From Candidatus Nitrosoglobus terrae (GTDB lineage Bacteria; Pseudomonadota; Gammaproteobacteria; Nitrosococcales; Nitrosococcaceae): DNA of 64,000 nt. Location: NCBI RefSeq assembly GCF_002356115.1, contig NZ_AP014836.1, positions 1,437,001 to 1,501,000 on the forward strand, read 5' to 3'. Under the pieces are notes generated by a model, which saw only the letters and a list, made by a program, of their open reading frames with translations, did no database searches and had not been told where the DNA came from. Position numbers and translations under genes: made by a program. Positions 1 through 64,000 of this stretch are shown here, piece after piece; the stretch's first letter is position 1; every line of letters starts with the position of its first letter.

Positions 1-149
1 CTCGAATAACCCCAAGTATCCCTTCTAGCGCAGATAATATCCATTACCGCTTCTCTAGCGTCCAATATAGAAGCGTGCAAGAAGGACATCGCTTCTTTAG
101 GGCCTTTTTCAATCATCAGCTGATCTAACCTTACAAGTACGGGAGGCAT
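1..149 (-). CDS. Partial ORF downstream of the cytosine methyltransferase (3' end outside window)
   Basis: An open frame starts at an ATG (149 on the minus strand) and runs off the window edge, giving about 49 residues that begin MPPVLVRLDQLM. It follows the cytosine methyltransferase in the same direction with a 48-base gap. In that gap a 15-codon mini-ORF overlaps the methyltransferase stop (ATGCTAA, 157-204). Genes placed this way after a Dcm-type enzyme are often the cognate restriction endonuclease, but I recognise no nuclease motif in the visible part. The function is unknown. Confidence 0.5.
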   Translation of the reverse strand, partial: MPPVLVRLDQLMIEKGPKEAMSFLHASILDAREAVMDIICARRDTWGYS

Positions 150-197
150 ATAGTATTTATGCCTTTATTTCTTCTAAAGTTTTTAATTCATCAGTAT

Positions 198-1256
198 TTA
201 GCATATAACAGCGCCCTCGCCAAATAGAGTGAGCTGTTTACTTGCCACAAACCCTTTATCTTCCACTATCTTTGCCCCGCCTAATTTATATTCTTTTATG
301 GTTTTTATTATTTGTTCAGCAGTATGGGCTATTGCCGGAACAATGACGCTATTGCCAAATTGCCTATAAGCTTGCGTATCTGACACCGGTATCACGAAAT
401 CATCAGGATACCCAAAGAGCTTTCTGGCTTCATTGGGAGTCAGTCTACGCGGATTTTTATTGACCCCTTGATAAATCAATATCTCTGATCCGTCCTTGTA
501 GTAACGGGCGCTCATGGTTCTGGTCCACATATCATTTTTCGGATCAATTAAACCATAACCAAAACCGTTACCCTTCTTAGCGCTATTTTCCTTATGCTGC
601 TGCAAATATGACCAAAGTTTATCTGATAGCGTATATTTATTATCAACGTGCTTCTCAATCACATCTTGTAGCTCAAGCTTGCGCTTAGCGGGGTATTCAG
701 GAAAATCAAATTTAATATTAGGAAATACCTTTCTATCAAAGCAGACCATAAAAACACGCTGTCGTTTTTGGGGTACATAATAACTACCGTCTACCACCTT
801 AAAAAATACTACGTAATCATTCTCCAATAACGTATTGTAGATAACTTTCCATGTATTGCCCTTATCGTGAGATTTTAAGTGCTTAACATTTTCAAGAAAC
901 ATTATTTTGGACCGCTTCATCTGAGCAATCCGAATAATCTCAAAAAACATATTGCCCTGTATCTTATCTTCAAAGCCGTGCTTTTTTCCTAATGAATTTT
1001 TTTTAGAGACACCCGCTATTGAAAAAGGCTGGCAAGGGAATCCGGCACAAAGTACATCGTAATCTGGTAGCTGAGCAGCCGTAATTTGCTGAATATCTCC
1101 GAGAGGAGTCAGAGAATAATTTACTTCATAGGTTTCCCTTGATTTATCATTCCAGTCGCAAGCCATCGCACACTTTCCCCCTTGATTTGCAAGCGCTTGA
1201 TGAAAACCGCCTATACCAGAAAATAAATCAATAAACTTAAAATTATGTATATCCAT
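198..1256 (-). CDS. dcm: DNA (cytosine-5-)-methyltransferase, Dcm/HhaI family
   Basis: This 352-residue enzyme would transfer a methyl group from S-adenosylmethionine to C5 of cytosine in a specific DNA site. The family motifs are visible in order: motif I FSGIGGF (about residues 12-18), motif IV GFPCQPFS with catalytic Cys75, motif VI ENV (122-124), motif VIII QKRQR (163-167), a short target-recognition region, and motif X QFGNSV (299-304). The catalytic motifs look intact and the length is normal for a type II enzyme. No DNA-mismatch endonuclease or obvious restriction enzyme lies upstream. The partial gene at 1-149 could be the partner. The symbol is a family label only and the recognition site cannot be read from the sequence. 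Confidence 0.9.
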   Translation of the reverse strand: MDIHNFKFIDLFSGIGGFHQALANQGGKCAMACDWNDKSRETYEVNYSLTPLGDIQQITAAQLPDYDVLCAGFPCQPFSIAGVSKKNSLGKKHGFEDKIQGNMFFEIIRIAQMKRSKIMFLENVKHLKSHDKGNTWKVIYNTLLENDYVVFFKVVDGSYYVPQKRQRVFMVCFDRKVFPNIKFDFPEYPAKRKLELQDVIEKHVDNKYTLSDKLWSYLQQHKENSAKKGNGFGYGLIDPKNDMWTRTMSARYYKDGSEILIYQGVNKNPRRLTPNEARKLFGYPDDFVIPVSDTQAYRQFGNSVIVPAIAHTAEQIIKTIKEYKLGGAKIVEDKGFVASKQLTLFGEGAVIC

Positions 1257-1361
1257 ACACTGATAGGGCTAGATAGAGATATTTATCATCCCTTTTTGTA
1301 ACAAGGGGCGTAATAGCTCTTGGTTTAATCACCCATTAGCCGTGTTTGAAATATAATTAAG

Positions 1362-1390
1362 AATAACCGCTTAACAAAAAAGCGGTTATT
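1362..1390. terminator. Stem-loop between the small membrane ORF and dcm
   Basis: A 10-bp inverted repeat, AATAACCGCT with AGCGGTTATT, encloses an A-rich loop. Read on the minus strand the loop is T-rich, but no clean T-run follows the stem. It may end transcription of the ORF at 1495-1755 or simply be a hairpin. Confidence 0.35.
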
Positions 1391-1494
1391 ATGAGCAGAA
1401 TAATTACAGTAAAAACTTCTAAGCGTTTATGTAGTAATCATATTTTATAAAGATAAAGTAAAACACTGGGCTAAAACCCCTCAGGGTAAAGAGG

Positions 1495-1755
1495 CTAAGA
1501 GAAAGCCCTTTTCCATTTCTTTATCTTTTTTTTCTTTCTACAGCGTTTCTGTTTTAGAGAAGTAGTAGAAGAAGGCAACTGGCGTATCACGCCTACTGCC
1601 CACATTCCCCACGAAAAAACTTTCGCGGCTATTACAGCAAATGCAACTTGCTCTAATTTCCAAGTAAAAATAAGTAATGTCGTCACAGCTGAAAATACCC
1701 ATGCCAGTGCACCGAGAGGGCCGCCAATCATTATTTTTATCTTATTTTTACTCAT
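1495..1755 (-). CDS. Small hypothetical membrane protein
   Basis: This is an ORF of about 86 residues starting MSKNKIKIM. A hydrophobic N-terminal half with one or two possible membrane spans is followed by a strongly basic tail rich in Lys and Arg (QKRCRKKKKIKKWKR). The ATG at 1755 has a GGAA about nine bases upstream. A GTG at 1770 would add five residues. It has no recognisable family and sits alone between dcm and a long empty spacer. The charge pattern suggests a membrane protein with a cytoplasmic basic tail, but a spurious ORF cannot be excluded. Confidence 0.4.
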   Translation of the reverse strand: MSKNKIKIMIGGPLGALAWVFSAVTTLLIFTWKLEQVAFAVIAAKVFSWGMWAVGVIRQLPSSTTSLKQKRCRKKKKIKKWKRAFS

Positions 1756-1770
1756 ATAATTAGTTTCCAC

Positions 1771-2270
1771 TTCTAATTCACTAAAAATCCATACTGACCA
1801 TGTAAAATCCTATTATTCCCATACTAATCTAAATCATTAGGTTATTTGTTATCTTGGCTAAGTCAATCAGTCTAAGCCGATATGAGCTAGATAGCCAGTG
1901 GATATAATGGAATATTATTGTAAAATAAGCGCTGGCTAAATTATCAATATTTTTTAACCCTTTAGAATATTTTTTCTAACCTTAGCTGGGTTTATCTTTA
2001 AAGCTAAATAAGATCAAACCCATCGCCCGTATTATCAGGGTAAGTGGCTTTCCAAATTATAACTTTTGGTATGTAGGGATAAAATATTAATACCTCCCTA
2101 TAATACCTATGGGAAGAAATATTTAAATCTGCAGAATCTTAAGCTTAAGCGATCTAGATAGTTTCTTAAATGCTTAGATTTTATTGATAGTTTTATAATA
2201 AACCCCTTTCTTAAATTCTCTTAAGATCATAGAGTTAACTTAGGCTTTCAGATTTATTGGTTATATTATC
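1771..2270. other. 500-base AT-rich spacer without a gene
   Basis: No ORF of useful length, RNA gene or strong inverted repeat was seen on either strand. It separates divergent genes and should hold the hrpA promoter, but no convincing -35/-10 pair stands out in the AT-rich background. Confidence 0.5.
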
Positions 2271-5200
2271 TTGCAGCAACAACTACATACCTTAGCATCA
2301 AAAATTCCTTACTGCATGCAACGGGATCAATATCCATTGGAACGTCGCTTGCAGCAATTAACTAAGAAAAATTCAGCTCAAAGCTTAAATGCTTTAGCTC
2401 AGGCTATTGAGCATTCTTGTGTACAGCGGGAACAGCGTCAAAAACGACTACCCATACCCATCTTTAATCAACCACTACCTATTATCGAGCGACGAGCAGA
2501 GATTAAAGCGGCAATCCATGATCACCAAGTCGTCATTATCTGTGGTGAGACCGGATCGGGAAAAACTACTCAGTTACCGAAAATATGCTTAGAGCTAGGC
2601 CGTGGTATTACTGGACTCATCGGCCATACTCAGCCACGCCGAATTGCAGCTCGCAGCGTGGCTACTCAAATTGCAAGAGAGCTTAACAGCGATCTAGGGC
2701 AAATTGTGGGCTATAAAGTACGGTTTCATGATCGTATCAGTCCAAATACCTATATTAAATTAATGACAGACGGTATCCTCTTGGCTGAAACTCAAGGAGA
2801 TCGTTTTTTAACTCAATACGATACCCTAATTATTGACGAAGCCCACGAGCGTAGCCTGAATATTGATTTTCTCCTTGGGTATCTAAAACAGCTACTCCCA
2901 AAACGATCCGATCTTAAGGTTATCATTACCTCTGCCACTATCGATACTGAACGGTTTTCTAAGCACTTTAATCAAGCCCCTATCCTCGAAATTTCTGGTC
3001 GCACCTACCCAGTTGAAATCCGTTACCGTCCTCTATGTCATCAGCAAGAGCGAGATTTATCACAGGCTGTTTTAGACGCTGTTGACGAGTTATCTCGCTT
3101 AGGATCAGGGGATATTCTGGTTTTCCTCCCCGGAGAGCGAGAGATTCGCGAAACCACCGAAGCATTACGTAAGCATCACCCTCCCCATACAGAGACATTA
3201 CCTCTCTATGCTCGGCTTTCCGCTGCAGAGCAAAATAAAATCTTCAAACCCCATCTGGGAAGACGCATTATTCTAGCTACTAATGTAGCTGAAACTTCCC
3301 TCACTGTACCTGGCGTTCATTACGTGGTGGACTCAGGACTAGCCCGCTTAAGCCGCTATAGCGTACGCAGTAAAGTACAACGATTACTGATTGAAAAAAT
3401 ATCCCAATCCAGCGCTAATCAGCGCTCTGGTCGCTGTGGCCGCATTGCTAAAGGGGTTTGCATCCGGCTTTATGATGAAGAGGATTTTCTAAACCGCCCT
3501 ATATTTACTGACCCTGAAGTCCTAAGAACCAGCCTAGCTTCAGTCATTCTGCAGATGAAAACCCTAAAACTAGGGATGCCTCAGAATTTTCCTTTTATTG
3601 ATCCCCCGCCGATTAAAATGATTAACGATGGGTTACGACTATTGGAAGAAATAGGTGCACTGGATAAAACTCAAAACCTAACCTCTATAGGTCAGCAGCT
3701 AGCGCAATTACCCATTGACCCTCGAATTGCTAGGATGGTCATTGCAGGCGGTGAATTTCATTGTCTAAAAGAAATTCTCATTATTGCCAGTGCACTGAGT
3801 ATTCAGGATCCTCGTGAACGCCCCTTAGATAACCAGCAAGCCGCTGATAACGCCCAGACTCTTTTTCAGAATGAACGATCGGATTTCCTTTCCTATCTAA
3901 AATTATGGGAAAATTACCATCATCAACGAACCCACCTATCGCGAAATAAGCTGCGAATTTACTGTCGGGTACATTTTCTCTCCTATCTACGTCTGCGAGA
4001 ATGGCAGGACATCCATCAACAGCTGCAGCTACTCGCCAACAGTCTCGGTCTTCGTTCTAATCAAGTAACTGCTGAATATGAGGCCATTCATCGGGCACTA
4101 CTCTCTGGGCTACTCAGCAACATTGCTTTTAAATCAGAGAAAGAGATCTATTTAGGGGCAAGAAACATTAAATTCCAGATCTTTCCCGGATCTACACTTT
4201 TTAAAAAAAATCCTCCATGGATCATGGCTGCGGAGTTAATAGAAACCACGCGGCTTTACGCTCGCTGTGCTGCTAAAATTGAGTCAGAGTGGATCGAACC
4301 CTTAGCCGCTCATTTAGTTAAACGCAGTTATTTTGATCCTCACTGGGAGAAGCGCCCAGCTCAAGTAATGGCTTATGAGCAGGTTACTCTGTATGGCCTC
4401 ATCATTACTCCCAAGCGTCGTATTCACTATGGACCTATTGATCCAAAAGAATCTCGGGAAATTTTCATTCATCAAGCATTGGCTAACGGCCATTATGAAA
4501 CCCAAGCACCCTTTTTTCATCATAACCAGCAGCTACTGCAAGAAATTGAAACGCTAGAGTATAAAAGCCGTCGACGAGATATATTAGTTGATGAGGAAAC
4601 CCTTTACCAATTTTATGAAAACCTAATTCCGCCAACTATTTATAATGGGGTTAGTTTTGAGCAATGGCGCCAACAAGCTGAACTAAAATCTCCTCAGCTA
4701 CTGTTTCTTAGCCGAGAAGATTTGATGCGCCATAGCGCAGTAGCCGTAACAACAGAGCAATTTCCTGACCAACTTCTCATAAAAGGCATTCCTCTTGCCC
4801 TTTCTTATCACTTTGAACCTAATCATCCTTTAGATGGCCTCACGCTCACTATTCCCATTGCCATACTTAATCAGCTTGAACCTAGCCGCTTTCAGTGGCT
4901 AGTTCCTGGGTTGCTAAAGGAAAAAATTACTCACCTCATTAAAGCCTTACCTAAAACCCTGCGCCGTAATTTTATCCCAGCTCCTGATTTTGCTGCAGCT
5001 TGTACCCAGGCCCTTCACCCTGATCAAGGACCGCTGTTAGAAACATTAGCTCGCCAGCTTCAGGGAATGACTGGAGTACCGCTCTCTGCTACCGTTTGGC
5101 AAGATACAGCGCTACCCCCTTATCTATTAATGAATTTTCGCCTCATAGACGACGCAGGGAAAGAGCTAGCCATGGGTAGGGATCTTATTGTGCTACAACA

Positions 5201-6161
5201 GGAATGGGCTGATAGAGCTCAGCGTAGCTTTCAGGGACAAAGTAATCAAGATTTCATCCGAGATGGGATCACGCAGTGGGATTTCGGTCCTCTACCCGAT
5301 CAGATTGAATTAGATCACCATGGACTAAAACTTATTGGTTATCCTGGGCTACAGGATAAAGGAAATTCTGTCTCCTTAGTCATGATGGATTCGGCTGAGG
5401 TGGCTCAGGAGATAACTGTCTTAGGGTTGCGGCGCTTGTTTATTTTATCCCTACCTCAGACAATCAGCCGCCTACGAAAAAACTTGCCAAATCCTCAAGG
5501 AATGTATCTACACTATGCCCGTATTCCTCCTGCACCTTGGAGGCAAGATCATTCATTTCAACCCACTTATGAGCACTTTAAAGAGGAATTACTTCAAGGA
5601 GTAATAGATAGGGTTTTCATTCTAGATCAGCTGCCAATTCGTAGCAAAGAAGCATTTACCGCGCGTAAAGAAAAAGGCACCGGTAATCTACTGGCTGCAG
5701 CGAATGCCTTTTGTCATTTAATAGGGGAGATCTTGTCTGAATACCATCAAATCTGTAAAAAGCTTAATAGTAATCTTCCTCTGGCATGGCTAGGTTCTAT
5801 TAACGATATGAGATCACAGTTGAATCACTTAGTTTATCTAGGCTTTATCAATCAGACCCCCGCGACACAACTACCGCATTTTCTACGTTACCTCAAGGCT
5901 ATAAAGCTAAGACTTTCCAGATTGGAGGAAAACCCTAGCCGAGATCAACAACGGCAAACAGAAATCAAACCCTTATGGTTAAATTATCAACAAAAACTAG
6001 AGACACAATATAAAGATAAAGAAGATAAAACGAGCGCTGCATTGGCAAATTATCGCTGGATGCTTGAGGAATATCGCGTTTCCCTGTTCGCCCAAGAGCT
6101 TGGAACCTTATACCCAATCTCAGCTAAGCGGCTAAAAAATCAATGGCAAGAGATCAAGTAA
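2271..6161 (+). CDS. hrpA: ATP-dependent RNA helicase HrpA (DEAH box)
   Basis: This 1296-residue protein has the full length of the HrpA family. The DEAH helicase core shows Walker A GETGSGKTT (92-100), IIDEAHERS, SAT (motif III) and QRSGRCGR (motif VI), followed by the helicase-associated and OB regions and the long HrpA-specific C-terminal domain. E. coli HrpA acts on structured mRNA and on stalled or collided ribosomes. The start is a TTG at 2271: the N-terminus aligns with E. coli HrpA from here and the frame has a stop at 2241. The first in-frame ATG (2316) would remove 15 conserved-looking residues. relA follows after 18 bases and is probably co-transcribed. Confidence 0.95.
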   Translation: MQQQLHTLASKIPYCMQRDQYPLERRLQQLTKKNSAQSLNALAQAIEHSCVQREQRQKRLPIPIFNQPLPIIERRAEIKAAIHDHQVVIICGETGSGKTTQLPKICLELGRGITGLIGHTQPRRIAARSVATQIARELNSDLGQIVGYKVRFHDRISPNTYIKLMTDGILLAETQGDRFLTQYDTLIIDEAHERSLNIDFLLGYLKQLLPKRSDLKVIITSATIDTERFSKHFNQAPILEISGRTYPVEIRYRPLCHQQERDLSQAVLDAVDELSRLGSGDILVFLPGEREIRETTEALRKHHPPHTETLPLYARLSAAEQNKIFKPHLGRRIILATNVAETSLTVPGVHYVVDSGLARLSRYSVRSKVQRLLIEKISQSSANQRSGRCGRIAKGVCIRLYDEEDFLNRPIFTDPEVLRTSLASVILQMKTLKLGMPQNFPFIDPPPIKMINDGLRLLEEIGALDKTQNLTSIGQQLAQLPIDPRIARMVIAGGEFHCLKEILIIASALSIQDPRERPLDNQQAADNAQTLFQNERSDFLSYLKLWENYHHQRTHLSRNKLRIYCRVHFLSYLRLREWQDIHQQLQLLANSLGLRSNQVTAEYEAIHRALLSGLLSNIAFKSEKEIYLGARNIKFQIFPGSTLFKKNPPWIMAAELIETTRLYARCAAKIESEWIEPLAAHLVKRSYFDPHWEKRPAQVMAYEQVTLYGLIITPKRRIHYGPIDPKESREIFIHQALANGHYETQAPFFHHNQQLLQEIETLEYKSRRRDILVDEETLYQFYENLIPPTIYNGVSFEQWRQQAELKSPQLLFLSREDLMRHSAVAVTTEQFPDQLLIKGIPLALSYHFEPNHPLDGLTLTIPIAILNQLEPSRFQWLVPGLLKEKITHLIKALPKTLRRNFIPAPDFAAACTQALHPDQGPLLETLARQLQGMTGVPLSATVWQDTALPPYLLMNFRLIDDAGKELAMGRDLIVLQQEWADRAQRSFQGQSNQDFIRDGITQWDFGPLPDQIELDHHGLKLIGYPGLQDKGNSVSLVMMDSAEVAQEITVLGLRRLFILSLPQTISRLRKNLPNPQGMYLHYARIPPAPWRQDHSFQPTYEHFKEELLQGVIDRVFILDQLPIRSKEAFTARKEKGTGNLLAAANAFCHLIGEILSEYHQICKKLNSNLPLAWLGSINDMRSQLNHLVYLGFINQTPATQLPHFLRYLKAIKLRLSRLEENPSRDQQRQTEIKPLWLNYQQKLETQYKDKEDKTSAALANYRWMLEEYRVSLFAQELGTLYPISAKRLKNQWQEIK

Positions 6162-6179
6162 CTCACATTATACAAAAAT

Positions 6180-8072
6180 ATGATCTCAAAACGGCATCAT
6201 TTCAACAATATGCAACCTCAGATCTCTTTCAAGTTAGATGAGGCTAGGCAATTACTAATACATAAAACAGAAGGCAATCAAACGCTATTAGCGCAGGGCA
6301 ATGCCCTTATAGAATCCTTAGCTCATTTAGAAGTAGATACCGCAACTCAAATTGCTGGATTACTACTACCCGCTGTAGAAAGCGGGCGGCTTGACTATGC
6401 TAGCATTACCCACACATTAGGATCGACAATTACCAAGCTGCTTCAAGGTATTGAGCGTCTAGGAATACTTAGGCATTATCACAGTGGCATAAAATCACCT
6501 ACCCAAACCGAAAAACTTCGGAAAATGCTATTGGCTATCGTAGAAGATCCACGAGTCGTCTTAATAGGGTTAGCCGATCATCTCTACCGTCTACGTAGCG
6601 CTAAAAATGCAGCCGAAATAACCCGCCAGATTTTAGGCCAAGAAACATTGGATATCTTTGCTCCGCTCGCTAACCGTCTAGGTATTTGGCAACTTAAATG
6701 GGAGCTTGAAGATCTTGCGCTATATTATCTAGAGCCTAAAGTTTATAAAAAATTAGCTAAGGCGCTTAATGAGCGACGAGCCGATCGAGAACAATACATT
6801 GCTCAAATAAAAGAGCAACTCAGAAACGCTTTAGCCCGAGAAAATATTTATGGTGAAATTAATGGCCGTCCTAAGCATCTCTACAGTATCTGGAAGAAGA
6901 TGCAGGCTAAAAACCTAGATTTTCATCAATTATTTGATGTACATGCATTTCGGATAATCGTTGAGGATGTTAACACTTGTTATGCTGCGCTAAGCGTAGT
7001 TCATACCCTCTGGCAACCCATTTCCAAAGAGTTTAACGATTATATTATTCATCCTAAACCCAATGGCTATCGCTCTTTACATACAGCCGTTATCGACTCA
7101 AAAGGAAAGCCGATGGAGGTTCAAATTCGTTCTTTTCAAATGCATCAGGAGTCTGAGCTGGGTATTGCTGCTCATTGGCGTTATAAAGAAGGAACTACCT
7201 TAGATAAGGGTTTTGAGCAACGTATCGCTTGGCTCAGAGCCTTCCTAGACCAAAAAGGAGGAAACTCAGCAAATCACGATATCATCGAGCAGTTTAAATC
7301 TAAAGCTTTCCATAATCGAATTTATGTACTTACCCCCCGGGGCCAAGTTATCGATCTACCAGAAGGGGCAACACCTCTAGATTTTGCCTATGCTATTCAT
7401 ACCCAAGTAGGCCATCGTTGCCGAGGCGCTAAAGTAGATGGGGTAATAACCACCTTGACCCAACCACTCACTAGCGGCCAACAAGTAGAAATCCTGACTA
7501 CTCGAGAGGCAAATCCAAGTCGAGATTGGCTTAATGCACGCTTAGGCTATCTACATACCTCTATAGCTCGGGCCAAAATTCAGCGCTGGTTCAAACAGCA
7601 AGATTATAGCTTACATATAACTAGAGGTCGTGCTTTACTAGAGCGGGAGCAGCAGCGGGTTGGGCTTGCTGAAATAGATTTTAAACCACTGTTAAAGCGA
7701 TTCCATCATCATCACTCAGATAACTTACTTGCAGCCCTAGGGTGTGGTGATATCAGCGCTAACCAGCTCCATGCTGCAATGCGAGAACAGCTGCCTAAAA
7801 CGTCCATATCTACTCTACCTGCTCCAAGTATCCATCCTGTTCCAATTCCACCTGTTGAACCAGCCATTCAAATACTAGGCGTTAATAACTTACTATCTCG
7901 ACTAGCTCGCTGTTGTAATCCAATTTCAGCTGATAAAATTATCGGCTACCTTACCCATGGAGGAGGGATTACTATTCACCGCTATAATTGCTCTAATATC
8001 ACAAAACTCCCGGTAGAACGCCAAAATCGCTTGGTAGAGATTACTTGGCATAATCAGGTGACAAAAAAATAA
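6180..8072 (+). CDS. relA: RelA-type (p)ppGpp synthetase lacking the C-terminal ACT domain
   Basis: The protein would make the alarmone (p)ppGpp from GTP/GDP and ATP. The N-terminal HD hydrolase region is decayed: where SpoT has an HD pair this protein reads LLLPAVESG, as in RelA. The synthetase domain (about 230-345) is well kept (GRPKHLYSIWKKMQ, ELGIAAHWRYKEG) and has an acidic EFND where RelA has EFDD. A TGS domain (about 375-440) and the Cys-Cys zinc-finger region (LARCCNP) follow. The protein then stops at 630 residues, where RelA and SpoT normally carry about 80-100 more residues forming the ACT/RRM domain. No ACT remnant is seen before the next gene at 8110. It is likely a mono-functional synthetase. 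Confidence 0.9.
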   Translation: MISKRHHFNNMQPQISFKLDEARQLLIHKTEGNQTLLAQGNALIESLAHLEVDTATQIAGLLLPAVESGRLDYASITHTLGSTITKLLQGIERLGILRHYHSGIKSPTQTEKLRKMLLAIVEDPRVVLIGLADHLYRLRSAKNAAEITRQILGQETLDIFAPLANRLGIWQLKWELEDLALYYLEPKVYKKLAKALNERRADREQYIAQIKEQLRNALARENIYGEINGRPKHLYSIWKKMQAKNLDFHQLFDVHAFRIIVEDVNTCYAALSVVHTLWQPISKEFNDYIIHPKPNGYRSLHTAVIDSKGKPMEVQIRSFQMHQESELGIAAHWRYKEGTTLDKGFEQRIAWLRAFLDQKGGNSANHDIIEQFKSKAFHNRIYVLTPRGQVIDLPEGATPLDFAYAIHTQVGHRCRGAKVDGVITTLTQPLTSGQQVEILTTREANPSRDWLNARLGYLHTSIARAKIQRWFKQQDYSLHITRGRALLEREQQRVGLAEIDFKPLLKRFHHHHSDNLLAALGCGDISANQLHAAMREQLPKTSISTLPAPSIHPVPIPPVEPAIQILGVNNLLSRLARCCNPISADKIIGYLTHGGGITIHRYNCSNITKLPVERQNRLVEITWHNQVTKK

Positions 8073-8109
8073 AATTACTTTCTTTATTTGAACGAATTTA
8101 TTAATAATA

Positions 8110-8613
8110 GTGAAAACAAATTTAGACCCACAAGCAAACTGTATCTGTGGTACTAACATCGCCTTCGAGCAATGCTGCGACATTTACCTCTGTGGAGAAA
8201 AACCGGCACCTACAGCAGAAGCACTCATGCGTTCACGCTTCACGGCATTTGCTATTAAAGATCAAAATTATATCTTAAAAACATGGGATCCAACGAAACA
8301 ACCCGCAAAAATAGAATTCTTGAAAGAAACCATTCAGTGGAAGCAATTAGAAATCATTGGAAAGAAAAAAGGGGGAGAAAAAGACGTTAAGGGAATCGTT
8401 GAATTTAAAGCTTATTACTTACTAGAGAGCCATCAATATAGAATGCACGAAATCAGCCGCTTTCACAGAAGCCAAGGATACTGGTATTATCTAGACGGTA
8501 CCGTCAAATCCATTGCTAAGGTAGATCAAGACACTAATAAAGGAAAAAACGCACCTTGTCCCTGTGGAAGCGAAAAAAAATATAAGCGCTGCTGCGGAAA
8601 AGCGAGCTTTTAA
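8110..8613 (+). CDS. YchJ-family protein with two SEC-C zinc motifs
   Basis: This 167-residue protein resembles the UPF0225/YchJ family. An N-terminal SEC-C-like cluster (CICG...QCC) is followed by the YchJ core with ALMRSRFTAFA, and a second SEC-C motif (PCPCGSEKKYKRCC) sits at the very C-terminus. SEC-C motifs bind zinc and occur in SecA and many small proteins. The molecular role of YchJ is not known. The start is GTG at 8110, chosen because it places the first Cys cluster at the N-terminus as in the family. Confidence 0.85.
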   Translation: MKTNLDPQANCICGTNIAFEQCCDIYLCGEKPAPTAEALMRSRFTAFAIKDQNYILKTWDPTKQPAKIEFLKETIQWKQLEIIGKKKGGEKDVKGIVEFKAYYLLESHQYRMHEISRFHRSQGYWYYLDGTVKSIAKVDQDTNKGKNAPCPCGSEKKYKRCCGKASF

Positions 8614-8729
8614 ACTATTTCTGATCAAAATACCCACTTAAAGTACTTACTAGTAGCCTGCTTCAAGCACGGCTCAGTATGATCTATCTCTAAATTACGT
8701 GCATACATTAAATTCCCTCATAAACACCT

Positions 8730-10013
8730 ATGGCTGAGGCAAAGTTAGTTCGAAGCCTTGGTCTAGGCACACTAATTTTTTATGGTATAGGCGATATTCT
8801 TGGGGCAGGGATCTACGCGTTAGTGGGTAAGGTCGCTGGTGTAGCAGGTAATAGCGCTTGGGTTTCTTTTATGGCTGCCGGTATTTTAGCGCTCATTACT
8901 GGCTTAAGTTACGCTGAGCTAGGCGCGCGTATCCCCCACAGCGCTGGAGCTAGTGCTTATTGTGGCTATGCTTTTAAACAACCCTTCATTTCATTTCTCA
9001 TTGGGGCTCTAGTATTATTTAGCGGAATTGCTTCCACAGCAACAGCAGCCCTTGCTTTTCAGGGTTATCTCTCTGTACTTGCTAATGTTCCAACTATTAT
9101 TGCCGCCCTGCTATTGATTACCGCGATTAATAGCCTAAGCTTTATCGGTATCCGTCAATCTGCGCTTACCAATAACTTATTTACTATTATTGAGTTTGCA
9201 GGCTTATTATTTTTTACCACAGTTGCTCTACAGTACGCCTTTTCAATTCATACACCAACCCAGATGGTAGAGGCGCTTACCCCTGATGGCGATACAACCT
9301 CAATCATCACCGGGGTAACTATTGCTTTCTACGCCTTTATTGGTTTTGAAGATATGGTCAATCTTGCCGAAGAGGCCAAGAATCCCACCCAAGATCTACC
9401 CCGCGCCATTTTGATTGCCATTACAGTGACCAGCCTACTCTATTTGCTAGTGATCATCGCTGTGCAGTTGACGATGACTCCAGAAGCGGCAGGAGCTTCA
9501 GATCGGCCTCTATTATCCGTATTGGAGCTTGCAGGGTTATCCATACCGGCTTGGGTATTCGCCCTAATTGCTATTATCGCTATTTCAAATACTGCCCTTG
9601 CTAACAGTATCATGGCCTCACGTCTGATGTATGGTATGGCACGACAAGGTCTGTTACCCCAACCTTTAGCTTGGATTCACCCTCATCGTCATACCCCTGG
9701 GTTAAGCATTCTAGTGACTGTACTCTTAACATTAATCTGGGTAATTACTGGGGGAGTTACGCTCTTAGCACAGACCACAGGATTCTTATTAGTTAGTATC
9801 TTTCTATGCGTGCATTTAAGCCTGATCCGTATCCGCCAGCGAGAGGGTAGATTAACTGATCGTTTTACTGCTCCAGCAGCTAACCCCTATCTGGGAGTAT
9901 TATTGTGCTTAGCTTTGATTTATCAATTCCCCAGCGCAGTGTACATTAGGATGGCTGTACTTCTCTTTGCTATCGGCATCTTGTTTAAACTTATAGCTTA
10001 CCAGCAGAAATAA
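8730..10013 (+). CDS. APC-family amino-acid permease
   Basis: A 427-residue polytopic inner-membrane transporter with about 12 hydrophobic segments. The start of the first helix carries the APC signature (GIGDILGAGIYALVG), and helix 2 has the conserved SYAELGARIPHSAGASAY. The helix 6 region (AFYAFIGFEDMVNLAEE) is also typical of amino acid-polyamine-organocation carriers. It lacks the long hydrophilic C-terminal domain of some bacterial CAT-type carriers. The substrate cannot be predicted; amino acid/proton symport is usual for the family. It stands alone between YchJ and a convergent HNH gene. Confidence 0.85.
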   Translation: MAEAKLVRSLGLGTLIFYGIGDILGAGIYALVGKVAGVAGNSAWVSFMAAGILALITGLSYAELGARIPHSAGASAYCGYAFKQPFISFLIGALVLFSGIASTATAALAFQGYLSVLANVPTIIAALLLITAINSLSFIGIRQSALTNNLFTIIEFAGLLFFTTVALQYAFSIHTPTQMVEALTPDGDTTSIITGVTIAFYAFIGFEDMVNLAEEAKNPTQDLPRAILIAITVTSLLYLLVIIAVQLTMTPEAAGASDRPLLSVLELAGLSIPAWVFALIAIIAISNTALANSIMASRLMYGMARQGLLPQPLAWIHPHRHTPGLSILVTVLLTLIWVITGGVTLLAQTTGFLLVSIFLCVHLSLIRIRQREGRLTDRFTAPAANPYLGVLLCLALIYQFPSAVYIRMAVLLFAIGILFKLIAYQQK

Positions 10014-10023
10014 AAGCGTTTAT

Positions 10024-10401
10024 TTAATCCTTCTTGCTTTTCACTAATTCCGCTAAGACTGCAAACGGATTATGGGTAGCCCCGTGATCTTCCTCACTGA
10101 CAGAGGTAATCCCTTCTCCAGTCATAAATCGAGCATGCTCGTTATCATGACAATATAAACAAAGCAATTCCCAATTACTTCCATCAGCTGGGTTATTATC
10201 ATGGTTATGATCCCGATGGTGAACTGTTAACTCATGCACGGTTGCTTGGGTAAATTCCCGAGTACAGCGCCCACAAACCCAAGGATACATCCGAAGTGCT
10301 TTGTCCCGATAGCCTTGCTCGCGCTTTGCTCGGTTTTTTTGGGCTTCAGCTACAATATTATCCAGCTTATTAGCGCTAGATCGTGGTTTTTTAGTTATCA
10401 T
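10024..10401 (-). CDS. yajD: YajD-family HNH endonuclease-like protein
   Basis: This 125-residue protein closely resembles E. coli YajD. It has a CGRC zinc knuckle (YPWVCGRCTREF), then TVHHRDHNHDNNP and NWELLCLYCHDNEH, which supply the HNH catalytic and metal-binding residues. YajD proteins are a conserved single-copy family found outside restriction systems, so a housekeeping DNA-processing role is more likely than defence. The substrate is unknown. It converges with the permease gene (11-base gap). Confidence 0.85.
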   Translation of the reverse strand: MITKKPRSSANKLDNIVAEAQKNRAKREQGYRDKALRMYPWVCGRCTREFTQATVHELTVHHRDHNHDNNPADGSNWELLCLYCHDNEHARFMTGEGITSVSEEDHGATHNPFAVLAELVKSKKD

Positions 10402-10482
10402 TTTTCAGCCAAAACTTCAGTAACTATTTGTTATTAATAAAATAATACCCTCTTAGATCCAATATCATAGAAACCCGTCATT

Positions 10483-10716
10483 CTAAATATAAAAATTCCC
10501 ATCATCTACTTCTCGCTCAAATTCTAAGGACTCTATCTGCCCTAAGGCAAAACCAACGAGATCCCCCTCTGGCGTACCCGTTGGTGCCGTAAAATGGCCG
10601 CAAAACTGCCAAATACCGTTAAATCCATCATTAACCAACTCAAATAAATCAAACTGTATACCTTTATTATTCAGATACTCAGTTTGGATATTACCTGCTC
10701 GATACTGTCCGTTCAT
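10483..10716 (-). CDS. Small conserved-looking hypothetical protein
   Basis: A 77-residue acidic ORF starting MNGQYRAGNIQTEYL. It lies 35 bases downstream of lpdA on the same strand and could be the last gene of an lpdA transcript. There are no membrane segments, signal peptide or known motif. It has several aromatic and Gly-Asn rich turns (FNGIWQFCGHF). The function is unknown. Confidence 0.55.
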   Translation of the reverse strand: MNGQYRAGNIQTEYLNNKGIQFDLFELVNDGFNGIWQFCGHFTAPTGTPEGDLVGFALGQIESLEFEREVDDGNFYI

Positions 10717-10751
10717 TTTTTTACCCCTATTTATTTTTTAGATAAATAATC

Positions 10752-12170
10752 CTATTTCCTAGCAGGACGATAAAGATGAGTACTTTGACCGAAAAAGACC
10801 TCCGCAGCCTCCATTACTGTCTCTGATAGCGTTGGATGGGGATGAATACTCAGCTTAATATCTGAAACCACTGCTGCCATCTCTATCGCAAGTACCAGCT
10901 CGGCAATCAGCTCTCCAGCTCCAGCTCCGACAATTCCAGCTCCAAGCACCCGCTCTGTCTGTGAATCAATAATAAGCTTCGTTACCCCATCAGCACGATG
11001 TAAAGTCATCGCTCGGCCAGAAGCCGCCCAAGGAAAGCGGATCACCTGAATATCTTGTCCTTGCTGTTTAGCTTCCGTTTCAGTGAGTCCACACCAAGCG
11101 ATCTCCGGATCAGTAAATATGACCGCCGGAATAGCTTGAGGCTCAAAGAAAACCCGGCGCCCAGCAATCACCTCAGCCGCAACCCGGCCTTCATGACTCG
11201 CTTTATGCGCTAACATAGGCGCTCCAGCGACATCACCGATAGCAAAAATTGCTGGATCTGTAGTTCTCCGTTGATGATCAACTTGGATAAAACCCCGCTC
11301 ATTGACAGATATCTGAGTATGTTCAATTCCATGAATAGCTGAATTAGGTTTACGTCCTATTGCAATTAATACTTTTTCAAATAGCGCCTCTTTTTCCTCC
11401 GCTCCCTCCAAACGCACTCGGATACCATTAGCTTCCTCCTTAAGGTCAACCACTTTAGTATTCAACAATAACTGATGTAAAATCCTTTCTATCCGTTTGG
11501 AAAGCACTGAAACTAAATCCCGATCTACACCAGGGAGTAAACCTTCACTCATCTCCACTACAGTCACTTGAGATCCTAAGCTCGCGTAGACAGTGGCCAT
11601 CTCCAAACCAATATAACCACCACCGATAACCAGTAAGCTTTTAGGGATATCTTGTATTTCCAAAGCTGAAGTTGAATCCAATAAACGTGGACTATCTAGA
11701 GAAATGTTAGGCAATACAGCTGGATAGGAACCTGTTGCTAAGATAGCGTTTTGAAACTTTAACTGGATTTCACCACCCTGTTTTTTAAGCTGCAAGGTTC
11801 TAGAGTCAATAAATCCTGCTTGCCCTTGAATATAGGAAATTTTTCGCTGCCGAGATAACTGACCTAGTCCGCCTGTAAGCTTACCTATCACCTGGTCTTT
11901 CCACGCTCTAACCTTACTTAGATCTATTCTTGGATTGGAAAAACTGACCCCCCAAGCATCAGCTTCCCTCGCTTCATTGATGACTTTTGCTACGTGTAAC
12001 AAAGCCTTTGATGGAATACAACCTCGATAAAGACAAACACCACCAGGGTTAGGTTCTAAGTCAATCAAAGTAACTTCTAGACCCAGATCGGCCGCTAGAA
12101 AGGCGGCAGCATACCCTCCTGGCCCTCCGCCAATAACGGCTAACTGCGTTGATTCCATATCTCCAACCAT
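10752..12170 (-). CDS. lpdA: Dihydrolipoyl dehydrogenase (E3)
   Basis: This 472-residue flavoprotein reoxidises dihydrolipoamide with NAD+ in 2-oxoacid dehydrogenase and glycine-cleavage complexes. It shows the N-terminal FAD fingerprint GGGPGGY, the redox disulfide GGVCLYRGC (Cys46, Cys51), the NAD-binding GGGYIGLE, AIGDVAG, and the C-terminal His-Glu catalytic pair in IHPHPTLSE. The start at 12170 has AGAGGG seven bases upstream. E1 and E2 genes are not adjacent, so the partner complex cannot be named. The gene is divergent from gnd. Confidence 0.95.
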   Translation of the reverse strand: MVGDMESTQLAVIGGGPGGYAAAFLAADLGLEVTLIDLEPNPGGVCLYRGCIPSKALLHVAKVINEAREADAWGVSFSNPRIDLSKVRAWKDQVIGKLTGGLGQLSRQRKISYIQGQAGFIDSRTLQLKKQGGEIQLKFQNAILATGSYPAVLPNISLDSPRLLDSTSALEIQDIPKSLLVIGGGYIGLEMATVYASLGSQVTVVEMSEGLLPGVDRDLVSVLSKRIERILHQLLLNTKVVDLKEEANGIRVRLEGAEEKEALFEKVLIAIGRKPNSAIHGIEHTQISVNERGFIQVDHQRRTTDPAIFAIGDVAGAPMLAHKASHEGRVAAEVIAGRRVFFEPQAIPAVIFTDPEIAWCGLTETEAKQQGQDIQVIRFPWAASGRAMTLHRADGVTKLIIDSQTERVLGAGIVGAGAGELIAELVLAIEMAAVVSDIKLSIHPHPTLSETVMEAAEVFFGQSTHLYRPARK

Positions 12171-12474
12171 GCTTATTCCCTCTTACCCATACCTGTTATA
12201 TCCTGAATGATGAGGTTTTACGGCGCATTAAATAAAAGCTTACGGTTATTCTAGGATTTAAGCAACAATGCTCATAAAACAAAGGTTTTCCATACATGAA
12301 GTCTTATTACCTACCCACAAACCCGTATTTTCTCGTTAGTTTTACTATACTAAAAGCCAACACCTGCAAATTAATTTTCAAGATTCCCTTGACTAAACTT
12401 TAAATTTATCCTTGACTAACCATCATGTGAAATACTTTTTTAATAGCCTACTATAATTAACGTTAGGGGAAACT
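12171..12474. promoter_or_regulatory. Divergent lpdA / gnd-zwf promoter region
   Basis: This 304-base spacer separates divergent genes. On the plus strand there are two TTGACT boxes about 24 bases apart (12389-12394 and 12412-12417) and a TATAAT at 12452-12457. The spacing of the nearest TTGACT to TATAAT is far from 17, so a precise promoter is not assigned. AGGGGA just before the gnd ATG is a strong ribosome-binding site. Confidence 0.4.
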
Positions 12475-13926
12475 ATGACCGATCCAAAAAAACAAACACT
12501 AGCGGACATTGGTATTATCGGCCTTGGCGTTATGGGTGCTAATTTAGGCCTCAATATTGCCGAACATGGATTTACAGTCATTGGCTATGATCGTGATGCT
12601 ACTAAAGGAAATCTTTTAACTAGCGCAGCAGAGGAGCAACTCTCAGATCCTGAACGGGTTAGAGCCTACAGCGATCTAGCTCAATTTATGGCAGCCTTAC
12701 GTCGGCCACGGGCTATTATCACCTTGGTTCCTGCTGGTGCCCCAGTAGATGCGGTGATCGACGCTCTTTCTCCTTATCTTGAACAAGGTGATGTCCTAAT
12801 TGATGGCGGGAACTCCTATTTTCATGATACTGATCGCCGAATTGAAGCACTGGCAAGAAAAAATATCCATTTTATGGGAATGGGGGTTTCTGGTGGTGAG
12901 AGCGGCGCTCGACACGGGCCGAGTTTAATGCCCGGGGGTGATACTGAAGCTTGGAAACGCCTTCAGCCTTTATTAGAAGCCGCTGCAGCTAAGGTAAAAG
13001 ACGAACCCTGTGTGGGCTGGCTTGGGAAAAAATCCGCAGGCCACTACGTAAAAATGGTTCACAACGGCATTGAATACGGGTTAATGCAGCTTATTACAGA
13101 AAGCTACGATCTCATGTATCGTGGTTTGGGCTTTAGTCCAGAGAAAATGCACCAAATTTACAAAGATTGGGCTGAAGGTCCCATGGGTGGGTTTCTGCTA
13201 GAAATCACTGCAGATATTATGATTCAAAAAGATCCTCTAGGGGACGGCTACCTATTGGGTAAAATCCTTGACACTGCCCACCAAAAAGGTACAGGATTAT
13301 GGACTTCCCAAGAAAGCCTGATCCTAGCCCCTACCCCTACCATTGATGTGGCCGTTACTCAGCGAGTACTTTCAGATGAAAAAGCCCAGCGCAAGCAGGC
13401 TAGCCAGCAATTAGAGGGCCCTCGAAACCCCATTTCCCTTGATAGAGAAACGCCTGATGCTTTCCTTACGCAATTAGGCAATGCACTCCATGGGGCGATG
13501 CTACTGACTTACGCACAAGGCATGCATTTATTACAAGTAGCTAGCCATCACTATAACTATGGGCTTAATTTAGAGACTGTCGCTACTATCTGGCGTGGAG
13601 GCTGTATTATTCGTTCTCAACTGCTACAAAATTTGCGTGATGCCTACCGAAGCAAGCCGAATCTAATCAACCCTATTCTTGATACTCATTATGGCACTGC
13701 TATTACCCATACTCACACTAGTCTTCGTAAGATAGTCTGCACTGCTGCCACTTGGGGGATTCCTGCCCCTGGATTCATGAGTGCGCTTGGCTACTATGAT
13801 ACTTACCGTAGCGCCCAGCTACCTGCCAATCTACTGCAGGCACAGCGGGACTATTTTGGTGCCCATACCTTTGAACGCACTGACCGAGAAGGGAGTTTTC
13901 ATATACATTGGGATTCAGCGGAGTAA
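12475..13926 (+). CDS. gnd: 6-phosphogluconate dehydrogenase, decarboxylating
   Basis: This 483-residue enzyme oxidises and decarboxylates 6-phosphogluconate to ribulose 5-phosphate. It has the N-terminal Rossmann fingerprint (GLGVMGANLG), the substrate-binding signature VSGGESGARHGPSLMPGG, and the catalytic helix GHYVKMVHNGIEYG. The long all-helical C-terminal domain is complete. Length and residues fit the classical NADP-linked dimeric enzyme. zwf follows after six bases, so the two oxidative pentose-phosphate enzymes form an operon in reverse pathway order. 6-Phosphogluconolactonase is absent from the neighbourhood. Confidence 0.95.
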   Translation: MTDPKKQTLADIGIIGLGVMGANLGLNIAEHGFTVIGYDRDATKGNLLTSAAEEQLSDPERVRAYSDLAQFMAALRRPRAIITLVPAGAPVDAVIDALSPYLEQGDVLIDGGNSYFHDTDRRIEALARKNIHFMGMGVSGGESGARHGPSLMPGGDTEAWKRLQPLLEAAAAKVKDEPCVGWLGKKSAGHYVKMVHNGIEYGLMQLITESYDLMYRGLGFSPEKMHQIYKDWAEGPMGGFLLEITADIMIQKDPLGDGYLLGKILDTAHQKGTGLWTSQESLILAPTPTIDVAVTQRVLSDEKAQRKQASQQLEGPRNPISLDRETPDAFLTQLGNALHGAMLLTYAQGMHLLQVASHHYNYGLNLETVATIWRGGCIIRSQLLQNLRDAYRSKPNLINPILDTHYGTAITHTHTSLRKIVCTAATWGIPAPGFMSALGYYDTYRSAQLPANLLQAQRDYFGAHTFERTDREGSFHIHWDSAE

Positions 13927-13932
13927 TTAGCC

Positions 13933-15450
13933 ATGGATCCTAATCAACAGCTACTACACCAGCCTACTGTTCTTGTTCTTTTTGGTGCTGGAGGTGATCT
14001 TTCTTGGCGGCTCATCGTCCCAGCAATATTTGATCTTTATGTCAACAAGCACTTACCCGAAAAATTTATGCTTATTGGCGTCGACCGCCAGGATTACAAG
14101 CAGCAATCCCTAGCTGATCACTATCGGGAAGCTATCAAACAATACTCCCGCTATGGCATCCCCAATGAGCAAACTTGGCAATCTTTTGTTCAATTGATTC
14201 ATTACTACCAAGGAGATATCACTGATCAAAACTATTATACCCAGCTAGCAGAAATACTAGCAGAACAGGATAGGGCTTGGGATCAGCTGGCTGAAAAAGT
14301 ATTTTATCTCGCCACCCCTCCCTTCTTGTTTGCCAGCATCGCTAAAGCCCTAGGCGTGGCAGGACTGGGTAAAGAGCGATCGGAAACCAGAATTATTTTA
14401 GAAAAACCTCTAGGCCGAGATTTAGTCACTTTTCACGAAATCAATGAGACCCTAAGTGCCCATTTCCACGAACAGCAAATCTATCGGATTGACCATTTCC
14501 TTGGTAAAGAGACTGTGCAAAATATCCTTGCGCTACGCTTTGCCAACCCCATTTTTGAGCCTATCTGGAACCAAGGCTACATTGACAGCATCGTTATTAC
14601 TGTAGCTGAAACCCTAGGGGTAGAACATCGCGCTAGCTACTATGAGCGGGCTGGAACGCTGCGGGATATGGTACAAAATCACTTACTTCAGCTATTATTT
14701 TTAGTGGCTATGGAGCCACCTGTTACCTTTGATGCTGATGATGTACGCAATCGTAAAATGGACGTCATGCACGCCTTGCGGCCTATTCTGGAAAATGAAG
14801 TACAACGCTATGCTGCTCGAGGTCAATACGGACCAGGATGGGTTGAAGGAATTAAAGTACTTGGCTATCGTGAAGAGGAAGGAGTTTCTCCTGATTCCAA
14901 TATCGAAACCTATTGTGCCCTAGAGCTACACGTAGATAATTGGCGCTGGCAAGGCGTACCCTTCTATCTACGTACGGGTAAACGCATGCCGATGAAAGTC
15001 TCAGAGATTTCTATTCGATTCCGAGATGTTCCCCATCAGGCTTTTCCAGCTTCAGCTGGGCTTAATGCCCAACCCGCCCGGCTGATTATCAGGTTGCAGC
15101 CCGAGGAAGGAATCGTCCTTAAGTTCCTAGCTAAACAGCCAGGCCAGCATTTAATCTTGCGTCCGGTAGAAATGCGTTTTAGCTATAAGGAGACTTTCAG
15201 CCTTCCCTCGCCTACTGCCTATGAAACCTTACTTTGGGATATTATGCGAGGCGATGCAACCTTATTCACTCGGGCTGACCAGTTAGAGGCCGCTTGGCGT
15301 TTATTAATGCCGGTACTAGATGTTTGGGAATCCAACCCCGGTGTTAATTTCCCCAATTACAGCGCTGGGTCTTGGGGGCCAGATTCAGCTGGGATTTTAA
15401 TTACTCGTAGTGGCAGAAGCTGGCTTACTCCTACCCTACATGATAAATAG
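13933..15450 (+). CDS. zwf: Glucose-6-phosphate 1-dehydrogenase
   Basis: This 505-residue enzyme oxidises glucose 6-phosphate to 6-phosphogluconolactone. The nucleotide-binding loop reads LFGAGGDLSWR, a variant of the usual GA(S/T)GDL. The catalytic signature RIDHFLGKE is intact, as are the EKPLGRD and YLRTGKRMP blocks. It is translationally close to gnd, and the pair supplies NADPH and pentose phosphates. No opcA is nearby. Confidence 0.95.
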   Translation: MDPNQQLLHQPTVLVLFGAGGDLSWRLIVPAIFDLYVNKHLPEKFMLIGVDRQDYKQQSLADHYREAIKQYSRYGIPNEQTWQSFVQLIHYYQGDITDQNYYTQLAEILAEQDRAWDQLAEKVFYLATPPFLFASIAKALGVAGLGKERSETRIILEKPLGRDLVTFHEINETLSAHFHEQQIYRIDHFLGKETVQNILALRFANPIFEPIWNQGYIDSIVITVAETLGVEHRASYYERAGTLRDMVQNHLLQLLFLVAMEPPVTFDADDVRNRKMDVMHALRPILENEVQRYAARGQYGPGWVEGIKVLGYREEEGVSPDSNIETYCALELHVDNWRWQGVPFYLRTGKRMPMKVSEISIRFRDVPHQAFPASAGLNAQPARLIIRLQPEEGIVLKFLAKQPGQHLILRPVEMRFSYKETFSLPSPTAYETLLWDIMRGDATLFTRADQLEAAWRLLMPVLDVWESNPGVNFPNYSAGSWGPDSAGILITRSGRSWLTPTLHDK

Positions 15451-15474
15451 ATAATTATCTCTTTACCCCAAACT

Positions 15475-16758
15475 TCAGCTGAGGAATACCCGCATACTAT
15501 AAGGGGTTACCTGAGTTTTAGGAGTCTCTGCTGAGATTTGGGGTGTAATTTCCTTAATAGCTCCGACAGAAATCCCCATCACTTCTGCTAAATGAGCCAG
15601 TTCAAAATCATGAGCTTTTTCAGTATCCGTATTTATTAGCCCTACTGCGCAAGTAGATCCTTGTTCACCATGGCGTAATAGCCCTACTAATGGAGATTCT
15701 GGCCGCGTAAAACACCTTTGAGGACCCTCCTCGTTAAGTACTGGTGTCTCAGCTTTCATAGTATTAACCTGAGCAATAAAAGTACTTAAATCAAATAAAG
15801 ATGGTTCCCAATCTTCAGGTCTAGTTTTAACCACATGGAGCGGACGACGAAAACCATATTCATAACCAATAGGTATCATCACTCCCGTTGAAAAAAAAGC
15901 AGTAAATAAATACCACAAACGGGAGCGCTGCTCTTCGTTCCCTTCTTTAGCGGCTAAACGCTCTGTATCATGGCTTTCTGGAAAAGCAATCGAGGGAGCA
16001 ATATGCCGAAACTGTTCATACTGATCCAGCAACCAGCTTCCACGAAAATCCCACCATTTAGCGCTATTAAAAAAATAATCAAACCCTACTGAACGAAGCT
16101 GATCAATTTGATTCAAAGGAGCACCTAGAGTTTCAGCAAAAAAACGAATTTCCGGATTAATCTGCCGAGCAAATTCGATAAGCTCTGCCCACACGTCCCC
16201 TGGAATCTTATAGGCCGCATCACATCGAAACCCATGAAATCCCAGCTGGATATAATGTGCTAAGAGTTTTTTCCAATAGCTCAAAAGATTCTCTCGTTCC
16301 GGGTTTGATTGATAATTAATTTCAGCTAAATCCCCCCAAACCGTTATTTTATTTGAATCACTTGGATCCACTACAAAAGGAGAACGTACTGAGCCATCTG
16401 TTTCATGGTAATACCATTGAGGGTGCTGAGAAACCAGTGGCGAATCCTTGGCTGTATGATTGATAACTAAATCCATCATTACAGATAAATTCTGCTGCTC
16501 AGATTTTTGAACAAACTCCTGTAGTAATTTATCTGGCCTCTCCCGATTATTTCCCTGAAATAAAGGACGTAGTTGATAATAATCTTTAATTGAATACAAA
16601 CTCCCTGAAAATCCAGACGCTTGAATAGGGTTTAGATATATCCAATTAAACTTCATGGCAGCAATCTTAGGAAGGCATTTTTCCCAGTCTGCCACTGAGC
16701 CTACTAATAAAGGAAACAGATTATAGATACGTGGGCCTAGGGATATTTTTTTATTCAT
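15475..16758 (-). CDS. GH13 alpha-amylase-family glycosidase or glucanotransferase
   Basis: A 427-residue (beta/alpha)8 enzyme with the four GH13 regions: DLVINHT (I), GFRCDAAYK with nucleophile Asp (II), FFAETLG with acid/base Glu (III), and PESHDTERL with the stabilising Asp (IV). It has no signal peptide, so it should act in the cytoplasm on glucan or maltooligosaccharide. The ends are short, without CBM or starch-binding modules. I cannot separate hydrolysis from transglycosylation. Phosphoglucomutase (59882-61519) would connect to such glucan use. Confidence 0.75.
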   Translation of the reverse strand: MNKKISLGPRIYNLFPLLVGSVADWEKCLPKIAAMKFNWIYLNPIQASGFSGSLYSIKDYYQLRPLFQGNNRERPDKLLQEFVQKSEQQNLSVMMDLVINHTAKDSPLVSQHPQWYYHETDGSVRSPFVVDPSDSNKITVWGDLAEINYQSNPERENLLSYWKKLLAHYIQLGFHGFRCDAAYKIPGDVWAELIEFARQINPEIRFFAETLGAPLNQIDQLRSVGFDYFFNSAKWWDFRGSWLLDQYEQFRHIAPSIAFPESHDTERLAAKEGNEEQRSRLWYLFTAFFSTGVMIPIGYEYGFRRPLHVVKTRPEDWEPSLFDLSTFIAQVNTMKAETPVLNEEGPQRCFTRPESPLVGLLRHGEQGSTCAVGLINTDTEKAHDFELAHLAEVMGISVGAIKEITPQISAETPKTQVTPYSMRVFLS

Positions 16759-16851
16759 AGCCTTTTTTAGTAGTGTTTATAAAAAATTATATACCCCTCG
16801 CGAAGTAGATCCTCTGCAGCAAAATTTTAATAGCTATTAAATAAAGTAACT

Positions 16852-17166
16852 TTACTTTCGATGCTGTTCCCAAGCTTTTTGCCTCTCAGCGTAATCTTCA
16901 GCCTTTACCCAATATCCGCCTTTCTCCGGTACCCCTACATAGCGTATCTGCTGCGCCTGATCCACACAGTGGGCAGGTATCTGATCTCTAATTAACAAAT
17001 CCTTACCTTCCCAATAAGTTAAGGTAGCATTCAGGGTATCCGCATCGCAATGGCTATCTTTAAGCTTGATAGGTGTGGGGCTAGTAGAAATGAAGCTTCT
17101 CACCGCCACCCCCAAAACGATGATAGCGATAATACTACCAACTATTATAGAAAGCTTAATATTCAA
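16852..17166 (-). CDS. Small membrane-anchored hypothetical protein
   Basis: A 104-residue protein with one N-terminal transmembrane helix or uncleaved signal (IIVGSIIAIIVLGVAV) and an extracytoplasmic part holding two cysteines (SHC, AHC) that could form a disulfide. The C-terminus is basic and helical (YAERQKAWEQHRK). No family is recognised. It is a lone gene in the same direction as the GH13 gene, 93 bases upstream of it. Confidence 0.55.
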   Translation of the reverse strand: MNIKLSIIVGSIIAIIVLGVAVRSFISTSPTPIKLKDSHCDADTLNATLTYWEGKDLLIRDQIPAHCVDQAQQIRYVGVPEKGGYWVKAEDYAERQKAWEQHRK

Positions 17167-17427
17167 ATTATCCTCAGTCCAATTAGTTAACTTCGCTTAT
17201 AACATCGATAATTTAGCATCTAACTTAAGTTTAGGTCTATTTTACGATATTTTCATCCCCTCTTCATCAAATCTAGGCTTTGGCTCACTTTAATTTTTTT
17301 ATTTTTAAAGGATATTTAAAAGAGTAACTGTTTATCTACAAACACAAGAAACATTTTTTATGGCATCTGGATATGCTTCAGCTACCAAATAGTGCTTGCT
17401 CATGTGTGTTTGAATTACATCAAGGTT
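17167..17427. other. Spacer before the TnpB remnant
   Basis: This AT-rich stretch of about 260 bases holds the upstream region of the 104-residue ORF and possibly the decayed left part of the IS element. I see no intact ORF, RNA gene or clear inverted repeat in it. Confidence 0.4.
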
Positions 17428-17689
17428 ATGAAAGCCTACAAACAGCGATTTTACCCCGTCCTTCTTACCCAATATCGGCAGCTAGTCAAGGAATTCAGTA
17501 CTCACCATTACGTCTGGAATTGAGCCTTACCTACTCGTAGGGATACTTACAAAGAGCATATAGAGAAGCTTAATTATAAGGCCGATCTATCAACCTTTTG
17601 AAGAAGGTTTCAGATAGATAGGGTAAAAGTGATCTATCAACTATAAAAAAGATTTAAGAAAAACCATTACTCGCTTTTTCGATGACAAC
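17428..17689 (+). pseudogene. Degraded TnpB (IS200/IS605 OrfB) N-terminal remnant
   Basis: From the ATG at 17428 the frame reads MKAYKQRFYP...HHYVWN and then meets a TGA at 17521. Read-through continues ALPTRRDTYKEHIEKLNYK and another stop at 17599. In shifted frames it goes on with LLKKVSDR and DLRKTITRFFDDN up to the end of the KaiC-like gene. This is the usual N-terminal pattern of TnpB proteins (MKAYKFRLYP..., VWNWAL, LNY, and a segment ending AFKNFF). Several stops and shifts show it is dead. The RuvC part is gone and no TnpA or clear element ends are seen. Confidence 0.8.
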
Positions 17690-19114
17690 CTAAAAACTGA
17701 GTGTCCCCTGTTTTACTACGGAATCCCCAATTGATAAAGTCGTTGGACCAATTTCATAAATATATATTCGGGTATCAAATGGGCTGAGCCTTTTTTTCAA
17801 TACCCCTAATGATTTTTTAAGCTCCCCCTCAATTTCTACATAGCGCAGAAATATCACATTATCTGATAGATAACTAATACCGCTTTCAGAAATTCTAAAT
17901 TGCTCAGATAGAGACTCAATCTCATTAATTAATATAACAGATAGCCCTCGGCGTGATAGATTTTTGACAAAAGCATGTAAGGCTATCTTAGCCTTTTCGT
18001 TTCGATTAAGAGTAAGCTCAAGGCCAGCAACACTGTCAAGTATGATCAGTTCTACGCCTTCCTCCTCCACTTTCTGGTTAACCCACATAGCAAACTCGTC
18101 GGCAAGACAGTGAGAAGGTTCAATCTGCTCGATACTCACTCGGCCATTGTTAAAAGGTTCTTTCAAATTTATTTTTAAGGAACTAGCACGATGTAACAAT
18201 GAGCTGATCTCCTCCTCAAATAAATAAATGACCACTTTTCGTCCATGGGCTACTGCTCGAGCAGCAAAGAGTGAAGCAAGCGTAGATTTACCCACCCCAG
18301 AGGGTCCCGTAATCAATGAAATTGTTCCCGCTTCAAGACCGCCATAAAGCATCTTATCTAGTTTTTCAACTCCGGTACTCCAACGCCAACGCTCTTCCTC
18401 AGCAAGATTAGCTTTAGGGGGTAAAAGGCGAGGAAAAACCTCTAAGCCATGGCTATCAATACGCATTTGATGTGCGCCATGTAAAAAATCAGAGCCGCGA
18501 AATTTTGATACCTGCAAGAAAGCACCTGCTGTTCCAGTATCTAATATAATCACCCCATCAGTGAGGGACTGAAGATCCTCATCTGGAATCTCAGTACTGA
18601 TCTCTGAGGTAAGTAGCACAGTTATATTTTGCTTCCGAAAATAATAGAACAGGCATAAAACCAGCTTTCGATATTGGTAGATATCGGTTGCTAGAAACCG
18701 TAGCTGGGTTATAGAATCAATAAAGATCTGAACAGGGGCTAACCGCTTTACTGTCTCGATAATTTGCTTTAAAAGTGGATTTTGTTTTCCATTGCTCTCA
18801 GCGAAGAAAGCATTGCTATCTTGTTGGTGAGTAAAAAAATATTTATCAAGCGTTAAATTCAAAAATTGAATATTGGATACATCGATACCCATCAATTCGG
18901 CATTGTGCTTAAGCTGATCTTCGGACTCTTGAAAACCAATAAAAAGCGTACGCTCCTGTTTGCCCACAGCGGAAAGAAAATGTAAGCCTAGCGTTGTTTT
19001 TCCCTGACCTGAACCACCGCGCACCAAATAAACGGACTGCTGAATAAAACCACCAAGGAGAATACGATCCAGCCCTAAAACCCCAGTAGAGATTCGTTTA
19101 GCAGTATCATTCAT
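17690..19114 (-). CDS. KaiC-like protein with two RecA-type ATPase domains
   Basis: The 474-residue protein carries two tandem KaiC/RadA-type domains. Walker A motifs are GGSGQGKTT (33-41) and GPSGVGKST (about 266-274), each followed by a Walker B-like stretch (VQIFIDSI, VELIILDSV). The KaiC-type FRGSDFLHGAHQMRI follows domain 1. The CI catalytic Glu pair reads QE (GFQES); the CII pair is EE (FEEE). Where KaiC has the phosphosites Ser431-Thr432, this protein reads ISYLSD, so Ser is kept and Thr becomes Tyr. There is no kaiA or kaiB nearby. A signalling or timing ATPase of the KaiC-like group is likely. It shares an operon with the DUF3293 gene. Confidence 0.8.
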   Translation of the reverse strand: MNDTAKRISTGVLGLDRILLGGFIQQSVYLVRGGSGQGKTTLGLHFLSAVGKQERTLFIGFQESEDQLKHNAELMGIDVSNIQFLNLTLDKYFFTHQQDSNAFFAESNGKQNPLLKQIIETVKRLAPVQIFIDSITQLRFLATDIYQYRKLVLCLFYYFRKQNITVLLTSEISTEIPDEDLQSLTDGVIILDTGTAGAFLQVSKFRGSDFLHGAHQMRIDSHGLEVFPRLLPPKANLAEEERWRWSTGVEKLDKMLYGGLEAGTISLITGPSGVGKSTLASLFAARAVAHGRKVVIYLFEEEISSLLHRASSLKINLKEPFNNGRVSIEQIEPSHCLADEFAMWVNQKVEEEGVELIILDSVAGLELTLNRNEKAKIALHAFVKNLSRRGLSVILINEIESLSEQFRISESGISYLSDNVIFLRYVEIEGELKKSLGVLKKRLSPFDTRIYIYEIGPTTLSIGDSVVKQGTLSF

Positions 19115-19132
19115 CTTTTTCTCCTTATTTTT

Positions 19133-19543
19133 TTAAATTTTTCCTAAATGCACCCGTGAGCGGAAACAGCCTACAGGTATTTGCGTCCGTCGATGATCAC
19201 AAAAACTAACGTGTAATATATCGCCCACTACATAATAAATAGCCTCTTGGTAAAATTCTTGCCCCAGATTACAAGCAGTATCAAAACTTAGAGCCACTGC
19301 CCAACCCGGCTCCGAGTGGCCAGTCACCGGTGAGTAACCGATCAAGCGCTGCAGCCAAGCTTTTTGCTGCTTTAACTTTACGGCTAACTTCCTATCTGCT
19401 GCTTCATTCTTTGCGCTACTCCATACTTCTCCAGTAGTGGCATAAGCAGTAATAATCGCAAAAGCACGGGGCCAATCTTCCCAAGAAAGCAGGCGCCGAA
19501 AATGAGTTTCAAAATAGACAGGGTTTATTGAAATCATGGGCAT
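19133..19543 (-). CDS. DUF3293-family protein
   Basis: This 136-residue protein matches the DUF3293 pattern: an FAIITAY start of the domain, a central ENxxxxRKL-type helix (KNEAADRKLAVKL), SEPGWAV, and a C-terminal beta stretch. The role of the family is unknown. It lies 18 bases upstream of the KaiC-like gene on the same strand, so the two are probably co-transcribed. A functional link is only suggested by that order. Confidence 0.7.
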   Translation of the reverse strand: MPMISINPVYFETHFRRLLSWEDWPRAFAIITAYATTGEVWSSAKNEAADRKLAVKLKQQKAWLQRLIGYSPVTGHSEPGWAVALSFDTACNLGQEFYQEAIYYVVGDILHVSFCDHRRTQIPVGCFRSRVHLGKI

Positions 19544-19701
19544 TTACGCCTGTGGCTACCTAGCTTAAAGGTACTCTCATTCCTGCTCGGGTACTGTTAA
19601 TACTAACAATATAGGAAAAATCAGGTTTTGAACCTAAAAAGCAGTTGTAATTTTTTTATTTTTCTAAGCTAAAAAATGATAGATTCTATATAATCTAACC
19701 T

Positions 19702-20901
19702 ATGGAATTTCAATCATTATACCTAAAAAAAGGAGAAGAACGCCGCCTACAGGCTGGACATTTATGGGTATTTAGCAATGAGGTAGATACTCATCGAACA
19801 CCTATTACTAATTTTAGCGCTGGCACCCCTGTTACAATTACTACTCACAATGATAAAGTGATCGGCACAGGTTATGTTAATCCTCACTCCCTTATCTGCG
19901 CTCGCCTAGTAAGCCGTAACCTAGATCATCCTTTCGGATTCTCTTTACTAATACAGCGGCTTAAATTTGCTTTATCATTCCGATCCTCTTTATTTTTAAA
20001 CCCCTACTACCGCCTGATCTTTGGTGAAAGCGACGGCCTACCTGGACTGACGATAGATCGTTATGGCAATATTTTGATCGCGCAAATCACAACCGCTGGA
20101 ATGGAAAGGATTAAAGAAACCATCATCGCTGCGTTAAATAGCGTACTACCTGGTAGTGCCATTATTCTACGTAATGATAGCTCTTTTCGTCGCCAAGAAG
20201 GGTTAGAATCTTATGTTGAAGTTGCACAAGGTCAGATCCAAGAGACAATTAGGTTAGCTGAAAATGAGGGACATTTTTTAGTTCCCCTCATTAATGGGCA
20301 GAAAACAGGCTGGTTCTTTGATCATCGTTTAAATCGGGCACGAATGCAGCACTATGTTAAAGACAAGCGAGTACTTGATGTTTTCAGTTATTTAGGTGCT
20401 TGGGGCATTCAAGCTTCAGTAGCGGGTGCTCGCCAAGTGATAGGAGTAGAAGGATCAGAAACCGCTATTGAGTTTATTCGCCACAATGCCAAACTTAACT
20501 CAAAAGCTAACAGTAGTTTCACCGCCCTCCATGGAGATGCCTTTTCTACTTTAAATGCTTTACAAGCAGATAAGGAACGGTTTGATGTCATTATTTTAGA
20601 TCCCCCCGCCTTTATTAAGCGTAAAAAGGATCTTAAGCAAGGTCTTATAGCCTATCAGCGCTTAAATGAATTGGCCATTCGCTTACTCACTCAAGATGGG
20701 ATTTTAATTTCTTCTTCCTGCTCTAGCCATTTGCAATGGGATATTTTTCGGGATATTTTACGCCGCTCCGGACGACATCTAGATCGAAGCATTCAAATAC
20801 TTGAGCACGGCCACCAAGGCCCAGACCATCCTATTCATCCAGCAATACCAGAAACCGAATATCTTAAGACCTTTATCTGTCGAAGCCTATATGGTGCTTA
20901 A
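19702..20901 (+). CDS. rlmI: RlmI/RlmK-like SAM-dependent 23S rRNA methyltransferase
   Basis: This 399-residue protein has an N-terminal PUA domain (LKKGEERRLQAGHLWVFSNEV), a linker, and a class I methyltransferase domain. That domain shows VLDVFSYLGAWGIQA (SAM motif I), ILDPPAF (motif IV) and ISSSCSSHL with a Cys at the position expected for an m5C enzyme (motif VI). E. coli RlmI methylates C1962 of 23S rRNA. The architecture fits RlmI, but the exact target is inferred. The gene converges with metZ. Confidence 0.85.
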   Translation: MEFQSLYLKKGEERRLQAGHLWVFSNEVDTHRTPITNFSAGTPVTITTHNDKVIGTGYVNPHSLICARLVSRNLDHPFGFSLLIQRLKFALSFRSSLFLNPYYRLIFGESDGLPGLTIDRYGNILIAQITTAGMERIKETIIAALNSVLPGSAIILRNDSSFRRQEGLESYVEVAQGQIQETIRLAENEGHFLVPLINGQKTGWFFDHRLNRARMQHYVKDKRVLDVFSYLGAWGIQASVAGARQVIGVEGSETAIEFIRHNAKLNSKANSSFTALHGDAFSTLNALQADKERFDVIILDPPAFIKRKKDLKQGLIAYQRLNELAIRLLTQDGILISSSCSSHLQWDIFRDILRRSGRHLDRSIQILEHGHQGPDHPIHPAIPETEYLKTFICRSLYGA

Positions 20902-20906
20902 TGATA

Positions 20907-22103
20907 TTATTTAGCTATCGCTTCAAAACCCCGTTGTAAGTCTCTCTTAATATCCTCTATGGCTTCCAAGCCTACAGAAACCCTCACTAAACTATCGCTA
21001 ATCCCTGCCGCTGCCCGCTCCTCAGTTGTTAAACGGCCATGAGTTGTAGTGGCTGGGTGGGCGATAGTAGTTTTAGAGTCGCCTAAATTAGCGGTAATAG
21101 AAATAAATTTAACTGAATCAATCACAGTCCAAGCTGCCGTTTTCCCGCCTTTTAATTCAAAAGCAATAAGGCCCCCAAATCCAGATTGCTGCCTAACAGC
21201 TAAGGCATGCTGGGGATGAGAAGGTAAACCCGCATAGTATACTTTCGATACCTCTGGTCTTTCCTTTAACCATTCAGCTAATAGTTGGGCACTCTGGCTA
21301 ATGGCTTCCATGCGCAGTACCAGAGTTTCCAGACCTTTAAGAAAAACCCACGCATTAAATGGACTCATACTCGGACCGGCAGTACGCAAAAAACCGAACA
21401 CCTCTTCTCCAACCCACTGTCTATCACCTACTATAGCCCCTCCTATACATCGTCCTTGGCCATCGAGATACTTAGTTGCAGAATGGATAATAATATCTGC
21501 CCCTAATTTTAAAGGACGTTGTAAGGCTGGAGTACAAAAACAATTATCTACTACCAGCAGACACTGATGTGCTTGTGCTAAATTAGAGAGCTGCCCTATA
21601 TCGGCTATTTCATTTAACGGATTAGAAGGGGTTTCGAGAAATAATAACCGAGTATTGGGGCGTAAAGCACTTTCCCAAGCCGCTAACTGGGCTAAGGGAA
21701 CAAAGGTAGTTTCGATTCCAAGACGGGCCAGATATTTATTAAAAAGCACTCGGGTTGTTCCAAAAATATCCTTAGAGGAAACAATATGATCACCCGACTT
21801 TAACAGCGATAGGCAAGTTGCAAGAATAGCCGCCATTCCCGATGAGGTTGCCACACAGCTCTCACCGCCTTCTAAAGTAGCCAGCCGGTTCTCAAAAGCA
21901 CGCACAGTAGGATTCGTAAAACGAGAGTAAATGTTACCCGCTTCCTCACCGGCAAAGCAGGCAGCCGCTTGAGCAGCGCTTGTAAATACAAAGCTTGAAG
22001 TAGGAAATATAGGCTCAGACTGCTCGCGCTCACCCGTACGCTGCTGTCCTGCTCGCACAGCTAAGGTAGCAAACTCATATTCATCTTGATCATTAGTGAA
22101 CAT
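20907..22103 (-). CDS. metZ: O-succinylhomoserine sulfhydrylase
   Basis: A PLP enzyme of the Cys/Met metabolism family, about 398 residues. It makes homocysteine from O-succinylhomoserine and sulfide, the direct sulfhydrylation route to methionine. Visible features are YSRFTNPTV, the cofactor loop ATSSGMAAI, DNCFCTPALQRPL, and the PLP-binding Lys in HSATKYLDGQGR. The N-terminus (FATLAVRAGQQRT) is close to MetZ of Pseudomonas. I prefer the ATG at 22103, which has AGGA five bases upstream; an ATG at 22115 would add four residues. No SAM riboswitch was recognised upstream. Confidence 0.88.
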   Translation of the reverse strand: MFTNDQDEYEFATLAVRAGQQRTGEREQSEPIFPTSSFVFTSAAQAAACFAGEEAGNIYSRFTNPTVRAFENRLATLEGGESCVATSSGMAAILATCLSLLKSGDHIVSSKDIFGTTRVLFNKYLARLGIETTFVPLAQLAAWESALRPNTRLLFLETPSNPLNEIADIGQLSNLAQAHQCLLVVDNCFCTPALQRPLKLGADIIIHSATKYLDGQGRCIGGAIVGDRQWVGEEVFGFLRTAGPSMSPFNAWVFLKGLETLVLRMEAISQSAQLLAEWLKERPEVSKVYYAGLPSHPQHALAVRQQSGFGGLIAFELKGGKTAAWTVIDSVKFISITANLGDSKTTIAHPATTTHGRLTTEERAAAGISDSLVRVSVGLEAIEDIKRDLQRGFEAIAK

Positions 22104-22350
22104 TTCTTTCCTCATTACAGAACAGATTCCGTGCTGAAATAAACCAACGGCGATAATTAAAGCCTATATTACTCCTCTTTACATATATAAGAGAACTTAT
22201 AACGCTTCTAAAATTGAAAACGAAACCCGAATAACAAAGTATCCCGATTTTCTCTTAGGATAGCAGCTACCATTTGCAGCTCGATAGAGGGTTTAAAAAC
22301 TAAAATTAGCTTTGATTATTTTAAGAGAAGTCGCAAAACTTTTAACAAAG

Positions 22351-22448
<98 letters not shown>

Positions 22449-22494
22449 AACCTTGGGTGATGATACTTTAAAGCTCTTTAAGATTTAAAGAGTT

Positions 22495-22851
22495 TTAAAT
22501 TTTAAGAAACCCGGCAATTTCTTCAAGCTCTAGCCGAATTTGATGTATGATTTGCCTACTCTGTAGGCTATCTTCTTTTGCGCCTACGCCAGAGAGCTGC
22601 TGCTTTGCCCCTCCTATAGTAAATCCTTGCTCATAGAGCAGGCTTCTAATTTGACGAATTAAAATAACATCTTGTCGCTGGTAATAGCGACGATTACCAC
22701 GCCGTTTAGTGGGTTTAAGCTGGGGAAATTCTTGCTCCCAATAGCGTAGAACATGGGGTCTTATATAGCATAACTCACTCACTTCACCGATAGTAAAGTA
22801 GCGTTTTCCGGGAATTAACGGGAGCTCATTATTATTACTTGCTTCCAGCAT
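22495..22851 (-). CDS. MerR-family transcriptional regulator of the ihfA locus
   Basis: A 118-residue protein with the MerR winged-helix domain: [28 protein letters not shown], then [33 protein letters not shown]. The C-terminal part is a short dimerisation helix with no effector-binding domain. The start overlaps the end of ihfA, so the two are translationally coupled. The order pheS-pheT-ihfA-merR-tRNA-Pro is conserved in many gammaproteobacteria. Its regulatory target is not known. Confidence 0.9.
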
Positions 22852-23131
22852 AAGCTTCTACCCGCGCCTTAAGTTTCTGCCCAGGGCGAAAAGTAACCAC
22901 TCTCCGCGCAGTAATAGGAGCTTCCTCTCCCGTTTTAGGGTTACGCCCTGGCCGCTCTCTCTTACTACGAAGATCAAAATTACCAAAGCCTGAAAGTTTA
23001 ACTGATTCTCCCTGCTCCAAGGCACAACGAATAACTTCAAAAAACATTTCTATGATTTCTTTAGCTTCTCGTCTATTGAGGCCAAGCTCCTGATGAAGGA
23101 TTTCTGCCATATCTGCCTTAGTAAGCGCCAT
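22835..23131 (-). CDS. ihfA: Integration host factor subunit alpha
   Basis: This 98-residue DNA-bending protein of the HU/IHF family would form a heterodimer with IhfB. The family core is complete: [32 protein letters not shown] with the intercalating Pro of the beta arm, and [11 protein letters not shown]. It begins three bases after the pheT stop and overlaps merR at its end, as in other gammaproteobacteria. Confidence 0.97.
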
Positions 23132-23134
23132 AAG

Positions 23135-25519
23135 TTACTCCCTAATAATGGCACTTAGATCAGTGGTTAACATTGTCACAACTCGCTCCATAAAAACTTT
23201 TATCATATCGTCAGTTAACGTACAGAAAGAATGCTGTAGGATAAACTTTAAAGCAAAACTCTTCTTATCAGGAGCAACCCCTTTACCACTATAAAGATCA
23301 AATAAATAATACTCTCTAAGAATATCTGATTCAAGTCTTTGAAAACAATCAAAAATCGCTTGTGCTGGAGTATCTTTACTCACTAAAAAAGCGATATCCC
23401 TACGAATAGCTGGAAATTTAGATAAAGGCTGAAAAAGAGATAAATTATAATTTTCAATTGCTCCAATCTGTAAAGAAAATAGGTAAACATGTTGAGCCAA
23501 ATCTAAATCTTTTACCAGCGCAGGATGTACAGCGCCTAACCAGCCTACGCTCTGGCCTCTTCGACTAATTCTAGCACTCTGCCCTGGGTGCAAAGCAGGA
23601 TGTCTATCCGCTATAAACTCAAGCTGACCTCGATTATGCCCTAACCCCAAGATAGCTTCCAAGTCTCCCTTAAGATCAAAAAAATCAGCCTCTTGTGATA
23701 TTAATCCCCATTGCTCTGGATACCAGCTTCCTGAAACAATACCTGCAATTGTCTTTTCCTGTCTAATATTAGGCAATCGACCATTAAATGTAAGACCATA
23801 CTCAAAAAGTCGAACTCTTTCCTGTTGGCGATGTAAATTATACCGTAGCGCTTGAATAAGTCCCGGCCATAGGGTGGTTCTCATCACTGCCATATCTATA
23901 GAGATAGGGTTGGCCAAAATTACAGAATCCCCCTTAGGATCCAATTGTTGCTGTAACTGTGGATCTACAAAACTATAAGTAATCGCCTCCTGATAGCCGC
24001 GGCTAGCCAATATTTTACGGATACGATCAGCTGGAGTTTCGGTCTCAATTCTTAATGGTGGCCTAATTTTACTTATTGGTTGCGTGCTAGGAAGGCGATC
24101 ATAACCATATAAACGTCCTAGCTCTTCAATTAAATCTGCTTCAATAGTCAGGTCAAAGCGAAAGCTCGGTACTTTTACCCGCCAACCTTCCTCAGTAAGA
24201 TCTAGTTCTAGACCAAGCCGTGTTAATTGTTCAATAATTTGTTTTCTACTAATCTCAATTCCAAGTACTCGATGAATACGCGCCAATCGTAAATTAATTG
24301 TTATCTGAGGTGGAAAACAAGCAGAATTTGTCACTTCAGTCACCGGCCCTGCCTGACCACCTGCAGCTTGAATTAATAAAGCAGTTGCTCGCTCTAAAGC
24401 CCGTCTTGGTAGTACTGGATCAACGCCGCGCTCAAAACGATGAGAAGAGTCGGTATGTAAGCCATAAAAACGCCCTTTACTTGCAATGATATTAGGGGTA
24501 AAAAAAGCGCTTTCCAGAAATACATGCCTTGTCTGCTCGCTAATAGCTGACCCTACCCCCCCCATAATCCCCGCCAAAGCAAGCGCTCGCTGTCGATCTG
24601 CGATTACTAACGCCTCTGCATCTAGCTGCAATTGAGTACCGTCCAAGAGAATTAGCGTTTCATTTGGAAATCCATAGCGAACTTGGATACCTTCATCCAG
24701 TTTTTCTAGATCAAAGGCATGCATCGGCTGTCCCAGCTCTAGCATAACGTAGTTAGTAATATCAACGACTACTCCTAAGCTTCGAAGCCCGCTACGCCGA
24801 AGCCGCTCTCGAATCCACCAAGGAGTCTGGGCTTGGGGATTAATGCCTCGTACAATTCGGCCTAAATACCTTGGACAAGCCTCCGGTGCTGTTACAATCA
24901 CTGGAAGAACATCTTCGATTTCAATAGCAGCAGATTCTATTGTAGGTTCCATCACTATACACTGGGTAAGCACCCCCACTTCACGAGCAATACCTACTAT
25001 GCTAAGACAATCGCTACGATTAGGGGTTAGCTCAATCTCAATACTGACATCATTAAGCTGCAAAAACTTATCAAGATCCATTCCCAAAAACTGAGCAGCG
25101 TCGCTGGAAAACACCAATAATTCTGCTGACTGCTCTCCAAACCCCAATTCCGCGGCAGAGCAGAGCATCCCAAAAGATTCTATCCCATAAAACTCAGCCC
25201 GATCGATCTTCTCACCCGTAGATAGCTGTGCTCCAACAATAGCAAGAGGTGCTAACAATCCCGCCTGTACATTAGGAGCGCCAGAGACTACCTTCAATAG
25301 AGAAGACTCTCCTATATCTACTTGACAAACCTTTAAATGATCCACCTCGGGATGAGGGGTTACTGCTACTATCCTAGCTACCTTAACCCCCTTCAAAGGA
25401 GAGGCAACGGGATGAATATCTCCTACCTCTAACCCGGCAAGGGTCAAACGTTCAACCAATACCTCTGTACTCAGATCTGGATTAACCCATTCCCGTAGCC
25501 ACGCTTCACTAAATTTCAT
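23135..25519 (-). CDS. pheT: Phenylalanyl-tRNA synthetase beta subunit
   Basis: This 794-residue protein has the full bacterial PheT length. The N-terminal tRNA-binding (EMAP-like) domain (VARIVAVTPHPEVDHLKVCQVD) is followed by the B3/B4 editing module, the B5 domain, the catalytic-like core (LFEYGLTF) and the C-terminal ferredoxin-fold anticodon-binding domain (KFPAIRRDIAFLV). Together with PheS it forms the alpha2beta2 enzyme that charges tRNA-Phe. It follows pheS by 26 bases. Confidence 0.97.
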   Translation of the reverse strand: MKFSEAWLREWVNPDLSTEVLVERLTLAGLEVGDIHPVASPLKGVKVARIVAVTPHPEVDHLKVCQVDIGESSLLKVVSGAPNVQAGLLAPLAIVGAQLSTGEKIDRAEFYGIESFGMLCSAAELGFGEQSAELLVFSSDAAQFLGMDLDKFLQLNDVSIEIELTPNRSDCLSIVGIAREVGVLTQCIVMEPTIESAAIEIEDVLPVIVTAPEACPRYLGRIVRGINPQAQTPWWIRERLRRSGLRSLGVVVDITNYVMLELGQPMHAFDLEKLDEGIQVRYGFPNETLILLDGTQLQLDAEALVIADRQRALALAGIMGGVGSAISEQTRHVFLESAFFTPNIIASKGRFYGLHTDSSHRFERGVDPVLPRRALERATALLIQAAGGQAGPVTEVTNSACFPPQITINLRLARIHRVLGIEISRKQIIEQLTRLGLELDLTEEGWRVKVPSFRFDLTIEADLIEELGRLYGYDRLPSTQPISKIRPPLRIETETPADRIRKILASRGYQEAITYSFVDPQLQQQLDPKGDSVILANPISIDMAVMRTTLWPGLIQALRYNLHRQQERVRLFEYGLTFNGRLPNIRQEKTIAGIVSGSWYPEQWGLISQEADFFDLKGDLEAILGLGHNRGQLEFIADRHPALHPGQSARISRRGQSVGWLGAVHPALVKDLDLAQHVYLFSLQIGAIENYNLSLFQPLSKFPAIRRDIAFLVSKDTPAQAIFDCFQRLESDILREYYLFDLYSGKGVAPDKKSFALKFILQHSFCTLTDDMIKVFMERVVTMLTTDLSAIIRE

Positions 25520-25545
25520 GATTTACCTGCTATCTGCTTAAATTT

Positions 25546-26649
<1,104 letters not shown>

Positions 26650-26663
26650 TTATCACAAATATG

Positions 26664-27023
26664 TTAGCTTGCTAGGGCGGCTTTAGCCCGATCTGCAACA
26701 GCGATAAAGGCAGCTTTATCCCTAACTGCAAGATCAGCCAATACTTTTCTATCTATATCAATAGCTGCTTTCTTTAGCCCGTCAATAAGACGGCTATAAG
26801 AAAGACCACACTCACGGGCAGCTGCATTAATACGAACAATCCAAAGACTCCGAAATTGCCGCTTACGCTGGCGACGATCTCGATACGCATACTGGCCGGC
26901 ACGAATAACTGCCTGATTTGCGATTCGATATACATTCTTGCGCCGACCGCGATAACCTTTAGCTTGAGCAATAACCTTCTTATGCCGGGCATGAGCCGTT
27001 ACCCCACGTTTTACTCTAGGCAT
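26664..27023 (-). CDS. rplT: Large ribosomal subunit protein bL20
   Basis: This 119-residue basic protein begins [17 protein letters not shown] and carries the [12 protein letters not shown] block of L20. It binds 23S rRNA early in assembly and, in E. coli, represses translation of rpmI-rplT. It lies 11 bases after rpmI. Confidence 0.98.
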
Positions 27024-27034
27024 AATAATCTCCT

Positions 27035-27232
27035 TTAAGCATAAGGCAATAATCGGATTAAACCAATATTATCCGATGCGCTCGTCGTTATCAAAGGACG
27101 TAAATTACGTTTACGCTTACTGCTTTTCTTAGTAAGGATGTGGCTATGATGACTCTGAGCATGCTTGAATTTTCCAGTAGCAGTGCGCTTAAAGCGTTTA
27201 GCTGCACCACGATTGGTCTTCAATTTAGGCAT
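27035..27232 (-). CDS. rpmI: Large ribosomal subunit protein bL35
   Basis: A 65-residue basic protein: [21 protein letters not shown], then [17 protein letters not shown]. It is the family in full and sits in the canonical infC-rpmI-rplT order. A small hairpin lies in the 77-base leader after infC. Confidence 0.97.
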
Positions 27233-27281
27233 TCTTAACCGTACTCCGCATTTAAAATTAATTAAAAAAATATCCTAGTAA

Positions 27282-27301
27282 TAGGTCAATCTTTAGACCT
27301 A
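27282..27301 (-). promoter_or_regulatory. Hairpin in the infC-rpmI spacer
   Basis: TAGGTC and GACCTA form a 6-bp stem with an 8-nt loop in the leader of rpmI. In E. coli L20 represses this operon through RNA structures in the same region. That this hairpin takes part is inference. Confidence 0.35.
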
Positions 27302-27309
27302 AAATACCA

Positions 27310-27828
27310 TTATTGTTTTTTGGGGACTAAAACCATTACCATCTGCCGGCCTTCCCGTTTAGGGCTTTGCTCAACGATTCCGTGATCCGCTAAATCATCG
27401 CGAACCCGATCCAGTAGCTTAAATCCCAGCTCCTGATGGGCTAGCTCTCGTCCACGAAAACGTAAGCTTATTTTAACTTTATCTCCTCCCGTCAGAAAAC
27501 GTACCAGGTTGCGCAGTTTGACCTGATAATCCCCTTCTTCAGTTCCTGGCCGAAACTTAATTTCCTTGATTTCTATCAGCTTTTGTTTTTTCTTCGCTGC
27601 CTGGCGCTTCTTACTCTCCTCAAACTGGTACTTGCCGTAATTCATAACTCGGCATACTGGAGGCTGGGCTTGTGGAGCAATCTCTACCAGATCTTCACCT
27701 GAATCCTCTGCTATGCGCAGCGCTTCCTCGATAGAGACAACACCAATTTGTTCACCATCAATCCCAATGAGACGAACCTCAGAGGCAGTAATCTCCTCGT
27801 TTAAGCGGGTACTCTTTTTTGCAACGAT
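27310..27828 (-). CDS. infC: Translation initiation factor IF-3 with AUC start codon
   Basis: IF-3 keeps the 30S subunit free and checks the initiator tRNA. The first ATG in this frame (27645) would leave only the linker and C-terminal domain. The N-terminal domain is present upstream ([20 protein letters not shown], then [17 protein letters not shown]), and the frame begins at an ATC at 27828, three bases after the thrS stop. AGGAGG lies eight bases before that ATC. This gives 172 residues, close to the usual 180. E. coli infC starts with AUU, which lets IF-3 repress its own message; AUC is the same class of start. Confidence 0.92.
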
Positions 27829-27831
27829 ATC

Positions 27832-29766
27832 TTAATCCTCCTTATAAGTGCTATAACCAAAACGGGTGATATCGGCCCTAAGACGTTCTATAAAGGTATC
27901 TAAGCTCATTACGCCCAAATCCTCACTAGAACGTGTTCGTGCGGCCACTGTCTGACTTTCCATCTCCCGATCTCCAATAATTAATAAGTATGGAATCCGA
28001 CGCAATGTATGCTCACGAATTTTAAAGCCGATCTTTTCATTTCTCAAGTCCAAAAGTGAGCGAAAACCTTCGCTTTTTAACACCTTTTCTACTTGATGAG
28101 CATACTCTGCCTGTCGATCTGTAATATTAATCACTGCAACTTGTATCGGAGCCAACCAAGGAGGAAATTTACCTTCATAGTGCTCAATCAATACCCCAAA
28201 GAAACGTTCCAGCGATCCTAATACTGCGCGATGAATCATAATAGGCCGATGGCGAGCGCCATCCTCAGCTACATATTCCATCTCAAAACGTGCTGGCAAA
28301 TTAAAGTCTAGCTGTATAGTAGAACACTGCCATTTACGGCCAATAGCATCTTCAATCTTGATATCAATCTTAGGTCCATAAAAAGCCCCATCCCCTTCAT
28401 TGATACTATAGGTTAAATGCCTTCGCTCCAGTGCAATACGTAGTGCTTGAGTAGCTCGATTCCAAATTTCATCCGATCCTACTGATTTCTCTGGCCTTGT
28501 AGAGAGATTAATTTCATAGCGATTAAAACCAAATGTGGCTAACATCTCTAAGGTAAACTCAAGAATAGCCAATACTTCACTTTCTATCTGTTCCTCACGG
28601 CAGAAAATATGAGCATCATCCTGAGTAAACCCCCGCACTCGCATTAATCCATGCAAGGCACCTGACATTTCATGTCGATAAACAGTCCCTAATTCAGCCC
28701 AACGCAAGGGTAATTCTCGATAGGAACGCAGCCGCCCTTTATAGATTAAAACATGAAAAGGGCAGTTCATGGGCTTAAGCTGATAGAGCTGCTGATCATC
28801 CTCCATGGGTTGGTACATGGATTCGCGATAAAAATCTGTATGCCCAGAAATTTGCCACAGTACTTCGTGGGCAATATGGGGAGTGTAGAGAATCTCATAT
28901 CCTGCCGCCGTATGGCGCTCCCGCCAAAGATCCTCAATGACTCGTCGAATACGTGCCCCCATAGGGTGCCAAAAAACTAGTCCCCCGCCTGCCTCTTCCT
29001 GAATAGAAAACAAATCTAGATCTGTGCCAATTCGTCGATGATCCCGTTTCTCAGCTTCCTGAAGTCGGTGTAAGTAGGCTTTAAGCGCCTTCTTATCAGA
29101 CCACGCGGTACCGTAGATACGCTGGAGCATTTCATTACGAGAATCGCCGCGCCAGTAGGCTCCTGCCACTTTAGTCAGCTTAAAAGCTTTAAGCTTTGAG
29201 GTTGAAGGAACATGAGGTCCGCGGCATAAATCTATAAAATCTCCTTGACGATAGAGGGAAATTTCCTGATCTTCAGGAATAGAGGCAATAATTTGAGCTT
29301 TGTACTCCTCCCCTATACTACGGAAAAAAGAAACCGCCTCTTCGCGAGAGCTTACTTCACGATGAACGAGGATATCCTGTCTGGACAGCTCTTCCATTCT
29401 GGTTTCAATTGTTTGAAGATCCTCTGGCGTAAACCCTTGGGGATAAGCAAAATCATAATAAAACCCATCTTCAATCACAGGCCCAATAGTCACTTGCGCT
29501 TCTGGATAAAGTTGTTTAACTGCCTGAGCGAGCAGATGGGCACAAGAGTGACGAATAATCTCTAAACCTTCAGGATCGTGCTCAGAAACAATAGCAAATT
29601 CAGCGTCCTCTACAATGACATGGGAAGTATCCACCATATAGCCATTAACCTTACCCCCAAGGGCAGATTTTGCTAAGTTAGGACTAATATCAGCCGCTAC
29701 ATTATAAACTGTAATCGGATGACTATAATGGCGTTGGTGGCCATCGGGGAGCGTAATTACAGGCAT
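27832..29766 (-). CDS. thrS: Threonyl-tRNA synthetase
   Basis: A 644-residue class II synthetase with all domains. The N-terminal TGS domain ([19 protein letters not shown]) is followed by the editing domain with its HxxxH and HLLAQA region. The catalytic core shows [31 protein letters not shown] and YGPKIDIKI, and the anticodon-binding domain is at the end. infC follows directly and shares its ribosome-binding site with the end of thrS. Confidence 0.97.
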
Positions 29767-29809
29767 TTATGAAATCCCGTTCATGGCCAATACGAGAGGC
29801 CAGTTGAAC

Positions 29810-29831
29810 AAAAAAGCCGCTAATGCGGCGT
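29810..29831 (-). terminator. Rho-independent terminator between tRNA-Val and thrS
   Basis: On the minus strand GCCGC-ATTA-GCGGC is followed by TTTTTTG. It ends the tRNA-Val transcript about 16 bases after the CCA, before the thrS start. Confidence 0.8.
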
Positions 29832-29846
29832 TTCTTTAAGCAAAAA

Positions 29847-29923
29847 TGGTAGGCGCGATTGGACTCGAACCAACGACCCCCACCATGTCAAGGTGGTGCT
29901 CTAACCAGCTGAGCTACGCGCCT
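29847..29923 (-). tRNA. tRNA-Val (GAC)
   Basis: A 77-nt cloverleaf on the minus strand. The acceptor AGGCGCG pairs with CGCGCCT, followed by ACCA. The anticodon stem CCACC/GGTGG encloses TTGACAT with anticodon GAC. The T-arm carries GGTTCGAGT. A terminator follows. Confidence 0.95.
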
Positions 29924-29935
29924 ATATAGAAATTG

Positions 29936-29965
29936 AATATAGCATATTATGCTCAATTCTGTAAA
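29936..29965 (-). promoter_or_regulatory. Probable sigma-70 promoter of tRNA-Val
   Basis: On the minus strand TTTACA (29960-29965) and TATATT (29936-29941) are 18 bases apart, and the tRNA begins 12 bases beyond the -10 box. The spacing fits sigma-70 recognition. Confidence 0.5.
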
Positions 29966-29985
29966 CCGACACAATTAGAGCGCCA

Positions 29986-32016
29986 TCAATTTTTCTCAAG
30001 CGAAAATTCGGCTTTGCCAAAAAACTGACCCTTAATATTGATAATCTTATCCCGTAACTGTGCAGCTTTTTCAAACTCCAAATTTTGAGCATGCTGATAC
30101 ATTTCCCGTTCCAGCTGTTGTAGGCGTTTTTCTAGCTGCTTTGGCGATAAACTCGCATATTCAGCCACTTGCTCCGCAATTACGTCATTTAAACGGACAT
30201 TATTCGGTGCAGAGGTATAAATTCCATCAATCATTTCACGCACAGCTTTTTGTACCCCATAAGGGATAATTCCATGGGTTTTATTAAAGGCAAGCTGTTT
30301 TTCCTGTCGCCGTTTAGTTTCAGCCATTGCCCGCTGCATAGAGCCAGTAATTTCATCTCCATAAAGAATAGCCTTACCATGAAGGTTACGGGCAGCCCGA
30401 CCAATAATTTGAATCAGTGCACGTTCTGAGCGTAAAAAACCTTCCTTATCGGCATCTAAAACTGCTACTAAAGATACCTCCGGGATATCTAACCCCTCCC
30501 GTAGCAAGTTAATCCCTACTAATACATCAAATTCACCTAAACGCAGATCGCGGATAATTTCTACCCGTTCTACAGTATCAATATCCGAATGAAGATAGCG
30601 TACCCGTACCCTATGTTCTTGCAAATACTGGGTTAGATTCTCCGCCATCAGCTTGGTAAGCACAGTCACCAATACCCGTTCATTCGCCATTACTCGCTTA
30701 CGAATCTCAGAAAACAGGTCATCCACCTGAGTGCTAGCGGGTCTTACTTCAACTTCTGGCTCAAGCAATCCGGTAGGGCGCACAACCTGCTCAACAATCG
30801 CCCCAGATCGTTGCTGCTCATAAGGGCCCGGGGTTGCAGAAACAAAAATGGTTTGTGGGGCTAAACGTTCCCATTCTTCAAATTTTAAAGGTCGATTATC
30901 CAAAGCAGAGGGTAGACGAAACCCATACGTGACTAATGTCTCCTTACGGGAACGATCCCCTCGATACATGGCCCCTAATTGGGGTACCGTTACGTGGCTT
31001 TCATCAATAATTAGCAAAGCATTCTTAGGCAGATAATCAAATAACGTGGGTGGCGGTTCGCCGGCTTGTCTTCCAGATAGGAATCGGGAGTAATTTTCAA
31101 TTCCAGCGCAATAACCTAGTTCCAGCATCATCTCGATATCAAAACGAGTCCGCTGCTCTAAACGCTGAGCTTCAACTATTTTCTGAGCCGCATATAGCGC
31201 CTCTAGTTGCCCAGAAAGCTCTATTTTAATCGCTTCAATCGCACGCAGTAGAATTTCTCGGGGGGTAACATAATGAGTCTTTGGGTAAATCGTGAAACGA
31301 GGTACTTGACGTAGTACCTCCCCCGTTAAAGGATCAAAGCAAGATAAATCTTCTATTTCATCGTCAAAAAGCGTTACCCGAACCGATTCCCGCTCTGATT
31401 CAGCGGGGTAAATATCAATAATCTCCCCCCGTACACGATAGGTACCTCGATGCAGTTCAGTATCATTACGCTTATACTGTAACTCCGCCAAGTGACGTAA
31501 TACATCCCGATGATCAATGGTTTCTCCTACCCTAAGCTGTAAGACCATATCCAAATAGGAATCTTTATCACCCAGACCATAGATAGCAGAAACACTCGCC
31601 ACTACAATAGTATCAGCTCGCTCTAAAAATGCCTTAGTAGCAGAGAGCCTCATCTGTTCTATATAATCATTGATTGAAGCATCTTTGCTAATATAGGTAT
31701 CAGAGCTAGGGACATAAGCCTCAGGCTGGTAATAATCATAATAAGAGACAAAATAACCCACTGCATTATGGGGAAAAAATTCGCGCATCTCACTATATAG
31801 CTGGGCAGCCAAAGTTTTATTAGGCGCTAAAATAATGGTGGGTCGCTGGGCTTGCGCAATGACATTCGCCATCGTAAAAGTCTTACCCGATCCCGTCACA
31901 CCTAATAGGGTCTGATACATCTCCCCTGCCGCTAGACTCTCGACTAACTGCTCAATAGCCATCGGCTGATCCCCAGCAGGTAAATAATTACTAACAAGCT
32001 GAAATGGACGACTCAC
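29986..32016 (-). CDS. uvrB: UvrABC excinuclease subunit B
   Basis: This 676-residue protein is the damage-verifying helicase-like subunit of nucleotide excision repair. Walker A is GVTGSGKT, followed by the beta-hairpin with Tyr residues ([17 protein letters not shown]), [12 protein letters not shown] and QIIGRAARN. The C-terminal UVR domain ([20 protein letters not shown]) is complete and is the contact site for UvrC. It is a single gene, divergent from aspC. Confidence 0.97.
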
Positions 32017-32109
32017 TATTTAATTGACACCCTATCTAGGAAAACATAAATTCTTTATATTAAACTCTAAAATTTATTGTCGCATTTTCTAAATTAGGAA
32101 TAGCCCCAA

Positions 32110-33297
32110 TTGAACATCACGCTTGCTACTCGCGTTCAAAAAATCAAACCCTCTCCTACTCTAGCCATTACAGCGCAAGCTAAAGCCCTTCAGGCCAAGG
32201 GTAAAGACATTATTAGCTTAGGCGCAGGTGAGCCTGATTTTGATACCCCAGATTACATTAAAGAAGCCGCCATTCAAGCTATTCGAGACGGTTTCACTAA
32301 ATATACCGCTGTTGATGGTATTCCTAGCTTAAAGCAAGCCATTCTCACCAAGTTTTCTAAAGAAAACAGTTTACATTATGAAAGTGATCAAATTCTCGTT
32401 TCCGTGGGGGGTAAGCAATGCTTCTATAACCTCACCCAAGCGCTACTTAACCCCGGAGATGAGGTCATCATCCCAGCTCCCTACTGGGTTTCTTATCCAG
32501 ATATGGTGATGCTAGCCGGAGGGATACCGGTGGTAATTGCCGCCTCTCAAGCACATCAATTCAAAATTACCCCAGAACAGCTAGAAGCTGCCATCACCCC
32601 ACTTACCAAATTACTCATTATTAACAGTCCTTCCAACCCCACCGGTGCCGCGTATACTCGTGATGAGCTTCAAGCTTTAGGTGACACTTTACGCCATCAT
32701 CCACATGTGTTCATTATTACTGATGATATGTATGAACATATCTATTGGGGTAACGAACCCTTTTGCAATATTGTCAACGCTTGCCCTGATCTTTATGAAC
32801 GCACCTTCGTGCTCAACGGCGTTTCCAAAGCCTACTCCATGACTGGCTGGCGCATTGGCTATATTGCAGGCTCAGCAACAATTATCAAAGCAATGAAAGC
32901 TATTCAATCTCAAAGCACCTCAAATCCGACCTCTATCTCTCAAGTAGCCGCTCAAGCGGCCATTGAAGGGGATCAAAGTCATGTCAAACACATGTGCCAG
33001 CAATTTAAAAACCGTCATGATTTTATAGTTGAAAGGCTTAACGGGATTTCAGGGGTACAATGTTTTCCCGGAAGCGGGACTTTTTACACTTTCCCTAATG
33101 TTCAGGAAATCATTAACGCCCGAAAAAACATTAAAGATGACGTAGATCTGGCTGAAAGTATCCTCCATAAAGCTGAGGTCGCCCTAGTCCCCGGCGCAGC
33201 ATTTGGCGCACCTGGACATCTACGACTTTCCTTTGCTACCAGTATGGAAAACCTAGCGCAGGCATTGGATCGGATCGCCACTTTTCTTCAACGCTAA
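32110..33297 (+). CDS. aspC: Class I/II pyridoxal-phosphate aminotransferase, aspartate type (AAT-Ib)
   Basis: A 395-residue aminotransferase with GAGEPDFDTP, SPSNPTGA and the PLP-binding Lys in LNGVSKAYSMTGWRIGY. The pattern KYTAVDGIPSL is typical of the AAT-Ib subgroup, which converts oxaloacetate and glutamate to aspartate and may also accept prephenate. The start is TTG at 32110, with AGGAA about nine bases upstream. No in-frame ATG lies in the first hundred codons. Confidence 0.88.
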   Translation: MNITLATRVQKIKPSPTLAITAQAKALQAKGKDIISLGAGEPDFDTPDYIKEAAIQAIRDGFTKYTAVDGIPSLKQAILTKFSKENSLHYESDQILVSVGGKQCFYNLTQALLNPGDEVIIPAPYWVSYPDMVMLAGGIPVVIAASQAHQFKITPEQLEAAITPLTKLLIINSPSNPTGAAYTRDELQALGDTLRHHPHVFIITDDMYEHIYWGNEPFCNIVNACPDLYERTFVLNGVSKAYSMTGWRIGYIAGSATIIKAMKAIQSQSTSNPTSISQVAAQAAIEGDQSHVKHMCQQFKNRHDFIVERLNGISGVQCFPGSGTFYTFPNVQEIINARKNIKDDVDLAESILHKAEVALVPGAAFGAPGHLRLSFATSMENLAQALDRIATFLQR

Positions 33298-33306
33298 CTA
33301 AGCAGG

Positions 33307-33335
33307 TTGACGGAAGCGATAACGCTCATTAAGAT
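33307..33335 (+). promoter_or_regulatory. Probable promoter of tRNA-Asn
   Basis: TTGACG (33307-33312) and TAAGAT (33330-33335) are 17 bases apart, and the tRNA starts 12 bases after the -10 box. Confidence 0.5.
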
Positions 33336-33346
33336 ATACATTCCTT

Positions 33347-33422
33347 TCCCCGGTAGCTCAGTCGGTAGAGCGGGTGGCTGTTAACCACTAGGTCGGCGGT
33401 TCGAGCCCGTCCCGGGGAGCCA
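33347..33422 (+). tRNA. tRNA-Asn (GUU)
   Basis: A 76-nt cloverleaf. The acceptor TCCCCGG pairs with CCGGGGA, then G and CCA. The anticodon stem GGTGG/CCACT encloses CTGTTAA with anticodon GTT. The T-arm carries GGTTCGAGC. It lies directly beside the defence island, a common integration target. Confidence 0.95.
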
Positions 33423-33433
33423 GATTTAAAAAG

Positions 33434-33460
33434 AAGCGCCAGCAAATGGCGCTTTTTTGT
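33434..33460 (+). terminator. Rho-independent terminator of tRNA-Asn
   Basis: An 8-bp stem AAGCGCCA / TGGCGCTT with loop GCAAA, followed by a T-rich tail, begins 12 bases after the tRNA. Confidence 0.85.
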
Positions 33461-33556
33461 TTTCTAAACCTTAAATTTCAAAAACCCTAATCATAGTTTC
33501 AATACGCCTTACGTAGTGAACTCTTCAGCGCTTGGGATAGATAATAGTTTCTTTAC

Positions 33557-34384
33557 TTAGCGTGTTCTCAGGCCTTTCATATGCCCGTGATTTGGTTGCT
33601 GCGCATGGCAGAATCTACAAAGTACCTTGAGATTACTAGGATGGTTATCGTGTTTTAAGCCATTTATATGATGGGTATGCAGCCCCTTTTCCTCTTTTGA
33701 GTAATCTTTACCGCATTGCTGGCAACGCCAACCTGCCTTTTCTTTCATTTCTCTACTGATTTTATTAAAACTATCAGGATAAACATTTAATGGGGCATTA
33801 TCCGAATTATATCTGGGCATTTTAGCATGAAGAGATTGGGGATATTTTGCAAAGAAATCAGAAATTTTAAAATCAGCGACAAACTGGTGTCGCTGCTCCC
33901 CCATTTTTAAAGATTTATAGCGATTAAAATTAAGCTTACTTAGGCATTGTTTACATACATTTAGAGGGCGTATTTCTGGAAAGGGTTGATGACCAATCAT
34001 GATATTGATTTTAAATTGCCCATCTGTGCTGGTAGAAATCACATATCGATCAAATCTCCTTGCTTTTTGCATTCCACTGAGGGTATTGCAGTATGTAAGA
34101 TGAAATCTAGGGGCTAGTTCTCTACCAGAATAACTTTGTACATCTCGAATATAAAGCAGTACCCGATTCCCTTTATAAACAAACGTGCCATCATCAAGAA
34201 TTTCAATCGCATCGGCTGAGATCTCAATCCCTTCAGCTGAATTTAATTGCTTGAGTTCTGCCTCAGTGAGCTGATTGCTCAAATTTACAAGCATGGAAAA
34301 ATCGCCATAGTGATTTTTGTCTATTCCCATTTTCTCTTTTAAACGATTGAGTGGATCAAATTCATAAAAATCAGGCAATTTCAT
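33557..34384 (-). CDS. zorE: ZorE: HNH endonuclease effector of a type II Zorya system
   Basis: A 275-residue protein. The last about 55 residues form an HNH domain: CQQCG zinc knuckle, LHTHHINGLKHDN, NLKVLCRFCHAQ. The first 200 residues have a CKQC pair near position 145 and no recognised fold. Its start overlaps the zorB stop by four bases (ATGA), so translation is coupled. In known type II Zorya systems ZorA and ZorB form a proton-driven membrane motor that senses phage infection, and ZorE is the DNA-degrading or nicking effector with an HNH domain. Gene order and domains match. Confidence 0.85.
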   Translation of the reverse strand: MKLPDFYEFDPLNRLKEKMGIDKNHYGDFSMLVNLSNQLTEAELKQLNSAEGIEISADAIEILDDGTFVYKGNRVLLYIRDVQSYSGRELAPRFHLTYCNTLSGMQKARRFDRYVISTSTDGQFKINIMIGHQPFPEIRPLNVCKQCLSKLNFNRYKSLKMGEQRHQFVADFKISDFFAKYPQSLHAKMPRYNSDNAPLNVYPDSFNKISREMKEKAGWRCQQCGKDYSKEEKGLHTHHINGLKHDNHPSNLKVLCRFCHAQQPNHGHMKGLRTR

Positions 34385-35130
34385 GATTGCACCATATTCA
34401 AAATCTCAGCGATGCGATCATCGGCATTGAGTTTAACTTTAAATTCCACTCGCTGAGAGACACGTTTATTCTCTGTGCCATCACGATGATAAATTAATTT
34501 TGAAGAGGAAAGCCCGTTGGCAGTTAAGTGTTTTTTTAACCACAATCGCTGATTTTGAACTTCGGGTAATAGAAACACGTAGCTTAAAACGCTTCTGGTT
34601 CGAGATTGAGATAAAGCCATATTTAGAAAATAAGCTTTATAATCTACAGTATCTTGATTCCAAACACTTGAGGTGTGCCCTTCAATCCGAATTTCTTCAA
34701 TATAATCTCGATATTTATCTGAACCCAGAATCCCAATATAGCGCGGGAAAAAATCATTCAAAATAGTTGTAAATTTCGGCTTAAGCATAGCTTGCCCTGT
34801 ATCAAACAACACTTCTGGTTCTTTAAACCGTAGGGTTAAATCCTTTTTTAACTCTGCCCCCCATAAAGGTAAATCAGGGGAAAATTCTTGATACAAATCA
34901 CGGTAAAGAGCTAATTTAACTTCATTATAGATTAGAGCAATTTTCTTAACTTTAACCGCTTCTTGTTCTGCTTGCGCTGCCGCCTGCTCTGCCTTTAATG
35001 CTTCTTGTTTTACTTTAATCATAAAACTGATAGCAATCAGCATAAAAATGACCATCAATCCCGTCATTAAATCAGCAAGCGGAATCCAATGATCTTCCCG
35101 AGGCAAATGGTTTTGGTTATTTTGCATCAT
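34381..35130 (-). CDS. zorB: ZorB: MotB/OmpA-like stator component of Zorya
   Basis: A 249-residue protein with one N-terminal transmembrane helix (WIPLADLMTGLMVIFMLIA) whose Asp20 matches the ion-binding Asp of MotB and ZorB. An Ala/Glu/Lys-rich linker follows, then an OmpA-like peptidoglycan-binding domain (EIRIEGHTSS, MALSQSRTRSVLSY). It anchors the ZorAB motor to the cell wall. Nine bases separate it from zorA, and it overlaps zorE. Confidence 0.88.
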   Translation of the reverse strand: MMQNNQNHLPREDHWIPLADLMTGLMVIFMLIAISFMIKVKQEALKAEQAAAQAEQEAVKVKKIALIYNEVKLALYRDLYQEFSPDLPLWGAELKKDLTLRFKEPEVLFDTGQAMLKPKFTTILNDFFPRYIGILGSDKYRDYIEEIRIEGHTSSVWNQDTVDYKAYFLNMALSQSRTRSVLSYVFLLPEVQNQRLWLKKHLTANGLSSSKLIYHRDGTENKRVSQRVEFKVKLNADDRIAEILNMVQS

Positions 35131-35139
35131 GATAAGTGC

Positions 35140-36663
35140 TTATCTGTGATTAGCGAGCTGAACTACCTTACGTAGCTCTTCAGTCAATGGGGAATAATCC
35201 CTAGCAAATTTCTCGGATAAGCTGGTCAGTTGCTGTCCTAAACTGTTTAGCGATCTAGTCAGTTCTTCAGAGAGCGCTTTATCTAAAGTCGCTACTTGTG
35301 TGCGAGTATTTTCAATAAATCCCTTAAACTCTTGGTTTAATTGTGTTAAATCTCGTCCTACCTCTTCTGTAGCAGTGCGCATTTGCTTTATACTTTCAGT
35401 CACTGCCTGATGGACTTCTCTTTGCTGAGCACTAGATGAATCGATAAATCCACTTGTTGCACTATTCATTTGCTCGCCTACCTTAGAAATAGCACTTTCT
35501 AAATTTCTAGTGGTATTTTGAGTTGAATCTACGATCTGCCTGCTTATTTCAGCGACTACATGAGCTAATTTCTCTTGTAAACTATGGGTAGTTTGATTGA
35601 GATCTTCCCCGACTTTTTCTATGGCTACTTTGTGCAGTGCCGTATTTTCTGATAAAGACTGATTGATGGTCTTTTGATTCTCTTGCACTGCTCGGCTGAG
35701 CTGATCTGTTAGCTCCATCACTTTATTTTCTATTTCTGGCAGGCTACTGGAGGCACGGGTTAATAAGGTTCCCAAAGATTCCAAGGTACGGATCAAGGTA
35801 TTTTTTTGGGATTCTAAGGCAGTTAATAACCCTGAAAGATCGCCAGCAACTTGAGTAAAAACCTCTGACTTATCTACTAACTGTTGGTAGCTTTGAGTAG
35901 CGGTTTCTGTGGATTGACAAATAGCTTGATAAGTCTGGGTCATTTGCTCGATATGATTTTTATAGTTTTCTTGCCAATCTAACAGCTTACCGACTGCGTT
36001 ATTGAGTTCTTTGAAATTTTCTCCAAACTGTTCTGTAAGTTTATGGTTAAAATCTTGAATCACATTTTGAAGCGCCTCTATCAAAGATTTTGATCCCATT
36101 TCAGAGAGTTTTTTTATCGCCTCATTTTGTGCCATTTCTAACTTGTGTAAGTTGTTATTATTTTCTGCTCTAAATGCGCCTAATTCAGTCTTGAATGAAT
36201 CTTTAATCTCCTTGGATGAATCTTTAAAATCTTGGCGAAGTAACTTAAGTTGGGAAACAAGAGAGGTCTCTTCATTACCAGTTAAAGCTTTCTGAATACC
36301 TTGCAACAAGGGGGCAAGATCTTGTGGGTGAGGAATTGGATAATCGATATCACTGCTCTTTTTATGGGAAGAGGAAAGGTAATAGCGAAATTTAATGGTT
36401 AATGCTCCGAAAACACCTGCAAAGGAGGCCCAAAAAACGGTTCTTAATCCAGATAACAAATTAGGCAGGCTTTGTTCAATATTATTGACATCAAAATGAT
36501 ATAGTCCTAAAGAGATGCCTAAGAAGGTAGCACAGATACCAAGGGTCGTGAGAATAGCGGGACCATAGGCAATGGCTTTTTCATTAAATTTAACATGAAA
36601 ACAAATGCCAACGATAGTAATGAAAATAATCCAAGCCCAAGTTTCAGCAGATAAAGAATTCAT
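35140..36663 (-). CDS. zorA: ZorA: MotA/TolQ/ExbB-like motor protein with long coiled-coil tail
   Basis: The first 120 residues hold three membrane helices (around AWIIFITIVGICF, ILTTLGICATFLGISLGLY and FWASFAGVFGALTIKF) of the MotA/TolQ proton-channel fold. The remaining roughly 370 residues are a soluble, Ser/Gln/Glu-rich predicted coiled coil reaching into the cytoplasm. Such a tail is the hallmark of ZorA and is thought to carry the phage signal to the effector. ATG at 36663 is used here; a TTG at 36729 would add 22 residues, and neither has a clear ribosome-binding site. It is the first gene of zorA-zorB-zorE. Confidence 0.88.
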   Translation of the reverse strand: MNSLSAETWAWIIFITIVGICFHVKFNEKAIAYGPAILTTLGICATFLGISLGLYHFDVNNIEQSLPNLLSGLRTVFWASFAGVFGALTIKFRYYLSSSHKKSSDIDYPIPHPQDLAPLLQGIQKALTGNEETSLVSQLKLLRQDFKDSSKEIKDSFKTELGAFRAENNNNLHKLEMAQNEAIKKLSEMGSKSLIEALQNVIQDFNHKLTEQFGENFKELNNAVGKLLDWQENYKNHIEQMTQTYQAICQSTETATQSYQQLVDKSEVFTQVAGDLSGLLTALESQKNTLIRTLESLGTLLTRASSSLPEIENKVMELTDQLSRAVQENQKTINQSLSENTALHKVAIEKVGEDLNQTTHSLQEKLAHVVAEISRQIVDSTQNTTRNLESAISKVGEQMNSATSGFIDSSSAQQREVHQAVTESIKQMRTATEEVGRDLTQLNQEFKGFIENTRTQVATLDKALSEELTRSLNSLGQQLTSLSEKFARDYSPLTEELRKVVQLANHR

Positions 36664-36840
36664 GTTTTTTGGGTAATTGATAATGTGTAAACGATTGAAA
36701 AATATATCCTTGTATGTCTTCAAATCCAAAGTACTTTTGACCCGTAACCTCGTGGGAACAAGAAAGAGATAACAGAGTCCCTAAGGTTAGCGAACAAATT
36801 TCTAAAAACTTTATACCGAAATGATAGGAAATGATTGTTT

Positions 36841-37284
36841 ATGAGTACCTATGAAACTGATTTTTATGGCTGGACACAAGAAACGGTACGGCTATTAAGA
36901 CAAGGTCGAATTAGCGAGGTAGATATGGATGCATTGATTGAAGAAATTGAAGATATGGGGAAAAACCAACTAGGACAATTAGAGAATAGATTAACGGTTC
37001 TTATGGTTCATTTGCTGAAATGGCAATATCAACCTGAACACCGTAGTAATAGCTGGAAAGGCACCATTGTTGAGCAAAGACGAAAAATAAGCAGATTGAT
37101 TAAGAAAAACCCAAGTCTTAAACCAAAATTAGATAATACAGTAATAGAGATGTACTTAGATTGCGTGCCCCAAGTTTCTGCTGAGACTGGTTTAGCTAAA
37201 ATAGTATTTCCAACAAGTTTTGAACAAACAGGCTGGACGGTTGAGCAAGTGCTGGATGAGGAGTTTTATCCAAGTGAGAGATAA
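36841..37284 (+). CDS. DUF29 family protein
   Basis: This protein of about 147 residues matches the DUF29 family: YETDFYGWTQETVRLLRQGR, then LIEEIEDMGKNQLGQLENRL and LLKWQYQPEHR. DUF29 proteins are small helical proteins of unknown role, common in cyanobacteria and proteobacteria and often near mobile DNA. I chose the ATG at 36841 because family members begin just before YETDFY; a TTG at 36835 with AGGA upstream is possible. It is divergent from zorA and precedes the type III R-M genes by 375 bases. Confidence 0.8.
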   Translation: MSTYETDFYGWTQETVRLLRQGRISEVDMDALIEEIEDMGKNQLGQLENRLTVLMVHLLKWQYQPEHRSNSWKGTIVEQRRKISRLIKKNPSLKPKLDNTVIEMYLDCVPQVSAETGLAKIVFPTSFEQTGWTVEQVLDEEFYPSER

Positions 37285-37659
37285 GTATTCATGTGATACG
37301 CCAAATAATATGAATTGAATAGCAAGGATTAATTTCTATCTTAGTTAAACTCCCTCACCTTATTCCCGTAGCGGTAACATTTAAAAGTTAAAAATTAAAA
37401 GCGCCTATTATTAAATAATCTTAGTCTCTAAATATCAACTAGAATCACGCTAATCCCTGCTATCAGCAATCATCCCTCCCCCATGCTGCAATGCAGCTTT
37501 TATCGTTGGCCGTTAGACTCATTTATAGCCTCTTACTTATCTCCACTTTACCTTGATTAGGTGGCTTAATTCTCTATTTTCATCCTAGACACGCTGCCTA
37601 AATAAAATCAAAAGCTAGCCGATATTACGAGCTAATAAAAAAAGAAAAAGGTAAATGGC
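37285..37659. other. Spacer of 375 bases between DUF29 and mod
   Basis: AT-rich, with no ORF of useful length, RNA gene or notable repeat seen. It must carry the promoter of the mod-res operon, but no clear box pair can be chosen. Confidence 0.4.
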
Positions 37660-39333
37660 ATGGCAGAAAACCCACTTAAAAAAGGCAGATACACCCAATA
37701 TAGCAACAAAATCGGGCTATTTAGCAACGATAAGCGTAGTTTCCTTAAAAACGATACTGAAGTGATCCTCAACTTCCCGTTCAAAGATACCGTACTAGAA
37801 GCGGGTATGAGCAAGGAAGATCAAGGACGTGAAGAACGCTTCCTGCATCTTACAATGGACAAAAAAGATATTGATACCCTTGAAGAACCCAAAGTACTGA
37901 CTAATTTTCGCTCTATCGATAAAGACGGTGAAACACTGCTTACCGCAAGCAGCGATATTAAATTTTTTGATGAGAATGGTGACTTAACGCAAAATCTTCT
38001 GATTAAGGGCAATAACCTGCTGTCATTGTACACCTTACGAGAACGGCTAGCAGGCAAAATAAAGCTTATCTACATCGATCCGCCCTATAACACGGGTAAT
38101 GACAGTTTCAAATATAACGATAAGTTCAACCACGCTGCTTGGCTGACCTTTATGAAGAACCGTCTTGAAGTTGCTAGGGACTTATTGAGTGATGAGGGTA
38201 GTATTTGGGTTAGTTGTGATGACACTGAACAAGCATATCTGAAAGTTTTGATGGATGAGGTATTTGGACGAGATAATTTCGTAAATAATATTATTTGGGA
38301 AAAGAAGTTCTCACCGTCAAATGACGCACGATACTTTTCTGATAATCACGACTTTGTTATTTGCTACGCAAAAAATAAATCTGTTTGGAAACCGAATTTA
38401 TTGCCACGTTCAGAAGAAGCTAATGCGAGATATTCTAATCCGGATAATGACCCCCGTGGACCATGGCAATCTGGCGATATGACTGTAAAAACATATAGTG
38501 CAGATTACGATTATCCAATTAAAATGCCTAATGGGACGACAGCAAAGCCTCCAGCAGGTCGCTGCTGGAGGCTTTCCAAAAAATTTTTTTTGGAAAGACT
38601 CACTGATAATAGAATCTATATGGGCGGGAATGTGCCACGTATTAAGCGTTTTTTATCAGAAGTTAAAGATGGGATGGTTCCACTTACTATTTGGAAATAT
38701 ACAGAAGTTGGTCACAATCAAACTGCTTCACAAGATATTAAAAATTTATTTGATGGGGAAGCCAAATTTGACACACCAAAACCAGAGTCGTTATTACAAA
38801 GAATTGTTCATATAGGCTCAAAAGAAGGCGATATTGTTTTAGATTTTTGCCTAGGCTCAGGTACTACATCAGCCGTTGCCCATAAAATGAACCGCCGTTG
38901 GGTTGGTATTGAGCAGATGGATTATATCGAAACAATTGCTAAAGAACGGCTCAAAAAGGTCATTGCCGGTGAACAAGGTGGCGTTAGTAAAGCGGTTGGC
39001 TGGGCTGGTGGCGGTTCGTTTGTTTATTTTGAGCTGAAGAAATATAACCAAGAATATATTGACCGTATTACCAAAGCTACCAGCGTGAAAGAGCTTAAAG
39101 GTATTCGTGCTGACATGCTGAGTAATGCTTTCTTGCAGTTTTGGTTTGATCGTATTGAGTTTGAGAAAGATGAAACCTCCCGATCAGCACTTTTAGAGGA
39201 ATTTAAAGAGAAGCTGATCTCTATACTCGACGAAAACCAACTCTATCTAAACTATGCCGATATGAACGACACACGGCATAAGGTAACGGCTGATGAAAAA
39301 GCGTTGACGGATAGATTTTATGGCAAAGACTAA
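37660..39333 (+). CDS. mod: Type III restriction-modification methyltransferase (Mod)
   Basis: A 557-residue N6-adenine methyltransferase of the beta class: the catalytic motif DPPYNTG comes first, a target-recognition region follows (about 200-350), and the SAM-binding motif LDFCLGSGTTSAV comes later. Mod alone methylates one strand of an asymmetric site and gives the specificity of the complex with Res. The last 14 bases overlap res, so the two are coupled. The coding sequence holds a striking perfect 14-bp inverted repeat followed by a second palindrome (38544-38597). Confidence 0.93.
   Translation: MAENPLKKGRYTQYSNKIGLFSNDKRSFLKNDTEVILNFPFKDTVLEAGMSKEDQGREERFLHLTMDKKDIDTLEEPKVLTNFRSIDKDGETLLTASSDIKFFDENGDLTQNLLIKGNNLLSLYTLRERLAGKIKLIYIDPPYNTGNDSFKYNDKFNHAAWLTFMKNRLEVARDLLSDEGSIWVSCDDTEQAYLKVLMDEVFGRDNFVNNIIWEKKFSPSNDARYFSDNHDFVICYAKNKSVWKPNLLPRSEEANARYSNPDNDPRGPWQSGDMTVKTYSADYDYPIKMPNGTTAKPPAGRCWRLSKKFFLERLTDNRIYMGGNVPRIKRFLSEVKDGMVPLTIWKYTEVGHNQTASQDIKNLFDGEAKFDTPKPESLLQRIVHIGSKEGDIVLDFCLGSGTTSAVAHKMNRRWVGIEQMDYIETIAKERLKKVIAGEQGGVSKAVGWAGGGSFVYFELKKYNQEYIDRITKATSVKELKGIRADMLSNAFLQFWFDRIEFEKDETSRSALLEEFKEKLISILDENQLYLNYADMNDTRHKVTADEKALTDRFYGKD
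38544..38597 (+). repeat. Two consecutive inverted repeats inside mod
   Basis: AAAGCCTCCAGCAG (38544-38557) and its exact complement (38562-38575) form a 14-bp stem with a 4-nt loop. The next palindrome, CTTTCCAAAAAA with TTTTTTGGAAAG, spans 38572-38597 around an A6T8 tract. The reading frame continues through both (AKPPAGRCWRLSKKFFLER). Confidence 0.75.
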
Positions 39334-42163
39334 AATCCAAGTCAGCGCCACACTTGATGATTTTCTATGCAAGCAGATAGCAGCCAACCCAGAGTATCAG
39401 CTATGGGCGAGAGGCTACGAAATACCCCGCTATATTACCGACAACTTACACCCGACCAAGCGACTGCGTGAATACCAAGAAAACGCCCTAAAGCATTTTA
39501 TCTTCTTATACGACCGTGATCGGAGCACAGCTAAGCATTTATTGTTCAACATGGCCACGGGTACGGGTAAAACACTGGTTATGGCTTCGGTGGTGCTGTT
39601 TTTGTATGAGAAGGGTTATCGTAACTTTCTGTTTTTAGTTCATCAACTCCAAATTCAAGCCCAAGCCATCAAAAACTTTACTGACTATAAATTTGAAAAA
39701 TACCTATTCAATCCCAAGGGTATCAAAATCAACGGGCGTAATATTGCCGTAAAACAAGTCGGTAACGTTGAAGAAGCTGATAGCAACGCGATTAACTTTA
39801 TGTTTTTTAGCACTGCCCTGCTCTATGCTCGCTTAAAAGAAGATCATGAAAACGCGCTGACGGCAGAAATGTTTAAGCACCATCATACGGTGATTATCGC
39901 TGATGAAGCCCATCGCTTGAATGTAGATACCCGCAGCAAAAACAAAACCGACTGTGAAGAAGCCCGTAACTGGGAAACCGCCGTGATATCAACAGTAAAC
40001 GCTCATAAAGAAAATATGTTATTAGAGTTTACCGCTACCGTTGATCTAGCCAATCAAGCCATACACGCTAAATATAAAAATAAGCTGATTTATCGCTATG
40101 ATTTTTTAGCATTCAACAAAGACGGCTACAGTAAAGACATTAAATTTTTATACAACCATGAGACTCACATTGAAAACCAAAAACGCTTACTTATCGTCAA
40201 TGCCGTGGCGTTGAGTGAATATCGGCGCTTATTTGCCGAACGAGTGATGGGGATTTCCATTCGCCCTATTGTACTCATCAAATCCGTCAGCATTGCCCAA
40301 AGTGAAGCCGATCGTACCTTCTTTGATAACGTTATTGGCTCACTACGGCCAGAAGATTTGGATCATTTAAGAAAATTTAGCTATGGGAACACAGATCTTG
40401 AGCACAAGATTTTATCAGATATGTTCAAATGGCTTGCCGATCCCAGAAATGGATTAGCTTTAACAGGTGAGCAAGAAAATGATGGTTTGCCGACATTTAC
40501 AGCAGAAATACGCGCAAGTTTTGCCCATGATAATACCCTGATCTACAACAGCCAGAAGAAGGAAAAAGCCAATTTATTACCTTTGCTGGATAGTCCCCGA
40601 AACACGATACGCACCATCTTTTCGGTCAATGCGTTAAATGAAGGCTGGGATGTACTGAATTTATATGACATTGTTCATTTCGATCTCTCTGAAAAAAAGA
40701 AAGTCTCCTTGCAAGATATTCAGTTGATTGGCCGGGGTGCGCGGTACAACCCCTATGAGTTGCCCTATTCCTACAAAAATAAGAGTAATCATGAAAAAGA
40801 TATGATGAACATGTTCGCTGGTGGAAGACTCGAGTTTAATAAGTATAAGAGAAAATTTGATAATGCTCCTTACGATGAAGGGCGGGTGCTTGAAACTTTG
40901 GTCTATCACTTCGTCAAAACGGGGATGTTTCTTAATGATCTACAACGTGAGCTGTTAGGTGAAGGGATTATGAATGAGGGGATAGACAAGAAAACTATCA
41001 CGATGAAGCAAAAATTCCTTGAAAGCGATACGTACCGCAAGGGTTTTGTGCTGGTCAATCATCCTATCAAGCGCACTAAAACAACTGATGAGGAAATTGA
41101 TACAACGTTTAAACACACTATCAAGGCAAACTCCTATCGCTTACAGGCCAGAGGGTTGTCGGATCGGGAAGAAAATCAAATCATTGCCGGACAAAAAACA
41201 CAGAAGATAATTACTATAACTGAACAATATTTCCCCCTGCCGATTATTCGCAAGGCTTTGGTATCGGCTGAAGGTCATTTTTTCCGTTTTAATAATCTTT
41301 GCGAACACATCAAGGGCATTGAAACGATAGATATCTTGATTAGTGAGTATCTACCCAAATACGAAATACAATACACCTACGAAAATGGTAAAAGTATTGA
41401 TGAACTCGATCCGCACGAGAAACTACAGCTACTGGTTGGGGTTATTCTCCCTGAGATACGTAAATCCATTGATTTGAATATGCCCAAGGAAATCGGTAGC
41501 AAAAAATTTCGACCCGTATCCTTATCTCAGGTATTTGAGAAAGAAAAGAATATCTACCTGATGTCCTTCCCAACCCATGATCACACGGGCGAGAAAACCT
41601 TTGTTAGTAGCGATGAACGCGCAAAAGCACAATCGGATCATGACAACGCCGAGCTTCAATACAATATTAAACGTGCAGATTGGTATGCCTACAATGAGAA
41701 TTATGGCACGAGCGAAGAAAAGCGATTCGTAAAATATATTGCCAGTCAAATTGATGAGTTACGCAGCAAATATGAAGGCGCTGAAATATACCTGATACGC
41801 AATGAATTAGATTATTGGTTATATAGTCCTCAAGATGGACGAAGGTTTAGCCCTGATTATTTGCTCATCATCAACGATATCAAAAACCATGCACTTTATT
41901 ATCAAGTCATCATTGAGCCAAAAGGCGGCTATTTGCTGGATCGCGATGAATGGAAAGAAAAAGTCCTGATTAGCCTGAATAATGATAGTGAAATAGTCTT
42001 TGATGAGGAAGAAATGGATAGCAAAACCTATAAAGAATATCTTAAAGTGGCTAAAAAGAGTGGTTATAAGATTATCAAACCGATAGGAATCAAATTCTAC
42101 AATGCTGATACCCAGAGCAAAGATTTTGCCTTAGATTTTCAGGCCAAGCTACTCAATAGCTAG
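39320..42163 (+). CDS. res: Type III restriction enzyme helicase-nuclease subunit (Res)
   Basis: A 947-residue protein with an N-terminal superfamily 2 helicase: Walker A MATGTGKTL (78-86), DEAH box (IIADEAHRLN), TATVD, NEGWDV and QLIGRGARY. A C-terminal PD-(D/E)XK nuclease follows (FSPDYLL...IIEPKG). With Mod it forms the type III complex that cleaves after two head-to-head unmethylated sites. All motifs appear intact, so the system should be active. It overlaps mod by 14 bases. Confidence 0.93.
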   Translation: MAKTKIQVSATLDDFLCKQIAANPEYQLWARGYEIPRYITDNLHPTKRLREYQENALKHFIFLYDRDRSTAKHLLFNMATGTGKTLVMASVVLFLYEKGYRNFLFLVHQLQIQAQAIKNFTDYKFEKYLFNPKGIKINGRNIAVKQVGNVEEADSNAINFMFFSTALLYARLKEDHENALTAEMFKHHHTVIIADEAHRLNVDTRSKNKTDCEEARNWETAVISTVNAHKENMLLEFTATVDLANQAIHAKYKNKLIYRYDFLAFNKDGYSKDIKFLYNHETHIENQKRLLIVNAVALSEYRRLFAERVMGISIRPIVLIKSVSIAQSEADRTFFDNVIGSLRPEDLDHLRKFSYGNTDLEHKILSDMFKWLADPRNGLALTGEQENDGLPTFTAEIRASFAHDNTLIYNSQKKEKANLLPLLDSPRNTIRTIFSVNALNEGWDVLNLYDIVHFDLSEKKKVSLQDIQLIGRGARYNPYELPYSYKNKSNHEKDMMNMFAGGRLEFNKYKRKFDNAPYDEGRVLETLVYHFVKTGMFLNDLQRELLGEGIMNEGIDKKTITMKQKFLESDTYRKGFVLVNHPIKRTKTTDEEIDTTFKHTIKANSYRLQARGLSDREENQIIAGQKTQKIITITEQYFPLPIIRKALVSAEGHFFRFNNLCEHIKGIETIDILISEYLPKYEIQYTYENGKSIDELDPHEKLQLLVGVILPEIRKSIDLNMPKEIGSKKFRPVSLSQVFEKEKNIYLMSFPTHDHTGEKTFVSSDERAKAQSDHDNAELQYNIKRADWYAYNENYGTSEEKRFVKYIASQIDELRSKYEGAEIYLIRNELDYWLYSPQDGRRFSPDYLLIINDIKNHALYYQVIIEPKGGYLLDRDEWKEKVLISLNNDSEIVFDEEEMDSKTYKEYLKVAKKSGYKIIKPIGIKFYNADTQSKDFALDFQAKLLNS

Positions 42164-42295
42164 TTATAAATAGCCCAGAATCCTCAGATAAATTTAGATT
42201 ATAAGGTTTAATCAATTCTATACGTATCACTCCTTAGATAACCTCTACTTAATATTTTTCATACTCTCTAAGTTTTACAATTACAGAGATAAGCC

Positions 42296-43504
42296 ATGGG
42301 TGCTTCAAAGCAGAATCTCATCTTAGTGCTCAACTATGGATCTTCAAGTATCAAATTCGCTCTATTTGACGCTGATGCCAATCCTCTGCCCCGCACGCCC
42401 CTGTGGAACGGCAAAGTGCAAAATATCAGCAGTTCAGACCCAATGTTTAGCGAAACTGGCACTGCACCGTACAACATTGTATTAGATTCAGAGCATCCCC
42501 ATACCGCTGCCTTAGCGTTAATCCAAGCCCGCATCAGCGCTTACTTAAACGGCTGTCCTATTGCTTTCATTGCTCACCGGATCGTCCATGGTGGTAGTAA
42601 ATACTTCAATCCAATGGTCGTGAATTCCAGCATCATCGCTGAGCTACGTACACTGATTCCACTAGCACCGTTACATCAAGCTTTTCCTTTAACAGCCATG
42701 AGTTTACTCCTTGAACAGCAACCCAATGCTGTTCAAGTCGCTTGCTTCGACACGGCTTTTCATCATACTTTGCCGAAAGTAGAACAGATCTTTCCACTAC
42801 CCTATTCAGCTTGGGAGCGTGGCTTACGCCGCTATGGCTTCCACGGCCTTTCTTATAACTACATTAGCCACGTCCTACCGGAACGTCATGGCAATCTTGC
42901 CCACAGTCGAGTGATTGTTGCTCATCTAGGAAACGGAGCCAGCCTGTGTGCGATGAATAACCGGCAAAGCATCGCTACTACAATGGGTTTTTCAACGCTT
43001 GATGGGTTGATGATGGGCACTCGTAGCGGCGGACTTGATCCGGGTGTGATGATTTATTTGATGGAAACTGAAAAACTCACGCTAAAAGAAATAGAACACA
43101 TTTTATACTATGAATCCGGTCTACTGGGTGTATCCGGAATCTCTGCTGAACCTCAAATAATCGTGCAACATGAAAACGACCCTAGTGAGCAAGGTGAACG
43201 CGCACGCCTAGCATTAGCGTTATACATACGCCGTATTGTGCGTGAGATTGGCGCACTTACCGCCGTGCTGGGCGGCCTAGATTTATTGGTATTCACTGCA
43301 GGCATCGGTGAGCATAATGCTTTTGTACGTGAACGTATCTGCCGTGAACTAGTTTGGCTTGGTGTTAAATTTGATCTCAATGCTAATGCCAATAATACAG
43401 CGATTATTTCTACTCCTAGCAGTCAGGTGCGAGTTGCGGTGGAGCCTACTAACGAGGAATGGATCATTGCCCATCACACTCAGGAACTGATGGCTATCTC
43501 ATAA
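42296..43504 (+). CDS. ackA: Acetate kinase
   Basis: This 402-residue enzyme converts acetyl phosphate and ADP to acetate and ATP (reversible). Visible are the phosphate-binding LVLNYGSSSIKFALF (Asn and Ser-rich start), HRIVHGG, HLGNGAS, GTRSGGLDPG and FTAGIGEHN. It stands 80 bases before phosphoketolase, whose product is acetyl phosphate, so the two form a functional pair. The genes look more GC-rich than their surroundings, which may mean transfer; no measurement was made. Confidence 0.95.
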   Translation: MGASKQNLILVLNYGSSSIKFALFDADANPLPRTPLWNGKVQNISSSDPMFSETGTAPYNIVLDSEHPHTAALALIQARISAYLNGCPIAFIAHRIVHGGSKYFNPMVVNSSIIAELRTLIPLAPLHQAFPLTAMSLLLEQQPNAVQVACFDTAFHHTLPKVEQIFPLPYSAWERGLRRYGFHGLSYNYISHVLPERHGNLAHSRVIVAHLGNGASLCAMNNRQSIATTMGFSTLDGLMMGTRSGGLDPGVMIYLMETEKLTLKEIEHILYYESGLLGVSGISAEPQIIVQHENDPSEQGERARLALALYIRRIVREIGALTAVLGGLDLLVFTAGIGEHNAFVRERICRELVWLGVKFDLNANANNTAIISTPSSQVRVAVEPTNEEWIIAHHTQELMAIS

Positions 43505-43507
43505 GAT

Positions 43508-43532
43508 TATTGCAGTACTAAAGACTGCAATA
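43508..43532 (+). other. Hairpin in the ackA-xfp spacer
   Basis: TATTGCAGT and ACTGCAATA form a 9-bp stem with a 7-nt loop. No T-run follows directly, so it is more likely an mRNA-stability or partial attenuation element than a full terminator. Confidence 0.45.
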
Positions 43533-43584
43533 GCTGCTACAATTTTTATAATAATTCCTAATACTCATAGATAACGAGAGCGCC

Positions 43585-45954
43585 ATGATCACAACCTCCA
43601 CTTACCATCAACGCTGGATTTCAGGCCATGGTCCTATTACTCACCGAGCTGAAACAATCGAGCGTATCGAAAAATTGATTACTCGGCTGGTGACTGAAGG
43701 CCGTATTGCTAATACAGATGTCGCCTATACACTACTTGCTGCTGCTGATCGCTTAAGCTGTGTAGCCATGAATGTGGTCGCCCATATGACTTATGCACGC
43801 CGCATCAATCTATCTGGCGCACCTCTTACTGCTGAAGATTTTAAGCTAACGCCTGAAGGCCATACTGGCGGCTCGCTTAACATGGTACCCGCGTTTGTCG
43901 GCTATCTGTTAGCCAACGCGCTAACTGGGATCACACGCGGCTGGATTATGGGCCAAGGTCACTGCGTAGCTGCAATTGAAGCTGTTAATGCACTCACGGG
44001 CGATGTATCGCCTGCACAACGGGGTCGTTATGATCGAAGCGAGGAGGGACTCTCGCGCCTATGCACAGATTTTTATTCCTATGCTATGGATGCTGAGGGT
44101 CACCCCGCCGTGCCACTGGGCAGTCATGCCGGCCCAAATACTGCGGGCGCCGTATCAGAAGGCGGGTATCTGGGCTTTGCAGAGCTACAATACATTCATA
44201 TGCCTTTACCAAGAGAGTCGCTAGTTGCTTTCCTGAGCGATGGTGCTTTCGAGGAACAGCGCGGCCCAGACTGGGCACCCCGCTGGTGGCGCGCTCAAGA
44301 CAGTGGCTTTGCTATACCCATTATGATTCTTAATGGCCGCCGTATTGAGCAACGTACTCAGATTGTGCAAGAGGGCGGTGTTGATTGGCTAGCGAAAGAT
44401 GTACGCCATAACGGCTTTTCACCCTTCATTATAGATGGTCGCGATCCAGCCGCTATCGCTTGGGCAATCATCGAATCAGAAGATGTGCTGCGTTACTTTG
44501 CTGCTGATCCGAATCGACGTTATCCTGCTCCTCTACCGTACGTAATTGCTGAAACTGAGAAAGGCTTTGGATTCCCCGGCGCTGGAACTAATGCCGCGCA
44601 CAACCTACCGCTAGGAGGTAACCCCAGCACTGATTCCACTGCTCGTAAACTATTCAACCAAGGCGCTACTGCCCTGTTTGTACCACCGGCTGAATTAGAT
44701 GAAGCGCTAACTGCCATCGCCACTCACGACATCCAGCAACGCCCACTAGAAAGCCAACACCCAATGGCCCACCGCCATCCTGCTACATTAAACCTACCGC
44801 AGCCGGACTGGGAAACGCCTGACAGTATGGGTAACGCTATGAACGCGTTGGATCAATGGTTCATGGCACTTGCTCAATCCAATCCTCAGCTCCGCATTCG
44901 GATTGGCAACCCAGATGAGCTAGCTAGCAACAAGATGAATGGTACACTCAAATTGCTCAAGCACCGTGTTAATGATCCTGAACCCGGAGTATTCGAAGAT
45001 CAGCATGGTGCCGTCATTACTGCGCTGAATGAGGAAGCCGTTGCCGCCGCTGCACTTGGTAATAAGGGTGGCTTAAATCTGATCGTTAGCTATGAAGCGT
45101 TTGCCATGAAGATGCTGGGTTTAATGCGACAAGAGATTATTTTTGCCCGTCATCAGCGCTTAGTTAATCGACCTGCAAGCTGGTTATCAGTACCTCTAAT
45201 CGTCACCTCCCACACTTGGGAAAACAGCAAGAATGAGCAATCACACCAAGACCCAAGTATTGGGGAAGCCCTATTAGGGGAAATGTCCGATACCTCTCGT
45301 GTACTATTCCCAGTGGACAGTAATACCGCCGTTGCTGCTCTATATGATGTCTATTCAAAGCGTGGCCAATTAGCTTGCATGATTGTCTCTAAACGGGATA
45401 TTGAAAATCGCTTCAATGCTGATGCCGTGCATAAGCTGGTACGTGATGGATCTGCACACGCAATTGGCGATCCGGCTAATGCTGACGTGCAGCTCATTGC
45501 CATTGGTGCTTACCAACTGGACGAAGCAATCAAAGCCTATAAGCATCTAACCCATCTTGGCAAGCGCACCTGCGTCACCGTTATTTTAGAACCAGGCCGT
45601 CTACGTATCCCACGTGATGCTATTGAAAGGGCTTTCGTAGATGATGATGCTACTGTGCAATCCCTATTCCCTCCCGATCTGCCCCGTGTAATTCTTACCC
45701 ACACAAGGCCCGAACCTATGATCGGCCTATTGCGTCGCATCGACAATGGGCCTATGAAAACCAAGACACTTGGTTATATTAGCCGAGGAGGCACTCTAGA
45801 TGTAACGGGTATGCTATTTGCCAATCGCTGCACTTGGGCGCACGCAGTAGATGCTGCAGCAAAAGTAACTGGCTGGCCACGTGAATCTTTACTTAATCCA
45901 AGGCAATGCGCCGCTATCGATGGCCGTGGTGATCCCGCTGATCTGCAACTATAG
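43585..45954 (+). CDS. xfp: Xylulose-5-phosphate/fructose-6-phosphate phosphoketolase
   Basis: A 789-residue thiamine-diphosphate enzyme that splits xylulose 5-phosphate (and often fructose 6-phosphate) with phosphate to acetyl phosphate. Family signatures are PEGHTGGSLNMVPAFVGYL, GPNTAGAVSEGGYLGFAE, FLSDGAFEEQRGPDW and the pyrimidine-domain SYEAFAMKMLGLMRQ. Length fits the family. It is in an operon with ackA and takes pentose phosphates supplied by the Zwf-Gnd route at 12475-15450. Confidence 0.93.
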   Translation: MITTSTYHQRWISGHGPITHRAETIERIEKLITRLVTEGRIANTDVAYTLLAAADRLSCVAMNVVAHMTYARRINLSGAPLTAEDFKLTPEGHTGGSLNMVPAFVGYLLANALTGITRGWIMGQGHCVAAIEAVNALTGDVSPAQRGRYDRSEEGLSRLCTDFYSYAMDAEGHPAVPLGSHAGPNTAGAVSEGGYLGFAELQYIHMPLPRESLVAFLSDGAFEEQRGPDWAPRWWRAQDSGFAIPIMILNGRRIEQRTQIVQEGGVDWLAKDVRHNGFSPFIIDGRDPAAIAWAIIESEDVLRYFAADPNRRYPAPLPYVIAETEKGFGFPGAGTNAAHNLPLGGNPSTDSTARKLFNQGATALFVPPAELDEALTAIATHDIQQRPLESQHPMAHRHPATLNLPQPDWETPDSMGNAMNALDQWFMALAQSNPQLRIRIGNPDELASNKMNGTLKLLKHRVNDPEPGVFEDQHGAVITALNEEAVAAAALGNKGGLNLIVSYEAFAMKMLGLMRQEIIFARHQRLVNRPASWLSVPLIVTSHTWENSKNEQSHQDPSIGEALLGEMSDTSRVLFPVDSNTAVAALYDVYSKRGQLACMIVSKRDIENRFNADAVHKLVRDGSAHAIGDPANADVQLIAIGAYQLDEAIKAYKHLTHLGKRTCVTVILEPGRLRIPRDAIERAFVDDDATVQSLFPPDLPRVILTHTRPEPMIGLLRRIDNGPMKTKTLGYISRGGTLDVTGMLFANRCTWAHAVDAAAKVTGWPRESLLNPRQCAAIDGRGDPADLQL

Positions 45955-45963
45955 TACAACCTT

Positions 45964-46206
45964 TTATAGGCCGCAGCTTGCCTTTCTCATCTTAATTCTT
46001 TTGTTACTTTTAGGTTTTAATGCGCGTGTAATGCTTGTCAAACACATTTGAACCCATTTTGCCTTTAGTAACAGCTCCCAAGCATTAATGGCAATTATGG
46101 AGAAAATCTCCTCGCGATACTTAAAATCTGGCTTGTTATAAATCTCAATGGCCGATAGCATCGCTGCTAGACTCTTAGCTAAAAGTTTTTGCGATCGCGA
46201 TGCCAT
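45964..46206 (-). pseudogene. Truncated DUF3644-family gene fragment
   Basis: The first about 50 residues (LLAKSLAAMLSAIEIYNKPDFKYREEIFSI...NAWELLLKAK) match the start of DUF3644 proteins, which are usually about 300 residues or more. Here the similarity breaks off and a basic tail with no resemblance leads to a stop at 45964, immediately against the end of xfp. I read this as a gene cut off by the arrival of the ackA-xfp segment or by decay. Confidence 0.6.
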
Positions 46207-46280
46207 TGATGAACTAAATTAAATAAAACAGTGAAAATTCCCTCTTTATATACCCAAACTATTAGATCTTTATCAAAATA

Positions 46281-46898
46281 TTAATCTTGGGGAAATTCAG
46301 CGAGATAATCTTTCATTGCGGCAGAAACCACTTGAAAAGCGTGCTGTGCATTGTAAATTTTTTTAACCAAAACAGGGGAAGGGTTATCGGCTACTATTTT
46401 ATAGGTTGAAAAATAATGGCTTAGCCGATCTATGAGGATAGCAGGAATATCCGAAATATCCTTGGCTGTATTAAAAAAATCATCGCTTTCTAGTACAGCA
46501 ATGATTTTGTCATCCACCTCTCCTTGATCGATAGTTTGTAATCCCCCTACTACCCTTGCATTTAAAATTACCTCTGATCGGTTAATAGGCCTTCCGCTCA
46601 AGACGCAAATATCTAACGGATCTTCATCCCCTCCCTCTCCCGCCTCACTACAAAGACTTGCTACCTGATCGCCACAAAGAGTGCGAGGAATAAATCCATA
46701 GGAGGCGGGAGGTAGGGAAGATCCATGTTGAGGGCGATCAACACGAAGATAACCTGTAGCCTTATCCACTTCATATTTAATTGGATCAAAAGGGCTGATC
46801 TCAATATAAGCCTGAACCCGCTCTGGAGGATAAGAGCCAACTTCCAGCCCATGCCAAGGATGGGGGCGCCACTGTGAAAAATTTCGATCAGAGGTCAT
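46281..46898 (-). CDS. ppa: Inorganic pyrophosphatase, family I
   Basis: A 205-residue soluble enzyme that hydrolyses pyrophosphate. The active-site Asp cluster is GDEDPLDICV; IEISPFDPIKYEVDKATG and ASYGFIPRT supply substrate-binding residues. It is longer than the 175-residue E. coli enzyme, with extra segments at both ends. It is a single gene with its own spacer on both sides. Confidence 0.9.
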   Translation of the reverse strand: MTSDRNFSQWRPHPWHGLEVGSYPPERVQAYIEISPFDPIKYEVDKATGYLRVDRPQHGSSLPPASYGFIPRTLCGDQVASLCSEAGEGGDEDPLDICVLSGRPINRSEVILNARVVGGLQTIDQGEVDDKIIAVLESDDFFNTAKDISDIPAILIDRLSHYFSTYKIVADNPSPVLVKKIYNAQHAFQVVSAAMKDYLAEFPQD

Positions 46899-47056
46899 AT
46901 AATTAACTCCTATGTATTTTTATTATCAAAATCTATCAAAAAATAACCTAGCATAATCAATAGATGAACAGCAGATTTCCGTACTATGGCAATAATAATT
47001 CTGCCCCTTACTCGGGGAGTTTCTCCATTTGTATAACGAGAAAACTCTATCTTAGC

Positions 47057-48283
47057 CTAATTATCAGGGGCTATATAGGTAGGAATCCAACCACCGGGGG
47101 GTGATAAATCAAGGCCATCAGGACGAATTGAAGCTCGGCCAGATAAAAGTAAGATTTCTCCTCGATAGGCCCAAACCCGCAGATCAGCCCATAAGTGAGT
47201 ACGTTCTAACCCTGCTCCTGATAACTGGTTTTTAGGTACTTTTTTCTGGGCTACATAGCCCCGATCCTCTCTTAGTAACCGACGCAGACGGGATCGCCCT
47301 ACCTCAGTGCTGGCTAGTAATCCTTGAGCCGCAAAGCCTTGAGCGGGCTTAAATATAAATTCTTCTTTTTTCTGGGCGATCTTATCCAAATTATCTGAGC
47401 GTAATAGATGGGTTTCTGGAACATGGGCACTAAGCACTGCGCGCTCATCAGCTTGAATACCTAGTGTTTGATCCCAATCAGATAAAGAAAGCGGCTCTAA
47501 TAAACGCTTGTTACTACGAGTAACATAAGTAAAAGGGTTAGGTGCTATATATAATTTTTTGCCTAATTCATAAGCATTCCGGATTCCAGAAAAAGCCTCT
47601 GTTTGCCATAAAAAATCAGTGGAACGATTCACGATAAAAGAAACCGGCTCTCCTCGCCAAAAGAGCTTTCCCTGTTCATAGGAAGTTTCTTCTGGTGCCC
47701 CAATTTCAGCCGACCAATCTTGCTGACGAAAAAGATCCCGTAACAGGGTTAATTCATATCGAAATTTTCCTGTTTGCAATACCTCAGAATCTTCTAATAT
47801 TAAAAATATCCCCTGAGGCCAATGATCAAAAAATTCTGTAACCTCTTGTTTAATACAAGAGATTACTTTTTCACTTAATTCAGTATAGGAACAAGGGTGT
47901 TGAATATGGGCATTTTCAGATAAATTAAAAAACTGATAATAAAGATCATTGATAAGCCCACCAAAAAGCAAGCCAGAACCATTATCGTTAAATTCAATGA
48001 CCTGCGGACCTCCGTTTGGCGGTAAATGAAAATCCCAAGCGCTGAAAAAACAAGTCTCGGCACGTCGATGCCTAGCAATTTCCGAAGCAGATACAGAAAC
48101 AGCCTCTTGCCAACTAGGACGCGTCGTTACTCGCTCAAATACGTGAATAAATTGCTTAATTTCTGTTAGCGTTGCTTTAGAAATTACTTGATATAGCGGC
48201 ACTACTGAAAATTCATTAGGAACAGTAGGCATCCCTGCTGCTTTGAGGGCAGCAAAGAATTGTTCTTCTCTAGCTAATAACAT
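47057..48283 (-). CDS. Hypothetical protein with ATP-grasp-like C-terminal part
   Basis: This 408-residue protein has no signal peptide or membrane helix. A stretch QVIEFNDNGSGLLFGG near residue 95 and the C-terminal block (EEFIFKPAQGFAAQGLL, YVAQKKVP, DLRVWAYRGEILLLSGRAS) look like the nucleotide and metal-binding parts of ATP-grasp ligases, possibly the circularly permuted kind. If so it would join an acid to an amine or thiol with ATP. No partner gene is adjacent. The assignment rests on motif resemblance only. Confidence 0.55.
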   Translation of the reverse strand: MLLAREEQFFAALKAAGMPTVPNEFSVVPLYQVISKATLTEIKQFIHVFERVTTRPSWQEAVSVSASEIARHRRAETCFFSAWDFHLPPNGGPQVIEFNDNGSGLLFGGLINDLYYQFFNLSENAHIQHPCSYTELSEKVISCIKQEVTEFFDHWPQGIFLILEDSEVLQTGKFRYELTLLRDLFRQQDWSAEIGAPEETSYEQGKLFWRGEPVSFIVNRSTDFLWQTEAFSGIRNAYELGKKLYIAPNPFTYVTRSNKRLLEPLSLSDWDQTLGIQADERAVLSAHVPETHLLRSDNLDKIAQKKEEFIFKPAQGFAAQGLLASTEVGRSRLRRLLREDRGYVAQKKVPKNQLSGAGLERTHLWADLRVWAYRGEILLLSGRASIRPDGLDLSPPGGWIPTYIAPDN

Positions 48284-48357
48284 TGAAATATCTATAGTGG
48301 ATAGAAAATTATCGCTTTATAAACACATTAAAAGTGCTGGCTGGGATTAAATTCAAG

Positions 48358-48429
48358 TTAATAAGAATCCAAGTAGTACGTCAATATTTGTGACAGCGTT
48401 GGATAAAACCGTTGTTTGTAGGCTTTCAT
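48358..48429 (-). pseudogene. Second TnpB (IS200/IS605 OrfB) N-terminal remnant
   Basis: On the minus strand an ATG at 48429 opens MKAYKQRFYPT...YLDSY and stops after 23 codons. The first ten residues are identical to those of the remnant at 17428, and both are preceded by AAGGTTA. It is a short relic of the same or a related element. The rest of the gene is missing. Confidence 0.7.
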
Positions 48430-48585
48430 GTTAACCTTATTTATTGGATACGCTGATAAACAATAGCGTACGCCACTGTCTATTCCTTCAACAGGATAAT
48501 CATTAGAAAGCATACTATTGGGAGTAAATACTATTTCTCTCTCAGGGCAGCCTTATGAAGGTTTTCTTTAGCCCATAGCATATCA

Positions 48586-48643
48586 GCCTAACGCTTGAGT
48601 TAAGCGGCACCCGTAGGCCATCCGCTTGGAGGAATAGTTGGGT
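48586..48643 (-). repeat. Integron-type attC recombination site
   Basis: Read on the minus strand this 58-base stretch has the four boxes of an attC site: R'' ACCCAAC (48637-48643), L'' ATTCCTCCAAGCGG, L' CCGCTTAACTCAAGC, and R' GTTAGGC (48586-48592). The boxes fit RYYYAAC and GTTRRRY. L'' and L' are very like the well-known aadA-type site (ATTCATTCAAGCCG and CGGCTTAACTCAAGC). AAGCGG pairs with CCGCTT. It lies 15 bases after the stop of the gene at 48659-49225, the correct place for a cassette. No integrase is in the window. Confidence 0.75.
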
Positions 48644-48658
48644 ACGGCAGACTATTCA

Positions 48659-49225
48659 CTAGATATATCGCCTAACGCGTTGGCGATAAATTACATACTC
48701 TGAGCCATAATGGCTTCCCATAAATTGCTCCTCCCGCATCACCTGCCGATTGAACAGCCAAACTCCCGCGACCAAGTAAAGCAGAAGTAACCAGTCTGGC
48801 GCTATAAGAATCTCCCCAAACAAGATAGCTGTGAAAGCCACGTATATAGGATTGCGACTATAGGCAAAAACCCCTGTCGTAATGAGCTTATTGGGATTGT
48901 CGGTATCAATTCCAACGCGGAAGCTGGTACCGAAGGACACTAAGCTCCAGACACACAATATGAGTGCTGCTACACAGAACACTACACCCATCCAAGCAAC
49001 CCTATCAAGTAGGCTGGCATCATAGCTACCCACTGTCGGCCAACGGAAGGTAGTCGCAAAGATCCGATAGAAGTAGAATACGACAAATGGAAGAATCAGG
49101 AAGTCCGATTTGTCTGTTTTACCGAACTTCATCGCCTTTGTGCCGCTTCGCGCCATTACAAGTACGCGACCTAACACGATAGTAACCAATAACACAAGCG
49201 TAGCCGCTCCGATGTACCGTTGCAT
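48659..49225 (-). CDS. Isoprenylcysteine carboxyl methyltransferase-family membrane protein (cassette gene)
   Basis: A 188-residue membrane protein with about five hydrophobic segments. The C-terminal ICMT/PEMT-type block is clear: LITTGVFAYSRNPIYVAF, then EEQFMGSHYGSEYVIYRQRVRRY, where the RNP and EE motifs bind SAM. Family members methylate lipids or small hydrophobic substrates; the substrate here is unknown. The gene looks like an integron cassette, with attC just downstream, a TTAGGC boundary-like motif upstream (49268-49276) and a composition that seems different from its neighbours. Confidence 0.8.
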   Translation of the reverse strand: MQRYIGAATLVLLVTIVLGRVLVMARSGTKAMKFGKTDKSDFLILPFVVFYFYRIFATTFRWPTVGSYDASLLDRVAWMGVVFCVAALILCVWSLVSFGTSFRVGIDTDNPNKLITTGVFAYSRNPIYVAFTAILFGEILIAPDWLLLLYLVAGVWLFNRQVMREEQFMGSHYGSEYVIYRQRVRRYI

Positions 49226-49305
49226 TCAATTTTCCCTTGGTACCCATTACCCATCGAGGCACAACTACCGCCTAATTCTTCATTTACTGATGATTATGTG
49301 ATTGG

Positions 49306-49341
49306 GGTGGCGAGAATAAAATATAGAGAATTCTCGCCACC
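49306..49341. repeat. Perfect 12-bp inverted repeat
   Basis: GGTGGCGAGAAT (49306-49317) and its exact complement (49330-49341) are separated by 12 AT-rich bases. No T-run follows on either strand. On the minus strand GTTAGGT precedes it, an R'-box-like sequence, which may be a relic of an integron boundary. Confidence 0.6.
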
Positions 49342-49419
49342 TAACACCGATATTCTATTACTCAGATCATGGGGGGAGAAAAAATGAAATTTTTCTATCC
49401 CATTTTATACTTTACTTTA

Positions 49420-49932
49420 TCAGGGAAAAGCAGGAATTGTAGGTTCAGTCCCTTGAGATTCTATCTTAATATGATCACTTTTCATTAAATCGCTTATTAT
49501 ATCCACCTTATTCTTCGGAACATCTACCATCATTAGAATTTGTCCTTCCGCTATCGCCTGCTTAAATCTTGTAATTCGTGAGTTAGGCGTATCCATACCT
49601 ATTATGGACGCTGCTAAACCCCCAACAAATACACCTGCAAGCGCGGCTACCAGCACTACCGTATTTATATCAAGGATAATCTCATGGCGTGAAAAATAGA
49701 CAGCTACAAATCCTGTCACAGCTCCAGTAACGGCTCCAATAGCCCCACCTCTAGCAAGTGCTGGAATCAAATCCCCTGTATCTATAAACCTAGCTTCTGG
49801 AAGCCCCTCCATAGGAATTCCCTCTTTAGCTACCGCATGCATATGTCGTTCTTCCACCCGAGCAAGCAGAAGCTTATCAACCACTTTTCGGGCATTTTCA
49901 ACATTAGGTATTAAAAAATAAAGCCTTCTCAT
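49420..49932 (-). CDS. DUF1269-like membrane-associated protein
   Basis: A 170-residue protein. An N-terminal ferredoxin-like domain (LYFLIPNVENARKVVDKLL) is followed by a glycine-rich hydrophobic hairpin (GGAIGAVTGAVTGFVAVY and VVLVAALAGVFVGGLAASIIG) and a C-terminal strand (GQILMMVDVPKNKVDII). This layout is that of DUF1269 and related stress-associated proteins. The function is unknown. It is a lone gene. Confidence 0.7.
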   Translation of the reverse strand: MRRLYFLIPNVENARKVVDKLLLARVEERHMHAVAKEGIPMEGLPEARFIDTGDLIPALARGGAIGAVTGAVTGFVAVYFSRHEIILDINTVVLVAALAGVFVGGLAASIIGMDTPNSRITRFKQAIAEGQILMMVDVPKNKVDIISDLMKSDHIKIESQGTEPTIPAFP

Positions 49933-50052
49933 GTCTACTTCCCTCCTGCTATGTCTGCGTATCAGACTTTAAGCTCTTTAGGTATAGTAGAAAAACTTCT
50001 TGGTTTCAACTCTTTTTTAAAAAATATTTTAAGCTAATAAATTATAACCAAA

Positions 50053-50766
50053 CTACGCCTGCTGAATAATACGAATAGCCTCATCTACTGTATCGGCATG
50101 ATGGATAAGATTCACATCCCTTGGGCTTATAACCCTCGCTTCTACCATCGTTTCTTGAATAAAATATTGTAGATGTCCCCAAAATTCCCCGCCCATCATA
50201 ATAATGGGAAAACGTTCTAGTTTTCCGGTCTGTATTAAGGTAAGCACCTCAAAAGCCTCATCAAGAGTACCAAAACCACCAGGCATAATCACAAAAGCCG
50301 AAGAGTGTTTCACTAGCATGACCTTGCGCACGAAAAAATGCTCAAATTCAATAAATTTATCAAGGTAGGCATTGGGGCTTTGCTCATGAGGAAGTTTAAT
50401 GCTACAGCCTAAACTCAAACCACCAGCTTCTTTAGCACCACGATTGGCGGCCTCCATTATCCCAGGTCCACCGCCCGTTATCACTGCATAGCCTGCTTTT
50501 GCTAATGCACTACCTAGCTCTCTAGAAAGCCGATAATAACAATGATCCGATGAAAATCGGGCAGAACCAAACACGGTAACGCAAGGGAGCTTTACATCAA
50601 AGCTCTCAAAACTCTCAAATCCCTGCAGAAACTCTAAAAAAAAGTTAACAGCGCTTTCTAAATCCAATTCACGACTCTGTCTGCCACATAAAAATGTCTT
50701 CTCTGCTCCTTCTATTTTCCCAAGAAGAGAATAGCGACGTAAGGTATTTATGGTTTCATTATTCAT
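50053..50766 (-). CDS. LOG-family protein (nucleotide 5'-monophosphate phosphoribohydrolase-like)
   Basis: A 237-residue Rossmann-fold protein with GGGPGIMEAANRGAKEAGG and the signature PGGFGTLDE, which carry the catalytic Arg and Glu region of the LOG (YgdH/Lonely guy) family. Family members remove ribose 5-phosphate from nucleotides such as AMP or cytokinin nucleotides. The physiological substrate in bacteria is often unclear. Confidence 0.85.
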   Translation of the reverse strand: MNNETINTLRRYSLLGKIEGAEKTFLCGRQSRELDLESAVNFFLEFLQGFESFESFDVKLPCVTVFGSARFSSDHCYYRLSRELGSALAKAGYAVITGGGPGIMEAANRGAKEAGGLSLGCSIKLPHEQSPNAYLDKFIEFEHFFVRKVMLVKHSSAFVIMPGGFGTLDEAFEVLTLIQTGKLERFPIIMMGGEFWGHLQYFIQETMVEARVISPRDVNLIHHADTVDEAIRIIQQA

Positions 50767-51060
50767 TTTAAGGGATACCTATTTAATTAAAAGCCTAATT
50801 TTCGCTAATACTTTGGCATCCCCATGCCGTAAAATGATGGAGATTCCCACTTCACAGAGAAGAACGCCGCCGTTAACAACCTATCATCCGCCCTTATGCT
50901 TCATGCATCATTACATTGCGCATCGTTGCTAGAGATCGTCGTAGGCTCTGCACTTCTTCATAGCAAATTAGCTTATTTGTGCGCCTTGTTTCCTCTCCCT
51001 AAAGAAGAAATTTTACGATACATTAGATAAACACTAATATCCATTGGAGATTACTGGTTA

Positions 51061-51501
51061 ATGAGTAATAAAACACTAGGCTATGTATTAGTAGTCTTAC
51101 AGATTTTAGGAATTATTTTATGCAGCCTTCCTTTTAATAACACCAAGGCATTTACATGGGGGTTATTTTTATTTGCTATGGGTATAGGTGCCGGTTTAGT
51201 TACGATTTACTTTAATCATCCCAGTAATTTTAGCATCTATCCTGAACCAAAAAATAATGCCACCCTTATTACCCGTGGCCCTTATAAGTACATTCGCCAC
51301 CCCATGTATACCAGCCTATTTATAACAATGCTGGGTATTACTATCTATAATTTTCATTACCTAAATTTCATTGGCTTGATAACCCTAACTATGGTCTTAA
51401 TCATTAAAGCTAATGTTGAAGAGTCTTCGCTAAAGAAGCATTTTCCCACTTATGTTGGCTATATGGCTAAGACTAAAAGATTTATTCCCTTTATTTTCTA
51501 G
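51061..51501 (+). CDS. Isoprenylcysteine carboxyl methyltransferase-family membrane protein
   Basis: A 146-residue membrane protein with four hydrophobic segments and the ICMT block LITRGPYKYIRHPMYTSLF, then EESSLKKHFPTYVGYMAKTKRFIP. It shares the family, though not close sequence, with the cassette gene at 48659-49225. The substrate is unknown. Its 294-base upstream spacer shows nothing recognisable. Confidence 0.8.
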   Translation: MSNKTLGYVLVVLQILGIILCSLPFNNTKAFTWGLFLFAMGIGAGLVTIYFNHPSNFSIYPEPKNNATLITRGPYKYIRHPMYTSLFITMLGITIYNFHYLNFIGLITLTMVLIIKANVEESSLKKHFPTYVGYMAKTKRFIPFIF

Positions 51502-51546
51502 CGACCTCGCTGAAAGCATGAATAACAAAGCTCTGATAGCATTATT

Positions 51547-52533
51547 TTATGGCAAAGGCTTCGCGATGCGGTTGGATAGCTGAAGCAGATCCAAAATAGG
51601 GCCTGTCGGGACAATCCCATTAGGATTGATGCTATGATGACTGCGATAATAATGCTGCTTTATATGGTCAAAATTGATCGTCTTAGCCACCTCTGGCCAT
51701 TGGTAAAGTTCCTGAGTATAAGCCCATAGATTCTTGTAATCTGCAAGACGCTTCAAGTTACACTTAAAATGGCCATAGTAAACAGAATCGAAGCGAATCA
51801 AGGTAGTAAATAAGCGCCAATCAGATTCGGTAATTCGATTACCCAATAAATAAGGCTGCTGCCCAAGTTTAACTTCTAAATTATCAAGATATGAAAACAA
51901 TTTACTGACCTCTTGCTCATATACCGCTTGGGAAGTGGCAAAACCTGTCTTATAAACCCCGTTATTGATTGCATCGTAAATTTCAGCATTAATAGTATCA
52001 ATCTGAGGCAATAACGATCTAGGCGCATAATCTCCCTCTTTGGCACCCAAGGTGTTAAAGGCCGAATTAAACATACGGATAATCTCAGCTGACTCATTGT
52101 TTACAATCATACTGCGATCCAAATCCCATAACACAGGCACCGTCACGCGCCCACTATAAGCGGGCTGAGCCCGTAGGTAGACCTCATATAAATAATTTGC
52201 TTGGCTTACGGGATCGGCAACTACATTCGGCCAAGACTCAAAGGTCCAGCCATGCTCCCCCATATAAGGATTAACAACGGATACACTGATAATGTCTTCC
52301 AGACCTTTTAGCGCCCGAAAAATTAATGCCCGGTTAGCCCATGGGCAGGCCAGAGATACATAAAGGTGATAACGTCCAGCTTCGGATTTAAATCCGGCCT
52401 CACCACTTGGGCCAACATTCCCATCTGGTGTGATCCAGTTACGGAATTGCGCCTCACTGCGAATAAAGCGCCCGCCTGTACTGGCTGTGTCATACCACTG
52501 ATTGTGCCATTCTCCATCTATCAACAGTCCCAT
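51547..52533 (-). CDS. yqjG: Glutathionyl-hydroquinone reductase (YqjG/Xi-class GST)
   Basis: A 328-residue Xi-class glutathione transferase with the catalytic Cys in SLACPWANR and the family words VVNPYMGEHGWTF and ESAEIIRMFN. A helical C-terminal domain contains YLLGNRITESDWRLFTTLIRFD. It reduces glutathionyl-hydroquinones, which serves quinone detoxification. A hexamer repeat lies 17 bases upstream of its start, between it and the divergent DCC gene. Confidence 0.9.
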   Translation of the reverse strand: MGLLIDGEWHNQWYDTASTGGRFIRSEAQFRNWITPDGNVGPSGEAGFKSEAGRYHLYVSLACPWANRALIFRALKGLEDIISVSVVNPYMGEHGWTFESWPNVVADPVSQANYLYEVYLRAQPAYSGRVTVPVLWDLDRSMIVNNESAEIIRMFNSAFNTLGAKEGDYAPRSLLPQIDTINAEIYDAINNGVYKTGFATSQAVYEQEVSKLFSYLDNLEVKLGQQPYLLGNRITESDWRLFTTLIRFDSVYYGHFKCNLKRLADYKNLWAYTQELYQWPEVAKTINFDHIKQHYYRSHHSINPNGIVPTGPILDLLQLSNRIAKPLP

Positions 52534-52550
52534 AATGATTTTTTCCCATT

Positions 52551-52586
52551 CATACTCATACTCATACTCATACTCATACTCATACT
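52551..52586. repeat. Microsatellite: six tandem CATACT units
   Basis: Exactly six perfect copies of the hexamer CATACT in the 94-base spacer between divergent genes (yqjG and the DCC gene). The copy number can change by slipped-strand mispairing and would shift promoter spacing. Confidence 0.9.
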
Positions 52587-52627
52587 AGAATTAAGATACT
52601 TTAATTATATGTTAGGAGAATAGCATC

Positions 52628-53005
52628 ATGGAAGCCAATGACAAAAAACCCATCAAAGTCTACTACAACAGCGCCTGCCCCCTATGTCGCGCTGGGATAA
52701 ATCGCCAAAAAACTAAAATGGCTGACTGCCAAGTGGACTGGAATGATGTCCATACCCAAACCGGTATTCATCGTGAAGTCTCGCCTGATCTGGAATTTGT
52801 GCGCAAAAAAATTCATGCTATTAATGAAAAGGGGGAGATAAAAATAGGTATTGAGGCTTTTGAAGTTATTTGGAAAAACTCACCTAATGAACGCTGGAAA
52901 GCTAAATTAATATCCCTTCCAGGGATAAAGCCAATGTTAATTTTACTGTATGATATTTTTGCAGGGCTTTTATATAAATGGAATCGATGGAAGCGCCATT
53001 GGTGA
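52628..53005 (+). CDS. DCC-family thiol-disulfide oxidoreductase-like protein (DUF393)
   Basis: A 125-residue protein with the DCC signature: KVYYNSACPLCRAG, where the CPLC pair is the presumed redox centre, then a central WNDVH and an AFEVIWKNSP block. DUF393 proteins are thioredoxin-like. The substrate is unknown. It is divergent from yqjG and both relate to thiol/quinone redox chemistry. GGAG-like AGGAGA lies before the start. Confidence 0.85.
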   Translation: MEANDKKPIKVYYNSACPLCRAGINRQKTKMADCQVDWNDVHTQTGIHREVSPDLEFVRKKIHAINEKGEIKIGIEAFEVIWKNSPNERWKAKLISLPGIKPMLILLYDIFAGLLYKWNRWKRHW

Positions 53006-53075
53006 TCGTTTAAACATTTTTTCACTTTAATAGAATGATTGCAGAATCAACCTTATTTGAGCGAAATATCTAACC

Positions 53076-53888
53076 TTAAATAAAATAAACCGCCTTAGTG
53101 AACATAATAAGCGCAATTCCCCAAGCTAAAATTGCAAAACTGCGCTGTAGTCTGGTTTCATCAAAGTGATATGCATATCGTCGGCCGATCAATGTGCCGG
53201 TTACTGTTCCAGTACTAAAAGGTAAGGCAAGCGACCAATTCATATACCCCATAGAAGTTGCTGAAATAACACCAATAGTAGAAATGAGTGCCGTGATGGC
53301 CAGTGAGGTAGCTATTACCGCTTGGATGGGTAGATCAGATACTTTTCTAAGTGCAGGAATTGTAATAAATCCGCCGCCCACGCCAAGTAGCCCAGATAAA
53401 AATCCAGTTATTATTCCTGAAAATATCAATCCTCTAGCACATGGGATCGTCCATATCAGGTGGCCACTTTCCAAGCTAAAATGACAAGGAGGGCAAAAAT
53501 CTTTACTCAACGGCGCGGCTAAATAACTGCTTCGGTGGTACATGTACCAAGCGGCAATAACCAATACGCCCGAAAATAATGCCATTAATAAGGGATCAGG
53601 CAACCGGTGAGCCACCCAGATTCCGGTAGGAGTCAGCAATATACTAATGATTGTAATAAGGCCAGCCGCTCGATAACGAACAATGCCTTGTCTCAGAGCC
53701 GTAGATACGGCAACGGATGCAGAGATAGCGATTGAAAATAGAGCTACTGGGCCAGCTTCTGCAACTGTTATATGCAAGCTAAAGATCAATAAAGGGATAG
53801 CAATAATAGACCCTCCAGCACCCGTCAATCCTAGAATAAAGCCCGCTATAATTCCTGGAAAAAAACTAAGTAGTTGCTGAATTTCCAT
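53076..53888 (-). CDS. TauE/SafE-family sulfite/sulfur anion exporter
   Basis: A polytopic membrane protein of about 270 residues with eight hydrophobic segments and two family repeats, each with a Gly-rich turn: GFILGLTGAGGSIIAIPLL and GFLSGLLGVGGGFITIPAL. TauE/SafE members export sulfite or related sulfur anions. The gene is next to the BigR-type regulator and in such operons removes the oxidised product. ATG at 53888 is used; an upstream ATG at 53909 would add seven residues. Confidence 0.88.
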   Translation of the reverse strand: MEIQQLLSFFPGIIAGFILGLTGAGGSIIAIPLLIFSLHITVAEAGPVALFSIAISASVAVSTALRQGIVRYRAAGLITIISILLTPTGIWVAHRLPDPLLMALFSGVLVIAAWYMYHRSSYLAAPLSKDFCPPCHFSLESGHLIWTIPCARGLIFSGIITGFLSGLLGVGGGFITIPALRKVSDLPIQAVIATSLAITALISTIGVISATSMGYMNWSLALPFSTGTVTGTLIGRRYAYHFDETRLQRSFAILAWGIALIMFTKAVYFI

Positions 53889-53984
53889 AATCCACTTCTT
53901 TTCCCTCATGGAATCCGTTGATTATTCGCGCCCTTTTAATATAGCTAAAAGATTAATCTACCCAAATAGCATTCATAAGCACTT

Positions 53985-54314
53985 TTAACTATCTCGACAA
54001 TACAGCTCAAACAAAGTATGAATAACTTGTAACGCTTCTGGACTGGCAATACTGTAATAAATATATTTTCCCTGACGCTCGGTTGATACGAATTTTTCCT
54101 CCCGCAGCACTGTTAGCTGTTGTGATAGGGTTGGCTGTCGGATACTAAGCAACCGCTCCAGTTCGCCAACGCTGCTCCTTCCTTGAATAAGCTGACATAA
54201 AATCAATAACCGATCTTCATTGGCCAAAATTTTCAGCATGGCGCAGGCTCTAGCAGCAGAGACCTTTTTTTTCATCATGACTGACACATTCGAGCGCACG
54301 GATGCATTTATCAT
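53985..54314 (-). CDS. bigR: BigR/SqrR-type ArsR-family redox regulator
   Basis: A winged-helix repressor of about 109 residues: ILANEDRLLILCQLIQGRSSVGELE, then the recognition helix RQPTLSQQLTVLREE and the wing STERQGKYIYYSI. Cys in LLILCQL and Cys in ELYCRDS match the two redox cysteines of BigR/SqrR, which form a disulfide or polysulfide bridge and release DNA when sulfide is present. Neighbours are the exporter, YeeE/YedE genes and MBL protein typical of the bigR operon. Start choice is uncertain (TTG 54332, ATG 54314 or 54278). Confidence 0.85.
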   Translation of the reverse strand: MINASVRSNVSVMMKKKVSAARACAMLKILANEDRLLILCQLIQGRSSVGELERLLSIRQPTLSQQLTVLREEKFVSTERQGKYIYYSIASPEALQVIHTLFELYCRDS

Positions 54315-54365
54315 TTCCTGCTGATATATCAAACCAATTTCATCTCTATCCTGTAATTTATACGG

Positions 54366-54818
54366 TCAGTGATCCACATTTGCGTTTAGGTTTTTCCTGG
54401 CAAAACGACACCTTTCCAGCCAATCAAAAATCAGCATACCCAACAACATGGAAACAACAAATAGGATTGCTCCGAAATATCCTGATGCCGCCAGAATCAA
54501 TCCAGGCCCAGGACAAATACCCGCTATTCCCCAACCTAGACCAAATAACAAACTCCCCAATATTAAACGTCTATCTAGCGCGCGAGTTTCAGGTAGCTGA
54601 ATGGGAAATAGCAGCAGTGTTTGGCCATAACGCTTTGCAAATCTAAACGCAAAAAACGCAACACTTATAGCCCCTACCATAACGAGCACTAAAGAAGGAT
54701 CCCATCGACCCGTAATATCTAAAAAGGCTAATACTTTTGCAGGATTGATCATCCCAGATAATATCAGCCCTATCCCAAAAATAAGCCCAGAGAATAATGC
54801 AGCCAGATAGATAAGCAT
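54366..54818 (-). CDS. YeeE/YedE-family half-transporter, second subunit (PmpB-like)
   Basis: A 150-residue membrane protein with four hydrophobic segments and the family words GLILSGMINPAKVLAFLDI and GWGIAGICPGPGLI, where the Cys is conserved. In the YeeE/YedE group two halves form a channel-like transporter for thiosulfate or other sulfur species. It follows the first half after 34 bases. Confidence 0.85.
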   Translation of the reverse strand: MLIYLAALFSGLIFGIGLILSGMINPAKVLAFLDITGRWDPSLVLVMVGAISVAFFAFRFAKRYGQTLLLFPIQLPETRALDRRLILGSLLFGLGWGIAGICPGPGLILAASGYFGAILFVVSMLLGMLIFDWLERCRFARKNLNANVDH

Positions 54819-54852
54819 ATAGCCATCTCTCTAAATAGTAGTTTATGTAGTT

Positions 54853-55281
54853 TTAACTTAAGCTATAGCGGATAAAATAGACCGCCGCCATTCCCATCGT
54901 TATAAATAAAACAGTAGCTACTACTGAGCGCAGCGACAAGCGGGACAAACCACACACCCCGTGACCACTGGTACAGCCCGAACCATAACGAGTACCCAGC
55001 CCAACTGCTAGCCCAGCTAACACCAGTGCCCCATAATTAGTTTCAATACGCACCAGAGGTAATTCCCCAAATCCACGCCATAACCATGGAGCGAGCAATA
55101 GCCCACTGACGAAAGCAGCCCGCCACGCAAAATCGCCTTTACGTAGCTCAATTAACCCACCGACAATGCCAGAAATACCCGCAATCCGACCTGCAACGAT
55201 CAGTAACAAAGCGATGGCTAGACCTATAATCATACCGCCTGTCAACGCGCTGATGGGGGTAAATGATTGCCAATCAATCAT
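54853..55281 (-). CDS. YeeE/YedE-family half-transporter, first subunit (PmpA-like)
   Basis: A 142-residue membrane protein with GMIIGLAIALLLIVAGRIAGISG and the signature GLGTRYGSGCTSGHGVCGLSRLS, whose Cys residues are thought to guide sulfur species through the pore. It is the first gene of a minus-strand run (PmpA, PmpB, BigR, TauE) and is divergent from the MBL gene across a 97-base control region. Confidence 0.87.
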   Translation of the reverse strand: MIDWQSFTPISALTGGMIIGLAIALLLIVAGRIAGISGIVGGLIELRKGDFAWRAAFVSGLLLAPWLWRGFGELPLVRIETNYGALVLAGLAVGLGTRYGSGCTSGHGVCGLSRLSLRSVVATVLFITMGMAAVYFIRYSLS

Positions 55282-55293
55282 AAATTTTCCTCA

Positions 55294-55344
55294 TTGACAT
55301 CAATATTATGTTAATACAATATATATTTTTATTATATATATATT
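55294..55344. promoter_or_regulatory. Divergent control region with AT-rich palindrome, probable BigR operator
   Basis: TTGACA (55294-55299) is followed after 15 bases by TACAAT. Overlapping the start region is AATATATAT / ATATATATT (55318-55326 and 55336-55344), an AT-rich palindrome of the kind bound by BigR-type repressors. Placement between the two transcription units supports joint control. Confidence 0.55.
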
Positions 55345-55378
55345 AGTATAATAAATATAAACAATAAGAGAATCGATT

Positions 55379-56242
55379 ATGCAGCCCGAAATCCAAGCTT
55401 TTTTTGATCCCACTACCCGCACAATTAGTTACGTTGTTTATGATAAACCAAGCGGACATTGCGCCATTATTGACCCCGTACTTGATTACGATCCTAAGTC
55501 AGGTAGGACAAAAAATCTTTCTGCTGATGTTCTGATTCGATTTATCAAATCAAAAAATCTGACTGTTGACTGGATACTGGAAACTCACGCTCACGCTGAT
55601 CACCTCTCTTCCATGCATTACCTTAAATCAACGCTGGGTGGAAAAACGGCAATTGGTAGCCGCATTCCCATCGTTCAGCAGGTTTTCAAGCAATTATTCA
55701 ATCTAGGTGCGGATTTCCAACCTGATGGATCTCAATTTGATCACTTATTTGATGACGGTGATACCTTTGAAGTAGGACAACTACAAGGAAAGGCAATATT
55801 TGTTCCTGGCCATACACCAGCCGATCTTGCTTATCAATTCGCTGATACAATTTTTATCGGTGACACCACGTTTATGCCGGATGTAGGGACAGCTCGCGCT
55901 GATTTCCCCGGCGGAAATGCCCAGCAGCTCTATCGTTCCATTCGCAAGCTGCTGGACAATCATCCTGCGGAAACTCGTCTATTTATGTGCCATGACTATC
56001 CACCCAACAATCGCCCAGTTCAATGGGAAAGCACCGTTGCTGACGAGCGCACATACAATATCCATGTGCACGATGGAATTAGCGAGGATGAATTTGTAGC
56101 GACGCGTACCGCTCGCGATGCTACCCTTGAGGCTCCGGTACTTATTCTGCCCTCAATACAGCTTAATGTGCGTGCTGGGCAGATGCCTCCTCCAGAAAAC
56201 AATGGCACTGCCTATTTTAAAGTCCCGATCAATATGCTTTAG
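55379..56242 (+). CDS. blh: Metallo-beta-lactamase-fold persulfide dioxygenase-like protein (Blh)
   Basis: A 287-residue MBL-fold protein. Metal ligands are in THAHADHLSS, VPGHTP and IGDTTF, with the CHDYPP ligand near residue 207. FADFPGG-type ARADFPGG fits ETHE1/Blh sulfur dioxygenases, which oxidise glutathione persulfide to sulfite with a single iron. In the bigR operons of Agrobacterium and Xylella the same protein works with the exporter. It is divergent from the YeeE/YedE genes. Confidence 0.88.
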   Translation: MQPEIQAFFDPTTRTISYVVYDKPSGHCAIIDPVLDYDPKSGRTKNLSADVLIRFIKSKNLTVDWILETHAHADHLSSMHYLKSTLGGKTAIGSRIPIVQQVFKQLFNLGADFQPDGSQFDHLFDDGDTFEVGQLQGKAIFVPGHTPADLAYQFADTIFIGDTTFMPDVGTARADFPGGNAQQLYRSIRKLLDNHPAETRLFMCHDYPPNNRPVQWESTVADERTYNIHVHDGISEDEFVATRTARDATLEAPVLILPSIQLNVRAGQMPPPENNGTAYFKVPINML

Positions 56243-56322
56243 GCCAGCTTTGAATGTCGCTCTGTTTAGGGTATGCAATACAATTGACTGGGAAATTTTC
56301 TTAGAATAGTCGGCAGTGATTC

Positions 56323-56961
56323 CTAGATATTTTTTCCCACAAATGGATTAGATCTTTGCTCTTCTTCAAAAGTAGACATAGACCCATGACCCGGAATAAA
56401 TTGAACTTCATCACCTAGGGGAAATAGGCGCTCACGAATGGATTGTACAAGCGTATCATAATCACCACGAGGAAAATCGGTGCGACCAATCGCACCCTTA
56501 AATAGTACATCTCCCACTAACGCTAAACTACTATCAGGATGAAAAAAGACCACATGGCCAGGGGTATGGCCTGGGCAGTGATAGACATCAAGAATCACAT
56601 GGCCAAACGAAACAGTACTACCTTGCTCTAACCACCGATCAGGCGTAAAGGATTCAGCCGGAGGAAAGCTAAACATTTCACTCTGAAATGGGAGTAAATC
56701 GAGCCAAAATTTATCCTCTATTTGTGGTCCCTCAATAGGTACACCTAGTTGGCGAGCGAGCTTATAGGCACCCCCTGCATGATCAATATGTCCATGGGTT
56801 AGTAAAACCTTTTCTATCTGTATCCCATTAGACTCAACTTTGCTTAAAATTTTCCCTACATCACCTCCTGGATCTACGACCGCTGCCCTACCAGTTTCTT
56901 CGCAGATTAAGAGCGTGCAATTTTGCATAAATTTAGTGACTGGTAGGATCTCAAATTTCAT
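56323..56961 (-). CDS. gloC: Type II glyoxalase GloC (YcbL-like MBL hydrolase)
   Basis: A 212-residue MBL-fold hydrolase close to E. coli YcbL/GloC. Metal-binding motifs are THGHIDHAGG, CPGHTPGH, GDVLFKGAIGRTDFPRGD and the C-terminal GHG. It would hydrolyse S-lactoylglutathione or similar thioesters. It lacks the C-terminal domain of GloB. It converges with the Blh gene. Confidence 0.88.
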   Translation of the reverse strand: MKFEILPVTKFMQNCTLLICEETGRAAVVDPGGDVGKILSKVESNGIQIEKVLLTHGHIDHAGGAYKLARQLGVPIEGPQIEDKFWLDLLPFQSEMFSFPPAESFTPDRWLEQGSTVSFGHVILDVYHCPGHTPGHVVFFHPDSSLALVGDVLFKGAIGRTDFPRGDYDTLVQSIRERLFPLGDEVQFIPGHGSMSTFEEEQRSNPFVGKNI

Positions 56962-56981
56962 ATACGGCCTATTAAAGCGTA

Positions 56982-57617
56982 CTAATACCCGCCTTCATTT
57001 AGCTCGCGGTAACGATCACAGCCAATCTGATACCCATTATCGCAAGCCTTTCCGAACCACTCTTTAGCTTCCCTATAGCTCTGACGAACACCTTGACCTT
57101 GAGCGTATGAGGCTCCAAGCATAAGTTGAGCCTTTGGGTTTCCGCTGGCAGCCGCCTTTTTAAACCACTCCCAAGCTTTCCCATAATCTTGGCGAACACC
57201 CTTGCCTTCCTCATACAGTATCCCCAGAGCAAGCTGAGCATCCGAATTCCCATTGCTGGCGGCTTTTTCAAACCATTCCCTGGCTCTCACATAGTCTTGG
57301 AGAACGTGCTTACCTTCTCCATACAACATTCCAAGAGCAAATTGGGCATGAGCATTTCCTCGCACTGCAGCTTTTTTAAAGGATTTCAGGGATTTTTCAA
57401 GCCATTTTTGAGCTTTATCAAAATCCTGCCGAACACCTACGCCATTGGCATATAATGCTCCAAGCGCAAACTGGGAGTCTGCATCTCCTTTATGGGCTTT
57501 TTTAATAATTTGATCAATCGCCTCTTTATTGGATACTAGTCCTTGAGCAAAGCTTGGTACACCAAACCCTATACCAAGCACCATGACTATTATTAAAACC
57601 CTTAATCTTAAGCCCAT
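56982..57617 (-). CDS. Exported Sel1-repeat protein
   Basis: A 211-residue protein with a signal peptide (LRVLIIVMVLGIGFGVPSFAQG) and four to five Sel1-like repeats, each with the pattern AQxxLGxxYxxGxGVxQDYxKAxxWFxKAA. Such alpha/alpha repeats serve protein binding, often in the periplasm. The C-terminus has a Cys pair (KACDNGYQIGCDRY). The partner is unknown. Confidence 0.88.
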   Translation of the reverse strand: MGLRLRVLIIVMVLGIGFGVPSFAQGLVSNKEAIDQIIKKAHKGDADSQFALGALYANGVGVRQDFDKAQKWLEKSLKSFKKAAVRGNAHAQFALGMLYGEGKHVLQDYVRAREWFEKAASNGNSDAQLALGILYEEGKGVRQDYGKAWEWFKKAAASGNPKAQLMLGASYAQGQGVRQSYREAKEWFGKACDNGYQIGCDRYRELNEGGY

Positions 57618-57799
57618 TATTCTTTCCTTAGTTATATTGAACCTAGGTTTATATCACCAGTTTTAGAAATTTATTTAAAACTTTACTTCCCTACTGAGTT
57701 TGAAATAATTAACCTTACTATTGCCAACATTGCTTTAAAGAAACAGCTAAATAAGCAGTAATATAAATACCACTACTATCGTAAATAAAAGTAGCCTAT

Positions 57800-59701
57800 T
57801 TAGTGAGTAGTTGCCAATATCAGCCGGTTTAGTCGCTTAACAAAAGCCACCGGCTCTTCTAGACGCCCTCCTTCAGTAATTAGCGCCTGATCAAATAAAA
57901 GATGGGTCCAATCATTAAAACACTCTTCCTCTACTTCTTTATTAAGGCGAACAACGATAGGATGAACAGGATTTAATTCCAATGTGGGCTGAACATGGGG
58001 AGCTTCTTGTCCGGCCTCTTTCAGCAATCGCCCTAGATAACCGCTCATATCATGCTCACCTACTACCAAACAGGCTGGAGAATCGGTAAGCCGATGAGTG
58101 ATTCGTACTTCTTTAACTTTATCTCCAAGGCTTTTCTTAACTCTTTCCGTTAATTCTTTAAAATTTTCTTCAACTTCTTTTTGTTGCTGTTTTTCCTGCT
58201 CATCTTCCAAATCACCCAAATCAAGCTCACCTTTAGTGATCGACTGTAATAACTTATCTTCAAACTTAGAAAATGAAGCCACTAGCCACTCATCTACCCG
58301 GTCTGAAAGCAGTAAAACCTCAACCCCTTTCTTACGAAATACTTCTAAATGCGGGCTGCTCTTAGCTGCAAGAAAACTGTCTGCGGTAATATAATAAATT
58401 TTATCCTGCCCAGCTTTCATCCGTGATACATAATCCGCTAGGGAAACGGTTTGCGCTTCAGTGTCACTATAAGTAGAAGCAAAACGCAATAATTTTGCAA
58501 TTTGCGCCTGATTAACATGATCCTCGCCAGGACCCTCTTTTATCACCCGCCCAAACTCCTTCCAAAAAGTTTGATATTTTTGAGAATCGTCTTTAGCCAG
58601 ATCCTCTAATAGCCCTAAAACTTTTTTAGTTGATCCCGCTCGGATGGTATCGATGATCTTATTGTTTTGTAAAATTTCCCGAGAAATATTCAAGGGCAAA
58701 TCACTAGAATCTACCACCCCTTTTACAAAGCGCAGATAACGAGGCATCAATTGCTCAGCATTGTCCATAATAAATGTCCGCTGTACATAGAGCTTAATCC
58801 CGTGGGTATGATCTCGCTCCCAAAGATCAAATGGAGCACGAACGGGAATAAAAAATAAAGAAGTGTACTCTAATTTCCCTTCAACCCGGTTATGAATCCA
58901 AGCGAACGGATCATCGAAATCATGAGAAACGTGTTTATAGAATGCCTGATACTCTTCATCAGTAATCTCATTTTTAGGTAACGTCCAAAGGGCAGTGGCT
59001 TTGTTTACTTGTTCCCACTCTTCACCGCTTTCCTCCGTTTTATCGTCGCTATCTTCCTTTTTCATCTCAATGGGTAAGTTAATATGATCCGAGTACTGAG
59101 TAACAATGTGGCGTAAACGCCAACCATTTAAAAACTCATCTTCCCCTTCGCGTAAGTGCAAGATGATGGTCGTTCCACGGGATTTTTTCTCTAGATTCTC
59201 AATGGTATAATCCCCTTCACCCTTAGACTCCCAACGTACTCCATGCTCTGAGCCTAACCCAGCTCGGCGAGTCTCCAAAATGACCTTATCAGCGACAATA
59301 AAAGCAGAGTAAAAACCAACGCCAAACTGACCAATCAAGTGCATATCTTTAGTTTGGTCACCGGAGAGATTTTGCAAAAAAGACTGGGTGCCTGATTTGG
59401 CAATCGTGCCAATATTATCAATTACCTCTTGGCGTTCCATACCGATACCGTTATCCGTAATAGTGATAGTACGGCTATCTTTATCATAGCTAAGGCAAAT
59501 ACGTAGCGCATTATCATTTTCATAGAGAGCATCATCAGTTAAGGCTTCAAAACGCAACTTATCAGCTGCATCCGCTGCATTAGAGATCAGCTCCCGCAAA
59601 AAAATCTCCTTATTACTATATAAAGAATGAATCATAAGATTCAGTAACTGCTTAATCTCAGTTTGAAAACCAAGGGTTTCCTTCTGGTTTATTGCTGTCA
59701 T
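57800..59701 (-). CDS. htpG: Chaperone HtpG (Hsp90)
   Basis: A 633-residue Hsp90: an N-terminal GHKL ATPase with [24 protein letters not shown] and [12 protein letters not shown]; a middle domain with the catalytic Arg region (SREILQNN); and a C-terminal dimerisation domain. A sigma-32-like promoter precedes it, and GAAGGAGAA gives a strong ribosome-binding site. Confidence 0.97.
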
Positions 59702-59754
59702 AATATTTTGTTCTCCTTCAATGATATAAACTAGATTGGTATTAAATAGTTTAA

Positions 59755-59783
59755 GATAAGGGCAGTATTTACAGAATCAAGGG
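59755..59783 (-). promoter_or_regulatory. Sigma-32 (heat-shock)-like promoter of htpG
   Basis: On the minus strand CCCTTGAT (59776-59783) is followed after 13 bases by CCCTTATC (59755-59762). This resembles the RpoH consensus CTTGAA-N13-15-CCCCATNT. It lies 54 bases upstream of the htpG ATG, a gene of the heat-shock regulon in E. coli. Confidence 0.65.
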
Positions 59784-59848
59784 ATAATTTCACATATCTC
59801 TTATAACCGAATGGAATGATATGCAAATTATCCACGCCATCATTATGA

Positions 59849-61519
<1,671 letters not shown>

Positions 61520-61637
61520 TTAAACCTTATCCTCATTGGATAAAAGTAAAGACTAAATTTGATATGAAACGCTGTAAGCAAGCTCCATGGGGAAATTATA
61601 ATCTGCCAGTTAACCTTGTAAGATTTAAGGTAGCACA

Positions 61638-62528
61638 ATGAAAACAATAAGCCCTAAAGCCCTTATTTTAACAGTGCTTATATTCACCCCCTTACTCCAA
61701 GCGCAAACTACTACACCTCAACCTAATCCACTCAGCCCCTCTATTAATTCATCTCGATCTCCCACCTTCCATAGTACTATCCTCGAAAGTGGCCTCTGGT
61801 GGAGTCCCCAAGATTCAGGTACCAGTTATAGTATTACTACACAAAATAATGTGCTGTTTATGGTTGTTAATACTTATGATCAAAGTGGTAACCCTACTTG
61901 GTTTACCGGATCGACTCAAATCCCTGCTTATTCAAAAGAACCAGATGGGAGTAATATCCTAGCAATTGATCTGTTGGAATCAACCGGAGGTTCTTGTTTA
62001 GGTTGCCCTCATCAAGCCCCTAAAACAAGCAATAGCCAAATGCAGATTTTTCTAAGTTTCTCCGATAGGGGCCATGGCCAGCTCACCATAAACGGTAAGC
62101 AAATGAACATCGTGCCGTTTAATTTTTATGGGACTGGCGTTGCCAGATTAGCGGGTACTTGGGGGATTAACTATTTTTCCCCTTCGGTTAGTATCGGAAG
62201 GCTCAATCAGATTGGCACTATCATTTGTTCTACTACCTTAGATAGCAGCAGTAGTAGTTTATTTGGTTTATCACTACTCGCTGATAGTTATTTTGTCAGT
62301 TTGATCCAGCAGACTGCTGATCCAGATATGTATTTAATCATTACCCAAGAAGGTTCCCTACCTGCTCAGTTTCGTGTAGGTATTTATATGTTATCAGGCT
62401 TAAATTACTTGATCGGTATATATGGCCTAGCCAATGATTCTGATGATATTCAGAGCTTTGTAGATCATCTTGCCTCTGAATTTAACCCAAGAGAAGAATC
62501 TATGGGGATTCGAATAAACAATATTTAA
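61638..62528 (+). CDS. Exported protein of unknown function
   Basis: A 296-residue protein with a clear signal peptide (KALILTVLIFTPLLQAQ). The mature part opens with GLWWSPQDSGTSYSI, has NPTWFTGSTQI, and holds a CLGC pair. The WW, NPTW and TWGI patterns resemble repeats found in secreted proteins of unknown function in several proteobacteria, as I recall; no family name is given. Ser/Thr-rich, probably beta-rich. It is a lone gene. Confidence 0.65.
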   Translation: MKTISPKALILTVLIFTPLLQAQTTTPQPNPLSPSINSSRSPTFHSTILESGLWWSPQDSGTSYSITTQNNVLFMVVNTYDQSGNPTWFTGSTQIPAYSKEPDGSNILAIDLLESTGGSCLGCPHQAPKTSNSQMQIFLSFSDRGHGQLTINGKQMNIVPFNFYGTGVARLAGTWGINYFSPSVSIGRLNQIGTIICSTTLDSSSSSLFGLSLLADSYFVSLIQQTADPDMYLIITQEGSLPAQFRVGIYMLSGLNYLIGIYGLANDSDDIQSFVDHLASEFNPREESMGIRINNI

Positions 62529-62747
62529 ATACCTTGAATACTTTGGAAAATCATGAACTCCCCCCTGACGAACCCCTAAATAGCATGGCATCTGAAATCG
62601 AGCCTTTCCTAGACAGTACTACTCTAGCAAGAATAAAAAGCTCAATTCTTAGCATCGCATTATTCCTGTAGTTAAAGATTAATAGGGTTAAATCGTTTAT
62701 AAAGCCTTCTATAGCCATATCAGGAAAATCAATTCATCGCACCTTCT

Positions 62748-63344
62748 ATGACCTCCTCCTTATCTCTGCCCACCCTAATCCTAGCCTCCAGCTCACCTTA
62801 TCGGGCAGCCCTGCTGAAACAATTGGGTTTATCTTTTAAAACCCACTCCCCTGATCTAGATGAAACGCCCCTACCCCAAGAACCTCCTCAACAGCTGGTT
62901 GCTCGGCTCGCTGAGGCTAAAGCACGAAAAGTAGGGGCTAAACTTCCCAATGCGCTGATTATCGGGGCTGATCAGGTGGCTGTGCTGAATCAAAGTTTAC
63001 TGGGAAAGCCAGGCACTCATGAACGCGCTTTACAGCAATTACGCGCTGCTTCCGGACAGAGGGTGATTTTTTATACTGGCCTTTGTTTATTTAACACGAT
63101 TACCGGCCAAACAAGGACAGCTATTGAATTCTTTCAAGTGGAATTTCGCCAGCTTACAGAAACCCAAATAGAACATTATCTCCAGCGAGAGAAACCCTAT
63201 CAATGCGCAGGAAGTTTTCGCTCTGAAGGATTAGGCATTGCCCTATTCAAACGTCTTCAAGGGGATGATCCCAGTGCCTTAATTGGCCTACCACTCATCC
63301 GTTTAACTACGTTTCTAGAGCAAGAAGGTTATCCAATTTTATAG
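62748..63344 (+). CDS. yceF: Maf-family nucleotide pyrophosphatase (YceF type, 7-methyl-GTP)
   Basis: A 198-residue Maf protein: LILASSSPYRAALLKQLGL, DETPLPQE, IIGADQVAVL and GKPGTHERALQQLRAASG. The variant words (GADQVAVL, FYTGLCLFN) match E. coli YceF, which hydrolyses 7-methyl-GTP, rather than YhdE, which acts on dTTP/UTP. The substrate preference is by this likeness. Its end overlaps the end of rsmA by a few bases (convergent). Confidence 0.9.
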   Translation: MTSSLSLPTLILASSSPYRAALLKQLGLSFKTHSPDLDETPLPQEPPQQLVARLAEAKARKVGAKLPNALIIGADQVAVLNQSLLGKPGTHERALQQLRAASGQRVIFYTGLCLFNTITGQTRTAIEFFQVEFRQLTETQIEHYLQREKPYQCAGSFRSEGLGIALFKRLQGDDPSALIGLPLIRLTTFLEQEGYPIL

Positions 63345-64000
63345 ATCATTCCTATCTTGTGCTAGCCAATACTGAGTCAACCTAAGGTATTGCTCTAAAC
63401 TAATTATCTCGGGCCGCTGCTGGGGATCAATTCCAAGCGCTTTGATGGCGACTAAATCTATAAGACCTTTAAGGCTATTGGCTAAAGTTTTACGCCGCTG
63501 GGAAAAAGCCTGAGAAACAACCTGACTTAGAGCTTTATGAGGAATATCCGGCGCTAAAGGAGAATGGTGCGGCTTTAAGCGTACTATCATGGAATCTACT
63601 TTCGGGGGAGGAATAAAGGCCCCTGGCTTTACTATAAATAAAGGTTCAACCTCGCAATAAAACTGAGTCATCACACTCAAACGCCCGTAGTTTTTATTTC
63701 CTGGTTTTGCAGCCATCCGCATCACGACCTCCCGCTGCAACATAAAATGCAGATCTTTAATAATCTCAATCTGAGTGAACAAATGAAACAATAACGGAGT
63801 TGAGATATTGTAAGGTAGATTGCCCACTACCCGCAGTAATTGATTCTTACGGGCAATAGTATGGAAATTAAAAGCTAAAGCATCCGTATTATGGAGTCGT
63901 AAATCTCCTTTCGCTGCACAAATACCCATAAGATAAGCGACTAAATCCCTATCTATCTCTATCGCCTCAAGATAACCTAAACGCTTTAGCAACGGAAACG
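63339..64000 (-). CDS. rsmA: 16S rRNA dimethyladenosine transferase RsmA (KsgA), 5' part outside window
   Basis: The C-terminal about 220 residues of RsmA, which dimethylates A1518 and A1519 in helix 45 of 16S rRNA. NLPYNISTPLLFHLF is the catalytic motif, then MLQREVVMRMAAKPG and FIPPPKVDSMIVRL. The frame stays open to the window edge (FPLLKRLGYLEAIEID), so the SAM-binding start lies beyond. It converges with maf. Confidence 0.95.
   Translation of the reverse strand, partial: FPLLKRLGYLEAIEIDRDLVAYLMGICAAKGDLRLHNTDALAFNFHTIARKNQLLRVVGNLPYNISTPLLFHLFTQIEIIKDLHFMLQREVVMRMAAKPGNKNYGRLSVMTQFYCEVEPLFIVKPGAFIPPPKVDSMIVRLKPHHSPLAPDIPHKALSQVVSQAFSQRRKTLANSLKGLIDLVAIKALGIDPQQRPEIISLEQYLRLTQYWLAQDRNDL

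Follow-up and report, generated by a model that had tools for sequence, protein, structure and literature searches.

A Ser-Tyr type KaiC homologue without its usual receiver and GGDEF-EAL neighbours in a gammaproteobacterial genome

The window, which is the whole stretch of 64,000 nucleotides analyzed here, carries on its reverse strand a kaiC-like gene (17690-19114) that encodes a protein of 474 aa with the CI and CII RecA/KaiC ATPase domains and is of the Ser-Tyr type. The protein is a member of a widespread, already described group of Ser-Tyr KaiC proteins, and its usual signalling neighbours are missing in this genome. We consider it likely that the protein constitutes an orphaned, still constrained KaiC-type switch outside the clock, whereby the output surface of its CI domain has been released or re-used. 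The analysis removes two weak leads, namely the DUF3293 protein as a KaiC partner and the Ser-Tyr site as an oddity, and offers a better one: four gammaproteobacterial genomes have genes for KaiC, an atypical receiver, and GGDEF-EAL as a set, and a haloarchaeon has a related pair of KaiC and receiver.

The kaiC open reading frame is real and not a chance frame, since its differences from the orthologue of genome G001 amount over 473 codons to 0.23, 0.165, and 0.556 at codon positions 1, 2, and 3, respectively. The Pfam model PF06745 matches the product in two stretches with 231.4 bits, which places it among the double-domain members of the family. Walker A motifs are found as GGSGQGKTT (residues 33-41) and GPSGVGKST (residues 270-278), the Glu pair of CI reads FQE (Gln62-Glu63), and that of CII reads FEE. 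In the alignment to clock KaiC chains, the ISYL stretch (Ser414-Tyr415) lies opposite ISTI at the place of S431-T432, and Ser409 lies opposite the Thr of ITDS at the place of T426. The domain architecture, both Walker A motifs, the CII Glu pair, Ser-Tyr, and Gln-Glu are thus all as the preliminary description of this DNA had given them. KaiC chains are also the best solved relatives (8zn5 at E 1e-39), and the two RecA-like domains, the Walker motifs, and the CII Glu pair are shared with the cyanobacterial clock KaiC (PDB 1u9i, 519 aa). However, clock KaiC has a Ser-Thr site and the partners kaiA and kaiB, whereas the window protein has Ser414-Tyr415 and scores 143.1 bits with the clock-KaiC model TIGR02655, far below the cut-off of 546.25. 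That kaiB is missing from the neighbourhood had been noted before and extends to the whole genome of 2,018,309 bases, in which PF07689 gave no match; in a control with 14 genomes, this model matched in six, including S. elongatus, and exceeded its cut-off in one. Of the earlier suggestion of a switch outside the known clock that is paired with DUF3293, the place outside the clock is supported and the protein is probably a signalling ATPase, whereas DUF3293 as a partner is not supported. The remaining PF06745 matches in the genome reach at most 40.1 bits per stretch, or 68.2 bits for two stretches in a frame of 469 aa. Since the latter frame can be taken as a RadA/Sms-type protein, the window kaiC is probably the sole KaiC-type gene of the genome.

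The Ser-Tyr site and the Gln-Glu pair had both been regarded as special, but both are present in the four nearest orthologues. The comparison comprised 21 KaiC-like proteins, namely the window protein, one each from G001, G004, G240, G374, G296, G314, G199, G071, G205, G358, and G334, four further copies from G004, and five plasmid proteins; locus L014, a weak match of the window KaiC (E 1e-5) in a 342-aa frame, was left out. The plasmid proteins derive from four records hand-chosen among the matches listed (25 of 274 records), so that the following counts describe a small, hand-taken set. Ser-Tyr occurs in 17 of the 21 proteins, and the exceptions are Thr-Tyr in Acaryochloris, Ser-Asn in one G004 copy, and Ser-Ser and Ser-Thr in the two G004 copies near kaiB, which rules out the site as an oddity. 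All five proteins of the window clade begin the CI pair with Gln and the other proteins with Glu, Gly, Ser, or Cys, while the second residue is invariably Glu among the 21; being common to the four nearest orthologues found, Gln-Glu is no oddity either. In genome G004, the KaiC-like genes number at least five (L019, L058, L059, L060, and L061), of which one is of the operon type, two have no kaiB beside them, and two are near kaiB. The Ser-Tyr profile of the Nitrosococcus KaiC NOC_1328 has been in print since 2011, and passages of PMC3164672 present this protein as an exception within a third (“black”) KaiC group, the members of which have for the most part retained a single site or neither. 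For kaiC genes of the third group, a receiver gene is frequently found behind the kaiC gene, or histidine kinase or GGDEF/EAL genes are located nearby (PMC3164672). Ser-Tyr also appears among kaiC genes that precede a histidine kinase gene, according to the legend of Figure S6 of that paper, and a passage of PMC5520375 gives tyrosine as the second site in some KaiC3 proteins. In the passages of PMC3941300 that concern haloarchaeal kaiC homologues, nothing on a Ser-Tyr site was found.

Matches of the window KaiC at E 1e-20 or better were obtained in three of 59 genomes of relatives, which are its own, G001, and G004, and the latter two proteins, each with 67% identity, are its closest orthologues. 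The gene is therewith patchy, occurring in three of the six genomes of the family. We take this family to be the Nitrosococcaceae, G001 to be probably Nitrosococcus oceani, and the window genome to belong to a Nitrosoglobus-like species. The G001 gene, which has the QE pair and ISYL, would then be NOC_1328, the Ser-Tyr KaiC of N. oceani. In a maximum-likelihood tree of the 21 proteins, those of the window, G001, and G004 form a clade (100/100), which joins G240 and G374 (100/100); within the trio, the window protein and that of G004 pair with weak support (91/72), and the composition of the window KaiC was flagged by the tree program as deviating from that of the alignment. By orthology of its KaiC in these groups of three and five, the window protein belongs to a group characterized by a common gene set, since in all four nearest orthologues found (G001, G004, G240, and G374) the gene order is KaiC (Ser-Tyr), atypical stand-alone receiver, and GGDEF-EAL (L019:6177-9814; L020:8522-12184; L049:4881-8495; L050:3424-7033). 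In G001 and G004, the next gene after kaiC encodes 123 or 141 aa and the one thereafter about 592 aa, whereby Pfam assigns the small product to the receivers (cut-off 30.2; 32.0 and 30.9 bits) and the large one to GGDEF-EAL. The receivers of G240 and G374 were recognized by their similarity of 41-48% to those of G001 and G004; the Pfam receiver model gave no match for that of G240 and 22.9 bits, below the cut-off, for that of G374. Residues with established roles in receivers are the active-site Asp, a Lys, and an acidic pair. In the five receivers aligned, including that of Haladaptatus, Asp and Lys are invariant and the N-terminal acidic pair (for which see a passage of PMC12632262) is missing, so that the receivers of the gene set are atypical. 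The GGDEF-EAL proteins of G001 and G004 lack a GGDEF motif and contain EALVR, NVT, DDFGKG, LKID, and AEGIE; an ELTET stretch can be read in them as well. Judged by these motifs, they may be active c-di-GMP phosphodiesterases with a dead cyclase domain, and the three genes represent a candidate for a KaiC-controlled c-di-GMP phosphodiesterase module. Beyond the three genes, G001 and G004 have no neighbour in common within stretches of 18 kb. A literature search for KaiC-like proteins, c-di-GMP, and ATPase together found no report, and the c-di-GMP role of the intact gene set is a more interesting question than the CI surface of the orphan KaiC.

Signalling neighbours also occur with more distant KaiC genes. 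These adjoin GAF-GGDEF-EAL genes in G314 and G199 (Pfam) and in G296 (BLAST similarity), and a histidine kinase with a receiver in G205, G358, and one G004 copy (Pfam) as well as in Sphingobium (annotation). The latter arrangement is a second context that is likewise described in PMC3164672. The proteins of G205, G358, and Sphingobium resemble the window group in their Ser-Tyr site and in having a signalling gene behind kaiC, but this neighbour is a hybrid histidine kinase, and they are located on a separate branch of the tree with 31-34% identity. Three haloarchaeal KaiC-like proteins, annotated as “ATPase domain-containing” or gvpD, have the ISYL site and about 40% identity to the window protein; their CI pair is EE and they keep a CI loop motif (see below), whereas the window protein has QE and has lost the motif. 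One Halorussus KaiC gene adjoins a PAS histidine kinase, and the KaiC gene of Haladaptatus salinisoli precedes that of a related stand-alone receiver (24.2 bits, below the Pfam cut-off), which hints at a KaiC-receiver pair common to haloarchaea and bacteria. Directly behind KaiC, no signalling gene was recognized in G334, at the G004 copy L058, and at the other Halorussus gene, so that such a neighbour is not a universal rule. On the H. salinisoli plasmid (L065:4995-6825), the KaiC-like gene is overlapped by the receiver gene, the product of which is 23% identical to the gammaproteobacterial one.

In the position that the receiver and GGDEF-EAL genes occupy in the orthologues, the window has an A+T-rich stretch of 523 bases with 34.2% G+C downstream of kaiC (17167-17689, reverse strand), and pieces of neither gene were found within the window (best E 0.49). 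A search for the GGDEF-EAL partner in eight genomes gave a match that starts at residue 39 or earlier in exactly four of them, which are G001, G004, G240, and G374. A full-length partner of this kind was not found in the window genome, the two EAL-bearing proteins of which (frame lengths 1506 and 996 aa) match from residues 126 and 165 with 35% and 25% identity. A stand-alone receiver of about 123 aa was not found in the genome either, where all five profile matches at E up to 1 are located in frames of 220-1506 aa. From G001, where both partner genes follow KaiC and DUF3293 is absent, the window genome thus differs by the missing partner matches and by the loss of CI loop residues. Since the set is common to four genomes, a loss here is likelier than a gain of the partners elsewhere, and we infer that the absence of both genes reflects a loss. 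It could be that an unlinked protein now fills the role of the receiver or of the EAL protein, as two EAL proteins are still present in the genome. The Ser-Tyr KaiC has a common descent with the bacterial orthologues of the family, the nearest of which head the receiver and GGDEF-EAL set. As a presumed double-ring hexamer, KaiC would bind and hydrolyze ATP and perhaps undergo (de)phosphorylation in CII near Ser414/Tyr415 in order to switch its conformation, and its CI ring would dock the receiver/EAL output, whereby the state of KaiC would set c-di-GMP breakdown. In the window lineage, both output genes would have been lost, the ATPase core and CII kept under normal constraint, and the CI docking surface left to drift or re-used. 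DUF3293 may have been brought upstream by a rearrangement, with co-transcription being possible and a functional partnership improbable.

The window kaiC is under purifying selection. With G240 as outgroup, kaiC has 62 unique changes in the window and 23 in G001, compared to 68 and 33 for pheT (p 0.43), and with G374 as outgroup the relative rate of kaiC against pheT gave p 0.20. As the relative rate is not significantly different from that of pheT, nothing points to a speed-up beyond that of the genome itself, and an acceleration of kaiC of its own was ruled out. This bears on the idea that KaiC has become functionless after the loss of its partners and is a decaying relic on its way out, which we regard as unlikely. 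A relic would fit the partner genes that were not found, the patchy presence in three of six family genomes, and the CI loop motif, which is lost in the window KaiC alone among 19 proteins not near kaiB; against it, 474 codons are open, the Walker motifs, Glu63, and CII are intact, the changes are strongly biased to the third codon position, and the rate is not above that of pheT. For the orphaned but constrained switch that we prefer, the position of the changes is informative. The four operon-bearing orthologues agree in 200 columns, of which 31 are altered in the window KaiC, with 23 of 114 in CI versus 8 of 86 in CII, a modest contrast (p 0.048). In pheT, which served as the one control gene, 33 of 321 conserved columns are altered; CI is above this level (p 0.009), CII is not (p 1.0), and over its full length KaiC does not exceed pheT significantly (p 0.099). 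The altered columns are clustered (p 0.007, compared to p 0.13 for pheT), a run of 20 conserved columns containing ten of them. Two patches were delimited in CI, the limits of both being drawn after the data were seen. Patch 1 (codons 97-114; 18773-18826, reverse strand) has 6 of 10 conserved columns altered and has lost the motif [DE][VIM]E, whereby one residue is inserted, so that the column counts of this patch depend on the alignment; in patch 2 (codons 149-170; 18605-18670, reverse strand), 9 of 15 conserved columns are altered. In the alignment, patch 1 is located opposite the docking loop for KaiB and SasA (B-loop) of clock KaiC, the exact residues of which are presumed here. According to a passage of PMC6378743, the B-loop of clock KaiC binds KaiB and SasA. 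The motif [DE][VIM]E, a feature noticed in this comparison and not a published criterion, is missing from the CI loop of the window KaiC, whereas all 18 remaining proteins encoded away from kaiB have it; from the two KaiC proteins near kaiB, one shows the pattern somewhere in the stretch and the other does not. Paired frameshifts as a cause of the odd CI stretch (residues 89-120) were ruled out, because the other two frames do not contain the lost motif. With its two altered CI patches, the partnerless orthologue amounts to a natural experiment and hints at the docking site of the output.

A timing or stress switch outside the known clock, hourglass-like and acting via unlinked partners such as a histidine kinase, seems improbable to us, whereby this reading overlaps with the preferred one and the probabilities of the readings do not sum to one. 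It would agree with the frequent location of related KaiC genes next to histidine kinases or receivers, here and in PMC3164672, and passages of that paper count Ser-Tyr as two phosphorylatable residues and call an hourglass role of a two-site KaiC without KaiB debatable. However, the genome gave no kaiB match, the usual partners are missing, and in the passages of the literature seen no timing measurement for a Ser-Tyr KaiC was found.

The DUF3293 gene (PF11697; 19133-19543, reverse strand; 136 aa, 41.7 bits, cut-off 25) is located on the same strand as kaiC, 18 bases upstream of it, as the preliminary description had reported. The gap (19115-19132, reverse strand) holds a Shine-Dalgarno-like AAGGAGA immediately 5′ of the kaiC ATG, so that KaiC has its own ribosome site. 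It is plausible that both genes are part of one transcript. Between 16700 and 19900, promoter-like sites number five (7.7 expected from shuffles) and terminator-like sites also five (2.9 expected, sd 1.7), and an Rfam scan gave no match. DUF3293 had been put forward as a possible partner of KaiC, but its co-occurrence is at chance level. Neither G001 nor G004, both with KaiC, has a DUF3293 gene, and G002 has one, directly behind gnd and zwf, without such a KaiC. Within the order, the DUF3293 protein was found in six of 63 genomes (one match with an internal stop) and KaiC in three of 59, with both present in the window genome only; the Pfam model is less sensitive here than the protein query and missed G007. 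In a sample of 370 genomes of the class, DUF3293 (Pfam) occurs in 34, KaiC (E 1e-60) in ten, and both in two, namely the window genome and G071, where the genes are on different contigs. Fisher's test yielded p 0.23 with and 0.57 without the window's own genome, and the window genome alone among the 370 has a linked pair. No KaiC gene was present in 30 DUF3293 loci (from 34 matches; 1700-3222 bases), where tblastn gave just two matches of 13 and 20 residues (E 0.58 and 0.77). A conserved KaiC partner was therefore ruled out by the unlinked, chance-level occurrence across order and class, and the DUF3293 gene is probably an incidental neighbour. Missing linkage in other genomes is one of the two observations that the preliminary description had itself named as speaking against its proposal. 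The window DUF3293 protein had no match in plasmid records at E 1e-5, a full-text literature search for DUF3293 found nothing, and its single-sequence structure model has a mean pLDDT of 47.

A partner swap confined to this lineage, in which KaiC was re-wired to DUF3293 after the receiver/EAL loss and the CI changes are an adaptation to the new partner, is quite unlikely in our view. The common strand, the 18-base gap, the ribosome site of kaiC, the intactness of both genes, and the clustered CI changes, which among five orthologues are confined to the window lineage, would be in agreement with it. It is contradicted by DUF3293 genes without this KaiC in five other genomes of the order and in 32 of the 34 DUF3293-bearing genomes of the class sample (with KaiC counted at E 1e-60), by the position beside zwf in G002, by the 30 loci without KaiC, and by the fact that no second genome with a linked pair was found. 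Very unlikely is also its fullest form, in which the receiver/c-di-GMP output was lost, the CI docking surface was rebuilt, and KaiC now works with the DUF3293 protein, which, if true, would provide the first role for DUF3293.

Between gnd/zwf and DUF3293, the window contains an amylase-like gene, a TrbM-like gene, and KaiC. The small TrbM-like gene (16852-17166, reverse strand) is located between the amylase-like gene and KaiC and resembles the conjugal transfer protein TrbM only weakly; it scores 48.7 bits against a cut-off of 259, and 20 bits against a cut-off of 21 with Pfam. The order gnd-zwf (12475-15450 in the window) is found likewise in G002 (L021:4698-8158).
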